From an uncultured Mailhella sp. (GTDB taxonomy: Bacteria; Desulfobacterota; Desulfovibrionia; Desulfovibrionales; Desulfovibrionaceae): a stretch of DNA of 64,000 nucleotides. The stretch covers positions 1-64,000 of the forward strand of contig CALUTB010000001.1 in assembly GCA_944323575.1 (NCBI GenBank), in the 5' to 3' direction. How positions within the stretch are numbered: position 1 is the stretch's first letter; every line of letters starts with the position of its first letter. Shown piece after piece: positions 1 to 64,000 of the stretch. Below the pieces are notes generated by a model. That model was not told where the DNA came from. It did not search any database and saw only the letters and a program-made list of their open reading frames with translations. Made by a program: the position numbers and the translations under genes.

Positions 1-1497
1 CTGCCGCCCTTCACCACGTCCACGCTGCAGCAGACGGCCAACCAGCGCATAGGCTTCACCTCCAAGCGCACCATGGCCACGGCTCAGCGGCTCTATGAAG
101 GCATCGAGCTTGGCGAACGGGGAACCACGGCGCTCATCACCTATATGCGTACCGACTCCGTGCGTATCGCCGAAGAGGCAAAGAAAAGCGCCGCGGAATA
201 TGTGGAACAGCGCTTCGGCAGCGACTACATGGCCCCCGGAGGCAAAGGACGCTCCTTCAAGGGCAAGACCTCGGCTCAGGATGCCCATGAAGCCATACGC
301 CCCGTCGACATCACGCTGACGCCGCAGGACGTGAAGGATTTTCTCACCCCGGATCAGTACCGTCTGTACAATCTCATCTGGTGCCGCTTCGTTGCCTCAC
401 AGATGGCCGCCGCCACCTATCATGACACCTCCGTCACGCTCACCTGCGGACCGGGACAGTGGAAAGCCAGAGGGGAAAGACTCCTGTTCCCCGGGTTTCT
501 GGCCGTCATGCCCCGTTCCGTCGAGGAGGAGGAAAGCGCATTGCCGGCTCTCCACGAGGGAGAAGTCGTGACGCTGCAGAAGCTGGAAAAGGAACAGAAA
601 TTCACGCAGCCTGCTCCCCGCTACACCGAAGCCTCGCTGGTCCGCGAACTGGAAGAACGGGGCATAGGCCGGCCCTCCACCTACGCCACCATCATTTCCA
701 CCATCGAGGACAGGGAATACGTTCGGCTGGAAGACAAGCACTTCGTGCCGACGGATCTCGGCAAGGTCGTCTGCTCCCAGCTCCGCGATCACTTTGCCAA
801 GCTCATGGACGTGGGCTTCACGGCCGAGATGGAAAACAATCTCGACAAGGTGGCCGACGGCGAACTGGGCTGGGTGGATCTCATGAAGGATTTTTCCAGA
901 GACTTCAATCCCACGCTGGAGGCGGCATCCAGGAACATGGCGCCCGTCAAGGGTGGACTCACCACGGATGTTCCCTGTCCGGAATGCGGGAAACCGCTCG
1001 TGGTGAAATTCGGCAAGAGCGGAGAATTTCTGGCATGCACGGGCTATCCCGAATGTCGTTACACCACCAACTTCACCCGCGACGAGAAAGGCAGGATCAT
1101 CCCGCAGGAACGCCCGAAGGAAGAACATAAGAAGGTGGGGACCTGTCCCAAGTGCGGAGCCGACGTCATTCTCAAGCAGTCGCGCACGGGCAGCCGTTTC
1201 CTGAGCTGCTCCAGATATCCCGAATGCGACTACGCCGCGCCCTTCTCCACGGGCGTGACCTGTCCCAAGTGCGGCAAGGGCACGCTGGTGGAAAAAAGTT
1301 CCCACAAGGGAAAGCTCTTCTACTCCTGCGACCAGTATCCGCAGTGCGACTATGCGGTATGGGACTGGCCCGTGGCTGAAACCTGTCCGGAATGTCAGTC
1401 ACCCATTCTGGTCATAAAGACCACCCGCGCACGGGGACGGCATCTGGCCTGCCCCAACCCTAAATGCAGATACACAAGGGAACTGGACGAAGCCTAG
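1..1497 (+). CDS. topA: DNA topoisomerase I, C-terminal part (5' end outside window)
   Basis: Type IA topoisomerase that relaxes negative supercoils by single-strand cleavage. The reading frame is open from base 1, so the gene is cut by the window edge and 498 codons remain. The motif LITYMRTDS contains the catalytic tyrosine (codon at 142-144), and GIGRPSTYA follows near 661-690. The C-terminus has four tandem CPxC-x(n)-C zinc ribbons, starting near positions 975, 1143, 1260 and 1383. These bind the passing single strand in the family. A strong intrinsic terminator follows the stop. The N-terminal Toprim domain should lie just upstream of the window. Confidence 0.97.
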   Translation: MPPFTTSTLQQTANQRIGFTSKRTMATAQRLYEGIELGERGTTALITYMRTDSVRIAEEAKKSAAEYVEQRFGSDYMAPGGKGRSFKGKTSAQDAHEAIRPVDITLTPQDVKDFLTPDQYRLYNLIWCRFVASQMAAATYHDTSVTLTCGPGQWKARGERLLFPGFLAVMPRSVEEEESALPALHEGEVVTLQKLEKEQKFTQPAPRYTEASLVRELEERGIGRPSTYATIISTIEDREYVRLEDKHFVPTDLGKVVCSQLRDHFAKLMDVGFTAEMENNLDKVADGELGWVDLMKDFSRDFNPTLEAASRNMAPVKGGLTTDVPCPECGKPLVVKFGKSGEFLACTGYPECRYTTNFTRDEKGRIIPQERPKEEHKKVGTCPKCGADVILKQSRTGSRFLSCSRYPECDYAAPFSTGVTCPKCGKGTLVEKSSHKGKLFYSCDQYPQCDYAVWDWPVAETCPECQSPILVIKTTRARGRHLACPNPKCRYTRELDEA

Positions 1498-1520
1498 CGC
1501 TCCGCTTTCCGCATATGACA

Positions 1521-1546
1521 AGGCCCGTCATGGACGGGCCTTTTTT
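1521..1546 (+). terminator. Rho-independent terminator of topA
   Basis: Stem GGCCCGTC/GACGGGCC with an ATG loop, followed directly by six T residues. It lies 24 nt after the topA stop codon. Confidence 0.9.
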
Positions 1547-1723
1547 ACAGTCGATGGACGAGAACGGGAAACCCTGCCTTTTTCCGGTTATTCCGCCGGA
1601 AAAGGACATGGACAAATTTCCGCAACCGTCTACTCTGGACAAAGACCGTGTGCTGCGAAAACGGCGAGATCTCACGCCGTCTTCGCCCCGCGTCACGAAA
1701 GCCCCATCCACGGAGTTGCCGCC

Positions 1724-3388
1724 ATGCTAACCCGTCCCCTTTACTGCGCCACCGTTTCCCAGAGCCTCAATCCCATGGCCATGCGGGGCATGGTGACAAG
1801 CCCGAACCATCTGGCCACGCAGGCCGGTGTGGACATTCTCCGACGCGGCGGCAATGCCGTGGATGCCGCCATCGCGGCCGCCGTCACGCTGGCCGTGGTG
1901 TATCCCCATATGTGCACGCCCGGAGGCGACAACTTCTGGCTCATCTACGACGCCCCGGCAGGCGAACTGAAAGGGCTGAACGCCAGCGGCAGAGCCGGTT
2001 CCGGAGCGACGCCGGAATATTACGTCTCGCGGGGGATGACGGCCATTCCTCCGCGGGGATATTCCGCCGCCAATACCGTACCGGGCGCCGTTTCCGGATG
2101 GGGAGAAGCCTATGCCTTCAGCCGGTCGGCCCTGAAGACTCCCCTGTCCTGGAGCGAACTTCTCGCGCCGGCCATCGCCTATGCGGAAAACGGCTTTCCC
2201 GCAAGCGCCTCCCTTGCACGCTGGAGCGCCATCAATGCCGGAACGGCTGACGGCGAACAGCGCAATCTCCAGCGCTTTCCGGAATTTGCCCGCATCTTCA
2301 TGAAACACGGCGCCCCTCTCGCCGCGGGCGACATTCTGCGACAGACGGATCTTGCCGCAACGCTCAAGACATTGGCGGAACAGGACGCCGACGCCTTTTA
2401 CAGAGGCTCCGTGGCAAAGGCGATGGCCGCAGAACTGGAACAAAACGGTGCACTGCTCACGTTCGACGACTTTGCCGCACACCATGCCGAATGGGTACGT
2501 CCCATCCGCGTGAACTACCGGGACTGCGAGGCCTGCAATCTTCCCCCGAACACACAGGGCATGGCCTCTCTGGAAATCCTCAACATTCTCGAAAGATTCG
2601 ACATCAGAGCCATGGGAGAGGGAAGCGCCGACTATTATCATGTCCTCATCGAGGCCACCAAGGAAGCCTTTCTCGACCGTGACCGCTATCTGTCCGACCC
2701 GGACTTCGTTTCCATTCCTCTCGACGATCTTCTTTCCGAAAGACACGGCCGCGCACAGGCCGCGCGCATCCGCATGGATGCCGCCGCCGTTCATCCGTCC
2801 CTTCTCGACCCGAAGGGAGACACCGTCTGGCTCGGCACGGTGGATGAAAACGGAAACGCGGTCTCCCTCATACAGAGCATCTATCACGACTTCGGTTCCG
2901 GCATCATTCCGTCAGGAACGGGCGTCATTCTTCAGAACAGAGGCTGCTTCTTCTCCCTCGATCCGGAACATGTGAACTGTCTGCAGCCCGGAAAACGCAC
3001 CATGCACACGCTCAATCCGGCCATGCTGCTCAGGGACGGACGGCCGTTTCTCGTCTACGGAACCATGGGCGGCGAAGGACAGCCGCAGACACAGGCCGCC
3101 ATCGTCACCCGCATGGTGGACTTCGGGCTGCCCCCGCAGGAGGCCGTGACCGCCCCCCGCTGGCTCTACGGCCGCACCTGGGGAGCTGCGGTCAACGACG
3201 TCAAGATGGAAGGGCGTATTCCCGTCTCCGTGTGCGAGGAACTTGCCCGCAGAGGACACGCCGTCAAACGGGTACAGGCCTATACCGACGTCATGGGACA
3301 CGCAGGAGCCATACGCATCGATCCGGAAAGCGGCATCCTTCAGGGTGCCTCCGATCCACGCGGGGACGGCCTGGCCGCAGGATACTGA
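1724..3388 (+). CDS. Gamma-glutamyltransferase-family Ntn hydrolase
   Basis: A 554-residue member of the gamma-glutamyltranspeptidase family. These proenzymes cleave themselves before a threonine that becomes the nucleophile. The N-terminal family blocks are present (MVTSPNHLATQAG, GGNAVDAAIAAA). The candidate catalytic threonine is Thr367 in GDTVWLGTVDENGNAVSL, followed by SIYHDFGSGI and a GGEGQPQTQ segment near the C-terminus. No signal peptide is visible, unlike classical periplasmic Ggt, so it may be a cytoplasmic paralogue of the YwrD/HpxW (oxamate amidohydrolase-like) type. Substrate is therefore uncertain. GGAG lies upstream of the ATG. Its stop codon abuts the stop codon of the convergent gene on the other strand. 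Confidence 0.88.
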   Translation: MLTRPLYCATVSQSLNPMAMRGMVTSPNHLATQAGVDILRRGGNAVDAAIAAAVTLAVVYPHMCTPGGDNFWLIYDAPAGELKGLNASGRAGSGATPEYYVSRGMTAIPPRGYSAANTVPGAVSGWGEAYAFSRSALKTPLSWSELLAPAIAYAENGFPASASLARWSAINAGTADGEQRNLQRFPEFARIFMKHGAPLAAGDILRQTDLAATLKTLAEQDADAFYRGSVAKAMAAELEQNGALLTFDDFAAHHAEWVRPIRVNYRDCEACNLPPNTQGMASLEILNILERFDIRAMGEGSADYYHVLIEATKEAFLDRDRYLSDPDFVSIPLDDLLSERHGRAQAARIRMDAAAVHPSLLDPKGDTVWLGTVDENGNAVSLIQSIYHDFGSGIIPSGTGVILQNRGCFFSLDPEHVNCLQPGKRTMHTLNPAMLLRDGRPFLVYGTMGGEGQPQTQAAIVTRMVDFGLPPQEAVTAPRWLYGRTWGAAVNDVKMEGRIPVSVCEELARRGHAVKRVQAYTDVMGHAGAIRIDPESGILQGASDPRGDGLAAGY

Positions 3389-3853
3389 TTACAGGCTCAC
3401 GCCCCCTTCGGAAGCCGAATCGGGAGAACGTTTCGGCTTCAGGCCCTCCACGGCGTCGCCAAGCTCACGCATGGCCTCCCCCATCTGACGGCCGAGACTC
3501 TCGCCGAGCGCGGCGGCACCGTCGCGGGCGTCATCCCACGCCTTGGCCACGCGCTCTCCCGTCGTCCGCTGCTCCAGCACGTCCAGCGTCAGAGGACCGA
3601 GACTCTTCAGCTGCGCTCCGAGTTCATGCAGGCGCTCCCTCGTCACTCTTCCGTCGACAAAGGCCTGCCGCAGAAGCGGCAGCACCTGCTCCCGATAGAC
3701 GGAGGAAGAATACGCCTCCCGCAGGGCCAGAAGACCGCCGTATTCCGCGGGACTGATCTCGTCCTTCTCCAGCGACGAATGTTCCCCATAAAGACCGGCG
3801 GCCAGAAACACACATGCGGCCGCAAGCACGACGATAATCACATTCTTTCCCAT
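3389..3853 (-). CDS. Small membrane-anchored protein of unknown function
   Basis: I do not recognise a family. The 154-residue product starts MGKNVIIVVLAAACVFLAAG, a single hydrophobic segment that fits a signal anchor or uncleaved signal peptide. A soluble, helical, charged domain follows, with alternating Glu/Arg stretches. An AAGGAGA Shine-Dalgarno sits 7 nt before the ATG, which favours this start over a longer reading frame that would overlap sfsA. It lies 55 nt downstream of sfsA on the same strand, probably in one transcript. It ends flush against the 3' end of the convergent gamma-glutamyltransferase gene. Confidence 0.75.
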   Translation of the reverse strand: MGKNVIIVVLAAACVFLAAGLYGEHSSLEKDEISPAEYGGLLALREAYSSSVYREQVLPLLRQAFVDGRVTRERLHELGAQLKSLGPLTLDVLEQRTTGERVAKAWDDARDGAAALGESLGRQMGEAMRELGDAVEGLKPKRSPDSASEGGVSL

Positions 3854-3908
3854 GTCCGTCTCCTTCACCGACCATGCCGTCGGTCCCGTCAGTGACGCTG
3901 CTCCGCCG

Positions 3909-4631
3909 CTACCGGATGCGGTGCGGCAGCATGCCCCCGTAACAGATGCCGTCCGGCCGCACATGGACCATGACGGGATACACTTCCACCCCTGCCTCGA
4001 CGGCCTCCCGCAACGCGTCGGCATACGCCGGATCCACATAGTCGGCCGCCCCGAAGCAGTGTCCGTCCGGCCTTTGTATCATGTACAGCATGGCCGCCCG
4101 GCATCCTCCGGACTTCAGGCGCATGAGCGTATGCAGGTGCTTCGTGCCCCGTGAAGTCACCGCATCGGGAAAAGCCGCCACATCATCCTCCACCAGCGTC
4201 ACATTCTTGCACTCCACCCAGAGATCCGGCAGTCCCGGGCCGGTCAGAAGACCGTCCAGACGACTCTCCCCGTTCACGGCTTCCCGCTTCAGAACGTCAT
4301 ACCCCTTCGTCCAGTCAAGAACGCCGGCATGGAACATGCGTTCAAGAAGACGGTTCGGCACGGAGGTGTTCACCCCGGCCCAGAAAAAACCGTTTCCCCG
4401 GGGCAGTCCCACGGCCTCAACGGTCCATTTCAGGCGACGTGCGGGATTTGTCGCCGGAGACAGAAGCACGGGACGTCCCCGACGCAGCAGACCGAGCATG
4501 GTGCCGGTATTGTTGGTGTGCGCCGTAACCTCCTGCCCGTCCAGATCGACGGTCACGAAAAAACGCTTTTCCCTGCGGATGAACAGACCGACGCGACAGC
4601 CTTCCGGATACTTCAGCAGCAGTTTTTCCAC
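3909..4631 (-). CDS. sfsA: SfsA family protein (DNA/RNA nuclease)
   Basis: SfsA proteins were named for sugar fermentation stimulation and have a nuclease-like fold. Family blocks seen here are [12 protein letters not shown], the VECKNVTL strand and the [13 protein letters not shown] box. I chose a GTG start at 4631 because AGAGGA lies 6 nt upstream and the product (240 aa) then begins at the family's usual N-terminus. An ATG at 4673 and a TTG at 4685 are in-frame alternatives that would add 14-18 residues. It is divergent from the aminotransferase gene and probably co-transcribed with the small membrane protein downstream. Confidence 0.9.
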
Positions 4632-4759
4632 AATGATTCCTCTTTGTTCCGCATCACAAGAAGCATCCGTCATCCCGTCCGGCAAAAAACGGGCCTTCCG
4701 TAGATGAGGAAAAGCCCCGCACCGTCGGCAGATACGGCCATTCTCAGAGCAAACATCAA

Positions 4760-4788
4760 TTTACAGGCAACCTTGAACTTGATAGACT
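4760..4788 (+). promoter_or_regulatory. Candidate sigma-70 promoter for the aminotransferase gene
   Basis: TTTACA, a 17-nt spacer and TAGACT lie in the divergent region between sfsA and the aminotransferase. The -35 matches 5 of 6 and the -10 matches 4 of 6 consensus bases. The predicted start point is about 45 nt before the ATG. Confidence 0.45.
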
Positions 4789-4840
4789 TTGTCATGACCG
4801 TCAGGCCTTTTATCGCTCATATCAACCAGGAAGCGCAACC

Positions 4841-6010
4841 ATGAACTTTGCCGAGAGAATGAAAAAGATCAAGCCCTCCGCCACCCTTGCCATCAATGCC
4901 AAAGCCCTCGATCTGAAGGCCCGCGGCATAGCCGTCACCAGTCTGGCCGTAGGCGAACCCGATGCTCCCACCCCGCTTCATATCTGCGAGGCTGCCAAGA
5001 AGGCCATCGACGAAAACTTTACAAAATATACTCCCGTCAACGGCATCATGGATGCCCGCATGGCCGTCTGTCATTACTTCGAACGTCAGTACCATGTCAC
5101 CGCAAACCCGAACAACGTCATTCTCACCACCGGCGGCAAACAGTCTCTTGCCAATACCCTCTTCGTCATGCTCAACGACGGCGACGATGTACTGCTTCCC
5201 TGCCCGTACTGGACCAGCTATCCCGATCTCATCCGCTTGGCAGGAGGCAATCCCGTCCTGGTCAAGTCGGATTCATCCCGCGGCTTCCGCATCAACGCCG
5301 CCGATCTGGAAAAGGCCGTCACGCCCGCAACGAAGATGATGATTCTCAACACTCCTTCCAATCCTACGGGCGTCGCCTACACGCAGGAAGAAATCGACGC
5401 TCTCGTCGAATGGTGCTTTGCGCACGACATCTTCGTACTGTCCGACGAAATCTACGATCAGCTCGTCTATGACGGCTCGCCTGTCAGCGCCTCGCACTGG
5501 TGGAAGAAATTTCCCGACAGGATCGCCATTCTCAACGGCCTCTCCAAGGCATTCTCCATGCCCGGCTGGAGAGTCGGCTACACGCTGGGCCATGAGGATC
5601 TCATCAAGCAGTGCTCCAAGCTGCAGGGACAGATGACGTCCCATATGTGCTCCATAGCCCAGAAGGCCGCCGTGGCGGCTCTGGACGGCTCCTATGCCTG
5701 CGTGGAGGAAATGCGCCTTTCCTTCCTCCGTCGCCGCAACCTGGCCATGGCGGAAATCTCCACCTGGCCAGGTGTTGTCTGCCAGCGCCCCGGGGGCGCC
5801 TTCTATCTCTTCCCCGACGTCAGCGCCCTGTTCACGCCCGATATGCCCAACGGAGAGGCCGTCTGCTCCTATCTTCTGGAAAAGGCCCGCGTCGCCTGCG
5901 TTCCCGGCGAGGCCTTCGGCGATCCGAACTGCATCCGCCTTTCCTACGCCGTATCCGATGACGTTCTCATGGATGCACTGCATCGCATAAAGGAAGCTCT
6001 TTACAATTAA
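4841..6010 (+). CDS. aspC: Aspartate aminotransferase-type class I PLP aminotransferase
   Basis: A 389-residue fold-type I aminotransferase, most like the AspB/AatA subgroup that interconverts aspartate and oxaloacetate with glutamate/2-oxoglutarate. The Schiff-base lysine is Lys236 in GLSKAFSMPGWRVGY. TTGGKQSL and NTPSNPTG (PLP and carboxylate contacts) and LSDEIYD are in place. Length is normal for the family. AGGAAG lies 9 nt before the ATG. The gene is followed 16 nt later by pgi and they are probably co-transcribed. Substrate preference within class I cannot be read from sequence alone. Confidence 0.92.
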   Translation: MNFAERMKKIKPSATLAINAKALDLKARGIAVTSLAVGEPDAPTPLHICEAAKKAIDENFTKYTPVNGIMDARMAVCHYFERQYHVTANPNNVILTTGGKQSLANTLFVMLNDGDDVLLPCPYWTSYPDLIRLAGGNPVLVKSDSSRGFRINAADLEKAVTPATKMMILNTPSNPTGVAYTQEEIDALVEWCFAHDIFVLSDEIYDQLVYDGSPVSASHWWKKFPDRIAILNGLSKAFSMPGWRVGYTLGHEDLIKQCSKLQGQMTSHMCSIAQKAAVAALDGSYACVEEMRLSFLRRRNLAMAEISTWPGVVCQRPGGAFYLFPDVSALFTPDMPNGEAVCSYLLEKARVACVPGEAFGDPNCIRLSYAVSDDVLMDALHRIKEALYN

Positions 6011-6026
6011 CCCCTTTTCGGATGGT

Positions 6027-7355
6027 ATGCTTATGACTCAGGCGAAACTTGATTGGGCCCATGCATGGCTTGGAGGCGTTACCGACCGGCCTTCCGACGA
6101 CTCCCGCTTCATCGAAAAACTGAAGCAGCAGCTGCCGGTTCTGCCTTTTCTTGCGCTTCCCTTCGCGGAAGATCTCATCCATCAGCTTGAAATCCATGAA
6201 GAGTTTTTGAGAAGCTTCAAGCATATGCTGCTGCTCGGCATCGGCGGTTCCGCGCTCGGCCCCCGTGCGCTCCAGCGCGCCTTCGCTCCCGGACAGGATC
6301 GGCCCAACTACGACGGCCCCTGTCTCTGGATCGCCGACAACGTCTATCCCGAATGGCTTCAGGAACACCTTGAAAAGCTGGTGCCCGAGGATACTCTGGT
6401 AGTCGTCGTCAGCAAGTCCGGCGGCACCATTGAAACCATTGCCCAGTATCTCATCGTTCTGCCCTGGCTGCAGACGAAACTCCCCGGAACATGGCAGGAG
6501 CATCTCTTCGTCGTCACCGATGCCGACAAGGGTTTCCTGCGCGATGAAGTGGACAAATATGCTCTGCGCTCCCTGCCTGTGCCCGACAATCTCGGCGGCC
6601 GCTACTCCGTGCTTTCCGCCGTGGGCATGGTTCCCGCGGTCTTCCTCGGCATGGACTGGAAAGGTCTCATTCAAGGTGCCGTCTCCGTAGGCCGTCCGCT
6701 TGCGGAAAACCCGGATACGCTGCTCGATCATCCCGCATGGAAGCTCGCACGCTGGGCCTATCAGATGTCCGACGCCGGCAAGAGTCAGGTCATCTACTTC
6801 TGCTATATCCCCGCATGGTCCACCTTCGGCCCCTGGTTCTGCCAGCTCTGGGCCGAGAGCCTGGGCAAGGACGGCAAAGGCACCATGCCCATTCCCGCCA
6901 CCGGCGTGACCGACCAGCACTCTCTGCTCCAGATGTTCCTCGACGGCCCTAAGGACAAGATCTGTCTTTTTGTGAGCACCCCGGCCGACAGGAAAATTCT
7001 GCCCATGCCCACGAAGCTGCCTGAACAGTGGCAGTACCTGAAGGGACACAGCTTCGGGGACATCCTCGATGCCGAAACTCTGGCCACCCGCGCCACGCTG
7101 GCCCAGAAGGACGTTCCCGTCGTTCATCTCGACATGCCCGATGACAGCGCCTTTTCCGCAGGCAAAATGATGATGCTTCTCGAAGCCGCCACCATCTTCA
7201 CCGGCTGGCTCATGGGTATCAATCCCGTGGATCAGCCAGCCGTAGAAAACGGCAAGAAGCTCGCCCGTGCTCGGCTGGGCATGCCCGGCTCCGAGGAGGA
7301 CGCCGCAAAACTGGCTCTGTTCACCGCCATTCCTTCGGAATCTATGGATTTCTAG
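6027..7355 (+). CDS. pgi: Glucose-6-phosphate isomerase
   Basis: Interconverts glucose-6-phosphate and fructose-6-phosphate in glycolysis and gluconeogenesis. The 442-residue protein is of the shorter (about 450 aa) bacterial type. MLLLGIGGSALGPRAL and VVVSKSGGTIET are the SIS phosphosugar-binding blocks. LGGRYSVLSAVGMVPA is the PGI signature. A second ATG two codons downstream (6033) is an equally plausible start because the ribosome binding site is weak. The C-terminus is shorter than that of the 550-residue enterobacterial enzyme, which is normal for this subtype. Confidence 0.95.
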   Translation: MLMTQAKLDWAHAWLGGVTDRPSDDSRFIEKLKQQLPVLPFLALPFAEDLIHQLEIHEEFLRSFKHMLLLGIGGSALGPRALQRAFAPGQDRPNYDGPCLWIADNVYPEWLQEHLEKLVPEDTLVVVVSKSGGTIETIAQYLIVLPWLQTKLPGTWQEHLFVVTDADKGFLRDEVDKYALRSLPVPDNLGGRYSVLSAVGMVPAVFLGMDWKGLIQGAVSVGRPLAENPDTLLDHPAWKLARWAYQMSDAGKSQVIYFCYIPAWSTFGPWFCQLWAESLGKDGKGTMPIPATGVTDQHSLLQMFLDGPKDKICLFVSTPADRKILPMPTKLPEQWQYLKGHSFGDILDAETLATRATLAQKDVPVVHLDMPDDSAFSAGKMMMLLEAATIFTGWLMGINPVDQPAVENGKKLARARLGMPGSEEDAAKLALFTAIPSESMDF

Positions 7356-7461
7356 ACGTATATCAGAATACAAGTCCGTGCGCTCCCGTCCGCCTTCCGC
7401 CGATGCCGTTCCGGAAAGGCTCCTGCCTGGACAGTCAAAGCGCACACGCCTCATACAAGCG

Positions 7462-7487
7462 AAGGGGGGAAGAAGACTCCCCCCTTT
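7462..7487 (+). terminator. Rho-independent terminator after pgi
   Basis: Eight-pair stem AAGGGGGG/CCCCCCTT with a nine-base loop and a short T run. It separates pgi from the two-component genes. Confidence 0.7.
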
Positions 7488-7552
7488 GCTCCCTTCTCCC
7501 TGAGCCTCAGCCGCGAAGCTGACGCCACAGTCACTTTCCCAAAGGTATCCTC

Positions 7553-9031
7553 ATGGATGACGCAGGTCGGAACAACGCAGAAAACAAACTGCCGTTCAAT
7601 CTGGCAAAATTCTTCTCCTATATATCACTGGTGCTGATTCTCATCTCCAGCGTCATCCTCACGCTCTTCATCGGCAGTACCATGAACCGCTCCATGCTGG
7701 AGAGTCAGGAGGAATACGCCCTGCTTCTCGCGGACAACATCAACCGCCAGATCTTCCGCAAATTTACGCTTCCCGTCACCTATGCCTCCGGAAGAGTCGC
7801 TCTTTCCAATCCGGCTCAGTACAAACTGCTCGATGAAGTCATCCAGTCCCAGCTGCACGGACTGCAGCTGGAAAGCGTACGGATGTTCGACGATCACTAT
7901 ACCGTGCTTTATTCCACGGATCCGAGAGAAGTCCGACGTACCGACCTGTACACGGCCGGCATTCCGCTGGTTTTTGAAGGAAAGCCCTACCACTTCGACG
8001 TGCTCTCGTCCATTCCCTATGTCCAGGCTCTGATTACGCCCAATCTGGAAAACGGAACCTTTCTGCTGCGCACCATATTCCCCCTGACCGTAGACACCGA
8101 CTTTCAGGGACTGCGTCTGCACGGCCAGCCCGTACCCGTGCTGGGCGTTCTGGAAATCGTCCAGGACATGACACCGCAATATCGAGGGACCATACGTTCC
8201 CAATGGCTCATCATCACCGGTTTCTTCATTTCCACACTGATTCTCTTTCTTCTGCTGCACTTCGTGGCGCGCAAGGCAGAGTATACACTGAGCCGCCGCA
8301 TGGCCAGAAACCGTCAGCTTGAAGCCCAGCTGCATCAGGCTGAAAAATTGGCCAGCATGGGCCGCATGGTGGCCTCCATCGCTCATGAGATCCGCAATCC
8401 TCTGGGCATCATCCGTTCCAGTTCCGAATTTCTTATCCGCCGCCACAAAACGGAAGACGCCACAACCCAGGCCATGCTTTCCGCCATCTACGACGAATCC
8501 TGCCGTCTCGGCATCACGGTCAACGACTTTCTGGATTATGCCCGTCCCCGTCAGCCGAGACAGGATATTGTTAATATTCAGGATATCATCAACAAGGCCA
8601 TGGCCTTCCTCGGCGGCGAATTCCGGAGACTCGGCGTGGAGATACACACGAATCTCGCCCCGGACATCACCGTATCCGGCGATGCCGACCTGCTTTATCG
8701 CGCCTTCTACAACATTCTGGCCAACGCTCAACAGGCCATGAACGGACCGGGAGAAATCTTCATAGAAAGCTCCCTGCCTAAAGAAGACCGGACCGTACTC
8801 TCCTTCCGGGATACGGGTCCGGGATTCAGTGAAGACGCACTCTCCAAGGCCATGGACCCCTTCTTTACGACCAAGGACAACGGTACCGGGCTGGGATTGC
8901 CCATCGTGCAGGCCATCATTGACTCTCACGGCGGAACCATGAAACTTTCCAATGCCCCCCAAGGCGGCGCGCTTATCACCATCAGCCTGCCCACACAGAA
9001 GCCCGCAACAGCTCAAGGATCCGAAACATGA
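7553..9031 (+). CDS. Membrane sensor histidine kinase
   Basis: A 492-residue sensor kinase. A first membrane segment (about residues 20-45) and a second (about 222-243) flank a roughly 175-residue extracytoplasmic sensor region. The HisKA block carries the phospho-acceptor His278 in ASIAHEIRNPLG. The HATPase domain has the N box (NILANAQQAM), the G1 box DTGPGF, the F box DPFFTTK and the G2 box GTGLGLPIV. The last four bases overlap the regulator gene (ATGA), so the two are translationally coupled. The NtrB/AtoS/ZraS-like layout fits its sigma-54 activator partner. The signal sensed is unknown. Confidence 0.95.
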   Translation: MDDAGRNNAENKLPFNLAKFFSYISLVLILISSVILTLFIGSTMNRSMLESQEEYALLLADNINRQIFRKFTLPVTYASGRVALSNPAQYKLLDEVIQSQLHGLQLESVRMFDDHYTVLYSTDPREVRRTDLYTAGIPLVFEGKPYHFDVLSSIPYVQALITPNLENGTFLLRTIFPLTVDTDFQGLRLHGQPVPVLGVLEIVQDMTPQYRGTIRSQWLIITGFFISTLILFLLLHFVARKAEYTLSRRMARNRQLEAQLHQAEKLASMGRMVASIAHEIRNPLGIIRSSSEFLIRRHKTEDATTQAMLSAIYDESCRLGITVNDFLDYARPRQPRQDIVNIQDIINKAMAFLGGEFRRLGVEIHTNLAPDITVSGDADLLYRAFYNILANAQQAMNGPGEIFIESSLPKEDRTVLSFRDTGPGFSEDALSKAMDPFFTTKDNGTGLGLPIVQAIIDSHGGTMKLSNAPQGGALITISLPTQKPATAQGSET

Positions 9032-10407
9032 GTGACATATCCCATATTCTCGTCATCGATGACGAAAAAAACTATCTTATCGTCATGGAAGCGCTGCTCA
9101 AGGACACCGGTTATGAAGTCACGGCCCTCAATGATCCTGAAATGGCCCTGCATTTCCTGGATGAATCAGAAGTGGACGTCGTCATTACCGACATGAAAAT
9201 GCCGAAGCTTACCGGCAAGGAGGTCCTGCAGCGCATCAAGAAATCCTGGCCCGATCTGCCGGTACTCATCATGACGGCCTTCGGCAGTATCGAAAACGCC
9301 GTGGAAGCCATGCGTTACGGCGCATTCGACTACATCACAAAACCCTTTGCCAACGATGAGCTGCTGCTTTCCGTGCACAATGCCGTGGAACTGTCCAAGG
9401 CCCACCGTCAGTACAAACTGTTGCAGGAATCGCTGGAAGAGCGGTATCGCACCCACCACATCATAGGCAAGTCCAAGGCCATACGGAATACGCTCTCCAT
9501 CGTGGATCGGGTGGCCGTCAGCCGCTCCACCGTTCTCATCACCGGCGAATCAGGGACGGGCAAGGAACTCGTGGCCAGAGCCATACACTTCAGCTCTCCA
9601 CGGAAGGAAGGCCCCTTCATCTCAGTCAACTGCATGGCCTTTAATTCCGGCGTTCTGGAAAGCGAACTCTTCGGTCATGAAAAGGGTTCCTTCACCGGCG
9701 CCGTGGCCACGCGCCGGGGACGGTTCGAACAGGCCGATCACGGCACGCTGTTTCTGGACGAAGTCGGCGAACTCAGCATGGACCTTCAGGTCAAGCTGCT
9801 CCGCGTGCTTCAGGAGCGCGTCTTCGAGCGGGTCGGCGGAACAGAACCCATAAACGTGGACATCCGGGTCGTAGCCGCAACCAATCGCGACCTTTCCAAA
9901 ATGGTGGAGGAAGGCACCTTCCGTGAAGATCTCTTTTACCGCCTCAACGTCGTACAGATACACATTCCACCGCTCAGGGAGCGCAGAGAAGACATTCCTC
10001 TGCTCATCGCCCACTTCACGGAGAAAATAGCCGAAGACAACGGTATTCCTGCAAAAAGCTTCAGTCCCGAAGCCCAGAACTATCTGACGGGCTATGAATG
10101 GCCGGGAAACATCCGTCAGCTGCAGAACGTTCTTGAGGGATGCATGGTCATGGTTCCCGGTCCCGTCATCGGCGTCGACGATCTGCCCCCGGAAATACGC
10201 GGCGAAGAGTCACAGTTCAAAAGCGCCGTAGATCTTCTGCCCGTGGAACTTAATCTTGCCGATACTCTGGACAAGATCGAAGCCGCTCTCATCAAGCGGG
10301 CGCTGGTCCGGGCCGACTTCGTTCAGGCTCATGCCGCCGAACTGCTCGGCATCTCCCGCAGTCTCATGCAGTACAAGCTGAAAAAATACAACATCACGGG
10401 ACATTGA
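9028..10407 (+). CDS. Sigma-54-dependent response regulator (NtrC/AtoC/ZraR type)
   Basis: A 459-residue enhancer-binding protein with three domains. The receiver (about 1-120) has phospho-acceptor Asp55 in TDMKMP and the TKPF lysine. The AAA+ sigma-54 interaction domain (about 140-375) has Walker A GESGTGKE and Walker B TLFLDEVGEL. A C-terminal Fis-type helix-turn-helix contains AAELLGISRSLMQYKLKK. The loop that contacts sigma-54 reads GSFTGA rather than the consensus GAFTGA. It is encoded with the kinase upstream. Targets are not evident nearby and I did not find a convincing -24/-12 promoter next to the pair. Confidence 0.96.
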   Translation: MSDISHILVIDDEKNYLIVMEALLKDTGYEVTALNDPEMALHFLDESEVDVVITDMKMPKLTGKEVLQRIKKSWPDLPVLIMTAFGSIENAVEAMRYGAFDYITKPFANDELLLSVHNAVELSKAHRQYKLLQESLEERYRTHHIIGKSKAIRNTLSIVDRVAVSRSTVLITGESGTGKELVARAIHFSSPRKEGPFISVNCMAFNSGVLESELFGHEKGSFTGAVATRRGRFEQADHGTLFLDEVGELSMDLQVKLLRVLQERVFERVGGTEPINVDIRVVAATNRDLSKMVEEGTFREDLFYRLNVVQIHIPPLRERREDIPLLIAHFTEKIAEDNGIPAKSFSPEAQNYLTGYEWPGNIRQLQNVLEGCMVMVPGPVIGVDDLPPEIRGEESQFKSAVDLLPVELNLADTLDKIEAALIKRALVRADFVQAHAAELLGISRSLMQYKLKKYNITGH

Positions 10408-10487
10408 TTCCAAAACAAAACAATGTCCCGTACAGTGCTTCTTCCGGACTCCATCTTCCAGCCGGAAGCGCCGTATCCGGTCAATGC

Positions 10488-10518
10488 AGGGCGGGGCCTT
10501 CAGGCATTCCGCCCTTTT
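10488..10518 (+). terminator. Terminator of the two-component operon
   Basis: AGGGCGG/CCGCCCT stem with a 14-nt loop followed by TTT, about 80 nt after the regulator stop codon. Confidence 0.6.
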
Positions 10519-10805
10519 CATCTCATGCCCGGACACACTTCCTGTGCCTTGTTTTTTTTTCAAAAAACATCTCTACAGACCACGCTCACTCCCAGACGAA
10601 GTGTCCTCTCCGAATGCCTTTTCCGGAAAGGACGCATCGCCTCCTTGAGAGAACAACGGTTTCTCCCGCAAAGAAAAATATCTCCAGACTCTTCCGAAGA
10701 CTCCCAATTTCCGTACGATCAATGCGTTTTATAAAATAAAAAAAATAAATAAATTCAGATTATTATTTTTCAATCAGACCTGCACATTCCGTTTTTTTTC
10801 AAAAC

Positions 10806-10821
10806 TGTTTCACGTGAAACG
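10806..10821. promoter_or_regulatory. parS: parS centromere site 1
   Basis: TGTTTCACGTGAAACG matches the near-universal bacterial parS (TGTTTCACGTGAAACA) at 15 of 16 positions. The only change is the last base. ParB nucleates here and loads as a CTP clamp. Confidence 0.95.
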
Positions 10822-10842
10822 CAGCATCTGCCGCCGTGGGGA

Positions 10843-10858
10843 TGTTTCACGTGAAACA
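10843..10858. promoter_or_regulatory. parS: parS centromere site 2
   Basis: TGTTTCACGTGAAACA, a perfect 16-bp palindrome identical to consensus parS. It begins 37 bp after the start of site 1, immediately upstream of parA. Confidence 0.98.
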
Positions 10859-10920
10859 CTCTTGCTTTTCCCTACCCCTGCGTTTATGAAAGAAGGGACA
10901 TCGGCAAAGGAGCTTTAATT

Positions 10921-11691
10921 TTGGCCAGAATCATCGCTGTCGCCAATCAGAAAGGCGGCGTTGGAAAAACCACCACGTCGGTCAATCTCTCCGCCTCTCT
11001 GGCGATTATGGAAAATCGTGTCCTGCTTGTGGACTGCGATCCGCAGGCAAATTCCACCAGTTCTCTGGGGTTCGACCAGCAGAATCTTCCGCGAAATCTC
11101 TATACCGCTCTCTGCGGAACGTCCGCGCTGGAAGAAACTCTGCTGCCTACAGCCACGCCCTATCTCTCACTGCTTCCTTCTTCCACCGATCTGGTAGGCA
11201 TCGAAATCGAACTGGTGGACAAAATGGCACGGGAGTTTTATCTGGCCGATCTGCTCGGTCATATTGCAGACAACTACGACTATATCATCATCGACTGCCC
11301 TCCTTCGCTGGGACTCATCACCATCAACACTCTGTGCGCCGCTCACGAAATCCTCATTCCCCTGCAATGTGAATTCTTTGCGCTGGAAGGCATCGTCAAG
11401 TTGCTCCATACCTATGAACAGGTTCGCAAACGTTTGAACAGAGAACTGCAGATTCTCGGTGTTCTGCTCACGATGTATGATTCCCGCAACAAGCTGGCTC
11501 GACAGGTCAGGGCCGAGGCGGAACGCTGCTTTCCCAAGCATATGTTCAAAACCGTCATTCCCAGAAACGTCCGCCTTTCAGAAGCCCCAAGTCACGGAAA
11601 GTCCATTCTGCACTACGACATCAAATCCAAAGGCGCGGAAGCCTATCTGGAACTGGCCCGCGAAGTCGTTCATAAGACGGCCCAGCCCTGA
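10921..11691 (+). CDS. parA: Chromosome partitioning ATPase ParA (Soj)
   Basis: A 256-residue MinD/ParA-family ATPase that drives segregation of ParB-bound origins. The deviant Walker A NQKGGVGKTTTSVNL is at residues 9-23, Walker A' is VLLVDCDPQANST and Walker B is IIDCPPSLG. The start is TTG, chosen because AAAGGAG lies 8 nt upstream and the product then starts with the family's usual ARIIAVANQKGG. It has no long N-terminal helix-turn-helix extension, so it is chromosomal-type ParA. parS sites lie just upstream and parB follows. Confidence 0.97.
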   Translation: MARIIAVANQKGGVGKTTTSVNLSASLAIMENRVLLVDCDPQANSTSSLGFDQQNLPRNLYTALCGTSALEETLLPTATPYLSLLPSSTDLVGIEIELVDKMAREFYLADLLGHIADNYDYIIIDCPPSLGLITINTLCAAHEILIPLQCEFFALEGIVKLLHTYEQVRKRLNRELQILGVLLTMYDSRNKLARQVRAEAERCFPKHMFKTVIPRNVRLSEAPSHGKSILHYDIKSKGAEAYLELAREVVHKTAQP

Positions 11692-11810
11692 TTCTGTTGA
11701 TCGAAACAGCCCCTCTCCGTCGTTTTCGGACAGAGATCACCGCCCTTTCAACAAAAACTTTTCCTTTACGTCCATGTCCACAGCAAGAGCCGTCAGGCTC
11801 GGGAGGCCCC

Positions 11811-12719
11811 ATGAACATTCCTGAACGCGGACTCGGCCGAGGCCTCAGTTCCCTGCTCAGTTCCGCTTCGGAAAGCGGCAATGAAGAAACCAGAAAACTT
11901 GCGCTGACACAGCTCGTGCCCGGCAAGCATCAACCCAGAAAGATTTTTGAAAACGCCGCTCTTGAAGAACTGGCGGTATCCATAAAAAATCAGGGCGTCA
12001 TACAGCCCCTTCTGGTTCGCCTGCTTCCCGGCATGCCTCAGCGCTATGAGATCGTAGCCGGTGAACGACGCTGGCGCGCCGCACGTATGGCAGGATTGAC
12101 GGAAGTGCCCGTCATCGTAGCGGAATATACCGACAAGGAAGCCATGACCGTTGCTCTGGTGGAAAATCTTCAAAGGGAAGATCTCAATCCTCTGGAAGAA
12201 GCCGAGGCTCTTCAGGTCCTGCGGGAAACCTATGCTCTCAGTCAGGAGGAACTGGCGGAACAGCTTGGTAAAAGTCGCTCCGCCGTGGCAAATGCTCTGC
12301 GCCTGCTTCAGCTTTCCCCTTCCATGCAGGATGGACTAGCCAAGGGTGACATCAGTGCCGGCCATGCCCGCGCTCTTCTTGCCGTAAGCGACGGAACGCT
12401 GAGAGCCGGTCTCTATGCCGCCATTTTAGAACATCATCTCTCCGTGCGCGAGGCCGAAACCGCGGCAGACACATGCAAACGTACCGGCAGACTCCCGGAA
12501 AAACTCCTTCCCGGAGACCACAAAGCCTCCGCTCCGCGTCCGGCCCGTGCCCCGAAACCTCAGATCATCAAGGATCTGCAGGCTCTTCTCCGGCAGAACA
12601 GCGGAACCCGTGCCACCATCAGCGGCGATGAACAGCAGGGACGAGTTCAGATTCCCTATGCAAGTCCCGAGGAATTGAAGCATATTCTTGAGCTGCTCGG
12701 TATGCACAAGGAGCAGTAA
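11811..12719 (+). CDS. parB: Chromosome partitioning protein ParB (Spo0J)
   Basis: A 302-residue ParB CTPase clamp that binds parS. The N-terminus has the GLGRGLSSLL Soj-interaction motif. The CTP-binding box GERRWRA is at residues 84-90, followed by ENLQREDLNPLEEAEA and the helix-turn-helix (LAEQLGKSRSAVANALRLL). A C-terminal dimerisation region ends at KEQ. The start ATG has GGGAGG upstream, and the 38 codons before it in the open frame look non-coding. It lies 119 nt after parA and ends the operon. Confidence 0.97.
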   Translation: MNIPERGLGRGLSSLLSSASESGNEETRKLALTQLVPGKHQPRKIFENAALEELAVSIKNQGVIQPLLVRLLPGMPQRYEIVAGERRWRAARMAGLTEVPVIVAEYTDKEAMTVALVENLQREDLNPLEEAEALQVLRETYALSQEELAEQLGKSRSAVANALRLLQLSPSMQDGLAKGDISAGHARALLAVSDGTLRAGLYAAILEHHLSVREAETAADTCKRTGRLPEKLLPGDHKASAPRPARAPKPQIIKDLQALLRQNSGTRATISGDEQQGRVQIPYASPEELKHILELLGMHKEQ

Positions 12720-12737
12720 TTCTCCTGAACGGATATG

Positions 12738-12781
12738 AACAGAAGCAGGCGTCGATCTTCCGATCGGCGCCTGCTTCTGTT
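12738..12781. terminator. Hairpin between parB and the convergent MATE gene
   Basis: Long inverted repeat AACAGAAGCAGGCG/CGCCTGCTTCTGTT. It has no real T run on either strand, so it may act as a bidirectional block or mRNA end-protecting structure rather than a classical terminator. Confidence 0.6.
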
Positions 12782-12916
12782 ACCTGCAAAGCTTACTCGG
12801 AAAAAGTATATTTCTGCCGTAGGGTGAGCGGCGTAGTAGAGCTCTTGGCGAAGTCACGACGGAAGCCCCTTCGCCGCATCGTTTCAGGCTGCCGGAAAGT
12901 TCTCAATCGTTACTTC

Positions 12917-14254
12917 TCATCGGGGGCCTTTTTGCCATGTACCTCTCAGACAGAAGACGACTCCGCAGAGGGCCGGGAAAAGCGGAGCGAGCGCCTGCCC
13001 GGCGTACCATCCCGCATAGCCCATGCCGAACGTTTCTGCGAGCAGAAAGGAAAGCAGCAGTCTGACCAGCAGTGCCTCGATGACGGCGTTGAAGAATGCG
13101 AAGACGGGATGCCCCGTGCCTATGGCAAAGGAGTCGAATACGTACATGGTGATGTAGAAGAGGCTGTTCAGCGAGCAGCACCAGCGAAGGTACTGTACGC
13201 CGATATCGGCAGCCGAAGAAGCGGAGGTCAGAAAGAGCGACATGATCGGCTCCGCCGCCGCTTGCACGGGCAGCACAAAAGCCGCGGTCACGGCAATGTT
13301 CAGCTTCAGCGCCGTTCGAACGATGTTCCGTACCCTTTCCGTATTGCCGACGGCAAGGTTCTGAGATGTCATGACCGTGACGGCCTGCCCTATGCCCCAG
13401 CACGGCATCCCCGCCAATGTATTGATCTTCAGGCCTATACCCGTTGCCGCCGCCACTGCGGTGCCGTAGTCGTTCAGCATGGCGGTCATGATAAGAAAAG
13501 AAACATTGATTACCGTTGTCTGCGCCGATACGGGTAGTCCCGTGCGCAGGATGACAATGGAGAATTCCTTCAGATTGCTGAAAGAGAAGGTCGGCAGAAG
13601 TTTTCCGGTTTTCAGCAGGAGCAGGGAAACGGCGAACGCTCCGGCCTGCGCCAGAACCGTTGCCTCTGCAGCCCCTGTCGTTGATCTGCCGAGAAGCCCC
13701 ACAAAAACCAGATCTAAAACGATGTTGAGTACGACCGAAAAGAAAACCAGAAGCAACGGCAGGACGGAGTTCCCCAGTGCACGCAGCACGGCGCATACCG
13801 TATGAAGACCGAAGACGAAAACAGTGCCCGCACAGAGAATGCGCGTGTATTCCAGCGTTGCCGCATGGATGACCGAGGGAACGCCGAGCAGGGAAACGGC
13901 CGCTTCACTGAAAGCCAGTCCGACGGCGGTTACGGCGGCGGAAAGCAGTACGGCGAGGCCGCACAGAGCCGAGACGGCTCCCTGTTGCGCCGCTTTGTCT
14001 CCGCAGGCGGCACAGGAGCCGATCAGCACCGCGCCGCCGCTCCCGAAGCCCATGCAGAAGGAAGCGATGAGAAAGGCCAGCGTACTGCCGTTGCTGACGG
14101 CGGCAACGCCCTCCTCGCCTGCAAAGCGGCTGACGATCAGCATATCCGCCGCGCCATAACCAGTTTGAAGAACGTAGGTCAACATCAGAGGAAAAGCGAA
14201 GCGGAACATCTGACTCGCTATGGGGCCTTTTGTCATGTCGTATTGTATGTTCAT
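12917..14254 (-). CDS. MATE family multidrug efflux transporter
   Basis: A 445-residue polytopic protein with about 12 hydrophobic segments, of the MATE (DinF/NorM-like) exporter family. These proteins exchange Na+ or H+ for cationic drugs. MTKGPIASQMFRFAFPLML is the typical MATE N-terminus, followed by the ADMLIVSRFAG block. The start at MNIQYDMTKG is preferred over a 24-codon longer frame, but no strong Shine-Dalgarno is visible for either. The substrate is unknown. It is convergent with parB, and a terminator separates it from rsmB upstream. Confidence 0.93.
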   Translation of the reverse strand: MNIQYDMTKGPIASQMFRFAFPLMLTYVLQTGYGAADMLIVSRFAGEEGVAAVSNGSTLAFLIASFCMGFGSGGAVLIGSCAACGDKAAQQGAVSALCGLAVLLSAAVTAVGLAFSEAAVSLLGVPSVIHAATLEYTRILCAGTVFVFGLHTVCAVLRALGNSVLPLLLVFFSVVLNIVLDLVFVGLLGRSTTGAAEATVLAQAGAFAVSLLLLKTGKLLPTFSFSNLKEFSIVILRTGLPVSAQTTVINVSFLIMTAMLNDYGTAVAAATGIGLKINTLAGMPCWGIGQAVTVMTSQNLAVGNTERVRNIVRTALKLNIAVTAAFVLPVQAAAEPIMSLFLTSASSAADIGVQYLRWCCSLNSLFYITMYVFDSFAIGTGHPVFAFFNAVIEALLVRLLLSFLLAETFGMGYAGWYAGQALAPLFPALCGVVFCLRGTWQKGPR

Positions 14255-14595
14255 TTTTCTGCCCGTAAAAAGAAGGAAGGCTCGCAGCGCGGCCTTCCGT
14301 GAAGGTTTTTCACTCAAGAAAAACAACGGCCGCGTGACAAGGCGCGGCCGACAGGCAGAAACAGGTTTCTTTGACGGTGCTTAATGTCTGCAGGATGACC
14401 GCTGACACGTCGGTACCGCCAAGAAACGTCGTATTCGATGATGAAAAAGCCGTCAGGCTTTCTTCTGCTCCGGTCAGCGCCTCATCGTGGAGAAGCCGGA
14501 GCGGCAACAAGGCCCAATTTCATGTATCCGCCTTTATGAATAACCGTTTGCCCCGGCTCGAGCCTGGGCGGCACGGAGCGCCGGGTGTCTTCTCC
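14255..14595. other. 341-nt region between rsmB and the MATE gene
   Basis: It contains the rsmB terminator near its left end. On the minus strand a weak TTG-initiated frame of 66 codons spans 14310-14510 and runs through the terminator stem. A short ATG frame with AAAGGCGG upstream starts near 14522 and ends after 13 codons. I recognise no family in either and see no structured RNA. Confidence 0.5.
14313..14350 (-). terminator. Rho-independent terminator on the minus strand after rsmB
   Basis: Perfect 8-bp stem CGGCCGCG/CGCGGCCG. Read on the minus strand it is followed by a T-rich GTTGTTTTTCTT tail. It ends the fmt-rsmB transcription unit. Confidence 0.75.
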
Positions 14596-15981
14596 TCAGG
14601 CCTGCCTGCGGAGAATGGCCAGAAACAACGCATCCTGTCCCGGGAAAACGGGAAGGAACATTCTTTCTTCCTCAAGGCGACAGGTGTCTCCCTGCCTCTC
14701 AAGAAAGTGCGCCATCTGCTTTTCGTTTTCTTCCCTGTTCAATGCACAGGTCACGTAGAAAAGAGCTCCGCCGGGGAGAAGATTTGTCCAGGCATGGTCG
14801 AGAATGTCTCTCTGCGTTCGGACGACTTCGGACAGCCTTTCGGGAGAAAGGCGCAGTCGAAGCTCGGCGTTTCTTGCGAGCGTTCCTGTGCCGCTGCATG
14901 GAACATCCAATAATATCAATGGGAAAGATTCATCAATTTCCTGTGCCGGGCCAGAGTGCAGCCGCGGCCACGACAGACCGAGACGCAACAGGGAGGACTT
15001 GAGTTCTTCCAGCCGGAAGGCGGCCGGTTCACTGGCCAGCTCCACCTTGACACCTTTTTCCAGAAGGGCCGTAGTTTTGCCTCCTCGCCCGCAGCAGGCG
15101 TCCCACAGGGGCGCAGACGCAAGCTCGGGATGCTTGAGAATCCACGAGACCAGATATTCGGTCACCAGCTGGGAGGAGGCTCCCTGACGGCTGAGATTCC
15201 CCTGCTTTTCAAACGCTTCCAGAAGACTCTGTTCTTTGCTTCTGCTTTCCTTGTCGCGGCTTATACCCCAGGCGGAAAATCCGTTCTGGCCCACGGCCGC
15301 ATAGCCGCGGTCGGTCCAGTGCCCGACAAGCATTTCTCCCCAGGCTCTGGACATATTCGCCCTCCAGCACGGAGCCGGATGCGCCAGCGTACCTGCGGCG
15401 AAGCGGCAGGCCTGCTCTTTTCCGTACTGTTCCGACCATATGCGGGTCAGCCATACGGGAAGAGAGGCGGCTTCAGCTATTCCATCCGCATCAAGGGCAG
15501 CGTTTTTCAGCTGCTCTTCCCGGTGACGCACGGCCTGAAGCAATGCATCCTTTTCCCGGTCGACGGAGCGCAGAACACCGTTGACGAGTCCTCCTATGCC
15601 CTGCCCGAATCTGCACCGGGCCAGACCGACCAGTTCGCTTACCGTGGCCCGGGCGGGGATGCCGTCCATGAAAAGAATTTCGTAGACGCCGAGTCGGAGC
15701 ATCATGCGAACCTGTGCCGACAGCGCGTCCGGCTTCTTCAGCCGTCCGGCAAGCGCGGCGTCCAGCACCGCGTGCCGACGAAGCACGCCGTACACCAGCT
15801 CGGAAAGAAGCGCCGTATCACGGCTGTCCAGCATACGGGCTGAGGCGCAGCGCGAAAGCATCACCGGCAGGGGCGTGGCGTCTTCAGGATGGCGGAAGAG
15901 CTGATTCAATAGTTCCAGCGCCCCCTTCCGGGCTCCGGAAACAGACAGATTCTGAGGCGTTTTTTTATTTTTTTCGACCAT
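14596..15981 (-). CDS. rsmB: 16S rRNA (cytosine967-C5)-methyltransferase RsmB
   Basis: A 461-residue SAM-dependent rRNA methyltransferase. The N-terminal NusB-like RNA-binding domain covers roughly residues 15-150 (LSELVYGVLRR, VNGVLR). The C-terminal Rossmann methyltransferase has motif I LWDACCGRGGKTT. It also has the two RNA m5C cysteines, in LLDVPCSGTGTLARN (motif IV) and FYVTCALNREENE (motif VI). I chose the ATG giving MVEKNKKTPQN. A GTG 58 codons upstream is open but its extension has no family similarity. It lies downstream of fmt, a common pairing. Confidence 0.94.
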   Translation of the reverse strand: MVEKNKKTPQNLSVSGARKGALELLNQLFRHPEDATPLPVMLSRCASARMLDSRDTALLSELVYGVLRRHAVLDAALAGRLKKPDALSAQVRMMLRLGVYEILFMDGIPARATVSELVGLARCRFGQGIGGLVNGVLRSVDREKDALLQAVRHREEQLKNAALDADGIAEAASLPVWLTRIWSEQYGKEQACRFAAGTLAHPAPCWRANMSRAWGEMLVGHWTDRGYAAVGQNGFSAWGISRDKESRSKEQSLLEAFEKQGNLSRQGASSQLVTEYLVSWILKHPELASAPLWDACCGRGGKTTALLEKGVKVELASEPAAFRLEELKSSLLRLGLSWPRLHSGPAQEIDESFPLILLDVPCSGTGTLARNAELRLRLSPERLSEVVRTQRDILDHAWTNLLPGGALFYVTCALNREENEKQMAHFLERQGDTCRLEEERMFLPVFPGQDALFLAILRRQA

Positions 15982-16159
15982 TGGTTCACGATTTTGTTTT
16001 TCGTGTCTTAGAATGGATTCTCGAGCGTTTATGCTTTTTTTTTCAGAAAAATGCAGTGTACTTGGTCGTGTTCCTGCTTTCCGGCGGCATCTCGACATGA
16101 GAGAACGGCGCACGGCTTTTCCCTTATGCGCCCCGCACCTTCCCCTCCTCGACACTACC

Positions 16160-17137
16160 CTACTCCACCTTTCCGGTCAGCTTGCCGTAGGGTTCAGGCA
16201 AATCGCGCAGACGTCCGTTGCGAAAGTCGGTTGCACTCATGGTGGACTTTCCCGCCGGGCGAAGACGGGTAATCCGGTAGGTGCCCGATCCGCAGGCGAC
16301 CAGCAGCGCGTCGCCGTCCATGCCGACCAGCGTTCCCGGTTCGGCATTCGTGGTCGTTTCCACGGCCTGTCCCGGTTCAAGGCGGAGCGTCACGGCCTCC
16401 CGACCTTCGATGTTCAGCACGGTCCTGGCTCCGGGCGCAGGCGTGAGCCCGCGTATGATGTTGTGGATGGTACGGGCGTCCTTCGTCCAGTCGATGTATT
16501 CCTCCTCCACGGTGATCTTGGCGGCGTGTGTAACCAGATCCTCGTTCTGACGGACAAAGGCCGCTCTGCCTTCGGCGATCATGCCGAGCGCGCCGACCAT
16601 GAGCTTCGCCCCGTGTTCGGCCAGCGTATCGAACAGCGTGCCGGCCGTATCGTCCGGCTCTATGCTCACGGCCTGCTGCAGAAGCATGGGACCGGAATCA
16701 AGACCGGCTTCCATTTTCATGATGGTCACTCCGGAAATAGTGTCGCCGTTCATGACCGCCCGCTGTATGGGAGCCGCTCCCCGGTACTGGGGCAGGAGAG
16801 AGCCGTGGACGTTGTACGGTCCCATGGTGGGAATGTCGAGAACGCGCTGCGGCAGCAGAAGACCGTAAGCCGCCACCACAAGCACGTCCGGGTGCAGATC
16901 GGCCAGTGCCTGCACGTCGGCGTCATCACGGAAGTTGCGCGGCTGATGTACGGGCAGGCCCAGTTCCAAAGCCAGTTCCTTGGTGGCGGAAGCCTTCAGC
17001 TTCTTTCCCCGTCCTGCGGGCCGGTCGGGCTGTGTGTAGACGGCCACGACCTCGCCGCCTTCCCAGGCGGCTACAGCCTTGAGAACCACCGCCGCAAAAT
17101 CCGGCGTGCCCATGAATACGATGCGCAGTTTCGACAT
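16160..17137 (-). CDS. fmt: Methionyl-tRNA formyltransferase
   Basis: Formylates the initiator Met-tRNA with 10-formyl-THF. The 325-residue, normal-length product has the N-terminal formyltransferase domain with MGTPDFAA and the signature NVHGSLLPQYRGAAPIQ, which holds the catalytic Asn and His. The catalytic aspartate region reads AGLDSGPMLL, and the C-terminal OB-like domain begins near residue 205. It lies with def in the same direction, so formylation and deformylation genes are neighbours, but a terminator between them means fmt needs its own promoter. folD, which makes its cofactor, is further along at 32.8-33.6 kb. Confidence 0.97.
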   Translation of the reverse strand: MSKLRIVFMGTPDFAAVVLKAVAAWEGGEVVAVYTQPDRPAGRGKKLKASATKELALELGLPVHQPRNFRDDADVQALADLHPDVLVVAAYGLLLPQRVLDIPTMGPYNVHGSLLPQYRGAAPIQRAVMNGDTISGVTIMKMEAGLDSGPMLLQQAVSIEPDDTAGTLFDTLAEHGAKLMVGALGMIAEGRAAFVRQNEDLVTHAAKITVEEEYIDWTKDARTIHNIIRGLTPAPGARTVLNIEGREAVTLRLEPGQAVETTTNAEPGTLVGMDGDALLVACGSGTYRITRLRPAGKSTMSATDFRNGRLRDLPEPYGKLTGKVE

Positions 17138-17452
17138 GACAGCTCCATTGGAGAAAAAAGGCGGGCCTGCGCCCCCTTCTGATGGTGTGACATCCGCCCG
17201 GCACTCCGGAAAGTCGGGCTTTCCGATGCCGATGTTTCGGACACTGTACGGTCTATCGTTTACCTCGTCCAGCCTTCCGTGGAACGGCGCTCCGCTCAGG
17301 GAACTCTTAAGGCAGCTTGAGCGGAGAGATGTCGCTCGCTGCTCCGGGAGCGGTTACGATCTCCCCCCGGTCTCAGTACCTGCGGCGGCTTTGCAGACAA
17401 GAAAAGGCCCGGGATCGTACCCGGGCCTTTTCGGTGGATGACAGGGAAGAGA
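17138..17452. other. 315-nt region between def and fmt
   Basis: It holds the def terminator at its right end and should contain the fmt promoter. I see no tRNA, 4.5S RNA or riboswitch signature and no credible ORF. Several GC-rich imperfect inverted repeats are present, without clear function. Confidence 0.6.
17401..17432. terminator. Bidirectional terminator after def
   Basis: Perfect 13-bp stem GAAAAGGCCCGGG/CCCGGGCCTTTTC with a 6-nt loop. T tails exist in both orientations. It lies 20 nt after the def stop on the minus strand. Confidence 0.85.
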
Positions 17453-17965
17453 CTATCTTCTGCCCTTTCTCATCTTCTTGTCATAGAGAGAACGCTTGAG
17501 ATAGCTGATGTGATCGATGAACAGCTTGCCGTCGAGGTGATCGGTTTCGTGCTGCATGCAGGCGCCGTAGTAGCCTTCGCCTTCGATATGGACGGGGTTG
17601 CCGTCGAGATCAAGGGCATCGAGAGCCACACGGCGGGGACGCTTCACCTTGGCGCGAAGCTCGGGCACGGAAAGACAGCCTTCATTTTCTTCATGGCCTT
17701 TCGGATCGAGTACGGTAATCACGGGATTTACGAACACTCTGAATTCCTGAGGCAGGTCGGGGTCGTTCTTTTCCTGGGACACGTCAATGATCACCACGCG
17801 CTTGAGCACGCCGATCTGCGGCGCGGCAATGCCCACGCCGCCCACGGTAGTGAGGGTGTCGAGCATATCTTTGGCAAGGGCGCGGATGTCGTCGTTGATC
17901 TCGGCCACAGGTTCGCTGACCTTGGCGAGAAGCGGATCGGGATACTGAAGAACGGGACGAAGCAT
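17453..17965 (-). CDS. def: Peptide deformylase
   Basis: Removes the formyl group from nascent proteins. The 170-residue product has all three metal/active-site motifs: GVGIAAPQ (43-50), EGCLS with metal ligand Cys97, and QHETDHLDG with His139, Glu140 and His143. The start ATG has GGAG 7 nt upstream and lies 4 nt after the aspS stop, so the two are likely translated from one message. A longer open frame overlapping aspS is not credible. Confidence 0.97.
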   Translation of the reverse strand: MLRPVLQYPDPLLAKVSEPVAEINDDIRALAKDMLDTLTTVGGVGIAAPQIGVLKRVVIIDVSQEKNDPDLPQEFRVFVNPVITVLDPKGHEENEGCLSVPELRAKVKRPRRVALDALDLDGNPVHIEGEGYYGACMQHETDHLDGKLFIDHISYLKRSLYDKKMRKGRR

Positions 17966-17969
17966 AGGC

Positions 17970-19829
17970 TTACTCCGCGGAAGCGCTGGGGGCGGGAGCC
18001 GCCTTTTCACGCAGTCGAATGCCCAGTTCACGCAACTGCTTGTTGTCCACGGGGGACGGAGCTTCGGTAAGCAGGCAGGCGGCCTTCTGATTCTTGGGGA
18101 ACGCAATGACATCACGAATGGACGCGGCACCGGTAAGCAGCATGGCCACGCGGTCAAGGCCGAAGGCTATGCCGCCATGAGGCGGAGTGCCGTAGTCCAG
18201 AGCCTGAATGAAGTAGCCGAACTGCGCCTTGGCGGACTCTTCGGTAAAGCCGAGGCCTTCGAACATACGGGTCTGATCGGCGGGATTGTGGATACGGATG
18301 GAACCACCGCCGATTTCGTTGCCGTTGAGCACCATGTCGTAGGCGCGTGCCTTGGCGCGGGCGGGATCGGAAAGCATGATGTCGTAGCTTTCGTCCTGAG
18401 CGGCAGTGAAGGGATGATGGCAGGCCACCCAGCGATGTTCCTCCTCGCTGTATTCAAAGAGCGGAAAGTCCGTGACCCAGAGAAGGTTCCATGTGTTTTC
18501 GGGGATGAGGCCGAGCTTGTTTCCGAGCTTCACGCGCAGACTGCCGAGAGCATTGTTCACAAGACCGGGATCGCCGGCCTGGAAAAACACAATGTCGCCG
18601 ACTTCAAGACCACAGGCTTCTGTAAGACCGGCTCGTTCCGTGTCGGAAAGGAACTTGGCGATGGGCGACTGCCACTCGTTTTCGTGAATTTTGATCCAAG
18701 CAAGCCCCTGCGCGCCGAAGCCCTTGACGAAATCGGTGAGTTCGTCGATTTCCTTGCGGGTCATGGCGGCACCGCCGGGCACACGCAGAGCCTTCACCAG
18801 TCTGGCCCCGGCAAACAGCTTGAAGGCGGAACCGTGCACGATGGCGGTCACATCCTTGAGCTTGAGATCAAAGCGGGTATCGGGCTTGTCGGAGCCGTAG
18901 TCACGCATGGCGATGTCGTAGGGCATACGGGGAAGCGGCAGTTCGATGTCCACGCCGAGCGCTTCCTTGAACACACGAGCGATGAGGCCTTCGGCCATGG
19001 CCATGACCTGATCCTCATTCACGAAGCTCATCTCAATATCCACCTGCGTGAATTCAGGCTGACGGTCGGCTCGCAGGTCTTCGTCGCGGAAACAGCGGGC
19101 CACCTGATAGTAGCGGTCCACGCCGCTCATCATGAGCATCTGCTTGAACTGCTGAGGCGACTGGGGCAGAGCATAGAATTCGCCAGGAGACATGCGGCTG
19201 GGCACGAGGAAGTCACGGGCGCCCTCGGGAGTGGACTTGGTGAGATAGGGGGTTTCGACTTCAAGGAAGTCGAGTTCGTTCAGATAATTGCGGCATGCCT
19301 TCACGATGTTGTGACGCACGCGCAGATTATGTGCCATGGAGGGACGACGCAGATCGAGATAGCGGTACTGCAGGCGCACGGACTCGGAACAGTCGGTACG
19401 ATCCTCCACGAGGAAGGGCGGAGTCTTGGCGGTATTGAGCAGTTTCCATTCCAGCACCACGACTTCGATCTCACCGGTGTGCAGATTGGGATTGGTCATG
19501 CCTTCGGGACGGGGACGGACGCGACCCTTGATGGCGATGACGTATTCGCTGCGAAGAATATGGGCATCCCTGTGGGCTTCAGGAGCGACTTCGGGACTGA
19601 ACACCACCTGGGTGAGGCCGTCGCGGTCGCGCAGGTCCACAAAAATGAGACCCCCGTGATCGCGACGGTACTGCACCCAGCCCATGAGGCACACGGTCTC
19701 ACCGTTGTTGGCAATGGTCAGATCGTTGCAGTGATGACTGCGCTTCCAGTCACCCAGCGGCTTGATGTATCGGGCGTGTTCCTTCTGAACATCCACGACG
19801 GACTTTTCGTTCTCTTCAAACTGGCTCAT
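17970..19829 (-). CDS. aspS: Aspartyl-tRNA synthetase
   Basis: A class II aminoacyl-tRNA synthetase, 619 residues, of the bacterial type with an inserted GAD domain. The N-terminal OB-fold anticodon domain is followed by motif 2 (FRDEDLRADRQPEFTQVDIE), and motif 3 is GIAFGLDRVAML near the C-terminus. The second of two close ATGs (19829) is preferred because AGAGGA lies 6 nt before it, while it would touch the first (19835). The gene follows hisS by 12 nt and precedes def by 4 nt, forming hisS-aspS-def. Whether it is discriminating or also charges Asn cannot be decided here. Confidence 0.97.
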   Translation of the reverse strand: MSQFEENEKSVVDVQKEHARYIKPLGDWKRSHHCNDLTIANNGETVCLMGWVQYRRDHGGLIFVDLRDRDGLTQVVFSPEVAPEAHRDAHILRSEYVIAIKGRVRPRPEGMTNPNLHTGEIEVVVLEWKLLNTAKTPPFLVEDRTDCSESVRLQYRYLDLRRPSMAHNLRVRHNIVKACRNYLNELDFLEVETPYLTKSTPEGARDFLVPSRMSPGEFYALPQSPQQFKQMLMMSGVDRYYQVARCFRDEDLRADRQPEFTQVDIEMSFVNEDQVMAMAEGLIARVFKEALGVDIELPLPRMPYDIAMRDYGSDKPDTRFDLKLKDVTAIVHGSAFKLFAGARLVKALRVPGGAAMTRKEIDELTDFVKGFGAQGLAWIKIHENEWQSPIAKFLSDTERAGLTEACGLEVGDIVFFQAGDPGLVNNALGSLRVKLGNKLGLIPENTWNLLWVTDFPLFEYSEEEHRWVACHHPFTAAQDESYDIMLSDPARAKARAYDMVLNGNEIGGGSIRIHNPADQTRMFEGLGFTEESAKAQFGYFIQALDYGTPPHGGIAFGLDRVAMLLTGAASIRDVIAFPKNQKAACLLTEAPSPVDNKQLRELGIRLREKAAPAPSASAE

Positions 19830-19841
19830 GACCATTCCTCT

Positions 19842-21098
19842 TTATTGTTCGGCGTTCAGGCTGGCGGCCACATCGGCACAGGGCACTTCACGCTGCTCGC
19901 CAGATTCCATGTTCTTGATGATGACGCTGCCGGAAGCCAGCTCGTCGGTTCCCATGATGAGCGTAAAGCGCGCCCCGGACTTGCCGGCCTGACGCATGGT
20001 GGCCTTCATGCTGCGGCTCTCATAGCCCATGGTGCCGGAAAGACCTTCGCGACGCAGGCTCTGCGCCAAGGCGAAGGCGGCATCACGGCAGGAATCGTCG
20101 AGAACGGCCACATAGAAATCGGGACGGACATCGGGCATCTCACGACCTTCCAGAAGAAGCGCCAGACGCTCCATGCCGCAGGCAAATCCGATGCCGGGGA
20201 CAGCGGGTCCGCCGAGCTGTTCCACAAGACCGTCGTACCGACCGCCGCCGGCCACGGAACCCTGAGAGCCTATTTCATCGGAAACCACTTCCCATGTGGT
20301 ACGGGTATAGTAGTCAAGACCGCGTACCAGACGATGGTTGATCTGATAGGGAATCTTTTCCGCGTCAAGAAGCTTCAGCACCGCTTCGAAGTGAGCGCGG
20401 CAGTCGGGGCATTCATTTTCCAGAATCACGGGAGCATCGGCGGTCAGAGCCTTGCAGTCCGGCACCTTGCAGTCCAGAACGCGCAGAGGATTGGTTTCCA
20501 TGCGACGGCGGCAGTCTTCGCAGAGCTTTGTCTGATCGAGAGAGGCCAGCCAGTCATGAAGCTTTGCGCGATAGAGAGGACGGCAGCTGGAGCAGCCCAG
20601 AGAGTTGATCTGAAGCGTAAGATTCTTCAGGCCGAGCTTTCCGAGAAATTCCATCATCATGCAGATGATTTCCGCATCCGCCTCGGGTTCCTTCGGACCG
20701 AGGCATTCGCAGTTGATCTGATGGAACTGACGCATACGGCCCTTCTGAGGCCGTTCATGCCGGAACATGGGACCGATGGTGAAAAATCTGCTCACGGATT
20801 CGCGGGCATAGATGCCGCTCTCAATGTAGGCGCGCATGACGCCTGCAGTTGCTTCGGGACGCAGGGACATGGAACGGCCCTTGCTGTCGGGAATGCAGTA
20901 CATTTCCTTCTGCACGACGTCGGTCTCCGTACCGATACCGCGACAGAAAAGGTCGGTGTACTCCATGAGCGGCGTACGCAGTTCGCCGAAACCGTAGCGG
21001 GGAAACACCTCGCGGGCGGTGGCTTCCATCATCTCAAAAAGACGGCTCTGCACCGGAAACTGGTCGGCAAAGCCCTTGATAGCCTGAATCTGTGCCAT
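19842..21098 (-). CDS. hisS: Histidyl-tRNA synthetase
   Basis: A class II synthetase of 418 residues. Motif 2 reads FRHERPQKGRMRQFHQ. The histidine-specific loop has LVRGLDYYTRTTWE, and motif 3 is GIGFACGMERLALLL. A C-terminal anticodon-binding domain follows. Start ATG has GGAG 8 nt upstream. The 58-codon open extension before it is AT-rich and lacks family similarity. First gene of the hisS-aspS-def unit, so a promoter should lie in 21099-21300. Confidence 0.97.
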   Translation of the reverse strand: MAQIQAIKGFADQFPVQSRLFEMMEATAREVFPRYGFGELRTPLMEYTDLFCRGIGTETDVVQKEMYCIPDSKGRSMSLRPEATAGVMRAYIESGIYARESVSRFFTIGPMFRHERPQKGRMRQFHQINCECLGPKEPEADAEIICMMMEFLGKLGLKNLTLQINSLGCSSCRPLYRAKLHDWLASLDQTKLCEDCRRRMETNPLRVLDCKVPDCKALTADAPVILENECPDCRAHFEAVLKLLDAEKIPYQINHRLVRGLDYYTRTTWEVVSDEIGSQGSVAGGGRYDGLVEQLGGPAVPGIGFACGMERLALLLEGREMPDVRPDFYVAVLDDSCRDAAFALAQSLRREGLSGTMGYESRSMKATMRQAGKSGARFTLIMGTDELASGSVIIKNMESGEQREVPCADVAASLNAEQ

Positions 21099-21357
21099 GA
21101 ACGGACTCCAGCAATATAGAAATAACGCACGAGAATAGGGTCTTTTCTTCCCTTTGTCAAAGAGTTGCCGACGGCCGTGCTTTCCGGCACGACAGAAAAA
21201 ATTTTTTCCGGAACATACCTGCCCCGTTCCGGACGGAGACGCCGGAACGGCGTCTCCGTCCTCTTCATCCATTGCATCGCACAGAAAAACATGACAAAAT
21301 GATATTCTTCAAAAACTTTTTCCGTTACCGAAGTTTCTTTTTTTTCAGAGACTGCTC

Positions 21358-23367
21358 ATGGAAGAACTCATACTTCGCGAAATCGTCGTTCTCTTCATCC
21401 TTTCCATCATCGTCGTTCTCATCTGCATCCGGTTCCGTCTGCCGTCCATCGTGGGCTTTCTTCTCACCGGCGTTCTGTGCGGCCCGTCCGCTCTCGGACT
21501 CATTCCCTCACCGGAGGCCGTGGACACCTTGGCCGACGTAGGTGTCGCCTTCCTTATGTTCTCCATCGGCATGGAGCTTTCAGGAAAGGAGCTGGTGCGC
21601 TTGAAAAAACCGCTTTTTCTGGGCGGTTCCTCCCAGGTGCTGCTGACCACTGCCTTCGTCTTCGCCCTCACCTTCTGGTGGTGCGGACCGAGGCTCGGCA
21701 TCGTCTACGGCTGCATGGTCACGCTTTCCTCCACCGCCATCGTACTGAGCATCCTGCAGCAGAAGGCACAGACAGAATCTCCCCAGGGACAGGTATGCCT
21801 TGCCGTACTTATTTTTCAGGATCTCGCCATCGTGCCGATGGTACTCATCTTCCCGCTGCTCGCCGGAGGACTCGAACTGGATGCAAATTCCATGCTTCTG
21901 GCTTTTGGCAAGGGCATTCTTGTCATCGGCGGCATTCTTGTCTTCGGCAAGCATCTTTTACCCCGCCTCATGTTCAGCGTGGTGAGGACGCGCAGCAGCG
22001 AGCTCATGCTCATGACGACTCTGGGCCTGTGCCTCGCCGTCGCCCTCATCACATCGTGGGTGGGGCTATCCCTGGCTCTCGGCGCCTTTCTTGCCGGCCT
22101 CATGATGGCGGAGTCGGAATACAGTCTCAACACGCTTGAAAGCATCATGCCCTTCAAGGAAGTCTTCTCCAGCATCTTCTTCATTTCCGTGGGGATGCTC
22201 CTCGACGTAGGCTTTTTTCTCTCGCATCTTCCCGTCATTGCTCTGTGTGCCGCAGCCATCATCGCCGCCAAGATTCTCATGGCCATCCCCGCCGTCCGCA
22301 TCCTGAAATATTCCATGCGCACGGCACTGCTCACGGCTTTCTGTCTTGCTCAGGTCGGAGAATTTTCCTTCGTTCTCGCCAAGTCCGCCCTCGGACTCGA
22401 ACTCATCAGCAACGACTCCTATCAGATTTTCCTCGCCTCCAGCATTCTGACCATGATCCTTACGCCGTTCCTCATAGGCTCCGCGCCCCGTGTCGCGGGG
22501 AAAATTCTGAAGAATCCCGATCTTCAGACGCCGGAAGCCGCTGCAGAAGACGACATGGACGATGTCGGAGAATCCGAAAATCATATCATACGCGACGGAC
22601 GTCTGCTCAAGGATCACCTCATCATCATAGGTTTCGGCATAGGCGGTCAGATCATGGCGCAGGGGGCCAGAAACTGCGGCATTCCCTACATCATCTCGGA
22701 AATGAACCCCGATACGGTCGCCCGCTTCCGGAACACAGAACCCATCCGTCACGGCGACGCGTCCTTCCCTCTGGTGCTGGCTCATCTCGGCGCGGCCACG
22801 GCGAGAACCCTCGCCATTCTCACATCCGACCCTGCGGGCAGCCGCGCCATCATCGCCAACGCACGGGCCATGAACCCCTCACTGCACATCATTGTGCGCA
22901 CCCGTTTTCTCGGCAATCTGGATTCCTATAAAGAAGTTGGCGCCAACGAAGTCATCCCCGAGGAATTCGAAACGTCTCTGGAGGTCTTTGCACGGGTGCT
23001 CAACCACTATCTCGTGCCGCGCCAGACCATCGACCAGTATGTCTCCGCCATACGGAAAGAAAACTACGGCATGCAGCGCAAGCTAGGCATGGGCGGTTCC
23101 ATCATGGACAGTCTGCCCGATCTTCAGCTCGTGGCCTATGCCGTGGAGGAAGGTTCTCCTCTGGCCGGAAAGACCCTTGCACAGGCTGCTCTGCGCAAGG
23201 AACACGGCGTCACTGCAGCGGGCGTAAGACGCGGAGAAACCATCAACAACAATCCCGATGCGCAGACGCAGCTTCTGGCCGGAGACATCGTCTATCTTCT
23301 TGCCACACAGGAAGCTTTGGCCAAGGCCGCTCCGCTCTTCCACACCGAAGAAAGGAGTGCCGTCTGA
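21358..23367 (+). CDS. Kef/CPA2-type monovalent cation:proton antiporter with RCK domain
   Basis: A 669-residue membrane protein. The first roughly 380 residues form about 12 hydrophobic segments of the Na_H_Exchanger fold. A linker with an acidic stretch (AEDDMDDVGESE) leads to a TrkA-N/RCK nucleotide-binding domain with the Rossmann motif IIIGFGIGGQIMAQGA, then a TrkA-C domain in the last 85 residues. This layout matches KefB/KefC-like or YbaL-like transporters exporting K+ in exchange for H+. The glutathione-responsive KefF partner is not encoded nearby. The next gene, dprA, begins directly after its stop codon. Confidence 0.92.
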   Translation: MEELILREIVVLFILSIIVVLICIRFRLPSIVGFLLTGVLCGPSALGLIPSPEAVDTLADVGVAFLMFSIGMELSGKELVRLKKPLFLGGSSQVLLTTAFVFALTFWWCGPRLGIVYGCMVTLSSTAIVLSILQQKAQTESPQGQVCLAVLIFQDLAIVPMVLIFPLLAGGLELDANSMLLAFGKGILVIGGILVFGKHLLPRLMFSVVRTRSSELMLMTTLGLCLAVALITSWVGLSLALGAFLAGLMMAESEYSLNTLESIMPFKEVFSSIFFISVGMLLDVGFFLSHLPVIALCAAAIIAAKILMAIPAVRILKYSMRTALLTAFCLAQVGEFSFVLAKSALGLELISNDSYQIFLASSILTMILTPFLIGSAPRVAGKILKNPDLQTPEAAAEDDMDDVGESENHIIRDGRLLKDHLIIIGFGIGGQIMAQGARNCGIPYIISEMNPDTVARFRNTEPIRHGDASFPLVLAHLGAATARTLAILTSDPAGSRAIIANARAMNPSLHIIVRTRFLGNLDSYKEVGANEVIPEEFETSLEVFARVLNHYLVPRQTIDQYVSAIRKENYGMQRKLGMGGSIMDSLPDLQLVAYAVEEGSPLAGKTLAQAALRKEHGVTAAGVRRGETINNNPDAQTQLLAGDIVYLLATQEALAKAAPLFHTEERSAV

Positions 23368-24693
23368 ATGGAATCCGACCATCGTCCCTCCGCACTTGAA
23401 TCTCTCGACGAAGATGCGCGGCGGGAGTACTGGGCGGCGCTGGCTCTGCGTCATGTCAGAGGTCTCGGCGTCCGATCCGCATGCCTGCTGCTGAAACATT
23501 TCGGCTCGGCCTACGAAGCCGTCATGAACGTACAGAAATGGCCGGAAGCGGACGTTCCGGCACACAGGGCTGAAGGCTGGCTGGACAACTCCTGGAGAGT
23601 AGGAGCAAGACCGGAATGGGAAGCAGCCCGTTCGCTCCAGGCTTCCGTCATCCTCTGGACCGATCCCCGTTATCCGTCACTTCTGCGGGAGCTTCCTGAT
23701 GCGCCGTCCCTGCTTTACGCAAGAGGAGATCTGACACTGCTCTCCTCGCCGTCCGTTGCGGTGGTCGGTTCCCGCAGTTGCTTCGGTGATGCTCTCGACC
23801 TGACCTCACGCATGGCTGCGGAACTTTCCGGTGCAGGCATTACCGTCGTGTCGGGACTCGCCTTCGGTGCAGACGGATATGCCCATCGGGCCGCGCTTTC
23901 CGGTCCCGGACGAACCATCGCCGTCATGTCCGGCGGCGTGGATGTCCCTTTTCCCGCAGGAAACAGAGAACTCTACCAGCAGATCGCCGGACAGGGTCTT
24001 ATCATCAGTGAAATGCCTCCGGGAAAACTTCCCGGACCGGGAGCCTTCCCCGTCAGAAACCGGCTCATGAGCGGTCTTTGTCTCGGCGTACTCGTGACCG
24101 AAGCCGCAAGTCTGCGCAGCGGCAGTCTCATCACGGCGCGACTTGCCGCGGAGCAGGGAAGAAACGTTTATGTTCTCTCTCCGGATCTTTTCCGGCATCC
24201 CTGTCGTGAAGGCACAAAAAAACTGCTTATGGACGGAGCGCGCCCCGTGTTCCGATCCTCGGACATACTGGCCGACCTCTTTCCGCATCTGAAAGGCGCC
24301 CTGACGGAAGCGCCAGAGAAAAAGCACTCGATCGTCCGGACGGCATACGACGGCAGCATACCCGTTTCTTCCGACAGCAGCGCCCCTCTGCCTGCGGGAC
24401 GAACCGCAGAAGCAGAGAATATGCCTCCTGCCCATATGGCCTTTCCTGATCAGAAAGAAACTTCCCCCGCAAAGAAGTCTTCCGACCATGACATTCCGTC
24501 CCTGACGGAAGAGGAGGAAACCATACTCTCCCTTCTCCGCAACGGCCCGTTCTCCCAGGATGAACTTCTCCATGCGGCGCTTGAGGAAAGTCCCGTCTGG
24601 AACAGCGCTTCCGTCAGCGCCGTTCTCATGATTCTGGAGGTCAAGAAGCTGGCGCATCGTCGCCTCGATTCGCGATATGAGGCAGCCTCATGA
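23368..24693 (+). CDS. dprA: DNA processing protein DprA (Smf)
   Basis: Loads RecA onto incoming single-stranded DNA in natural transformation and is widespread also in species not known to be competent. The 441-residue product has an N-terminal SAM/HhH-like segment and the Rossmann core with VAVVGSR, VVSGLAFGADGYAHRAAL and AFPVRNRLMSGL. A low-complexity linker leads to a C-terminal winged helix (about 385-441) that starts with LTEEEETILSLL. The ATG immediately follows the antiporter stop, with GGAG 10 nt upstream, and the last 4 nt overlap xerC. No other competence genes are in the window. Confidence 0.95.
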   Translation: MESDHRPSALESLDEDARREYWAALALRHVRGLGVRSACLLLKHFGSAYEAVMNVQKWPEADVPAHRAEGWLDNSWRVGARPEWEAARSLQASVILWTDPRYPSLLRELPDAPSLLYARGDLTLLSSPSVAVVGSRSCFGDALDLTSRMAAELSGAGITVVSGLAFGADGYAHRAALSGPGRTIAVMSGGVDVPFPAGNRELYQQIAGQGLIISEMPPGKLPGPGAFPVRNRLMSGLCLGVLVTEAASLRSGSLITARLAAEQGRNVYVLSPDLFRHPCREGTKKLLMDGARPVFRSSDILADLFPHLKGALTEAPEKKHSIVRTAYDGSIPVSSDSSAPLPAGRTAEAENMPPAHMAFPDQKETSPAKKSSDHDIPSLTEEEETILSLLRNGPFSQDELLHAALEESPVWNSASVSAVLMILEVKKLAHRRLDSRYEAAS

Positions 24694-25688
24694 GCCGTCT
24701 GTCCGAAATCATCGACGCTCTGCCCTCCGGTCCTGCGGCCTTTCTCGCGTGGATGGAATTTCAGAAGGGTGCCTCGGAAGCCACGGTGGAAGCCTACGCT
24801 CTGGACATCCTTGAATTCGAAACCTATCTGCACGGACTCGGCGCCACGCTGGAAAATCCCTCGGAAATCACAAGGTCGATGGTGCAGGGCTTTTCCGCCT
24901 CGCTGTTCCGGCAGGGACTGGCCCGCAGTTCCACGGCCCGCAAGCTTTCCGCACTGCGGTCCCTGTTTCGCCATCTTCTCAGACTGCACAAAATATCGTC
25001 CGATCCCTGTTCCGGAGTACGCAATCCGAAGCAGGAACAGCATCATCCGGCCATGCTCAACGTCGATCAGATTTTTGATCTTCTCGCTGAAACGCCTTCT
25101 GACGCTTCCGCCGGAAACCGGGAGGAAACCGTCTCCGGAAACGGAGGTCTCTGCGCCGACGAACTTTTTCATCTGAGAGACATGGCTCTTCTGGAACTTC
25201 TGTACGGTTCAGGTCTGCGCATTTCCGAAGCTCTGGGACTCGACGTCGAAGATCTGCGTCCTTCCACCGGACATGTCCGCGTCATAGGCAAGGGCGGAAA
25301 GGAACGCCTCGTTCCGCTCAGCGATACCAGCATCACCGCGCTGACGCGCTGGCTGGAGGTACGCGGGCAGGTGCCTCCCGTTCACGGCGAACGAGCCGTA
25401 TTTCTTGGAAGACGCGGCAGAAGACTGGACAGACGGCAGGCGGCACGCATGCTTGAAGAGCAAAGGAAGAAGGCGAACATCCAGCAGCACATCTCCCCGC
25501 ACGATCTGCGCCATTCCTTTGCCACGCATCTTCTGGAAGGCGGCGCCGACCTTCGCGCCGTACAGGAACTACTCGGCCACAGCCGCATTTCCACCACACA
25601 GCGCTACACGCATCTCAATCTTGATACGCTCACCCGCATATACGACGAAGCCCATCCTCTGGCGAAAAGGAAGGGCGGCACGTCATAA
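24690..25688 (+). CDS. xerC: Tyrosine recombinase XerC/XerD family
   Basis: Site-specific recombinase resolving chromosome dimers at dif, 332 residues. The N-terminal SAM-like core-binding domain covers about residues 12-105. The catalytic domain contains the first Arg in YGSGLRISEALG, the Lys of VIGKGGKERLVPL, HDLRHSFATHLL (His and second Arg), LGHSRIS and the nucleophilic tyrosine in TTQRYTHLN. An insertion of about 25 residues rich in Ser/Gly/Glu sits between the two domains. ATGA overlap with dprA. XerC rather than XerD is inferred from the gene neighbourhood; ftsK, its activator, is also in this window. Confidence 0.93.
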   Translation: MSRLSEIIDALPSGPAAFLAWMEFQKGASEATVEAYALDILEFETYLHGLGATLENPSEITRSMVQGFSASLFRQGLARSSTARKLSALRSLFRHLLRLHKISSDPCSGVRNPKQEQHHPAMLNVDQIFDLLAETPSDASAGNREETVSGNGGLCADELFHLRDMALLELLYGSGLRISEALGLDVEDLRPSTGHVRVIGKGGKERLVPLSDTSITALTRWLEVRGQVPPVHGERAVFLGRRGRRLDRRQAARMLEEQRKKANIQQHISPHDLRHSFATHLLEGGADLRAVQELLGHSRISTTQRYTHLNLDTLTRIYDEAHPLAKRKGGTS

Positions 25689-25780
25689 TCCGCCAGCCCC
25701 TCCACTCCACTTACCCGTTGCACGAGCGTCAAAGAAAGGATAGACTCTCTTGTCTTTTTCCTTTTCCCGGTGGTACGCGC

Positions 25781-26578
25781 ATGTCTGAACATCTTCTTCT
25801 TGCCGACATCGGCAATACCTGCATCAAGATCGTCTTCGCCCGTCCGGACGTACTGGAGGCCACCTACTCCCTGCCCACCAGAACGCAGCATACGGCGGAC
25901 AGTCTGGGGCTGTCGCTCATGCAGCTTCTTGCCCTTCAAGAACTGAGGATCAGCGACATCACCGCCTGTCTCGTCTGCTCCGTGGTTCCGGACATCTGTA
26001 CGCTGCTGCACGAAGCGCTGCACAAATATCTGGGCATCACGCCTCTCACCTTCCCCGACGATTTCTCCATCGACCTCGTCAACGGTTACGATCAGCCGCA
26101 GGAGGTCGGCGCCGACAGACTTCTTGCCGCCTATGCCGCAAGAACGCTCTTTCCCGACACCCCGTCCGTCATCTCGGTGGATTTCGGCACCGCCACCACC
26201 TTCGACTGCGTATCCGGCAACACCTATCTGGGCGGACTCATCTCTCCGGGACTTTTCTCCTCACGCAACGCTCTCGCCGCCAATACCGCAAAACTGCCGC
26301 GCATCTCGCTGGAAATGACGGAATCGCATGTGCGCATAGGGAAAAATACCATCACCAGCATGAACCACGGTTTTCTCTTCGGTTTTGCCGCCATGACGGA
26401 AGGTCTGTGCGAACGCCTCAAGGAGCAGCTTCCAGGTCCCGTCTTCGTGGTGGGAACCGGCGGCGCGGCGCATGATCTTTCCAGAATCTGCCGGGCGTTT
26501 GACACCGTCAGGCCCGATCTTATTCTTGAAGGACTCCGGCTTCTCTGGAACCGGGGACGATCCTGCGCCTCAGCATAG
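25781..26578 (+). CDS. coaX: Type III pantothenate kinase
   Basis: First step of coenzyme A synthesis: phosphorylation of pantothenate. The 265-residue product is of the ASKHA-fold CoaX type, not CoaA. It has the phosphate-1 motif LLADIGNTCIK, the conserved GADRLLAAYAA, VDFGTATTFD, and a late FVVGTGGAA. An open frame extends 21 codons upstream, but the chosen ATG matches the family N-terminus. It has a weak Shine-Dalgarno (GGTGG). It lies between xerC and eno and is probably transcribed with them. Confidence 0.94.
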   Translation: MSEHLLLADIGNTCIKIVFARPDVLEATYSLPTRTQHTADSLGLSLMQLLALQELRISDITACLVCSVVPDICTLLHEALHKYLGITPLTFPDDFSIDLVNGYDQPQEVGADRLLAAYAARTLFPDTPSVISVDFGTATTFDCVSGNTYLGGLISPGLFSSRNALAANTAKLPRISLEMTESHVRIGKNTITSMNHGFLFGFAAMTEGLCERLKEQLPGPVFVVGTGGAAHDLSRICRAFDTVRPDLILEGLRLLWNRGRSCASA

Positions 26579-27946
<1,368 letters not shown>

Positions 27947-27954
27947 CACATCTT

Positions 27955-27985
27955 GCGGGGAGGATGATCCTCCCCGCCCTTCTCT
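27955..27985 (+). terminator. Terminator after eno
   Basis: Perfect 10-bp stem GCGGGGAGGA/TCCTCCCCGC with a 3-nt loop, followed by the pyrimidine-rich CCTTCTCTT. Confidence 0.75.
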
Positions 27986-28101
27986 TCATGCATGCGTCCG
28001 GCCATCCGGAATTTCTCCGTTTTCCCCGGGTCCCCTTCATTTCTTTTCCGCGGACGCCTTTCATGTACATGCTCCGTATGGAAAGAAACAAGGAATACGT
28101 C

Positions 28102-28794
28102 ATGAGCAGACTTCTGCGGATCTTCTTCTGTTCCTTCCTTGCGCTGGGCCTCTTCCTTCAGAGCGCCTCCGCCGCCGACATCTCCTCTACCGTGAGCAGC
28201 ATGCAGACTGCCTACGGCTCCATGCAGAGCTTCCGTGCCGACTTCACTCAGCAGCTTCTGCAGAGAGAAAGCGGCGTCGTGGAGGAACGTCACGGCGTCA
28301 TTACGTTCAAAAAACCTCTGCTTCTCCGCTGGGAGACCGCCGCCCCCCATGCCGAACTTCTCATGGTGACGGACAGAGAGATCTGGAATTACCTTCCCGA
28401 CGAGGAACTGGCCTACCGCTACTCCCGGGAACTGGCCGAAGATTCCCGCTCGCTCATTCAGGTCATCACCGGCCAGAGCTCTCTTTCCAACGACTTCGAT
28501 CTCGAATCCGCTCAGGCGCCGGAAGACGGAAAGCTCATTCATCTGCTGCTCTACCCCAAGGAACCGACCACTGAACTTACCGAAGCTCAGCTCTGGATCG
28601 ATCCCGACACGTCGCTCATCCGCCGCGCCATGGTCATGGACTTCTACGGCAATACCAACACGATAGAACTGAAAAACCTGAAACCCGACGTTTCCGTTTC
28701 CGCCAAGGATTTCACGTTTACACCGCCCGCGGGTACTGAAGTGGAAGATCACGTTGAAACGCAGCACCCTGTGTCGAGACCTCTGCTGAACTGA
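28102..28794 (+). CDS. lolA: Outer-membrane lipoprotein carrier protein LolA
   Basis: Periplasmic chaperone that carries lipoproteins from the inner-membrane LolCDE complex to the outer membrane. The 230-residue precursor has a clear signal peptide (MSRLLRIFFCSFLALGLFLQ, with likely cleavage after ASA). The mature part shows the LolA pattern: SFRADFTQ, ITFKKPLLLRWE and DIWNYLPDE-like strands. ATG has AAGGA 8 nt upstream. The 46-codon open extension before it is not credible. A plausible client, the multidomain lipoprotein at 44.2 kb, is also encoded in this window. Confidence 0.93.
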   Translation: MSRLLRIFFCSFLALGLFLQSASAADISSTVSSMQTAYGSMQSFRADFTQQLLQRESGVVEERHGVITFKKPLLLRWETAAPHAELLMVTDREIWNYLPDEELAYRYSRELAEDSRSLIQVITGQSSLSNDFDLESAQAPEDGKLIHLLLYPKEPTTELTEAQLWIDPDTSLIRRAMVMDFYGNTNTIELKNLKPDVSVSAKDFTFTPPAGTEVEDHVETQHPVSRPLLN

Positions 28795-28932
28795 TGTTCC
28801 GCATATGTCCTCTTCCGCAGCTTCCCCTGTCCGAAGACGGCATTTTTTGCTTTTCGACGGCACTTTTCCGGGCCGGCTTCCGCGCACGGGGGCTGGACTA
28901 TCCTGATAATTAAAGGTACATAGATTTTTCAC

Positions 28933-29859
28933 ATGGAACAGCAGCACGGCATACTGGTACTGAACAAGCCCAAGGGACTCAGTTCTGCTCAGACCATTGC
29001 GCGCATCAAGCGTCTCGGGCAGAAAAAAATCGGCCATGCGGGAACGCTCGATCCCATGGCCACGGGTGTACTGCTCGTTCTGCTCGGCAACGCCACCAAA
29101 CTTTCCGGATATCTTCTGGAAGGCGGCGTGAAGACCTACGGCGGAACGCTGCGCCTCGGCGTGAAGACCGATACCTGGGATGCCGAAGGTTCCATTGTTT
29201 CCGAAACGAAGCTGCAGGAAGAGGATCTTCTGCCCGGCTCCGTTCTTGAACAGGCCGCACGCCGTGAAGTGACGGCCTGGCTGAATGTGACGGAACAGCC
29301 CGTTCCGCCCTATTCCGCCGCAAAGCACCAGGGTCAGCCTCTGTACAAGCTGGCCCGTGCCGGCATGGAAGTGCCGGCCAAGGTGAAAAGCATACATGTT
29401 TCGTACGCCGATGTTCAATGGGTGAACATGCCTGACGTACGATTCCGGGTAACGTGCAGTTCCGGCTCCTACATACGGTCCCTGGCCCACAGCTTGGGGA
29501 TTCGACTTGGGTGCGGAGCCATGCTCACGGAACTGACCCGGGAATACAGCCATCCGTTCGGACTGGATGTCGCCCACACGCTGGACGAAATCCTTGCCGA
29601 TCCAGAGAGGCTGCCGGAATGGATCATGCCCATCAGCGCCGCCCTGCCAGACTGGAGGAACATCACCGTCGGCAACGTGCAGGAGGCAAATCTGAAAAAC
29701 GGCATACCCGTTCCTCATCAGCAGGAATTCGGAGACTTCCGATCCGGTGACCGCGCCGTCATTCTGGCGCGGGACGGCTCACCTCTGGCTCTGGCAGAAG
29801 CCCGCATGGACAGGGATCGTCCTGTCTGGGCAGTGCTTCGGGGGCTTTTTACCCACTAA
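28933..29859 (+). CDS. truB: tRNA pseudouridine(55) synthase TruB
   Basis: Makes pseudouridine 55 in the T-arm of tRNAs. The 308-residue product has the N-terminal GILVLNKPKGLSS and the catalytic aspartate in IGHAGTLDPMATGVLLV. A PPxxSAxK-type motif is present as PPYSAAKHQGQPLYKLAR, with CSSGSYIRSLAHSLG after it, and a C-terminal PUA-like part. It precedes rpsO and pnp, the usual truB-rpsO-pnp order of the larger nusA-infB-rbfA cluster, whose earlier members are absent here. Confidence 0.96.
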   Translation: MEQQHGILVLNKPKGLSSAQTIARIKRLGQKKIGHAGTLDPMATGVLLVLLGNATKLSGYLLEGGVKTYGGTLRLGVKTDTWDAEGSIVSETKLQEEDLLPGSVLEQAARREVTAWLNVTEQPVPPYSAAKHQGQPLYKLARAGMEVPAKVKSIHVSYADVQWVNMPDVRFRVTCSSGSYIRSLAHSLGIRLGCGAMLTELTREYSHPFGLDVAHTLDEILADPERLPEWIMPISAALPDWRNITVGNVQEANLKNGIPVPHQQEFGDFRSGDRAVILARDGSPLALAEARMDRDRPVWAVLRGLFTH

Positions 29860-29860
29860 C

Positions 29861-29889
29861 CTCTGACTTTCGTCAGAGAGGAGGATACC
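29861..29889 (+). promoter_or_regulatory. Leader hairpin next to the rpsO ribosome binding site
   Basis: CTCTGAC-TTTC-GTCAGAG, a perfect 7-bp stem with a 4-nt loop, ends 1 nt before the GAGGAGGA Shine-Dalgarno of rpsO. S15 is known to repress its own translation in several bacteria through structured leaders of differing shape. This hairpin is a candidate for such an element, by position only. Confidence 0.4.
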
Positions 29890-29892
29890 GCT

Positions 29893-30162
29893 GTGGCTAT
29901 GGATTCCGCGCAGAAGCAGGCCGTCATCGCTCAGTTCGCCAAACACGAAGGCGACACCGGCTCCGCTGAAGTTCAGATCGCCCTTCTTACCGCCCGCATC
30001 AACGGCTTGGCCGACCACTTCAAGGCCAACAAGAAGGACTTCCACTCCCGTACCGGCCTTCTCAAGCTGGTCGGCCAGCGTCGCAAGATGCTGAACTACC
30101 TGAAGAAGACCGACATTCAGAGCTACCGCGCTCTGATCGAGAAGCTCGGTCTGCGCAAGTAG
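29893..30162 (+). CDS. rpsO: 30S ribosomal protein S15
   Basis: Primary 16S rRNA-binding protein of the platform, 89 residues, standard length. [19 protein letters not shown] and the HxxD-type core [20 protein letters not shown] are canonical. The start is GTG with GAGGAGGATA 6 nt upstream. An in-frame ATG two codons later is possible but less well spaced. It lies between truB and pnp. Confidence 0.98.
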
Positions 30163-30184
30163 TCGGGAACGATCCGGAAAACAA

Positions 30185-30239
30185 GGGGGAGCGGAAGAAA
30201 TTCCGCTCCCCCATCCTGCAAGAAAGGGGCATCGCCCCT
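30185..30239 (+). promoter_or_regulatory. Intergenic hairpins between rpsO and pnp
   Basis: A perfect 12-bp stem GGGGGAGCGGAA/TTCCGCTCCCCC is capped by a GAAA tetraloop (30185-30212). A second small hairpin AGGGGC-ATC-GCCCCT follows at 30225-30239. Neither has a T run, so they are unlikely to be efficient terminators. In E. coli the same intergenic region carries an RNase III processing hairpin used in PNPase autoregulation, and these sit in the equivalent place. Confidence 0.55.
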
Positions 30240-30324
30240 CAACCTCAACGCGAGGAAGGAGCATCCGCGAACAGAGGCGAAGATTTCGTCTTTCTTCCCG
30301 GAGTCTCCTTCCAGGAGTAACCAT

Positions 30325-32559
30325 ATGGGTCTGCTCAACAGTACTCGTGTCTCCGCCACCGTAGGCGGCAAGGAAATCATGCTGGAAACGGGCCGCGTGG
30401 CCCGTCAGGCCAACGGCGCCATCTGGATTCAGTGCGGCGGTACCGTGGCTCTCGTCACCGTCTGTGAAGCCCAGCTCGACACCCCGAAGGACTTCTTCCC
30501 CCTCACCGTGGAGTACGCCGAACGCATGTACGCCGCCGGACGCATCCCCGGCAACTTCTTCCGTCGTGAAATCGGCCGTCCCAGCGATCACGAAACCCTT
30601 GTGGCCCGTCTCATCGACCGTCCCATCCGTCCGCTCTTTCCCAAGGGCTACGGCAATGAAGTACAGGTGCTTGCCACCGTTATTTCCGCCGACGGCGAAA
30701 ACGATCCCGACGTACTCTGCATCACCGCAGCTTCCGCCGCCACCTGCATCTCCAACATTCCCTTTGCCGGACCCGTGGCCGGCGCCCGTCTCGGCCGTGT
30801 GGACGGACAGTTCGTGCTGAATCCCACCACCGAGGAGCTCAAGCGCTCCGACATGGACATCGTGCTTGCCGCCTCACGCGACGCCGTGGTCATGGTGGAA
30901 GGCGAAGCCAAGCTCGTCAAGGAACAGGATCTCATCGACGGCCTCAACTGGGCACACAAGGCCATTCAGCCGCTCATCGAAGCACAGGAAGAACTCGTGA
31001 AGATGGCAGGGAAGCCCAAGACCGAATTCATTCCCAAGCAGGACGATCCCGAACTCTTCGCCTATGTGGAAGAACTCGCCATCAAGTCCGGCATGGAGGA
31101 CGCCCTGCGCACGCCCGACAAACTGCAGAGAAAGGATGCCCGAAAGGCCGTCAAGGACAAGGTGAAGGCTCTCATGACCACCGATGAACGCTACGCCGAC
31201 GATCCCGCTGCGCAGGCCGCCATCGGCGAAGTGCTCGAACACCTGGAAAAGAAGCTCGTGCGTCAGAGAGTCATCAACGAAGGCACCCGCATCGACAACC
31301 GCGATACCAGGACCGTGCGTCCCATTGAGATCGAGGCCTCCGTTCTTCCCCGTGCCCACGGTTCCGTCATCTTCGCACGCGGCGAAACCAAGACCATTGC
31401 CGTCACCACGCTGGGCAGCTCTTCCGACGAGCAGAAGGTCGATACCCTGAACGGCGACGAAAGCAAGCGCTTCATGCTGCACTACAACTTCCCGCCTTTC
31501 ACCGTGGGTGAAGTGAAGTCCGTGCGCGTGTCCCGCCGCGAAATCGGTCACGGCCACCTTGCAGAACGAGCCCTCAAGGCCGTTCTGCCTTCTGTCGAAA
31601 GCTTCCCCTACACCATTCGCGTAGTGTCCGATACCGTGGAATCCAACGGTTCCTCCTCCATGGCTGCGGTATGCGGCGGCTGCCTCTCCCTCATGGATGC
31701 CGGTGTGCCGATCAGCGCTCCCGTGGCCGGCGTAGCCATGGGGCTCATCAAGGACGGAGACAGCTACACTGTTCTGACCGATATTCTCGGCGATGAAGAC
31801 GCCCTCGGCGACATGGACTTCAAGATCGCCGGCACCGCCGAAGGCATCAGCGCCATCCAGATGGACATCAAGATCAACGGTCTGCCCACTGAAGTCATGG
31901 CCCGCGCCATGGAACAGGCCCGCGTGGCCCGTCTGCACATTCTCGACGTCATGGCCAAGGCCATGCCCGCCGTCCGTGAGCTCTCTCCCTATGCCCCTCA
32001 GCATGAGGAAGTGTTCGTGAATCCCGAGATCATCCGCATGATCATCGGCCCCGGAGGCAAGAATATCAAGGCCATCACCACAGCCACCGGCGCGGCCATC
32101 GATATCGAGGACTCCGGCCGCATCACCATCTTTGCTCCCACGCAGAAGTCCATGCAGGCAGCCAAGGAAATGGTGCTCTACTACGACCAGCATGCGGAAC
32201 TCGGCAAGAACTACAATGCCAAGGTGAAGCGCATTCTGGAAATCGGCGCCATCGTGGAAATCCTGCCAAACCTTGAAGCTCTGGTACACATTTCCCAGCT
32301 TGACACCAATCGTGTCGAAAAGACGGAAGATGTGGCTCATCTCGGCGAAGACATGGTGGTCAAGGTCATTGAGATCAACGGCGACCGCATCCGTGCCAGC
32401 CGCAAGGCCGTGCTGCTGGAAGCTCAAGGAATCGAATGGAAGCCCGAGGATACCGCACGTCCTGCCAAGCGCGAGCGCAGCGAACGCAATGACGGCGAGC
32501 GGCGCGAACGCCGCAGCGAACGCCGCGAGCGTCCCCGCCGCGAACACAAGGAAGACTGA
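30325..32559 (+). CDS. pnp: Polynucleotide phosphorylase
   Basis: Phosphorolytic 3'-5' exoribonuclease, 744 residues. Two RNase PH domains (about 10-225 and 320-550) flank an all-alpha linker, then a KH domain (MIIGPGGKNIKAI) and an S1 domain (GAIVEILPNLEALVHISQLD). The second RNase PH domain contains DILGDEDALGDMDFKIAG. The last roughly 35 residues form an unusual tail of alternating Arg and Glu, starting at RPAKRERSERNDG, beyond the usual end of the S1 domain. CAGGAG lies 8 nt before the ATG. Confidence 0.98.
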   Translation: MGLLNSTRVSATVGGKEIMLETGRVARQANGAIWIQCGGTVALVTVCEAQLDTPKDFFPLTVEYAERMYAAGRIPGNFFRREIGRPSDHETLVARLIDRPIRPLFPKGYGNEVQVLATVISADGENDPDVLCITAASAATCISNIPFAGPVAGARLGRVDGQFVLNPTTEELKRSDMDIVLAASRDAVVMVEGEAKLVKEQDLIDGLNWAHKAIQPLIEAQEELVKMAGKPKTEFIPKQDDPELFAYVEELAIKSGMEDALRTPDKLQRKDARKAVKDKVKALMTTDERYADDPAAQAAIGEVLEHLEKKLVRQRVINEGTRIDNRDTRTVRPIEIEASVLPRAHGSVIFARGETKTIAVTTLGSSSDEQKVDTLNGDESKRFMLHYNFPPFTVGEVKSVRVSRREIGHGHLAERALKAVLPSVESFPYTIRVVSDTVESNGSSSMAAVCGGCLSLMDAGVPISAPVAGVAMGLIKDGDSYTVLTDILGDEDALGDMDFKIAGTAEGISAIQMDIKINGLPTEVMARAMEQARVARLHILDVMAKAMPAVRELSPYAPQHEEVFVNPEIIRMIIGPGGKNIKAITTATGAAIDIEDSGRITIFAPTQKSMQAAKEMVLYYDQHAELGKNYNAKVKRILEIGAIVEILPNLEALVHISQLDTNRVEKTEDVAHLGEDMVVKVIEINGDRIRASRKAVLLEAQGIEWKPEDTARPAKRERSERNDGERRERRSERRERPRREHKED

Positions 32560-32601
32560 CGACTTTCGGGGAACATCCGTTTTCCGCTTCTGATGAAACA
32601 C

Positions 32602-32636
32602 GGAGCCACCGTCCTGCAACCAGGGACGGTGGCTCC
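32602..32636 (+). terminator. Hairpin downstream of pnp
   Basis: Perfect 13-bp stem GGAGCCACCGTCC/GGACGGTGGCTCC with a 9-nt loop, 42 nt after the pnp stop. No T run follows, so it may stabilise the 3' end; the real terminator is the next one. Confidence 0.5.
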
Positions 32637-32716
32637 ATCCGCATACGGATACAGACGGAGACGTCACCGCCATCCGTTTTACATGGGCCACCTCTCCGTC
32701 TGAAATCGTCAAAAGG

Positions 32717-32751
32717 AAAAGCCCCGCACCCTTATGAGGTGCGGGGCTTTT
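32717..32751. terminator. Bidirectional terminator between pnp and folD
   Basis: Perfect 14-bp stem AAAAGCCCCGCACC/GGTGCGGGGCTTTT with a 7-nt loop. It serves both convergent genes. Confidence 0.9.
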
Positions 32752-32758
32752 GCCGCCT

Positions 32759-33634
32759 TTATGCGGAAATTTCATCCCTATCAGTCAGCAGCTTTCTTCT
32801 CCACGCCCTGGTCGTATTGACGAGCAGCTGTGAGATGGTCATGGGACCGATGCCACCGGGCACGGGCGTGATGGCGGAAGCCAGGGGCGCGACGCGTTCA
32901 TAGTCCACATCGCCGCAGAGTCTGCCGTCCTCGCCCCGGTTGATGCCGACGTCTATGATGACGGCCCCGGGCTTGACCATATCGGCCGTGACGAAACGGG
33001 GTCTGCCGAGTGCCGCGACGATGATGTCCGCCTCTCGACAGACGGAGGCCAGATCAGGAGTGCGGGAATGACACATGGTCACGGTAGCGTTGTAATCGCG
33101 GCTGCCGAGCATAAGCGCCACGGGACGCCCCACCAGATTGCTGCGACCTATGACCACGGCCTTCTTCCCGACGGTGGAAATATGATAGTGATCCAACAGA
33201 GCCAGAATGCCTGCCGGCGTACAGGGCCGAAGTCCGGGCACATTCATGGCCACACGGCCCTGATTGACGGCCGTCAGACCATCCACATCCTTTTCCGGGC
33301 TGACGGCCTCGATGCAGGGACGGGCGTCCAACCCCTCAGGCAAAGGCAGCTGCAGCAGAATGCCGTCTATGGCCGGATTCGCGTTGAGACCGGCAATGAG
33401 ATTCTCAAGCTCCCGCTGGGCAATGGAGGCCGGTCTGCGGCAGGAAATCGTATCGATGCCCGCATCGGCACAGGCTTTTTCCTTGTTGCGGACATAGACC
33501 TGCGAGGCAGGATCATCGCCCACAAGAATAACCGCAAGACAGGGAGCGCGTCCAGCTCTTTCCCTGTCCTTTTCTATTTCCTCACGCAGTGCGGCGCGTA
33601 TGGACGCCGCCGTGGCCTTTCCGTCGAGAATCAT
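32759..33634 (-). CDS. folD: Bifunctional methylene-THF dehydrogenase/cyclohydrolase FolD
   Basis: Interconverts 5,10-methylene-THF and 10-formyl-THF, the formyl donor used by Fmt. The 291-residue product has SQVYVRNKEKACADAG with the catalytic Tyr/Lys pair, the DGILLQLPLPEGLD strand, DVDGLTAVNQGR, GRSNLVGRPVALML in the NADP site and PVPGGIGPMT near the end. It lies 38 nt downstream of ftsK on the same strand. Confidence 0.98.
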   Translation of the reverse strand: MILDGKATAASIRAALREEIEKDRERAGRAPCLAVILVGDDPASQVYVRNKEKACADAGIDTISCRRPASIAQRELENLIAGLNANPAIDGILLQLPLPEGLDARPCIEAVSPEKDVDGLTAVNQGRVAMNVPGLRPCTPAGILALLDHYHISTVGKKAVVIGRSNLVGRPVALMLGSRDYNATVTMCHSRTPDLASVCREADIIVAALGRPRFVTADMVKPGAVIIDVGINRGEDGRLCGDVDYERVAPLASAITPVPGGIGPMTISQLLVNTTRAWRRKLLTDRDEISA

Positions 33635-33672
33635 GACTGTCCCTCCTTTTCCGGCCGGGCCGGACGCATGGG

Positions 33673-36549
33673 TTAGCGGTGAACGACGCTGCGCGGACGC
33701 GTTCCGTCAGCCTGACTGAGCAGGCCGTCCTTTTCCATCTGTTCCACGAAGCGGGCCGCACGGTTGAAGCCGATGCGGAAACGACGCTGAAGCAGAGAAA
33801 TAGAGACCTTGCCGTTGTCCAGAACAAACTGAACGGCTTCGGCATAAATGGGATCGTCCACAATGTCGTTGCCCCGGGATGCAGGCTGACCGAAGTCCTC
33901 GGAGGCGTCGTCGGCATCGTCATTGCCGAACTCCGCAAAATCAATCTTGTAATTCGGAGGCTGTTGCTGTTTCCAGTATTCCACCACGGCGGACACTTCC
34001 TCATCACTGACGAAGGCACCGTGCAGACGCTGAATCATGCCGCCGTTGGGCTTGAACAGCATATCGCCCATGCCGAGCAGTTTTTCCGCGCCGACTCCGT
34101 CCAGAATGGTACGCGAATCCTGACTGCTGGTTACCTTGAAGGCAATGCGGCATGGGAAATTGGCCTTGATGATGCCAGTCACCACATCCACACTGGGTCT
34201 CTGCGTGGCTATGATGAGATGGATGCCCGCGGCTCGCGCGAGCTGCGCCAGACGGACAATGCTGCCCTCGACCTCCTTTCGCTTGACCATCATGAGGTCG
34301 GCAAGCTCATCCACGATGATGACAAGGAAGGGCATGTTGGAAAGATCTTCCGCCTCTCCCGTCTCCGAATCCATAGGAACGGCGCCGCCGGCTTCAACTT
34401 CGGCACGCAAACGCGCCTGCCTGTCGTTGTATCCGGTGATGTTGCGCACCTTGACCTTGGAAAAAAGAGAAAGTCGCCGGTTCATCTCGTCGATGGCCCA
34501 GAGCAGCGCATTCTTGGTCAGATCCATGTCCGTGACCACGGGATGCACAAGATGCGGCAGATCCGCATACATGGAAAGTTCCACACGTTTGGGGTCCACC
34601 AGAATCAACTGCACCTCATCCGGACGAGCGCGGTACAGCAGACTGAGAATGATGGCATTCAGACAGACGCTCTTTCCTGCACCGGTGGCGCCGGCCACCA
34701 GAAGATGCGGCATCTTGGCAAGATCGGCGGACACGGGACGACCGCCGGTATCCTTGCCCAGCGCCACGGTAAGCAACGACTTTGCCTGACGGAAATTCTC
34801 GTTCTCCACGATTTCCCGAAAGTGCACGGTGGAACGTTTTTCATTGGGAACTTCCACACCGACGGTATCGGTTCCCGGTACGGGAGCCTGCATACGTACG
34901 GATACGGCCTTGAGGGACATGGCCAGATCATTGGCAAGGTTGGTGATGCGGGTTGCCTTGACGCCCGGAGCGGGACGAACCTCGAACATGGTGACCACAG
35001 GTCCGGGGGTGATGCGGGCCAGCGTGGCGTGCACATTGAAATTCTTGAGACAGGTAATGAGCGCATTTCCCTGTCTGGCAAGCGTGATCTCATCGGGTCT
35101 ACTGGCAAGATCCTCTTCGGGAAGAGGAGAAAGAAGATCCAGAGGAGGAAGAGTCAGCTCACGGCGCTTCGGAAGAACAGGCGCCGGCACCGAGGGAATG
35201 GCTGCCTCCAGTTCCTTCTGCATGGCCATGGCACCGGCTACAGCTGTCGTCACAGAGGCATAGGACTCATCCTTTACCTCCGAAAGCGAAGAAGTACCGG
35301 CAAGGGAAGCGGTGGGAGAAGTGGAACCGGTGGAAAACGACGAGGAAGAAGAAGCCGGAAACGCAGGTTCGGAACCATGTACCGGCTCCGGGGCTGCGCG
35401 TTTCTCCTCAGTCGAAGACGAGACCACGACGGCAGGAAAATCTTCCGAGGGAGAAGACGCTGAGGAGGCGGAAAGCGCCGCCAGGGCTGAAGGAGGCAGC
35501 TCGTCCTTGTCTTCAGCTGGTTCCGCACTCCCGGTCATCATCGCTTTTTCCCCGGAGACAGGCTCCGCGGAACCGCCGGTCGGGGACATCTCCACGGGAT
35601 CGTCGAGTTCGAGTATGAATTCCGCCTCCTGCGGAGCATCGGGGTCGTTCTTCTGCGAAACGTTATCAGAATGGACTTCCGGTACGTTTTCCTGAGGTAC
35701 GGATACCCGGACGACCGGTGCGGAATCGTGCTTCCCCCGCTCTTCCGGCCGTTCCACCAGACGAAGGAGATCACTGAGATTCTCCTCTCTTATGCCGGAA
35801 GTGCCTCCTTCCTGCACCGGATCATCCGTATGGATGTCGAGCATGGACGCTTCCGGCGCCTCCTCCCTCCTTCCACCCGTAACGATGTCGAGCACGGGCC
35901 GGGGACGCGGAGAATCTCCGCCCTTTTTCCTCAGACGTCCGAACGCGTCCGGCAGATGCCGCAGCGCGTCCGGCATACGCGGCACGGGCAGATCGAACGT
36001 CGTACCGAACGAGGGTATCTTTCTGATGATCCAGGACACAAACGCCGCAATGAGCGTCAACCACGAAATGCTGAAGGAAAGCTCCATGGCGATGAGAAAG
36101 ACGAAGAGCCACAGGAGCAGAGAGCCTGAAGGACTGAAAAATATCAGCGAGAAGGCGGAAAGCCACTGTCCGGCAAGTCCGCCTCCATGAATGCCGTGCA
36201 TGCCAAGGTCGAAGGATGATGCCGTCACGAGCACGCAGGCGAAGAGCATAATGTATCCGACCCAGCGATACCACTTGAGTACCAGCCATCGGGAAACGAG
36301 TCCTGCCCCTACGGAAAGGAAAAAGATCACCCACAGAAAGGATCCGAGACCGAAACTATCCACCAGAAAACCGGCAAGATAGGCTCCAAAAAGTCCTGCG
36401 GCGTTCTGAACGGAGGAAGCATCCATGCTGACGGCCTGATTGAAGGTGGGATCGCCGGCATGATAACTCCAGAGACTGAGCAGCATGAGCAGACCGCAGA
36501 AAAGAAAAAGCAGTCCGAGCAGTTCGCGTACCAGTCTGTGTCCGTACAT
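33673..36549 (-). CDS. ftsK: DNA translocase FtsK
   Basis: Septal DNA pump that aligns dimer-resolution sites and activates Xer recombination. The 958-residue product has four to five N-terminal membrane segments (residues 1-180). A long low-complexity Ser/Pro/Glu-rich linker (about 190-475) precedes the alpha/beta motor with Walker A GATGAGKSVCLNAI and Walker B LVIIVDELADLMMV. The C-terminal gamma winged helix (about 890-958) contains ISLLQRRFRIGFNRAARFVE, the helix that reads KOPS sequences. XerC is encoded in the same window. The gene is upstream of folD and downstream of the efp terminator. Confidence 0.97.
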   Translation of the reverse strand: MYGHRLVRELLGLLFLFCGLLMLLSLWSYHAGDPTFNQAVSMDASSVQNAAGLFGAYLAGFLVDSFGLGSFLWVIFFLSVGAGLVSRWLVLKWYRWVGYIMLFACVLVTASSFDLGMHGIHGGGLAGQWLSAFSLIFFSPSGSLLLWLFVFLIAMELSFSISWLTLIAAFVSWIIRKIPSFGTTFDLPVPRMPDALRHLPDAFGRLRKKGGDSPRPRPVLDIVTGGRREEAPEASMLDIHTDDPVQEGGTSGIREENLSDLLRLVERPEERGKHDSAPVVRVSVPQENVPEVHSDNVSQKNDPDAPQEAEFILELDDPVEMSPTGGSAEPVSGEKAMMTGSAEPAEDKDELPPSALAALSASSASSPSEDFPAVVVSSSTEEKRAAPEPVHGSEPAFPASSSSSFSTGSTSPTASLAGTSSLSEVKDESYASVTTAVAGAMAMQKELEAAIPSVPAPVLPKRRELTLPPLDLLSPLPEEDLASRPDEITLARQGNALITCLKNFNVHATLARITPGPVVTMFEVRPAPGVKATRITNLANDLAMSLKAVSVRMQAPVPGTDTVGVEVPNEKRSTVHFREIVENENFRQAKSLLTVALGKDTGGRPVSADLAKMPHLLVAGATGAGKSVCLNAIILSLLYRARPDEVQLILVDPKRVELSMYADLPHLVHPVVTDMDLTKNALLWAIDEMNRRLSLFSKVKVRNITGYNDRQARLRAEVEAGGAVPMDSETGEAEDLSNMPFLVIIVDELADLMMVKRKEVEGSIVRLAQLARAAGIHLIIATQRPSVDVVTGIIKANFPCRIAFKVTSSQDSRTILDGVGAEKLLGMGDMLFKPNGGMIQRLHGAFVSDEEVSAVVEYWKQQQPPNYKIDFAEFGNDDADDASEDFGQPASRGNDIVDDPIYAEAVQFVLDNGKVSISLLQRRFRIGFNRAARFVEQMEKDGLLSQADGTRPRSVVHR

Positions 36550-36606
36550 GATGATCCCCTTCTACACGCAATGTGCTGCTTCGGAAACGGGTATGACGCC
36601 TTTTCC

Positions 36607-36658
36607 GCAAAAAACGAAAGCGCTGCCGGAAGGGCGCGAAACGTCCTGCCGACAGCGC
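36607..36658 (-). terminator. Terminator after efp on the minus strand
   Basis: On the minus strand a 10-bp stem GCGCTGTCGG/CCGGCAGCGC (one G-U pair) is followed by TTTCGTTTTTT. It separates efp from ftsK. Confidence 0.75.
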
Positions 36659-36676
36659 GAAGAAAAAGGACGCGAA

Positions 36677-37234
36677 TTAATCGCGGCCGAGATATTCGCG
36701 GGTGCGGGTATCGACCTTGACGCGATCGCCTTCATTCACGAAAATCGGCACCTGAATGACCACGCCGGTTTCGAGGGTGGCGGGCTTGGTCACGTTGGAA
36801 ACGGTGTCGCCCTTCACGCCGGGTTCGGTCTTCACGACGGTCATGACCAGACTCACGGGAACTTCGATGTCGATGGGCTGTCCGTTGTAGAGCAGGACGC
36901 GGCACTGCTGGGATTCCAGCAGCCAGTCGGCCTTGCCGTCGGTATCGGCTTCGGGCAGGGAAATCTGTTCGTAGGTGGTCATGTCCATGAAGATGAGGTC
37001 GGAACCTTCACGATACAGATACTGCATGTCGCGCTGTTCCATATCGGGCTTGCCCACCTTTTCACCGGAACGGAAGGTATTGTCCACCACGCGGCCGTTC
37101 AGGATGTTGCGCAGCTTGGTGCGCACCATGGCGCCGCCCTTGCCGGGCTTGAAGTGCTGGAATTCAACGATTTCGTAGGGAGTGCCGTCGATCTCGATCT
37201 TCAGGCCGCGGCGAAAGTCAGTAGTGGAATACAT
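36677..37234 (-). CDS. efp: Elongation factor P
   Basis: Relieves ribosome stalling at polyproline stretches. The 185-residue product has the three beta-barrel domains. The loop that reaches the peptidyl-transferase centre reads HFKPGKGGA with Lys32 at the position that is post-translationally modified in many species. The modifying enzymes EpmA/EpmB are not in this window. The C-terminal signature [13 protein letters not shown] is intact. Divergent from engB. Confidence 0.97.
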
Positions 37235-37450
37235 GATGCCTCCAGGCAGAATATGGTATTTTTCATGACGTCCGGGCGCTTCATCATGAGCGCGTCCGGT
37301 CCCCGTAACGGGGATGATTTCCCATCGGAGCGGGAGTACTGCCCGCGGAATATTTGCCTTTTCCGCCGGAGCGGGCTACTCTCAGCTTTTTCCGCAAAGC
37401 AAGATATATTGTCCGATAGAGGCTCACTTTGTCAACTCGGGAGGCCCGCC

Positions 37451-38110
37451 ATGTCCGACCTGAATACCGAAAAAAATAAGCGTCCCGCCCCGGTGCTGGA
37501 ACTTCTGGCCACACTGTATACGCTGGAACAGCTGGAGACGTCCGCGCACGACATGCCGCAGCTGGCCCTTGCCGGACGATCCAACGTGGGCAAGTCATCG
37601 CTCATCAACGCCCTTGCCCGCCGCAGGAAGCTGGCCAAAGTCAGTTCCGAGCCGGGCAAGACCCGTTCCGTAAACCTTTTCAAGGTGATGCCCGACGGAT
37701 TCTGCCTCACCGATCTGCCGGGATACGGCTACGCCAGACGAGGACATGAGGAAAGACGCAACTGGGCGGCGCTCATTCAGAAATATCTTGAGGAGACCAG
37801 AAGTCTCCGCGCGCTGGTACTGCTCATCGACTGCCGCATCCCCACGCAGGAATCAGACCGCATGATGGCGGATTTCGCCCGCTCACGCCATCTCCCTGTC
37901 ATTGCCGTGCTCACCAAGGCCGACAAATGCACGCTGAAGGAGCGCTCGGCACAGCAGAAGATCTGGACAACCATTCTCGGCGGACAAAAGCCCGTCGTCG
38001 TTTCCTCAGTCACAGGACTCGGTCTCGATGAGCTGTGGGATCGTCTGCGGGAGACCGGCGCTCCCGCCCCTCTTTCTTCTTCCGAAGACAGCGCCTCCGC
38101 TGCCGACTGA
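37451..38110 (+). CDS. engB: Ribosome biogenesis GTP-binding protein EngB (YsxC/YihA)
   Basis: Essential GTPase in 50S subunit assembly, 219 residues. G1 is AGRSNVGKSSLIN, G2 lies in GKTRSVNLF, G3 is LTDLPGYGYA and G4 is VLTKADK. GGGAGG lies 7 nt before the ATG. An open frame reaches far upstream through the divergent efp gene and is a shadow. The C-terminal 20 residues are a Ser/Ala/Glu-rich tail. The helicase gene begins 6 nt downstream. Confidence 0.96.
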   Translation: MSDLNTEKNKRPAPVLELLATLYTLEQLETSAHDMPQLALAGRSNVGKSSLINALARRRKLAKVSSEPGKTRSVNLFKVMPDGFCLTDLPGYGYARRGHEERRNWAALIQKYLEETRSLRALVLLIDCRIPTQESDRMMADFARSRHLPVIAVLTKADKCTLKERSAQQKIWTTILGGQKPVVVSSVTGLGLDELWDRLRETGAPAPLSSSEDSASAAD

Positions 38111-38116
38111 TACGCC

Positions 38117-40438
38117 ATGCTCGACATCTCCATTCTCAACGACGCTCAGAGAGAGGCCGTCACCGCACCCGAAGGCCCCATGCTCGTCATTGCCGGCGCA
38201 GGCTCCGGCAAGACCAGAACCATAGTCTATCGCCTGGCCTGGCTTGCCGAACACGGCTTCGACCCGCACTCCATGCTGCTGCTGACCTTTACCAGAAAGG
38301 CTTCACAGGAAATGCTGCACCGTGCCGCAGGCCTCCTTGACAATCAGCTTCTCGGCGTACAGGGAGGTACCTTCCACAGCTTTGCCTTTTCCATTCTTCG
38401 CCGCTGGGCGCCGGACTGGACAGGGGGGACACTGTCCGTCATGGACAGCTCCGACAGCATGGCCGCCCTTCAGACCTGCAAGGAAGCTCTGAAGATAGCA
38501 AAGGGAGATCGCAGCTTTCCCCGTACGCAGGCAGTTCTCGGCCTGCTCAGCAAGGCAAGGAACAAGGAAATGGAACTGGAGGAGGTTCTCCGCCGCGAAG
38601 CGCAGCATCTGCTTCCGCACACCTCCGACCTCATCGCTCTCGGCGACGCCTACAGACAATACAAACGGGAACATGCCCTGCTGGACTATGACGATCTGCT
38701 CTTCGAGCTGGAGCAGCTTTTCATTGACAAGCCCGATCTTCTGCAGGCGCAGAAAATGCGTTTCCGGCAGATCATGGTAGATGAGTACCAGGATACCAAC
38801 AAGGTGCAGGCGAGACTGGTGCGCATGCTGGCCGGCGAGGACGGCAATGTCATGGCCGTAGGCGACGACGCGCAGTCCATCTATGCCTTCCGCGGCGCGA
38901 CGGTACACAATATTCTCGACTTTCCCAAACTGTTCCGGAACACGCGCATCATCCGTCTGGAAGAAAACTATCGCTCCGTTCAGCCCGTCCTGGACGTAGC
39001 AAACTCTCTGCTTGAGGGCAGCACCGAAGGATACAAAAAGCATCTTTTCTCCCGACGGCCCGTCCCCGACGGGAAGACCGTCACCCTGTACCGCCCTCTC
39101 AGCGATCTGAGTCAGGCACAGCTTGCGGCAAGGCGTATCGAAGAGCTGCTTGTCACTGTACCGGCCAGGGAAATCGCCGTACTCTTCCGTTCCGGATATC
39201 AGTCCTATCATCTTGAAATAGAACTGAACAAACGCAGCATCGGCTTCCGCAAATACGGAGGACTGCGCTACGCCGAAGCCGCACATGTCAAGGACGTCAT
39301 GGCCTTTGCCAGACTGGTGACCAATCCTCTGGATCTTCCGTCCTTCGACCGCATCGCCGCACTCTCGAAAGGCATCGGTCCGAAAACCTCCCGCAAGCTC
39401 TTCACTCTTGCCTGCGGCGGTGACGAAGAAGCCCTGAAGAAAGCCTGCTCCCGCTGGCCCGACTTTCTGGAAAACATGGAACTCATCGCCGATCTGCGCA
39501 TGAATACGCACCGTCCAGAAGACGTGGTCAACCGCATTCTCGAACATTACCGCCCGAAGATGGAGGAACTTTTCCCCGACGACTGGCCGAGACGACTTCA
39601 GGGACTTGAAGAAATGTCCACCATCGCATCTTCCTATGACGATCTTCAGCTCTTTGTGGCGGAACTCAGTCTCGACAGCCCCGAAGAGACTCCGGAAGAC
39701 GAGGCCGAAGGCCAAAAAATCACGCTTTCCACCGTGCATTCCGCCAAGGGGCTGGAATGGTCTGCCGTACTCATCATCGATCTTGTGGAAGACCGCTTCC
39801 CCTCACGTCATGCCATGGTACGCCCCGAGGATTTCGAGGAGGAACGCCGGCTCATGTACGTGGCCTGCACCCGTGCCAAGGACACGCTTGATCTGTTCGT
39901 GCCGCTCAGCGTGTACAGTCGAAGCTCCGGCGGTCAGGAACCGACCTCTCCGAGTCCCTTTGTAAGAGAACTGCCATCGGACATTCTTGACGAAATCTAT
40001 GAAAATTACGGCGGAGCATTGTCGAGGCGTCGCGTGAAGGAACAGGATCGTCCGGTGTTCGCAAGCTCTTCCTTCCATGCCCCTGCGCGTCGCTCCTGGC
40101 ACTGGGATGAGAACGGAAACGAAAAGAAGACGTCCTTTCAGAGAAATGACGAGGACGACTGGCCGCCCAGAGAACGGGAAGACGCCTCTCCCCGCTCCCG
40201 TGAGGACGCCGACGACGCCTATATGGCCGCCGTACGGGAAGCCATGCGGCAGGGGCGCGCTTTGGAGGAAAATCCCGATGAAAAACCCCTCAGGAAAAAA
40301 CTGGGCTACTGCCGTCATCGCCTGTTCGGCCGGGGAAAGATAGTGGAAGAGATTCCCCCGGACAAGTACCGTGTCAATTTTCCGGGTCTGGGTCTGAAAA
40401 TCATTCTTGCCGATTATCTTACTCTGGAGCAGTCATGA
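38117..40438 (+). CDS. UvrD/PcrA-family superfamily 1 DNA helicase
   Basis: ATP-dependent 3'-5' helicase, 773 residues. Motif I is IAGAGSGKTRTI, motif Ia TFTRKASQEM, motif II VDEYQDTN, motif III AVGDDAQSIYAFRGA, motif V STVHSAKGLEWSAV and motif VI YVACTRAKDTL. The C-terminal 40 residues (GRGKIVEEIPPDKYRVNFPG) resemble the PcrA-type Tudor domain that contacts RNA polymerase, preceded by an acidic, charged linker. UvrD-like role in repair and transcription-replication conflicts is inferred. The last 4 nt overlap thiL. Confidence 0.94.
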   Translation: MLDISILNDAQREAVTAPEGPMLVIAGAGSGKTRTIVYRLAWLAEHGFDPHSMLLLTFTRKASQEMLHRAAGLLDNQLLGVQGGTFHSFAFSILRRWAPDWTGGTLSVMDSSDSMAALQTCKEALKIAKGDRSFPRTQAVLGLLSKARNKEMELEEVLRREAQHLLPHTSDLIALGDAYRQYKREHALLDYDDLLFELEQLFIDKPDLLQAQKMRFRQIMVDEYQDTNKVQARLVRMLAGEDGNVMAVGDDAQSIYAFRGATVHNILDFPKLFRNTRIIRLEENYRSVQPVLDVANSLLEGSTEGYKKHLFSRRPVPDGKTVTLYRPLSDLSQAQLAARRIEELLVTVPAREIAVLFRSGYQSYHLEIELNKRSIGFRKYGGLRYAEAAHVKDVMAFARLVTNPLDLPSFDRIAALSKGIGPKTSRKLFTLACGGDEEALKKACSRWPDFLENMELIADLRMNTHRPEDVVNRILEHYRPKMEELFPDDWPRRLQGLEEMSTIASSYDDLQLFVAELSLDSPEETPEDEAEGQKITLSTVHSAKGLEWSAVLIIDLVEDRFPSRHAMVRPEDFEEERRLMYVACTRAKDTLDLFVPLSVYSRSSGGQEPTSPSPFVRELPSDILDEIYENYGGALSRRRVKEQDRPVFASSSFHAPARRSWHWDENGNEKKTSFQRNDEDDWPPREREDASPRSREDADDAYMAAVREAMRQGRALEENPDEKPLRKKLGYCRHRLFGRGKIVEEIPPDKYRVNFPGLGLKIILADYLTLEQS

Positions 40439-41451
40439 GTCTTTCCTGCGAAGACGACATTCTCAGTATCATAGGAACCTTCTTTCCTGCCGGCCACCCT
40501 TCTCTTCTGCTCGATCGCGGAGACGACTGCGCCGTTCTGCGCTCCGGCGGACCACTGGCCGTCACGACGGATGTATTTGCCGAAGACAGTCATTTCCGAA
40601 GACGCTACTTTGAACCATTCGATATCGGATTCAAAGCCGTGGCCGTCAATGTGAGCGACGTCGGTGCAAGCGGAGCCTCCCCTTCGGGACTCACCATGGG
40701 ACTTACTCTGACCGGCAGAGAGGATGAAACGTGGCTGTCGGGATTCTGTGCAGGCATGAAGGAGGTCTGCGACAAATTTTCCCTTGCCCTTTCCGGCGGC
40801 GATCTGGCAAGGGCGGACAAGATCAATGTCTGCGTCACGGCATGGGGAGAACTGCCGGAAGGGCTGCCGCAAGGGCTTCGGCGTGGAGCTGCCCGGCAAG
40901 GCGACATCATCTTTCTCGTCGGCAGTCCTGGTCTGGCCCGTCTCGGACTCACACTGCTGGAGGAATCATCCTCCGATGAGGACTGCCGACGCATCAGAAT
41001 GTCGTGGCCAGACTCCTGCACAGCGCATCTGCGTCCCGAACCACTGGCCGGAGAAGGCATGGCCATAGGACGCTTTGCTCTTGAGCACGATCTTCAGAAC
41101 AGCATAGGGCTCATGGACGTTTCCGACGGTCTGGCCCGCGATCTTCCACGTCTTCTGGCCTCGTCCCGATCGGGCCTCGGCGCGGATATTGTCCTGTCGC
41201 CGGATGATCTTTCCGACGAAATTCTGCATCATGCCGAAAACAGAGGCATATCCGCAGTGGATTTCGCCTTTGCAGGGGGTGAGGACTACGCTCTTGCAGG
41301 TACCTGCCCCGCACGGCACTGGCCGGAACTCGCCCGTGTACTTGCCGCCTTTCCGACCCCCGTCTTCGTCCTCGGAGAAGTCAGAAAAGGTCCCCTCACT
41401 CTCAACGGGCATCCCCCGATCTGTTCAGGATTCGATCACTTCTCCCGATGA
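40435..41451 (+). CDS. thiL: Thiamine-monophosphate kinase
   Basis: Phosphorylates thiamine monophosphate to the active diphosphate cofactor. A 338-residue PurM-like fold. DRGDDCAVL and TTDVFAEDSHF carry Mg-ATP contacts. VNVSDVGASGASP, LSGGDLARAD and the late MDVSDGLARDLPRLL and FAFAGGEDYAL are family blocks. ATGA overlap with the helicase gene suggests translational coupling, though no functional link is known. It looks intact. Confidence 0.95.
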   Translation: MSLSCEDDILSIIGTFFPAGHPSLLLDRGDDCAVLRSGGPLAVTTDVFAEDSHFRRRYFEPFDIGFKAVAVNVSDVGASGASPSGLTMGLTLTGREDETWLSGFCAGMKEVCDKFSLALSGGDLARADKINVCVTAWGELPEGLPQGLRRGAARQGDIIFLVGSPGLARLGLTLLEESSSDEDCRRIRMSWPDSCTAHLRPEPLAGEGMAIGRFALEHDLQNSIGLMDVSDGLARDLPRLLASSRSGLGADIVLSPDDLSDEILHHAENRGISAVDFAFAGGEDYALAGTCPARHWPELARVLAAFPTPVFVLGEVRKGPLTLNGHPPICSGFDHFSR

Positions 41452-41559
41452 ACACGGAGCACGCCTTCATCAAGGCTTCACACTGGTCTCCTATGCCTTA
41501 TAAGGCAACACAAAAAAGACATCTGCCGGAAGATCCGGCCCGAGCAAGGAGAATACGCC

Positions 41560-42003
41560 ATGGAAAAGACAATGAACGCCACCAAGCACATTGCCCTGAT
41601 CGCCCACGACAACATGAAGGAAAGCCTCATCGAATGGTGCGCCGAACATGCGCAGCTGCTGTCCCGCCATTTTCTCTGCGGTACCGGCACGACGGCCCAT
41701 CTCATCAATGAAAGAACGGGGCTGCCCGTCACTCCCTACCTCAGCGGTCCGCTCGGCGGAGATCAGCAGATCGGAGCCAAAGTAGCCGAGGGACATATCG
41801 ACATCATCGTCTTCTTCTCCGATCCTCTTACCGCTCAGCCTCATGATCCCGACGTGAAGGCGCTTCTGCGCATCGCACAGGTCTACGACATTCCCATCGC
41901 GAACAACCGGGCCACGGCCGATTTCATCATCACCTCTCCGCTTTTCAGCGGCGTCTACACCTACACTCCCCACATCCATTTTCCTGTAAAAAAGGATCGT
42001 TAG
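41560..42003 (+). CDS. mgsA: Methylglyoxal synthase
   Basis: Converts dihydroxyacetone phosphate to methylglyoxal and phosphate, a bypass of lower glycolysis under phosphate limitation. The 147-residue product is MGS-like throughout: IALIAHDNMKESLIEW, CGTGTTAHLI, LSGPLGGDQQIGA with the catalytic Asp region nearby, and IPIANNRATADFII. AAGGAGAATA lies upstream of the ATG. An in-frame ATG four codons later would also fit the family. It is convergent with rdgB. Confidence 0.96.
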   Translation: MEKTMNATKHIALIAHDNMKESLIEWCAEHAQLLSRHFLCGTGTTAHLINERTGLPVTPYLSGPLGGDQQIGAKVAEGHIDIIVFFSDPLTAQPHDPDVKALLRIAQVYDIPIANNRATADFIITSPLFSGVYTYTPHIHFPVKKDR

Positions 42004-42065
42004 GAGAAAACGCACGAGGCACGACACATGCCTTTCCCTTGCCGAACGCATCACAGATCATAACA

Positions 42066-42102
42066 AAGGGCGGCGATTTCCGTTTTCCGGATCGCCTCCC
42101 TT
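42066..42102. terminator. Candidate terminator between mgsA and rdgB
   Basis: Imperfect 12-bp inverted repeat AAGGGCGGCGAT/ATCGCCTCCCTT with a 13-nt loop in the convergent gap. One mismatch and a weak T tail. Confidence 0.35.
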
Positions 42103-42141
42103 ATGCAAACATCGAACGTCCGAGTTTCCTTACTTACAGGA

Positions 42142-42783
42142 TCAGCGGGACTCCCCTTCCCGCCTCTCCAGTTCTTCCAGGAGACGCTCCAGCGCCTTGC
42201 CGCGATGGCTGCGGGCCATCTTTTCCTCACGGGTAAGCTCGGCGCCAGTCCGTCCGCTTGCAGGATCAATGAACAGAGGATCATAGCCGAAACCGTTGCT
42301 TCCCGAAAGGCCGTCTGCAATGTGTCCTTCCCACGCTCCGCTGACCACGATGTCAGCCGGAGCGTCCTTCATGGAGGAAGGATACACCATGGCCATGCAG
42401 CAGCGGAAACGGGCCGTGCGTTTTTCGGCAGGCACATTCTCGAGCATGGTAAGGAGCTTGCGGTTGTTGCGCTGATCCACGCTCTCTCCCTCCACCTCGG
42501 GCCAGTCCAGACTGTAACGGGCGGAATACACGCCGGGAGCACCGCCGAGAGCGTCCACCTCTATGCCGGAATCGTCGGCCACGGCGGGAAGGCCGAGGGC
42601 ATCGGCCACGGCACGGGCCTTGATGAGAGCATTTTCCTCAAAGGTGGAACCGGTTTCCGGCACTTCCGGAAAATCATCGGGCAGACTTTGCACATCAAAG
42701 CCGAAGCGGGCCAGGGGCTCGCGAAGTTCCTTCACCTTGCCCTGATTGCGCGTGGCGAGAATAAGCGTCTGAGGGAGCGTCAT
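42142..42783 (-). CDS. rdgB: Non-canonical purine NTP pyrophosphatase (XTP/dITP diphosphatase)
   Basis: Hydrolyses ITP, dITP and XTP to keep deaminated purines out of nucleic acids. The 213-residue HAM1/RdgB protein begins LILATRNQGKVKEL, has TGSTFEENALIKA with a metal-binding Glu, ADDSGIEVDALGGAPGVYSA, GFGYDPLF and the C-terminal KMARSHRGKAL. Divergent from rimO, with 92 nt between the start codons. Confidence 0.97.
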   Translation of the reverse strand: MTLPQTLILATRNQGKVKELREPLARFGFDVQSLPDDFPEVPETGSTFEENALIKARAVADALGLPAVADDSGIEVDALGGAPGVYSARYSLDWPEVEGESVDQRNNRKLLTMLENVPAEKRTARFRCCMAMVYPSSMKDAPADIVVSGAWEGHIADGLSGSNGFGYDPLFIDPASGRTGAELTREEKMARSHRGKALERLLEELERREGESR

Positions 42784-42875
42784 GGGGGTCTCCTTGCCGA
42801 AAGGCTGTTTTCATGGCAAAAAGGGATATCTCAGGCCAGTCCTGTTGACAAGTCAAGGCCTGCTCGAAGGGTAGT

Positions 42876-44162
42876 ATGCTCAAAATATATTCCCAAAGTC
42901 TCGGCTGTCCGAAGACCCGTGTGGACACCGAACGTCTGCTGGGGTCGCTGGGTCCCGTTCTTACCGTGGATGCGCCGGAAAAGGCGGACCTTGTCTTTCT
43001 CAACACCTGTGCCTTCATCGCTCCGGCCGTACAGGAATCCGTGCAGACCATCCTTGAAATGATCGAGGATCTGAGCGCGATGCCCAAGGGGAAAAAGCCC
43101 TTCCTGGCCGTAGCGGGATGCCTTCCCGGCCGGTACGGCGTTGCCGATCTCAAAGGTGAGCTGCCGGAAGTCGACCTCTGGCTCCATACCGACGACATCG
43201 ACACATGGGCGGATCAGCTCATCCGCGCGCTCGACCTGCCCCAGGCCGCAGACGGTCGTCTGCTCAGCACCGGCCCTTCCTACGCCTGGCTCAAGATAGG
43301 CGAAGGCTGCCGACACAACTGCTCCTTCTGCGCCATTCCCTCCATACGCGGCCGCTATGTCTCCGAACAGGCCGACAAACTGGTGACGGAAGCCGCCGCC
43401 CTCGTGGCCGACGGCGTGAAGGAACTCATCCTGGTCGCTCAGGACGTGACGGCCTACGGTACGGACTTCGGCAAGGATCCGCGTTTTCTGCTGGAAAAAC
43501 TCCTTGCGCTGGACGGTCTGGCACGCCTGCGTCTGCTGTACCTGTACCCTGCAGGACTTACCCGCGAACTTCTGCGCTTCCTCAGCGAAGCGGGCAAGCC
43601 CTTTGTCCCGTATTTCGACATGCCCCTGCAGCACGCCCATTCCGACATTCTGCGGCGCATGGGGCGCCCCTTCTCCGGCAACCCGCAGGAAGCCGTGGAC
43701 CGCATCCGCGACTTTTTCCCCGACGCCGCCCTGCGCACGACCATGATGGTGGGCTTCCCCGGAGAAACGGACGAACATTTCCGCACGCTCATGCGCTTCG
43801 TGGAAAAAAACCGCTTCCATCATATGGGAGTGTTCGCCTTCCAGCCTGAAGACGGCACCGAAGCCGCCTCCATGCCGGATCAGCTCGACGATGATCTCAA
43901 GCAGGCCAGAAAGGACGAACTCATGGAACTTCAAAGCGGCATCAGTGAGGAGATTCTCACAGGCTATGCCGGCGAGCGGCTGGAAGTGCTCGTTGATGAA
44001 AGTTCCGAAGAATGGCCCGGCCTGCATACCGGGCGTACATGGTTCCAGGCTCCCGACGTGGACGGGCTGACGTACATCAGCGGTCCCGGAGTGGAAAACG
44101 GCGCACTGGTGGAAGCAGACATTGTAGAAACAAGGGAGTACGATCTCGTAGCCCTTGTGTAA
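42876..44162 (+). CDS. rimO: Ribosomal protein S12 methylthiotransferase RimO
   Basis: Radical-SAM enzyme that adds a methylthio group to an aspartate of ribosomal protein S12. The 428-residue product has the N-terminal UPF0004 domain with three iron-sulphur cysteines (in SLGCPKTRVDTE, NTCAF and AGCLPGRY). The radical-SAM cluster is GCRHNCSFCAIP, and a TRAM domain occupies the last roughly 65 residues. The LGCPKTRVDTE start is typical of RimO rather than the tRNA enzyme MiaB. A lipoprotein gene begins 13 nt downstream. Confidence 0.95.
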   Translation: MLKIYSQSLGCPKTRVDTERLLGSLGPVLTVDAPEKADLVFLNTCAFIAPAVQESVQTILEMIEDLSAMPKGKKPFLAVAGCLPGRYGVADLKGELPEVDLWLHTDDIDTWADQLIRALDLPQAADGRLLSTGPSYAWLKIGEGCRHNCSFCAIPSIRGRYVSEQADKLVTEAAALVADGVKELILVAQDVTAYGTDFGKDPRFLLEKLLALDGLARLRLLYLYPAGLTRELLRFLSEAGKPFVPYFDMPLQHAHSDILRRMGRPFSGNPQEAVDRIRDFFPDAALRTTMMVGFPGETDEHFRTLMRFVEKNRFHHMGVFAFQPEDGTEAASMPDQLDDDLKQARKDELMELQSGISEEILTGYAGERLEVLVDESSEEWPGLHTGRTWFQAPDVDGLTYISGPGVENGALVEADIVETREYDLVALV

Positions 44163-44175
44163 ACAGAGGACTATC

Positions 44176-45708
44176 ATGCATAAACTTCTGCTCTTTCTTT
44201 TCTGCTCTTTTCTTCTTGTCTCCTGCGTGCCTCCGTCGGGCACATCTCAGGACATCAGCGGCGCATGGATCGACGATCAGGAACGTCTCTACTATCTGGA
44301 TGAAGACGGCGGTCTCGGCATTCCGGACCGCACGGCCGCTTCCGGCGTGCGCTGGACCATGGAAAACGGCGTGCTCACTCTTGCCACCATGGACAGCCCC
44401 GGCGGCGACGTCCGGGAACACAGACTTATTCTGAAGAAGTCAGGCTTAGGTCGCATGGAGTTCACCGACGCCGACGGATCAACCACCGTATGGAAAAGAA
44501 GCAATGCCAAGGTCGGCCGCATGGACGGAACGCTGTTCTACCGCGAACGCATGGCGCTTCCGCCGGAAGTCGTGGTCAGCGTACACCTGTATCCCCTGCA
44601 TTCACCCATTCCCGTGGCCACCTCCATCATGCCGGTTTCCGGCAACGGTCAGCTTCCCTTCCGGGTATATTATCTGGAACAGACCCTCGACGCGCAGGTC
44701 CGCCTCACGGCCTCCATTCTCTACAGCGGAGAAACGCTGTTCGCCACGCAGACCGACGAAGTGGTCTCCGTACCCGGACAGCCCAACGTACTCATATACC
44801 GTACCATGCAGGGGGAACATCAGCTCCCCCCTCTCGAAACGCCGGCCAGCTACAAGGGCACGCTGAAAAGCGGTGACAAGCAGGTCAGCGTTCACCTCTA
44901 TCTTGAAGACGGCGGACTCGCCCTGCTCACGCAGGACGGCGACCGCAATCAGTACATGGGCACGTGGATGGAAAAGGACAGAAACCGGACCATCGAAGTC
45001 ACGCGAGGCATGCTCAAGCCCGTCACCGCCACGCGTGAAGCCGGAGGAGGCCTGCTTCTGCACGGTCTCTCCTCCCAGCCCGTGGAACTCAAGCCCGCCG
45101 ACATTCCCTGGCCCTCCCAGGGATTTCTTCTCGAAGGCGAACTGCGCTCCCAGAACGGGAGCCCCGTCTTTTCCGAATGCAATTCCCAGAGAGACATTCC
45201 TCTGCTGACGACCGGCAAGGGCTACAGTCAGCTCAGCCAGATCATGCAGGAAAACGGCAGTGCCTCCGTCGTGCTTGAAGGACGCATGCAGGACGGACAC
45301 CTCGAAGCCTCCAACGTATTTATCGTCAGAAAGGGCGGCGTCTGTTCCACGGAAAACTACGCCTCCGCGCCGCTGCTCGAAACCTACTGGCGCCTGCGTG
45401 AAATCAACGGCAAGCCCGTCACCATCTATCCCGACCAGCCCGAACCGCACCTCATTCTCCGCGACAACGGACAGGCCTCCGGCTCCGACGGCTGCAATAA
45501 TTTCTTCATGTCCTGGCAGCGCAAGGACAACTCCATGACCTTCTCGGAAGGCGGCTCCACCCTGCGCCTCTGCCCGCAGGGCGAAGAACAGGCCCGGGCC
45601 ATGCATGAAATGTTCTCGAAGGTGGATGAATGGAACATCAACGGTTCCATGCTGGAGCTGCGCTCGGACAACAGCATCGTCGCCGTGCTTGAAGCGGTGG
45701 ACATGTAG
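44176..45708 (+). CDS. Multidomain lipoprotein with NlpE-like, YbaY and META/HslJ domains
   Basis: A 510-residue predicted lipoprotein: the signal peptide ends in the lipobox LVSC with Cys17 as lipidation site. After it comes an NlpE-like beta domain (about 25-110), then a YbaY-type domain that opens GTLFYRERMALPPEVVVSV (about 118-215). A second NlpE-like beta region (about 228-400) follows, and a C-terminal META/HslJ domain (about 402-510) with GSDGCNNFF and STLRLCPQG. Domain calls are from pattern memory. These domains recur in envelope-stress and heat-shock lipoproteins, so an envelope role is likely but no reaction can be named. AGAGGA lies upstream of the ATG; a terminator follows. Confidence 0.8.
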   Translation: MHKLLLFLFCSFLLVSCVPPSGTSQDISGAWIDDQERLYYLDEDGGLGIPDRTAASGVRWTMENGVLTLATMDSPGGDVREHRLILKKSGLGRMEFTDADGSTTVWKRSNAKVGRMDGTLFYRERMALPPEVVVSVHLYPLHSPIPVATSIMPVSGNGQLPFRVYYLEQTLDAQVRLTASILYSGETLFATQTDEVVSVPGQPNVLIYRTMQGEHQLPPLETPASYKGTLKSGDKQVSVHLYLEDGGLALLTQDGDRNQYMGTWMEKDRNRTIEVTRGMLKPVTATREAGGGLLLHGLSSQPVELKPADIPWPSQGFLLEGELRSQNGSPVFSECNSQRDIPLLTTGKGYSQLSQIMQENGSASVVLEGRMQDGHLEASNVFIVRKGGVCSTENYASAPLLETYWRLREINGKPVTIYPDQPEPHLILRDNGQASGSDGCNNFFMSWQRKDNSMTFSEGGSTLRLCPQGEEQARAMHEMFSKVDEWNINGSMLELRSDNSIVAVLEAVDM

Positions 45709-45737
45709 GAAGATTTTACCGCACGCGGGAACGGATG

Positions 45738-45781
45738 ACAAAGAAGGCCTGCCATTCAAAGGAATGGCAGGCCTTCTTTGT
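45738..45781. terminator. Bidirectional terminator between the lipoprotein gene and hldD
   Basis: Perfect 19-bp stem ACAAAGAAGGCCTGCCATT and its complement with a 6-nt loop. TTCTTTGT tails occur on both strands. Confidence 0.85.
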
Positions 45782-45833
45782 CGTTACCGAAAAGAGTATG
45801 ACGTGAACATCCCGTTCCGCACTCGCCGATCAA

Positions 45834-46814
45834 CTACAGCGTACACAGATAGGGATCGTCCTGCAGAAGATAATTCTGCACGTAATCCTTCACGCCGTCT
45901 TCCAGAGAGTGGAACTTCACTGGGCATTTTTCGCGTTCAAGCCAGGACATGTCGGCTTCGGTGAAGTACTGATACTTGCCCTTGAGATGCTCTGGCATAT
46001 CGAAGTATTCGATGTTCTCCGGCACGTCCATGGCGGCGAACACGGCCTTTGCCAGATCGTTCCAGCTGCGGGCGTGTCCGGTACCCACGTTGAAAACGCC
46101 GTTGCACGAAGGCGTTTCCATAAACCAGCGCATGAGTGCGGCGCAGTCCTTGGAATACACGAAGTCACGCACGGATTCTCCGTCGCCGTACTGCGGATGA
46201 TCCGACTTGAACAGACGTATTCTGCCGCTTTCCCTCACCTGAGGAACGGCGCGGCACACCATGCTCATCATGCTGCCCTTGTGATATTCGTCGGGACCGT
46301 ATACATTGAAGAACTTGAGGTTCACCACTTCGCCGAGCAGCTTGTGCTGCATGCACCACATATCAAACAGCTTCTTGGAATAGCCGTACATATTCAGCGG
46401 ACGAAGCTTCGGCATGAGTTCCAGAGAGTCGGAGAAGCCCAGCTCGCCGTCGCCGTAGGTGGCGGCGCTGCTGGCCGTGATGAAACGGGCTCCTGCCTCA
46501 AGGGCGGCAAGGCACACTTCCACGGTATAGTGAAAGTTGTTCTCCATCAGAAAATCCGCATTTCGTTCCGTAGTGGAGGAACACGCGCCCATATGGATCA
46601 CGCATTCCACGCCTTCCAGCTTCTTGCCGGAACGAAGCTTCTCCAGAAAGGCATCGCGATGCATGTAGTTGCTGTAGCGCAGGTGGGAAAGGTTCTTCCA
46701 TTTTTCCGTGGAGGCAAGATTGTCCACCACGAGAATGTCGTCCATGCCCTGCCTGTTCAGTTCCCAGATCATGTTTGCGCCGATGAGGCCGGCGCCGCCG
46801 GTGACGATGATCAT
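45834..46814 (-). CDS. hldD: ADP-L-glycero-D-manno-heptose 6-epimerase
   Basis: Last step in making the ADP-heptose used for the LPS inner core. The 326-residue SDR protein has the NAD motif VTGGAGLIGAN, HMGACSSTTERN, the catalytic YGYSKKLFD (Tyr-x3-Lys), FFNVYGPDEYHKG and RDFVYSKDCA, all typical of HldD. The start overlaps the end of the upstream Cys-cluster gene by 4 nt. Its presence supports a heptose-containing LPS. Confidence 0.97.
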   Translation of the reverse strand: MIIVTGGAGLIGANMIWELNRQGMDDILVVDNLASTEKWKNLSHLRYSNYMHRDAFLEKLRSGKKLEGVECVIHMGACSSTTERNADFLMENNFHYTVEVCLAALEAGARFITASSAATYGDGELGFSDSLELMPKLRPLNMYGYSKKLFDMWCMQHKLLGEVVNLKFFNVYGPDEYHKGSMMSMVCRAVPQVRESGRIRLFKSDHPQYGDGESVRDFVYSKDCAALMRWFMETPSCNGVFNVGTGHARSWNDLAKAVFAAMDVPENIEYFDMPEHLKGKYQYFTEADMSWLEREKCPVKFHSLEDGVKDYVQNYLLQDDPYLCTL

Positions 46815-47509
46815 GCGTGCCTCTTCAAGGTGGCTTTTGTGGTCTGCACGAGAGTAATGCTGCCGTCGGCGTTGTGACGGGCATCTATGCCGAACATGAT
46901 GACGGTATGCAGAAGCGGACGACCGAACAGAAAATCCAGCATCTCCTTCCTGACGTGTCCTTTTTCCATGACCAGCTCACGGAAGACTCTGTCGTATTCC
47001 ACCACTTCCACAAGGGCACGACGGGCGGCTTCCTGCTCCTCAAGATGCGAGGCAAGCTCGATGAGTGCCGCATAGTTGCAGCGGGCTTCATGAGCTTCCA
47101 CGGAATCCATGAGCCATGCGGGAGCATGAAGAAGTTCAAGAATGCTCCGGCGATCAAGTCTGTCCTCTCCCTGCATGGAAAGAAGCGCGGACGGATCGTC
47201 GCAGAACAGCGCCCGGCACTCCGCAGGATGGCGGTCATGAATGAAGCAGCGGTTGTCCTCCATGAGAAAACGACAGGTCCAGTCGTCGGGACGGGAACCG
47301 AAGGGCGCGGCTATCTTGACTATTTCTTCCGGCAGCGGAACCACATGATCGTTGGATGTGTCCCGCACGAGTTCGCCGGCACGGAACGTGCACAGATCCT
47401 GCAGCTGAAGCACCCCGTCCACAAGAAGAGGAGCGTCTTCCTTATGAAGTGCCGGACCGCCTTTGCGGCAGCAGGTTCCGCACTGGCGGCACTGATGATT
47501 CTCGCTCAT
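46811..47509 (-). CDS. YkgJ-type cysteine-cluster protein
   Basis: A 232-residue protein with the Cys-rich signature of the YkgJ/UPF0153 family, thought to bind a metal or Fe-S cluster. The cysteines are in CRQCGTCCRKGG at the N-terminus, then WTCRFL, RCFIHDRHPAECR and FCDD. The C-terminal half is helical with no known domain. Function is unknown. ATGA overlap with hldD suggests co-expression. The N-terminal region up to about residue 115 carries all the conserved cysteines. Confidence 0.85.
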   Translation of the reverse strand: MSENHQCRQCGTCCRKGGPALHKEDAPLLVDGVLQLQDLCTFRAGELVRDTSNDHVVPLPEEIVKIAAPFGSRPDDWTCRFLMEDNRCFIHDRHPAECRALFCDDPSALLSMQGEDRLDRRSILELLHAPAWLMDSVEAHEARCNYAALIELASHLEEQEAARRALVEVVEYDRVFRELVMEKGHVRKEMLDFLFGRPLLHTVIMFGIDARHNADGSITLVQTTKATLKRHA

Positions 47510-47648
47510 GATATCCTCACTGGAGCGTTTCCATGATTGTCCTTCCGAACGGGAAACTTTGCCGGAATCATTCCGGCACTTCCCTTTGCCGGGAAAAAGG
47601 AGACTCGCACTGCTGTCCCCCTTTCTCCACCTCCCGAATCAGAAGACG

Positions 47649-47948
47649 TTACCGGTCGAGTCCCTTATACAGTCTCAGTCGCCGGATACGCACCCGGCGA
47701 TACTGTATATGAGTCTCCAGCATATTCTTTTCCTGGTGCAGCGCGTGAATTTCCTGCGGGAACACGATACCGTTTTCCACATCTTCGGCATCCATGAGTT
47801 CCCGTATTCTTCTATCGCATTCCTTCTGCACCGAGCCGATGAGCTCCATCTGAGCCTCAAGCTCAGAAATCGTCTCCGGCAGCGGGTTCCGGAGGAAGTT
47901 CTCCATAGACTCCGTGAGCAATGACGCGTCTGCGCGCGGGTTTTGCAT
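47649..47948 (-). CDS. Small coiled-coil protein of unknown function
   Basis: I recognise no family. The 99-residue product is rich in Glu, Arg and Leu with heptad-like spacing, and is likely helical or coiled-coil; the C-terminus is strongly basic (RRVRIRRLRLYKGLDR). AGGAG lies 8 nt before the ATG, a good Shine-Dalgarno, so the start is credible although it overlaps the end of the upstream EPSPS-like gene by 86 nt in another frame. Internal ATGs at 47906 and 47849 would reduce or remove the overlap. Possibly translationally coupled to the upstream gene. Confidence 0.65.
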   Translation of the reverse strand: MQNPRADASLLTESMENFLRNPLPETISELEAQMELIGSVQKECDRRIRELMDAEDVENGIVFPQEIHALHQEKNMLETHIQYRRVRIRRLRLYKGLDR

Positions 47949-49689
47949 CTTCTGTCTCCTGCTCCACCCTGCGTTTCAGCATGGGGCGGGGAAGCGTATT
48001 GTACATATTCCAGAATGCCGGGAACAGACCGGTCATCACTCCGGGATTGGAAAGATGAAGATTGGGTCTCAAAAAGGCTCCCAGGGCATAGGCCATGGCC
48101 CACTGTGCGGAAGGAGCCACCCAGGAGCCGGGCACCGTCTCTTCCACGGGAACGAGCACACCCTCCTTCTCCTCCACTCCGCAACGGGAAAGGAAGGCAG
48201 TGACAAGATGCCTGTCCTCCTCGGACAGTACGGGCAAAGAAACCTTCATCCCCTCGTGTGCGGCGGCGGCCATGATCACCGTGCAAAGAGGCAAAAGCTC
48301 GGGACAGCTTGCAAGCACTTCCTTCATGACTTCCGGAGCCGGAGCGGCAGTCTCGCGATCCTTGCCCGTGCATTCCACCTGAAGAGAGCCGTATCTTACA
48401 TTGAGTCCCGCCCCGCGCAGAATCTCTTCCACAAGGGAAGAAGCCGTATTGCTGCCCCACACGCCTTCCAGCACGGCATGACCGCCGTTGAAGCCGGGAA
48501 ACATGAGTACTGTGGCGGCAACCGAAGCATCCATGGGCACCACGGGCTGCGCGGGCACGGAAATCTCCCCGCGCTCAACACTGACGTCGCGACCGCTGCG
48601 CACGACCTTCAGGCCGCATCCGGAAAGCACCTCCAGCACCAGGGGCAACAGACGAGGCTCATGTTCAGGCAACGTCAGACGGCATTCCGTTTCCCAGAAA
48701 GGAGAAGCCAGAACCAGAGCAGCCACGAAATCTTCAGGAAGATCGTCGGCAAGACGGATCTGACGAGGCATAAGACCGGAACATTCCATGCGGACAGGCA
48801 GACCGTCCTGAGTCGGAATGACATTGGTCAGACGAACGCCGAGCTGCGGCAGAAAATGACGCAGAGGCGCGATGTCGAGAAAACGAAGGGAGCTGTCGCC
48901 GGTAAGCTTGAGTCTTGCGGGCATGCCTATGCACAGGGCAATGACGAGCCAGAGATTGAAGGCGTCGTCGCCTACATGGATGACCTTGTCCATGTTGCGG
49001 ACGAGTCCCCTGCCGCCTCGGCTCTGCACATCGCCGTTTTCTTCCCACCAGAGCTGACCGCCTATCTGATTGAGCGCCTTCACACCGCTCACGACGGCAT
49101 CCGTAAGAGGAACGCGTGACACGGACGTCTTCTGCCCGGAAGCGGCGGCCACGGCCAGCCAGCAGCGGGCGGACACGGTATCGGAAGGAGCGGGAATGCT
49201 GATATCCACGGCTTCGCCGTTGGGAGCCAGATTATAATATCCCTGCTCCTCCTCCATGCGGGTCAGAGGTTCGATGGTCTGGAGAAGAACAAAAAGATCC
49301 CGGGAAAGGCGATTGTCCCTGGCAAGGCGGGCCGCCTTGCCTTCCCATGCGGTGCGCAGAGCCTTTTCCGTCTCAGGAGCGAGGCGTCCGCCGCGGCGCA
49401 GGCGGGCAAGCATCTGGGCACGACGCATCACAAGATGCAGAATGTCGTTGTCCAGATCCATGATGGCTCCGAGATCGCCCTTGCGGGAAGGAACTCTATC
49501 CGTACGCGGCCGAAATACGTCCTTCTTGAAGTCTCTGCGTCCTTCGCGACGCCCGTCATCACCGCGCTCTAAGCGGCGCGACCGGACATTTTCCGAATAT
49601 TCCCGACGGCGGTCTTCACCGCGCTCGCCGTCGTTTTTTCTGAAGGAACGCCTGGCGAAATCCTTTCTGTCCTCGTCCCTATTGTCCAT
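47863..49689 (-). CDS. EPSP-synthase-fold protein with chorismate-mutase-like segment, probably not catalytic
   Basis: A 608-residue protein. Residues 1-70 are almost all Arg, Asp, Glu and Lys, likely disordered. Residues about 73-145 resemble the first helices of an AroQ chorismate mutase (DLDNDILHLVMRRAQML). The rest follows the EPSP synthase (AroA) repeat pattern: a FLPQLGVRLTNV strand, ALVLASP, and MDASVAATVLMFPG matching the family's DASSA block. Key EPSPS residues are missing: the SKSISNR lysine motif reads SDTVSAR, the NAGT block reads GDDAFN, the SSQ block reads LPEDF, and the KESDR block reads SEEDR. Gene start has AGGA upstream. Known Desulfovibrio genomes carry atypical AroA genes in an aromatic operon; this one stands alone. 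Function is unknown. Confidence 0.7.
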   Translation of the reverse strand: MDNRDEDRKDFARRSFRKNDGERGEDRRREYSENVRSRRLERGDDGRREGRRDFKKDVFRPRTDRVPSRKGDLGAIMDLDNDILHLVMRRAQMLARLRRGGRLAPETEKALRTAWEGKAARLARDNRLSRDLFVLLQTIEPLTRMEEEQGYYNLAPNGEAVDISIPAPSDTVSARCWLAVAAASGQKTSVSRVPLTDAVVSGVKALNQIGGQLWWEENGDVQSRGGRGLVRNMDKVIHVGDDAFNLWLVIALCIGMPARLKLTGDSSLRFLDIAPLRHFLPQLGVRLTNVIPTQDGLPVRMECSGLMPRQIRLADDLPEDFVAALVLASPFWETECRLTLPEHEPRLLPLVLEVLSGCGLKVVRSGRDVSVERGEISVPAQPVVPMDASVAATVLMFPGFNGGHAVLEGVWGSNTASSLVEEILRGAGLNVRYGSLQVECTGKDRETAAPAPEVMKEVLASCPELLPLCTVIMAAAAHEGMKVSLPVLSEEDRHLVTAFLSRCGVEEKEGVLVPVEETVPGSWVAPSAQWAMAYALGAFLRPNLHLSNPGVMTGLFPAFWNMYNTLPRPMLKRRVEQETEDAKPARRRVIAHGVYGELPPEPAAGDDF

Positions 49690-49981
49690 GTCAAATCCTG
49701 CTTTGATCTGTGCGTGGCGCGTCGGCGGGCGCGCACGTCGTTTCAGAAGGGGCGAAAGACGAAGCCGACGCCCCGGATGATCTCCCCGTAACTTCTGACC
49801 TTCTCATTCAAAAAAATCAGAACGAACGGATATGATATCCCTATTACATTCCGCCCGCAAGCCCTTTGCCCGCACCTGTCCCGGAACACTTCACGAAGAA
49901 GAAAAAAAGGCATATGCTTCTTCCTCACGTTCCGCAGAAAGGACGTTTCTGCCGTAAATCTCCCGCAAGAGAATCAGCTTC

Positions 49982-50635
49982 ATGGAACAGCTCACCCCCT
50001 TCGATCGTCTTTTCCAGTCCTGCGGACGAATATGGCACATCCGCCGCGCCGACATGGACAAACTCTGGGCCGACATGGATCAGAAGGAAGGCGGAGAAGA
50101 CCGTCTTCCCTATTGGAATGAAATATGGCCCTCCTCTCTGGCTCTGGCCGGATGGCTTGCGGAAATGCAGGACGACATCAAAGGAAAGCCCTGCCTCGAC
50201 ATGGGATGCGGACTCGGCTTCACGGCGCTGCTCGGTCAGTGGCTCGGCGCCTGTGTGACGGGCATGGACTACGAAACCGAAGCCCTGCGCTACGCCGAAA
50301 TCAATGCCCGCCTCAATGCCGTGGAAGGCGTGCGCTTCGAAGTCATGGACTGGCGCAATCCCACGCTGCCGCCGGAAAGCTTCGACCGCATCTGGGCCGG
50401 GGACATCATGTATGAAAAGGACTTCGCCGACCCCATTGCGGCCTTTCTTTCCTCCATCCTGAAACCCGGAGGCCGCGCCTGGATTTCCGAACCCGGAAGG
50501 GATGTCTTCCATCATCTGCTCGACACGCTTCCCGCACACAAGCTCCGCCACAAGCGGATCTGCTCACTTCCCGTTTCCCCGCTCACGGAACAGGACGTTC
50601 CGGTTCCCGTCACCATCTGGGAAATCGCCAGATAA
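49982..50635 (+). CDS. Class I SAM-dependent methyltransferase
   Basis: A 217-residue Rossmann methyltransferase. Motif I is CLDMGCGLGFTALLG, the acidic end of strand 2 is TGMDYETEAL, and the post-I segment LPYWNEIWPSSLALAGWL matches the protein-lysine/METTL21-like group. The catalytic-region strand reads RIWAGDIMYE. Target is unknown; protein lysine methylation is one inference from the WNEIWPSS motif. No strong Shine-Dalgarno. A terminator lies 3 nt after the stop. Divergent from the EPSPS-like gene. Confidence 0.82.
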   Translation: MEQLTPFDRLFQSCGRIWHIRRADMDKLWADMDQKEGGEDRLPYWNEIWPSSLALAGWLAEMQDDIKGKPCLDMGCGLGFTALLGQWLGACVTGMDYETEALRYAEINARLNAVEGVRFEVMDWRNPTLPPESFDRIWAGDIMYEKDFADPIAAFLSSILKPGGRAWISEPGRDVFHHLLDTLPAHKLRHKRICSLPVSPLTEQDVPVPVTIWEIAR

Positions 50636-50637
50636 TC

Positions 50638-50667
50638 AAAAGGCGATCTGAAAAGGCCGCCTTTTTT
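50638..50667 (+). terminator. Terminator after the methyltransferase gene
   Basis: AAAGGCG/CGCCTTT stem with a 12-nt loop and six Ts. Confidence 0.75.
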
Positions 50668-50678
50668 CAGCCCCGGCG

Positions 50679-51188
50679 TCACAACCGAGCACAGAGTCTG
50701 TCCGCCAGAAGCTCCGCAGCTTTCCGCGAAGACAAAAAGCTGACGTCAATCTTCCGGCTGTTCATTTCTTCATAGAGCGGGAGACGCTTCAGGCTTCTTT
50801 CCAGCACATCCGGGTTTCTTTTGCCGTCATCAATATCCCTGCGCAAGCGCTCTCCAAGTGCCTGCGGCGAAGAGATAAGCGTAAAAAGAGAAAAGCGGAC
50901 GTTAGCAAGATCGAGCCTTTCGAGTACATTTTCCACGATCGAGGTCTCATGCATGACCCAGCAGAAGATGACATAGCGATATGCAGAACAGTGCAGAAAG
51001 CTGTTCAGAAGATGGGCTATGTTGCCGAGCACCATGGTCCGAGTCTCGTCGTTGACCACGAACGGCGACATGTTCCAGCACCAGTCCCCGTCCAAAAAGA
51101 CCGAGGGCTGCAGGATGCGAAGAAGTTCCCGGCATACGGACGTCTTTCCGACACCCATCGTCCCGTTGACGAACATAAGGTCCTTCAT
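50679..51188 (-). CDS. Small P-loop nucleotide-kinase-like protein
   Basis: A 169-residue P-loop NTPase with Walker A MFVNGTMGVGKTSVC at the N-terminus, a LDGDWCW motif after strand 2, and an Arg-rich lid-like segment (LGERLRRDIDDGKR). It resembles uncharacterised small kinase-like AAA proteins and, distantly, antibiotic phosphotransferase/shikimate-kinase folds. Substrate is unknown. The start ATG has AGG upstream. Some unusual codon choices compared with its neighbours (more A/T third positions) hint at later acquisition, but this was judged by eye. Confidence 0.75.
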   Translation of the reverse strand: MKDLMFVNGTMGVGKTSVCRELLRILQPSVFLDGDWCWNMSPFVVNDETRTMVLGNIAHLLNSFLHCSAYRYVIFCWVMHETSIVENVLERLDLANVRFSLFTLISSPQALGERLRRDIDDGKRNPDVLERSLKRLPLYEEMNSRKIDVSFLSSRKAAELLADRLCARL

Positions 51189-51279
51189 GCCTCTCCCTCT
51201 TCTGCCATCTCAAAAAGCGGCCCGTCCGGATTCAGACGAACCGCGGAACATCGTGCTTCACAAAACGCCCGCCGAAAAA

Positions 51280-52377
51280 TCAGCGCACGAACATGGCGTC
51301 GCCATAGGAAAAGAAGCGGTACTTCTCCCGCACAGCCTCGGCGTAGGCGGAAAGAATGCGCTCCCGCCCGCAGAGAGCAGCCACAAGCATGATGAGTGAA
51401 GACTGGGGCAGGTGAAAATTGGTGATGAGGTGATTCACCACCTGGAAGCGGAAGCCCGGATAAATGAAAATGTTGGTCCAGCCGTGCCATCCACCTTCGG
51501 GAATCACGCCACCGTTCTGCGCCGCACAGCCTTCCAACGTACGGCAGGAGGTGGTGCCCACGGCAATCACGGGGCGACCCGCCGCCCCGGCCTCACGCAC
51601 GGCGGCCGCCGTTTCCGACGAAATTTCCACATACTCGCTGTGCATGGGATGTTCTCGAATATCTTCCTCGCGCACGGGGCTGAAGGTGCCGTACCCCACA
51701 TGCAGGGTCACTTCCGCCCAGCCGATGCCGCGCTGCAAAAGCTCCTGCCTCAGCGCATCGGTAAAATGCAGTCCCGCCGTCGGCGCGGCTACGCTGCCGG
51801 ACTTGTCCCTGTCGGCATAAATGGTCTGATAGCGGGCGCGATCCTCGAGGCTCTGCTCACGCTTGATATACGGCGGAAGCGGAAGACGGCCTATGCGGTT
51901 CATGCATTCCACAAGGTCTCCCTTCCAGAACAGCATGACGTCATGCTGACCGAACTCCTTTTTCTTCAACACTTCTGCGGCGATGCAGTCGTCGAAGGTC
52001 AGCCGGTCTCCCGTGCGGATGTTGCGGGAGGGACGGAGCAGCACTTCCGCCTGCGCATGACTCCAGCCGTCGCTTTCGGTCACGGCACAGACTCTGAGCA
52101 GCGGAGGCGGCGTCAGAAGAAGAAGCTCCGCCTTGCCTCCGGTCGGTCTCTGTCCGAAAAGACGGGCCGGCACGACGCAGGAATTGTTGGCCACCAAAAG
52201 CGATCCCTCGGGGAGAAAATCCGCCAGACGGGAAAAGGTGGAATGAATGTTTCTTCCGCTCGCCCGATCCAGCACCATGAGACGCGACGCCCCGCGTTCC
52301 TCAGTCGGATACTGGGCAATGCGTTCCTCGGGAAGCTCGTAATCATAACTCGACAGCTGAAAGTCGGATTCGTTCAT
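51280..52377 (-). CDS. queA: S-adenosylmethionine:tRNA ribosyltransferase-isomerase QueA
   Basis: Transfers the ribosyl part of SAM to preQ1-tRNA in queuosine synthesis. The 365-residue product has YELPEERIAQYPTEERG near the N-terminus, the long VAAPTAGLHFTD block, EVTLHVGYGTFSPV and the C-terminal FHLPQSSLIMLVAALCG. The start chosen (MNESDFQLSSYD) matches the family and has GGAA upstream; the 31-codon extension is not credible. Its tgt partner is not in the window. The P-loop gene lies upstream of its 3' end, separated by about 90 nt. Confidence 0.97.
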   Translation of the reverse strand: MNESDFQLSSYDYELPEERIAQYPTEERGASRLMVLDRASGRNIHSTFSRLADFLPEGSLLVANNSCVVPARLFGQRPTGGKAELLLLTPPPLLRVCAVTESDGWSHAQAEVLLRPSRNIRTGDRLTFDDCIAAEVLKKKEFGQHDVMLFWKGDLVECMNRIGRLPLPPYIKREQSLEDRARYQTIYADRDKSGSVAAPTAGLHFTDALRQELLQRGIGWAEVTLHVGYGTFSPVREEDIREHPMHSEYVEISSETAAAVREAGAAGRPVIAVGTTSCRTLEGCAAQNGGVIPEGGWHGWTNIFIYPGFRFQVVNHLITNFHLPQSSLIMLVAALCGRERILSAYAEAVREKYRFFSYGDAMFVR

Positions 52378-52487
52378 GATTATTCCATGGCCTCGCGGCC
52401 TGTCGAAAAAATAAGGACGGAAGAGCTGGAGCATCCCGCCCTTCACGGCGGGATACGCCAGCCCATGCATTCTGAAAAATCAAAAGG

Positions 52488-54020
52488 TTATTTTTCCGCC
52501 ACAGCGACATCGCTGTCAAGCAGAGAACGGACGCTGGCCACGGTCTGCATAAACCTTGCACGCTCGGCTTTCGACACGGGGGCGGAACGCGCGCCGGAAA
52601 GGCTGTCGGGGTTGACGAACTTGCCGTTCTTCATGACGCGAAAATCCAGATGCGGTCCGGTAGCGGTACCCGTCGCGCCGACAAAGGCCACGACTTCGCC
52701 CTGATCCACCTTCTGGCCGACCTTGAGGGAAGAGGCAAAACGGGAAAGATGCGCATACTGCGTTTCGATGCCGCCGCTGTGACGGATGACGAGCGTATTG
52801 CCGTAACCGCCCTTCCAGCCCTTGAAGGTCACCTTGCCGGCGCCGAGAGCCTTGACCGGCGTGCCGCGGGGAGCCGCATAGTCCACGCCCTGATGCGGAC
52901 GAACCTTGCCGAAAATGGGATGCTTGCGGTGCATGGTGTAGCCGGAGCTGACGCGTGTGAAGTTGAGCGGAGCCTTGAGAAATTCCGTTTCGAGGGAGCT
53001 GCCGTCGGCGGCAAAGTAGTGAGCCGTGCCGCTCTTGTCCACAAAGCGGAAGGCTTCAAAGGCAGTTCCGTCATTGACGAAGCGCGCGGCGATGATGTCG
53101 CCGTAACGACGGAAGTCGTCGCCGAGATATTTCTTTTCCACGACCATCTCGAAGGTATCGCCGTCCTGCACCTCGTTCACGAAGTTGATCTGATGACTGA
53201 ATACTTCGGCCAGTTCCACGGCCAGATTGGCGGATTCTCCGGCATCGGCCATGGCCTCGAACAGAGAAGAATGAATGACGCCGCTCACGCGGACAAGCTT
53301 CGTATCAAATTCAAAGACGTCCACGCGCGCCGTGAATCCATCTTCGGTGCGCTCAACGACGAGACGGCTCTCTTCGTTGATGTCATAGCAAAAACGATTC
53401 GCGGTTCCGGACTCCTTGTCGCGCTCCACGCTGAACAGATGCCCGGGAATGAGTCTGTTCAGAGAAAAAACGGCAGAGGCGGCCTTCACGGCCTGATCCG
53501 TCTCATTGGCGTTCAGCCACTTGAGAAAAAGCGCTCCGGCATTGTCGCCGCTGCGGATGGCGCTGCGGAACACCTGCGTGCCGCAGCCGGAATCCTCCAC
53601 CATGTACCGTTCATCCTCTTCCCACGGCACGGCTTCGGAATAGTTCGGTATGCACATGCCTTCTCTTGAGGAAAGAAAGGCACTCAGTGAATCATCATAT
53701 CTTGCGCCTGCCCCCGCATCCTCTCCGGACAGCCCGCCTTCGTCCCAGAAATCCCTCATCCAGGAAAGCCCGCTGCCGAGAGAAGCAAGCTGCGTCTGCT
53801 GCGGCTGCGACACCTCGATGCATCCTGAAAAATCATGAGGCTTCACGGTCTCAGCAAGCAGTTCCGTACCGTTCTGTTCGAATCCGGCCGTCATGAGAAG
53901 CGAAGAACTCTCCTGATTCCGGGAAAGAAAAACGGCTCCGGCAGTGAACGCCGAGCCGACAAGCACACAACAAAGCACACGGGAAAAGAGCGTGCGGAAG
54001 ATTTGATATTTTTTTATCAT
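52488..54020 (-). CDS. MepM-type M23 peptidase (peptidoglycan endopeptidase)
   Basis: A 510-residue envelope protein. It has a single N-terminal membrane anchor (about residues 12-32, beginning MIKKYQIFRTLFSRV) and a long variable periplasmic region with four cysteines. An OapA/LysM-like segment (RLIPGHLFSVERD) and the SP-type middle domain precede a C-terminal M23 domain. The zinc-site motifs are PHQGVDYAAPRGTPV, TQYAHLSRF and GPHLDFRV, and all three metal-binding histidines are present, so it should be active against D,D-crosslinks. The ATG at 54020 fits better than the 23-codon longer frame. Divergent from the dnaA remnant. Confidence 0.92.
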   Translation of the reverse strand: MIKKYQIFRTLFSRVLCCVLVGSAFTAGAVFLSRNQESSSLLMTAGFEQNGTELLAETVKPHDFSGCIEVSQPQQTQLASLGSGLSWMRDFWDEGGLSGEDAGAGARYDDSLSAFLSSREGMCIPNYSEAVPWEEDERYMVEDSGCGTQVFRSAIRSGDNAGALFLKWLNANETDQAVKAASAVFSLNRLIPGHLFSVERDKESGTANRFCYDINEESRLVVERTEDGFTARVDVFEFDTKLVRVSGVIHSSLFEAMADAGESANLAVELAEVFSHQINFVNEVQDGDTFEMVVEKKYLGDDFRRYGDIIAARFVNDGTAFEAFRFVDKSGTAHYFAADGSSLETEFLKAPLNFTRVSSGYTMHRKHPIFGKVRPHQGVDYAAPRGTPVKALGAGKVTFKGWKGGYGNTLVIRHSGGIETQYAHLSRFASSLKVGQKVDQGEVVAFVGATGTATGPHLDFRVMKNGKFVNPDSLSGARSAPVSKAERARFMQTVASVRSLLDSDVAVAEK

Positions 54021-54141
54021 AACGCCTGACGCTTCATGGCTGACAATGCAAAGGGGGAAAAGAAGAACGCCCAGACAGTATATAACCAAGAAACTGCTTG
54101 TTTATGCAAGCGTTTTCTGGTAAAAAAATTTATGCCCGGCA

Positions 54142-54218
54142 GTCTGTACAGACAGTCACATCCATATGTCGGATGATGTAAGTATCTTTATGATTTCCCT
54201 ATGTTATGTACATCATCC
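54142..54218. promoter_or_regulatory. Palindromes in the region between the M23 gene and the dnaA remnant
   Basis: A perfect 12-bp palindrome GTCTGTACAGAC (54142-54153) is followed by a perfect 10-bp inverted repeat GGATGATGTA (54171-54180) and TACATCATCC (54209-54218). The 28-nt spacer is AT-rich. It looks like an operator cluster; the bound protein is unknown. GTTATGTACA here is one base away from a DnaA box. Confidence 0.5.
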
Positions 54219-54263
54219 CCACTGAGTTCCGAGAAAAAAAAATTTTTATCCGCAAATCCACTC

Positions 54264-55574
54264 ATGAGCATTGTTTCCAGCTTTCCCCGGGATCCGGACG
54301 GTAAAGGAAGACAGAAGAACAAAAACTTCGTCTTCTCCGGGACCACGCAGAATTCCGACGTCAGACTTGTCCGCAACACCCTTGTCTGGCATCTCAGCGA
54401 CAGCATGCCGGAGTATGTTTCCCCGCTCTCCTTTCAACTGCGGGAAATCAGTGACGAGCGAATACTGACCATTTTCACGCCTCACGAACGCTTCTTCCTT
54501 TGGTACGACGTCAGGGATCTGGAGCGGGCCGCATATGACGCCTTCGGAACCCGTACATCCTTCTGCTGCGACTGGCCCCGCAGATCCGCGACGCTTCCGC
54601 AATCAGCAACGAAACGGGAATACGGATTCGACCTCTTTCTTCTGAACGGCGACAACAGGGGAACCGTCCGACTCTTTCGAAGCGCCCTTGTCCGTTCCTC
54701 CGCCCCGGTTCTGTTGAAGGCTCCTTCCGGTTCAGAAAAAACACATCTTCTCCAAGCGGCATACCGACATCTGCAGGAGCGTTTCCACGGCAATGTTCTT
54801 CTTTTCGGCAGTGAGCTGTGCCCGGCTGAAAACACCCCAGCGCTGCCTCGTCCGTCGGAACGACCATACAGCGTCGTTCCGGTCGATGATCCGCAGTTTC
54901 TGGAAGCGTCTGCCGCAGTGCAAAGAATGCCGGCCTCCTTTCTCGATCTTCTCTCCGGACAGGTTCTCTCCGGCGACGGCGCTCTCATCGACGAACTGCA
55001 CAACGGACTTCTTTCTCATCTTTCTCTGCTCCTGTCCGCTCCCGATCAGGACATACGGATGCGCTTCACGCAAATGCCCATGAAAAGAGCCGGACTTCCT
55101 GATCATCGGGATACGGCTCTTCTGCCGGTACGCCGCTGTCTGAAACTGCATCATATTCAGGGCATCCCGGAACATATGCCGTCTTCGTTACGAACAAAGC
55201 GGCCCCCTGCCTTTACCCTCGGCAATGAACAGCATTCTGAACTCCTCCTACTCTGCCGTGCCGGCAGATACAGATGCCATCCTCGCGGCCGTGGCGGCAA
55301 ACTATGGCTGTACCTCCGCTCAACTTATGGAAAACAAAAGAGAAAAAAATTTACGCCGCCGCGTCAGCCAGGCATATATTCATGCCGGACCATTCTCGGA
55401 GAAAACTACCCGGCTCAGGGACGCATCTTCGGAGAAAGAACCACCAGCATCATCATGTATCCCAAGAAAAAAATTGAAAAATTCAAAGTTATGAACAAAG
55501 ATGCACACATTCTGCTCACAAAGCTGACGAAACATTGCACATATGACGCGCCGGGAGGCCCCGCCCGGTTGTAA
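54264..55574 (+). pseudogene. dnaA: Decayed dnaA in the canonical dnaA-dnaN slot
   Basis: DnaA homology runs along the whole locus but the gene is damaged. A domain I-like region (about 54361-54585) is followed by a P-loop reading APSGSEKTHLL, where the family has Gly-Lys-Thr, so the invariant glycine is now Glu. The Walker B neighbourhood reads VDDPQFLE, and the arginine-finger segment reads GLLSHLSLLL in place of the usual RLRSRLS type. Translation is frame 3 up to about 55220. Domain IV (AILAAVAANYGCTSAQLMENKR) is then in frame 1, up to an A7 run at 55343-55349. After it, PPRQPGIYSCRTILGENYP and FGERTTSII return to frame 3. The DHTT box is shortened. Two opposite frameshifts plus multiple key-residue losses indicate a pseudogene; assembly error at the A7 run is an alternative for one of them. 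Confidence 0.8.
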
Positions 55575-55589
55575 ATGAGCGTCATCTTC

Positions 55590-55618
55590 CTGACAGTTTC
55601 TGATTTTGTTCCTATAAA
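55590..55618 (+). promoter_or_regulatory. Candidate sigma-70 promoter of dnaN
   Basis: CTGACA, a 17-nt spacer and TATAAA (5 of 6 matches in each element) lie 16 nt after the dnaA remnant's stop codon. It would give dnaN independent transcription, about 70 nt before its ATG. Confidence 0.6.
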
Positions 55619-55657
55619 ATTGATTTAATTCAATCTGTTAAAGAAGATAGGAACAAA
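55605..55657. promoter_or_regulatory. 11-bp inverted repeat overlapping the dnaN promoter
   Basis: TTTGTTCCTAT (55605-55615) and ATAGGAACAAA (55647-55657), a perfect inverted repeat with a 31-nt AT-rich spacer. The left arm overlaps the promoter spacer and -10. Possible operator or unwinding-element flank. Confidence 0.55.
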
Positions 55658-55666
55658 TTATCCACA
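55658..55666 (+). promoter_or_regulatory. DnaA box
   Basis: TTATCCACA, an exact match to the strong DnaA box consensus, at the edge of the inverted repeat and 28 nt before the dnaN ATG. Confidence 0.75.
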
Positions 55667-55693
55667 TTAAACCCTCTACTACAAGGAATAACT

Positions 55694-56860
55694 ATGTATT
55701 TGACCGTAAAAAAGGAACAGATCATTGAAGGCCTGCAGAAAGCGGCATCCATCATTCCCAGCAAGGCAGGTGCCGCTTATCTGCGTTCGATATGGCTTCA
55801 GGCACTCAAAGGAGGTGACGGTGACCGGCTCACCATCATGTCCACGGACGTGAACATCGAATTCACGGGGACCTATCCCGTAGAAATCAGGGAGGAAGGT
55901 ACTGCGGGCGTCAACGGACGCGCCTTCGTGGAACTTCTGCGTCGTCTTCCCGGAGGAGAAATCACGCTCCGTCTTGATGAGGAGTCGCACATTCTGTCCG
56001 TGGAACAGGGACGCCGTTCCTATAAACTTCCTACAGTAGACCCCGTCTGGTTTCAGCCCCTTCCCCCCTTCCCTGAAGAAGGCGCAGTGCTCTGGTCCGG
56101 TGATTTCTTTCAGGACATCATCGACAAGGTGGCCTTCTGCATCAGCGATGACGACAGCGCGGAAGGCCTGGCCTGTCTTTATTTCAAGGCCGGTGAAGAA
56201 GGAAAGGTGGATGCCTGCGGTCTGAACGGACATCAGTTTGCCATGGTGCGCTTCATCAACGACGAGCTTGCCCGCCTGCTTCCTGAAAACGGCCTGCTCA
56301 TTCAGAAGAAGTATGTTAATGAACTGCGCAAGTGGCTCGGCAGCGACGAGGTCATGCTGAACATCAGCGAACGCCGTTTCCATATCCGTACCGGATCCGG
56401 CAGTGAGACACTGAGCATTCCCCGCAGCGCCAACTTCAGCTATCCCGACCATCTGAGCTTCCTTGCCAGACTGGACGGAGCGAACACCTCCCAGCTTGAC
56501 GTGGATCGCCGGGAAACGATGGATGCTCTTGATCGTCTGCTCATTTTCAACAACGACAGCGATCGCTGTACCTACTTCCGCTTCTCTCCCCGGGAAGTTG
56601 AGCTTTCCGCTCAGGGACAGGAAACCGGTTCCGCCACCGAGCATCTGGAAGGTACCTTCCAGGGGGATCTGGAACTCATAGCCTTCCCCACCCGCAGTCT
56701 GATGGACATTCTGGGACATTTTCAGTCTTCCAGTCTGCATTATGTGTTCACCGGAGCGGAAGGTCCCTGCGGCATCACAGGTTCGGACGACGCTGAGTAC
56801 ACCGTCATACTCATGCCCATGAAGATCGCGGAATCCTCCTACTATACCGAGGAGGAATAG
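55694..56860 (+). CDS. dnaN: DNA polymerase III beta subunit (sliding clamp)
   Basis: Ring-shaped processivity clamp of three similar domains per subunit, two subunits per ring. The 388-residue product is normal in length. MYLTVKKEQIIEGLQKAASI opens it, GVNGRAFVELLRRLPGGEI lies in domain I, and DGHQF-type loops (GLNGHQFAMV) lie in domain II. The C-terminus ends with YTVILMPMKI, the family's VMPMR-like peptide-binding pocket. AAGGA lies 7 nt before the ATG. It follows the dnaA remnant, has its own apparent promoter and a strong terminator. Confidence 0.97.
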   Translation: MYLTVKKEQIIEGLQKAASIIPSKAGAAYLRSIWLQALKGGDGDRLTIMSTDVNIEFTGTYPVEIREEGTAGVNGRAFVELLRRLPGGEITLRLDEESHILSVEQGRRSYKLPTVDPVWFQPLPPFPEEGAVLWSGDFFQDIIDKVAFCISDDDSAEGLACLYFKAGEEGKVDACGLNGHQFAMVRFINDELARLLPENGLLIQKKYVNELRKWLGSDEVMLNISERRFHIRTGSGSETLSIPRSANFSYPDHLSFLARLDGANTSQLDVDRRETMDALDRLLIFNNDSDRCTYFRFSPREVELSAQGQETGSATEHLEGTFQGDLELIAFPTRSLMDILGHFQSSSLHYVFTGAEGPCGITGSDDAEYTVILMPMKIAESSYYTEEE

Positions 56861-56867
56861 CTGTTCT

Positions 56868-56904
56868 GCGGACAGGGAACATACATTCCCTGTCCGCCTT
56901 TTTT
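56868..56904 (+). terminator. Rho-independent terminator after dnaN
   Basis: Perfect 12-bp stem GCGGACAGGGAA/TTCCCTGTCCGC with a 6-nt loop, followed by TTTTTTAT. Confidence 0.92.
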
Positions 56905-56967
56905 ATATCTGCGGCAGGCAGTTGAAAAGGTTCCCTTCCTGTTTAGAGCCTTCAGGAGCCTGTCTGA

Positions 56968-59501
<2,534 letters not shown>

Positions 59502-59600
59502 CGATGAAAATGAAACTGCGCTGCTTTTTTCGTGAAGCGCGCGGTTTCGGCTTTTCTTTCAGAGGAAATTCGCAACATATCGCTTCAAAGGATTCCTACT

Positions 59601-62039
59601 GTGGCAGAATTCAAAGTTGATATAGAAAAAGAGCTGCGTCAGTCCTATCTGGCCTATTCGCTCAGCGTCATCATCGGCCGTGCCATTCCCGATGCGCGTG
59701 ACGGTCTCAAGCCCGTACACCGACGCATCCTTTTCGCACAGTCCCAGATGGCCAATACCTACAACAGGCCCACAAAGAAAAGCGCCCGTGTTGTCGGCGA
59801 CGTCATCGGCAAATACCATCCCCATGGAGATTCAGCCGTATACGATGCCCTTGTGCGTATGGCACAGGATTTCAACATGCGCGATCCTCTGGAAGACGGG
59901 CAAGGCAACTTCGGCTCCATCGACGGCGACTCCGCCGCAGCCATGCGGTATACCGAAGTGCGTATGTCCCGTCTGGCCTCGGAATTTCTGGACGACATCG
60001 ACAAGAAGACCGTGGATTTTCGTCCGAACTACGACGGTTCGGAACAGGAACCGGAAGTACTGCCGACCAAAGTGCCGAATCTGCTGCTCAATGGTTCGTC
60101 CGGCATCGCCGTGGGCATGGCCACCAATATTCCTCCCCACAACCTCGGGGAGCTTTGTGATGCCCTTCTGAGGCTTATCGACGAGCCTGACTGCACGGTC
60201 GATGATCTCATCGATCTCGTGCATGGCCCCGATTTTCCTACCGCCGGTTTCGTGTATGCCGGCCAGGGACTCCTTGACGCCTATCGTACAGGCCGCGGCG
60301 TCGTGAAGGTGCGCGGCCGGGTGGAAGTCGAAGAGCGCAAGAAGGGACAGCAGTCCGTGGTCATCCGCGAGATTCCCTATGCCCTCAACAAGTCCGTGCT
60401 CGTGACCAAGATCGCCGCGCTCGTCAATGATCGCAAGCTCGACGGCGTGACGGATCTGCGCGATCTCTCGGACAAGAAGGGCATCCGCATCATTCTGGAT
60501 CTTCGCCGCGGAACCATTCCAGAACTGGTGATCAACGCTCTTTACAAGTACACGCCTCTGGAAACGTCCTTCGGCATCAATATGCTGGCCGTGGTGGACA
60601 ACAAGCCTCAGCAGCTTAATCTGCGCACCGCGCTCACCTGTTTTCTTGATCATCGCCGTGAGGTCGTCATCCGGCGCACCCGTTTTGATCTGGAAAAGGC
60701 GCAGGCCCGCGCGCATATCGTGGAAGGCCTGCTCAAGGCCCTCGACATCATCGACGAAATCGTCGCACTCATCCGAGGATCGGAAACGCCGCAGGAAGCC
60801 AAGGCCGGTCTGGTGGATCGGTTCGGATTCACGGAAATTCAGGCACAGAGCATTCTGGACATGCGCCTGCAGCGTCTCACCGGACTGGAGCGCGACAAGC
60901 TGCTGGAAGAATACCGTGAGCTGCAGAAGCTTATAGCCTACCTCACGTCCATCCTTGAGGATGCTGAAGTTCTGCGCGGCGTGCTGCGAGAGGAAACAAA
61001 GTACATCAAGAATACCTATGCCACTCCCCGCAGAACCGAAGTTGTCATGGACGAGCTTTCCGGCATCGACATCGAGGATCTCATCCCGGATGAGGATGTG
61101 GTCATCACGCTTTCTCGTCGAGGCTACATCAAGCGTACCACCCTGGCCAACTATCAGCAGCAGAAAAGAGGAGGCAAGGGCATTGCCGGACTGCATACCT
61201 CCGAAGACGATTTCGTGCAGGAGTTTCTGACCACCACGAATCATCAGTATCTTCTGCTCTTCACCAACAAGGGGCGCATGCATCAGCTCAAGGTTCATCA
61301 GGTTCCCGAAGGCAGCCGTACCGCCAAGGGCATGCATATCGCCAACCTGTTGCCTCTGGAAAAGGATGAATGGGTGGCCAATGCCCTGACCGTGCGCGAG
61401 TTTTCGGAGAACAGCTATTTTCTGTTCACCACGAGGCAGGGCATGGTCAAGCGCTCCAGTGCTTCTTTGTACGCCCGCTGCCGCAAGAGCGGCATGATCG
61501 CTCTCAGCCTCAAGGAAGGCGATCAGCTCATCGCCGTGCGTGAAGTGACGGATTCCGATCATGTGGTACTGGCTACGGCTCACGGCATGGCCATACGCTT
61601 TGCCATGCCCGATGTGCGTCCGATGGGACGCAGCGCTTCCGGCGTCAAGGGCATAGGCCTGCGCCGCGGCGACGAAGTCGTGGCCTGCGTCACCGTCAGG
61701 GACGGAGACAGTTCCACCATGATCATGACGGTTTCCGCCCTCGGCTACGGCAAGCGTACGAAGATCGATCTGTACCGTATGCAGAGCCGCGGCGGCATAG
61801 GCCTCATCAACTTCAAGGTGTCGCCCAAGACCGGTTCCGTCATCGGCGCCATGCCCGTGTCCGATACGGACTCCCTGATCCTTCTGACCTCCACCAACAA
61901 GATCATTCGCCTCGGCGTGGATGAAGTCCGTTCCGTCGGACGCGCCACCATGGGTGTCCGCCTCGTCCGTCTCGATGAAGGTGCAAGCGTCGTCGGCTTC
62001 GATACCGTGTCGGACAGTGGAGAAAGTGAGGAGGAATAG
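59601..62039 (+). CDS. gyrA: DNA gyrase subunit A
   Basis: Breakage-reunion subunit of gyrase, 812 residues. The GTG start (AAAGGA 8 nt upstream) gives the family N-terminus [19 protein letters not shown]; the longer ATG frame from 59532 is not credible. KPVHRRILF and the quinolone-region [19 protein letters not shown] are present, with the catalytic tyrosine in [12 protein letters not shown]. The C-terminal beta-pinwheel has the GyrA-box QQKRGGKG. The quinolone-resistance position is Ser (HGDSAVYD), the usual wild-type form. Confidence 0.98.
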
Positions 62040-62349
62040 AGAATGTACCAGGGAGGGAAGAAAACTTTCTGAAGAAAATTTCCCTCCTTCAAGGATTTTT
62101 ATAACGGGTTGTATGTAGGCCCGGAGAAATCCCCGCTCTTCTTTGAGAAGCGCGGGGATTTTTTGTGGTATGGAACGTGTTTTTTATAATGAGAAAAAAT
62201 TTTTAAGTACGTTTTTTGGGTATTGTCCTCATTTTTAGTAAAAAAGAAAATGTCCCGAATAAAATTTTAGAAAGAAGGATGGGGTGAGGGGGAAGAATAA
62301 CGGCCCTTTTTCAAAAGGTTTTCCTCCTCTCGTCGTATACTTTTCCCCG
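62040..62349. other. 310-nt region between gyrA and the ClC gene
   Basis: It contains an inverted repeat GGAGGGAA/TTCCCTCC at about 62052-62088 and the gyrA terminator at 62128-62166. The rest (62167-62349) is AT-rich with runs of T and A. No gene or RNA is evident; it is the tail-to-tail gap of two convergent genes. Confidence 0.7.
62128..62166 (+). terminator. Rho-independent terminator after gyrA
   Basis: AATCCCCGC/GCGGGGATT stem with a TCTTC-type inner loop and a run of Ts. Confidence 0.9.
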
Positions 62350-63675
62350 TTACTTTTTCTTCGAAACGACGATGGCGGCACGCAGAGAGTCATAGATCGG
62401 CGGGCAGTGAAGGGCATTTGCGGTCCATGAGGCGATGAAGGCCACAACGACGGCTTCCGGAAGGCAGGATAGAGATCCGGACATTTCCATGACCAGTGCG
62501 ATGCCCGTCAGAGGAGCACGGACCATGGAAACGAAAAAGCCCACCATGCCCCATATGATGAACGATTCCCATTGATCGGAAGCGATGATGCTCGTATGCA
62601 TCAGCACCTGTCCGCAGAGAGCACCGAGAAGTGCTCCTATGCACAGCATGGGCATGAGTATGCCTCCCGGAACATTGCCCGTGTAGCTGAACAGGGAGAA
62701 GACGATCTTCAGTACGGCAAGAAGCATCAGCAGAGACAGAAGGTCTCTCGGAGGCGTGGACGTCATGTGAACAAGGCTGCTGACGAGATCTTCGCCTCCG
62801 CCGAGGACGGAGGGACAGACGAATGTCAGTAGAAAGGCGGCCAGCATGGGAGGCAGCATGCGCCAGTTCTGAGAAAGAGGCGTGTGCTGCGTTTCAGCAT
62901 TCTTGGTGCTGATCAAAGCCTTGTTGTACAGCACGCCTGCTACGCCCATGACGACGCCCGTGATGGGAATCAGCCAGAAGGAAGAAGCAGGCAGCGCCTG
63001 AATATGCCTGAAGGGAAAGATGAGACCGAAGTCGAAAAGATGACGGGTGGTGAGTGCGGCAGCGCCGACGGCGCATCCGACGGCAAGAAACGTGCCCAAG
63101 GTAAGCCTGCTCTTCATTTCCTCGAAGACGAACAGCAGACCTGCAATCGGAGCACCGAAGGCGGCGGTCATGCCTGCTCCTGCGCCCGCCGCGATGCAGA
63201 TGCGCCCCGAATAGAAGAAGCGTTCCCACAGTCCCGTCAGCAGGGCGGCCGTGGCCGCTCCCATCTGTATGCATGGACCTTCACGACCGAGAGCCAGTCC
63301 TCCCAGTGTTGCGATGAGGCAGCCGGCGAATTTTGCCGGCAGTATTTTGAGCCAGTCATGACGTGAAAGGTGGAGTTTGCCCTGAACGATCAGTTCCGTC
63401 TGAGGAATGCCGCTGCCTGAGATGAGAGGCGTCGCAGATACGAGAAATCCCAGAAAGCGTGCGGCAATCACCAGAATGAGCAGCCAGAGCGGCATGATCC
63501 ACCAATGTTGCTGCCATTCTGAAAGCCGGTGCATGATGAAAGGCGAGGCATGATCGCGGATCAGTCGGAAAGCGCATATGAGGCAGGCGCAGACAAATCC
63601 TGCGACGGCTCCTTCTATGGAAAGGGGAAGAAGTCTGTCGAGGCTGTATTTCCAGTGTCTATGGCGGGTGTTCAT
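62350..63675 (-). CDS. ClC-family chloride channel/exchanger
   Basis: A 441-residue polytopic ClC protein, either a channel or a 2Cl-/H+ exchanger. The three anion-path signatures are GSGIPQ, GREGPCIQMG (with the gating glutamate) and GNVPGGILMP in place of the usual GGxFxP. The start MNTRHRHWKY is preferred by length, though no strong Shine-Dalgarno is visible; longer ATG and GTG frames up to 63864 are open. There is no C-terminal CBS pair, which is common in short bacterial forms. It is convergent with gyrA. Confidence 0.9.
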   Translation of the reverse strand: MNTRHRHWKYSLDRLLPLSIEGAVAGFVCACLICAFRLIRDHASPFIMHRLSEWQQHWWIMPLWLLILVIAARFLGFLVSATPLISGSGIPQTELIVQGKLHLSRHDWLKILPAKFAGCLIATLGGLALGREGPCIQMGAATAALLTGLWERFFYSGRICIAAGAGAGMTAAFGAPIAGLLFVFEEMKSRLTLGTFLAVGCAVGAAALTTRHLFDFGLIFPFRHIQALPASSFWLIPITGVVMGVAGVLYNKALISTKNAETQHTPLSQNWRMLPPMLAAFLLTFVCPSVLGGGEDLVSSLVHMTSTPPRDLLSLLMLLAVLKIVFSLFSYTGNVPGGILMPMLCIGALLGALCGQVLMHTSIIASDQWESFIIWGMVGFFVSMVRAPLTGIALVMEMSGSLSCLPEAVVVAFIASWTANALHCPPIYDSLRAAIVVSKKK

Positions 63676-64000
63676 AAGTTCGGAAGCGTTGATGTTGACG
63701 AAAAGGGGCATTCGGTACGTACTGCCGAAAAGCGTCGTTCTTATCGGAACGCATATGGAACGGAAATATGAAAAGACGTAGCGGAAAGGGAGAAACGTCC
63801 GGGCGGAAGGTCTCCTGAAAAAATCTGTTCGCTGCCGGAGGATGATGACGGAAACATGGTGCACAGCAATGACAGGAGCATCTTCTCTTTTTTTCTGTTT
63901 GTCGAGAAAAACTCTTCGGTTATCTATGAGAACTTTTGTTATGCGGAATCGTGGTATTCGGATAGAGTCCTTCAGGAGAGCGGAAAAGACAGGATGATGA
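63676..64000. other. Upstream of the ClC gene to the window edge
   Basis: The first part (63676-63864) is open in the ClC frame and may hold its true start. The last 136 nt have no supported gene. The final bases, AGGATGATGA, could be the start of a plus-strand gene beyond the window. Confidence 0.3.

Follow-up and report, generated by a model that had tools for sequence, protein, structure and literature searches.

The dnaA-1 locus and its neighbours

The window, meaning the whole 64-kb stretch of DNA that was analysed, belongs to a Mailhella genome assembly of 2.77 Mb in 200 contigs with a completeness of 100%. It carries a dnaA-like gene, here called dnaA-1 (54264..55574; plus strand, like all features below unless stated otherwise), which directly precedes dnaN (55694..56860), gyrB (57093..59501) and gyrA (59532..62039). 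The dnaN gene was 92-95% identical to those of the closest congeners. An M23-type peptidase gene on the minus strand (52488..54020), assigned to its family by eye and called mepM, served as the synteny anchor beyond dnaA-1. The common bacterial order is dnaA-dnaN-recF-gyrB; no recF-sized ORF was found between the end of dnaN (56860) and the start of gyrB (57093).

The dnaA-1 reading frame was free of stop codons over 457 codons from an ATG at 54201, or 436 codons from the congener-like ATG at 54264. When the gene was aligned with its intact congeners, however, the P-loop, the arginine finger and the DHST residues were all found to be gone. The P-loop read APSGSEKTHL compared to GASGTGKSHL in the congeners, with no intact Walker A motif (GxxGxGKT); the stretch around Walker B read VPVDDPQFLE instead of VVIDDLQFLE; and the arginine-finger stretch read ELHNGLLS instead of ELHDRLCS, with the Arg lost and no arginine finger recognised. 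The alignment thus bore out three changes that the sequence-only reading had proposed, namely the Gly-to-Glu change in the P-loop (SGSEKTHLL), the Leu-to-Pro change beside Walker B and the loss of the arginine finger. A "shortened" DHTT box had also been described, but its length was unchanged and its residues were substituted instead: the window gene read GERTTSIIMYP where congeners had GGKDHSTIMYA, so that D, H and T of DHST were all replaced and neither DHTT nor DHST could be found.

Profile searches placed the window gene below every curated cut-off, with 13.8 bits for Bac_DnaA (cut-off 23), 24.4 bits for Bac_DnaA_C (31.5) and 38.3 bits for TIGR00362 (343.9). The window gene covered 67 positions that do not vary among ten intact congeners, and it differed at 21 of them (31%); the intact genes, each left out in turn, differed at 0-10%. 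From pairwise distances, dN/dS was computed as about 0.5 for the window branch, compared to 0.2-0.4 for two intact branches; pN between the window gene and that of G138, a complete Mailhella genome, was 0.353. With this ratio and a frame that is still open, the suggestion that the decay is recent was supported in part.

Two frameshifts were located by comparison with the intact genes of G138 and G115. The first was one extra base at 55176..55187, and the second, which restored the frame, was an A7 run (55343..55349) one base shorter than in the relatives. Between them the protein reading of the relatives (RYEQ...PADTDAILAAVAANYGCTSAQLMENKREKNL) was found in the +1 frame of the window, so that about 54 codons are read out of frame, and there was no indel relative to G138 from TTACGAACA at 55188 to the A7 run. 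Two opposite frameshifts had indeed been predicted, one of them at the A7 run, but the other lies upstream of its predicted position at 55200-55265. That the frame stays free of stop codons despite both shifts had not been mentioned in the sequence-only reading.

The position of the origin was evaluated from GC skew. The genome of G138 is a single contig of 3,168,613 bp; skew values sampled there were below zero between about 0.16 and 1.45 Mb and above zero between 1.76 and 2.66 Mb. Within the stretch from 1.67 to 1.75 Mb, the cumulative skew was lowest at 1,706,095, which lies 6.3 kb beyond the start of dnaN (1,699,796). At the limited resolution of this method, the origin of G138 is thereby placed no more than about 6.5 kb from dnaN. 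The minimum of the window contig, at 61,973 near the end of gyrA, was likewise 6.3 kb after dnaN. At this distance the minimum supports an origin in the dnaN-gyrA cluster without fixing it at dnaN itself. Directly after gyrA (62040-64000) the skew rose from about -0.03 to +0.14, and the same was seen in G138.

DnaA-2 and the repeated loss of dnaA-1

By profile search the window genome encodes one full DnaA, a protein of 490 aa on contig C26, here called DnaA-2. Its scores exceeded the Pfam cut-offs for DnaA_N (25.9 vs 24.6 bits), Bac_DnaA (149.2 vs 23) and Bac_DnaA_C (72.9 vs 31.5). The TIGR00362 equivalog cut-off was missed (329.2 vs 343.9 bits), which counts against a functional reading; intact DnaA-1 copies reached 153-202 bits on this model, below DnaA-2. 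DnaA-2 keeps domain I, the Walker A motif GLGKTH and the arginine finger SRF, and its Walker B stretch, LLLED with E in place of the first D, was accepted as such. The existence of a second DnaA, which the sequence-only reading had guessed, was therefore established (Bac_DnaA 149 bits, TIGR00362 329 bits), and of the two motifs expected to be intact in it, Walker A was, while the DHTT motif read KHST. The canonical Asp is absent from DnaA-2 throughout the family, with R, K, T, Q or S in its place, and its absence from the DNA-reading helix counts against DnaA-2 as the initiator at this origin.

Profile searches of 149 genomes of the family found DnaA-1 and DnaA-2 together in most, DnaA-1 nearly always carrying the usual motif, [D/N]HST. 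In other DnaAs from the Desulfobacterota side the motif, if found, read KDHST, RDHST or RDHTT. Desulfovibrionaceae thus normally have both paralogs, DnaA-1 at dnaN and DnaA-2 elsewhere. Five genomes of at least 90% completeness (G089, G011, G024, G064 and G101) had DnaA-1 with no DnaA-2 detected, which may stem from gaps in the drafts or from loss running the other way. A DnaA tree gave good support to both clades; since their stems were very long, we make no claim as to which copy is older.

The sister-species comparison covered 18 genomes of the genus with a readable dnaN locus, most of them draft MAGs, and intact, eroded and erased states of dnaA-1 all occurred. The gene was intact in ten genomes and eroded in the window; only a C-terminal scrap was left in five (G157, G156, G158, G147 and G127), and nothing recognisable in two (G153 and G154). 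The five fossils measured 0.96-1.3 kb, with a mepM-dnaN gap of 956-1323 bp compared to about 1673-1722 bp, and the contigs were contiguous there. In a tree built on dnaN, part of gyrB, mepM and dnaA-2, the five fossil genomes did not form one clade (AU test, p = 0.0042 with all sites and 0.0010 with codon positions 1+2), and the fossil genome G157 fell with the intact G115, G138 and G155. A single loss followed by inheritance was ruled out by these tests, and loss of dnaA-1 must therefore have been repeated. Outside the genus, two members of other genera (G006 and G059) had dnaN without dnaA-1 upstream. Their genomes are small (1.5 and 1.9 Mb), and box-like sites remain near -200 and -47.

Where dnaA-1 was still intact it evolved rapidly. 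In close pairs among G138, G155 and G000, pN/pS was 0.42-0.63 for dnaA-1 and 0.02-0.07 for dnaN and dnaA-2. Between G138 and G155, pN was 0.010 for dnaN, 0.017 for dnaA-2 and 0.221 for dnaA-1, with pS at 0.41-0.53. Across the genus, then, dnaA-1 changes fast; the window genome holds an eroded copy, and among sister species the gene has been erased several times. DnaA-2 was present in the window species and in all five fossil species, divided between two contigs in G156 and cut by a contig end in G158.

Box-like sites within and downstream of dnaA-1

Several short elements within dnaA-1 and between it and dnaN resemble DnaA boxes. The candidate box TTACGAACA lies within the gene at -506 from dnaN (55188..55196) and stands out as a conserved island in the fossil relatives. 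Comparison with congeners revealed another, TTATGAACA, at -205 (55489..55497), which is followed by two more DnaA-box-like repeats, ATGCACACA and TGCTCACA, at 11-12 bp spacing (55501..55520). Closer to dnaN an inverted repeat, TTTGTTCCTAT ... ATAGGAACAAA, surrounds an AT-rich stretch (55605..55657; -89 to -37), and the candidate box at -47, ATAGGAACA, sits in its right arm. A perfect consensus DnaA box, TTATCCACA (55658..55666), is the sole exact copy in the 64-kb window. Before the ribosome-binding site of dnaN, the congener comparison showed a conserved CTCTACTAC (55674..55682), which by eye appears DnaA-trio-like on the lower strand when set against the pattern described in PMC8287927.

In all 18 genomes of the genus, TTACGAACA or a one-mismatch variant was present 204-209 bp before dnaN, and the core species had a second TTACGAACA-type copy 482-508 bp before dnaN. 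In every fossil TTACGAACA was still there about 205 bp before dnaN, surrounded by decayed sequence, and most fossils had it about 490 bp before dnaN as well. The distances of the boxes to dnaN held although several genomes had lost the gene around them and the gap had shrunk by up to about 750 bp. When the region from -620 to -130 was searched in the seven gene-less loci, the only 9-mers common to at least five of them were TTACGAACA and overlapping words, TTACGAACA itself standing at -204 to -206 in all seven; none of 2000 shuffled control sets gave any 9-mer shared by at least five of the seven loci. The fossils were 88% identical to G138 over 10 bp at the mid box and about 30% identical on most of either flank. 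At the -205 element identity was 91% and 78% over two 20-bp halves, and about 25% further upstream.

Among the intact genes, the residue encoded at the variable base of the box was T, M, A or R, with GTT and GAACA kept, indicating that DNA rather than protein is under constraint here. Protein coding was rejected as the cause of box conservation on this ground and also because gene-less loci keep the boxes. At the same places, some species of other genera had TTATGCACA, TTATACACA or TTACGCACA, which fit the DnaA-box series TTATNCACA, and we therefore read TTACGAACA as a diverged DnaA box. The pattern TTAYGMACA occurred four times in the 64-kb window (expected 0.52), with two copies at the dnaA-1 locus. 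A further exact TTACGAACA was found at 17728, far from the origin.

Relocation of the origin to dnaA-2 was considered and rejected. In G138, dnaA-2 is at 0.579 Mb, 1.1 Mb from dnaN, and there was neither a skew switch near 0.58 Mb nor a box cluster at dnaA-2. No enrichment of boxes was found at the promoter of dnaA-2 itself, which counts against DnaA-2 as the initiator acting on them.

The gap that separates mepM from dnaA-1 was shown by the congener comparison to contain a conserved non-coding element of 43 bp (54098..54140), which is possibly the upstream half of the origin. It had 0-2 mismatches in nine Mailhella genomes and 3-4 in three more, and in G153, where dnaA-1 is gone, its 3' half was found at -334 from dnaN. 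An Rfam search with this element gave nothing above threshold.

Probable replacement of the initiator and comparison with known systems

Two findings go beyond the sequence-only reading: the genus and the family have lost dnaA-1 repeatedly, and sites of the origin type within it persist after the gene itself has gone. Since the distant copy is intact and the DNA sites within the gene are kept, the initiator was apparently replaced without moving the origin. Judged from the sequences, dnaA-1 is probably a decaying, dispensable initiator, and DnaA-2 would initiate in trans at an unmoved origin whose DnaA boxes lie partly inside the fossil gene. The origin would stay at dnaA-1/dnaN, with the conserved box-like sites as its DnaA boxes. 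DnaA-2, by elimination the likely protein to bind these candidate boxes, would melt the AT-rich stretch before dnaN and load the helicase, and dnaA-1, now dispensable, would decay around boxes that cannot be lost. To the wider proposal we give about even credence: that an initiator takeover is under way, in which members of the family repeatedly drop the origin-linked DnaA and rely on a distant paralog whose DNA-reading helix has changed, the origin boxes (TTACGAACA) suiting the paralog and surviving as islands in the fossil. Counted against the reading of dnaA-1 as a dispensable gene and DnaA-2 as the initiator were the skew minimum at the end of gyrA, 6.3 kb off, the stop-free window ORF and the predominance of draft MAGs.

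As for the boxes, the main rival explanation is that they control transcription of dnaN, or of a dnaA-1/dnaN operon, and are not origin sites. Their fixed distance to the dnaN start, the inverted repeat at -89 to -37 and a conservation measured relative to dnaN only would all suit such a role. We consider it unlikely, as the sites extend 500 bp upstream, three box-like repeats lie 11-12 bp apart, other genera show a consensus of the DnaA-box type and the GC skew places the origin nearby. Control and origin roles may nevertheless coexist.

For the window gene, the strongest rival is that DnaA-1 has become an ATPase-dead DNA-binding protein under selection, because the frame remains open over 457 codons after two shifts. 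With neutral substitutions alone, an open frame would survive 60 of them in 17% of cases and 150 in just 1.2%, and dN/dS, at about 0.5 for the window branch, falls short of 1. However, out-of-frame stretches of 54 codons are open by chance in 31-42% of cases, the helix-turn-helix is damaged as badly as the ATPase site, both in its DHST residues and by the roughly 54 codons out of frame, and the gene was lost outright in sister species. With both domains damaged and sisters living without the gene, such repurposing appears improbable.

Initiation might instead have become independent of DnaA, as in some cyanobacteria and insect symbionts, where loss of dnaA has precedents (PMC7198777, PMC4389277); with DnaA-2 in all five fossil species and the window species, at pN/pS of 0.04-0.08 in the close pairs measured, and with box positions kept, this is very improbable. 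That an intact gene only looks decayed through sequencing or assembly error is scarcely credible even for a draft of 200 contigs with one frameshift at a homopolymer, given the substitutions at 21 of 67 invariant residues on a contig whose dnaN is 94-95% identical to its nearest relatives, and the erased copies in five separate assemblies.

Few arrangements in bacteria are as conserved as that of DnaA at its origin. A genus with intact, eroded and erased origin copies and a retained paralog is therefore a natural experiment on the replacement of an essential initiator, and its fossil genes indicate which origin sites matter, because only such sites stay readable. Our literature search, mostly without subscription papers, found none on the two DnaAs of Desulfovibrionaceae, on origin-linked dnaA decay or on the oriC of Desulfovibrio.

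Under the probable reading, with DnaA-2 acting at an unmoved origin, the locus can be compared to several known systems. The intact congeners share gene order, domain layout and residues with bacterial DnaA (TIGR00362, PF00308/PF08299) in its dnaA-dnaN-gyrB-gyrA cluster, and DnaA-box-like repeats and an AT-rich stretch lie between dnaA and dnaN as in the standard origin cluster. The window copy differs in lacking the catalytic and DNA-reading residues; the DnaA presumed to do the work comes from a gene elsewhere in the genome and is without the canonical Asp of DHTT. As in the bacterial origin unwinding system, BUS (PMC8287927), a box, a spacer and a DnaA-trio-like CTACTA precede dnaN, but here the boxes diverge from TTATCCACA in most congeners and the trio was assigned by eye. 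Chlamydiales such as Waddlia also have two dnaA paralogs, neither of which is linked to the GC-skew minimum (PMC2878342); in Mailhella, by contrast, one paralog is near the minimum, and that one is being lost. Repeated dnaA decay, including a pseudogene, is known from insect symbionts (Blochmannia, PMC4389277) and cyanobacteria (PMC7198777). The losing lineages there are left without dnaA, whereas in Mailhella a strongly constrained paralog remains and the positions of the boxes are conserved.
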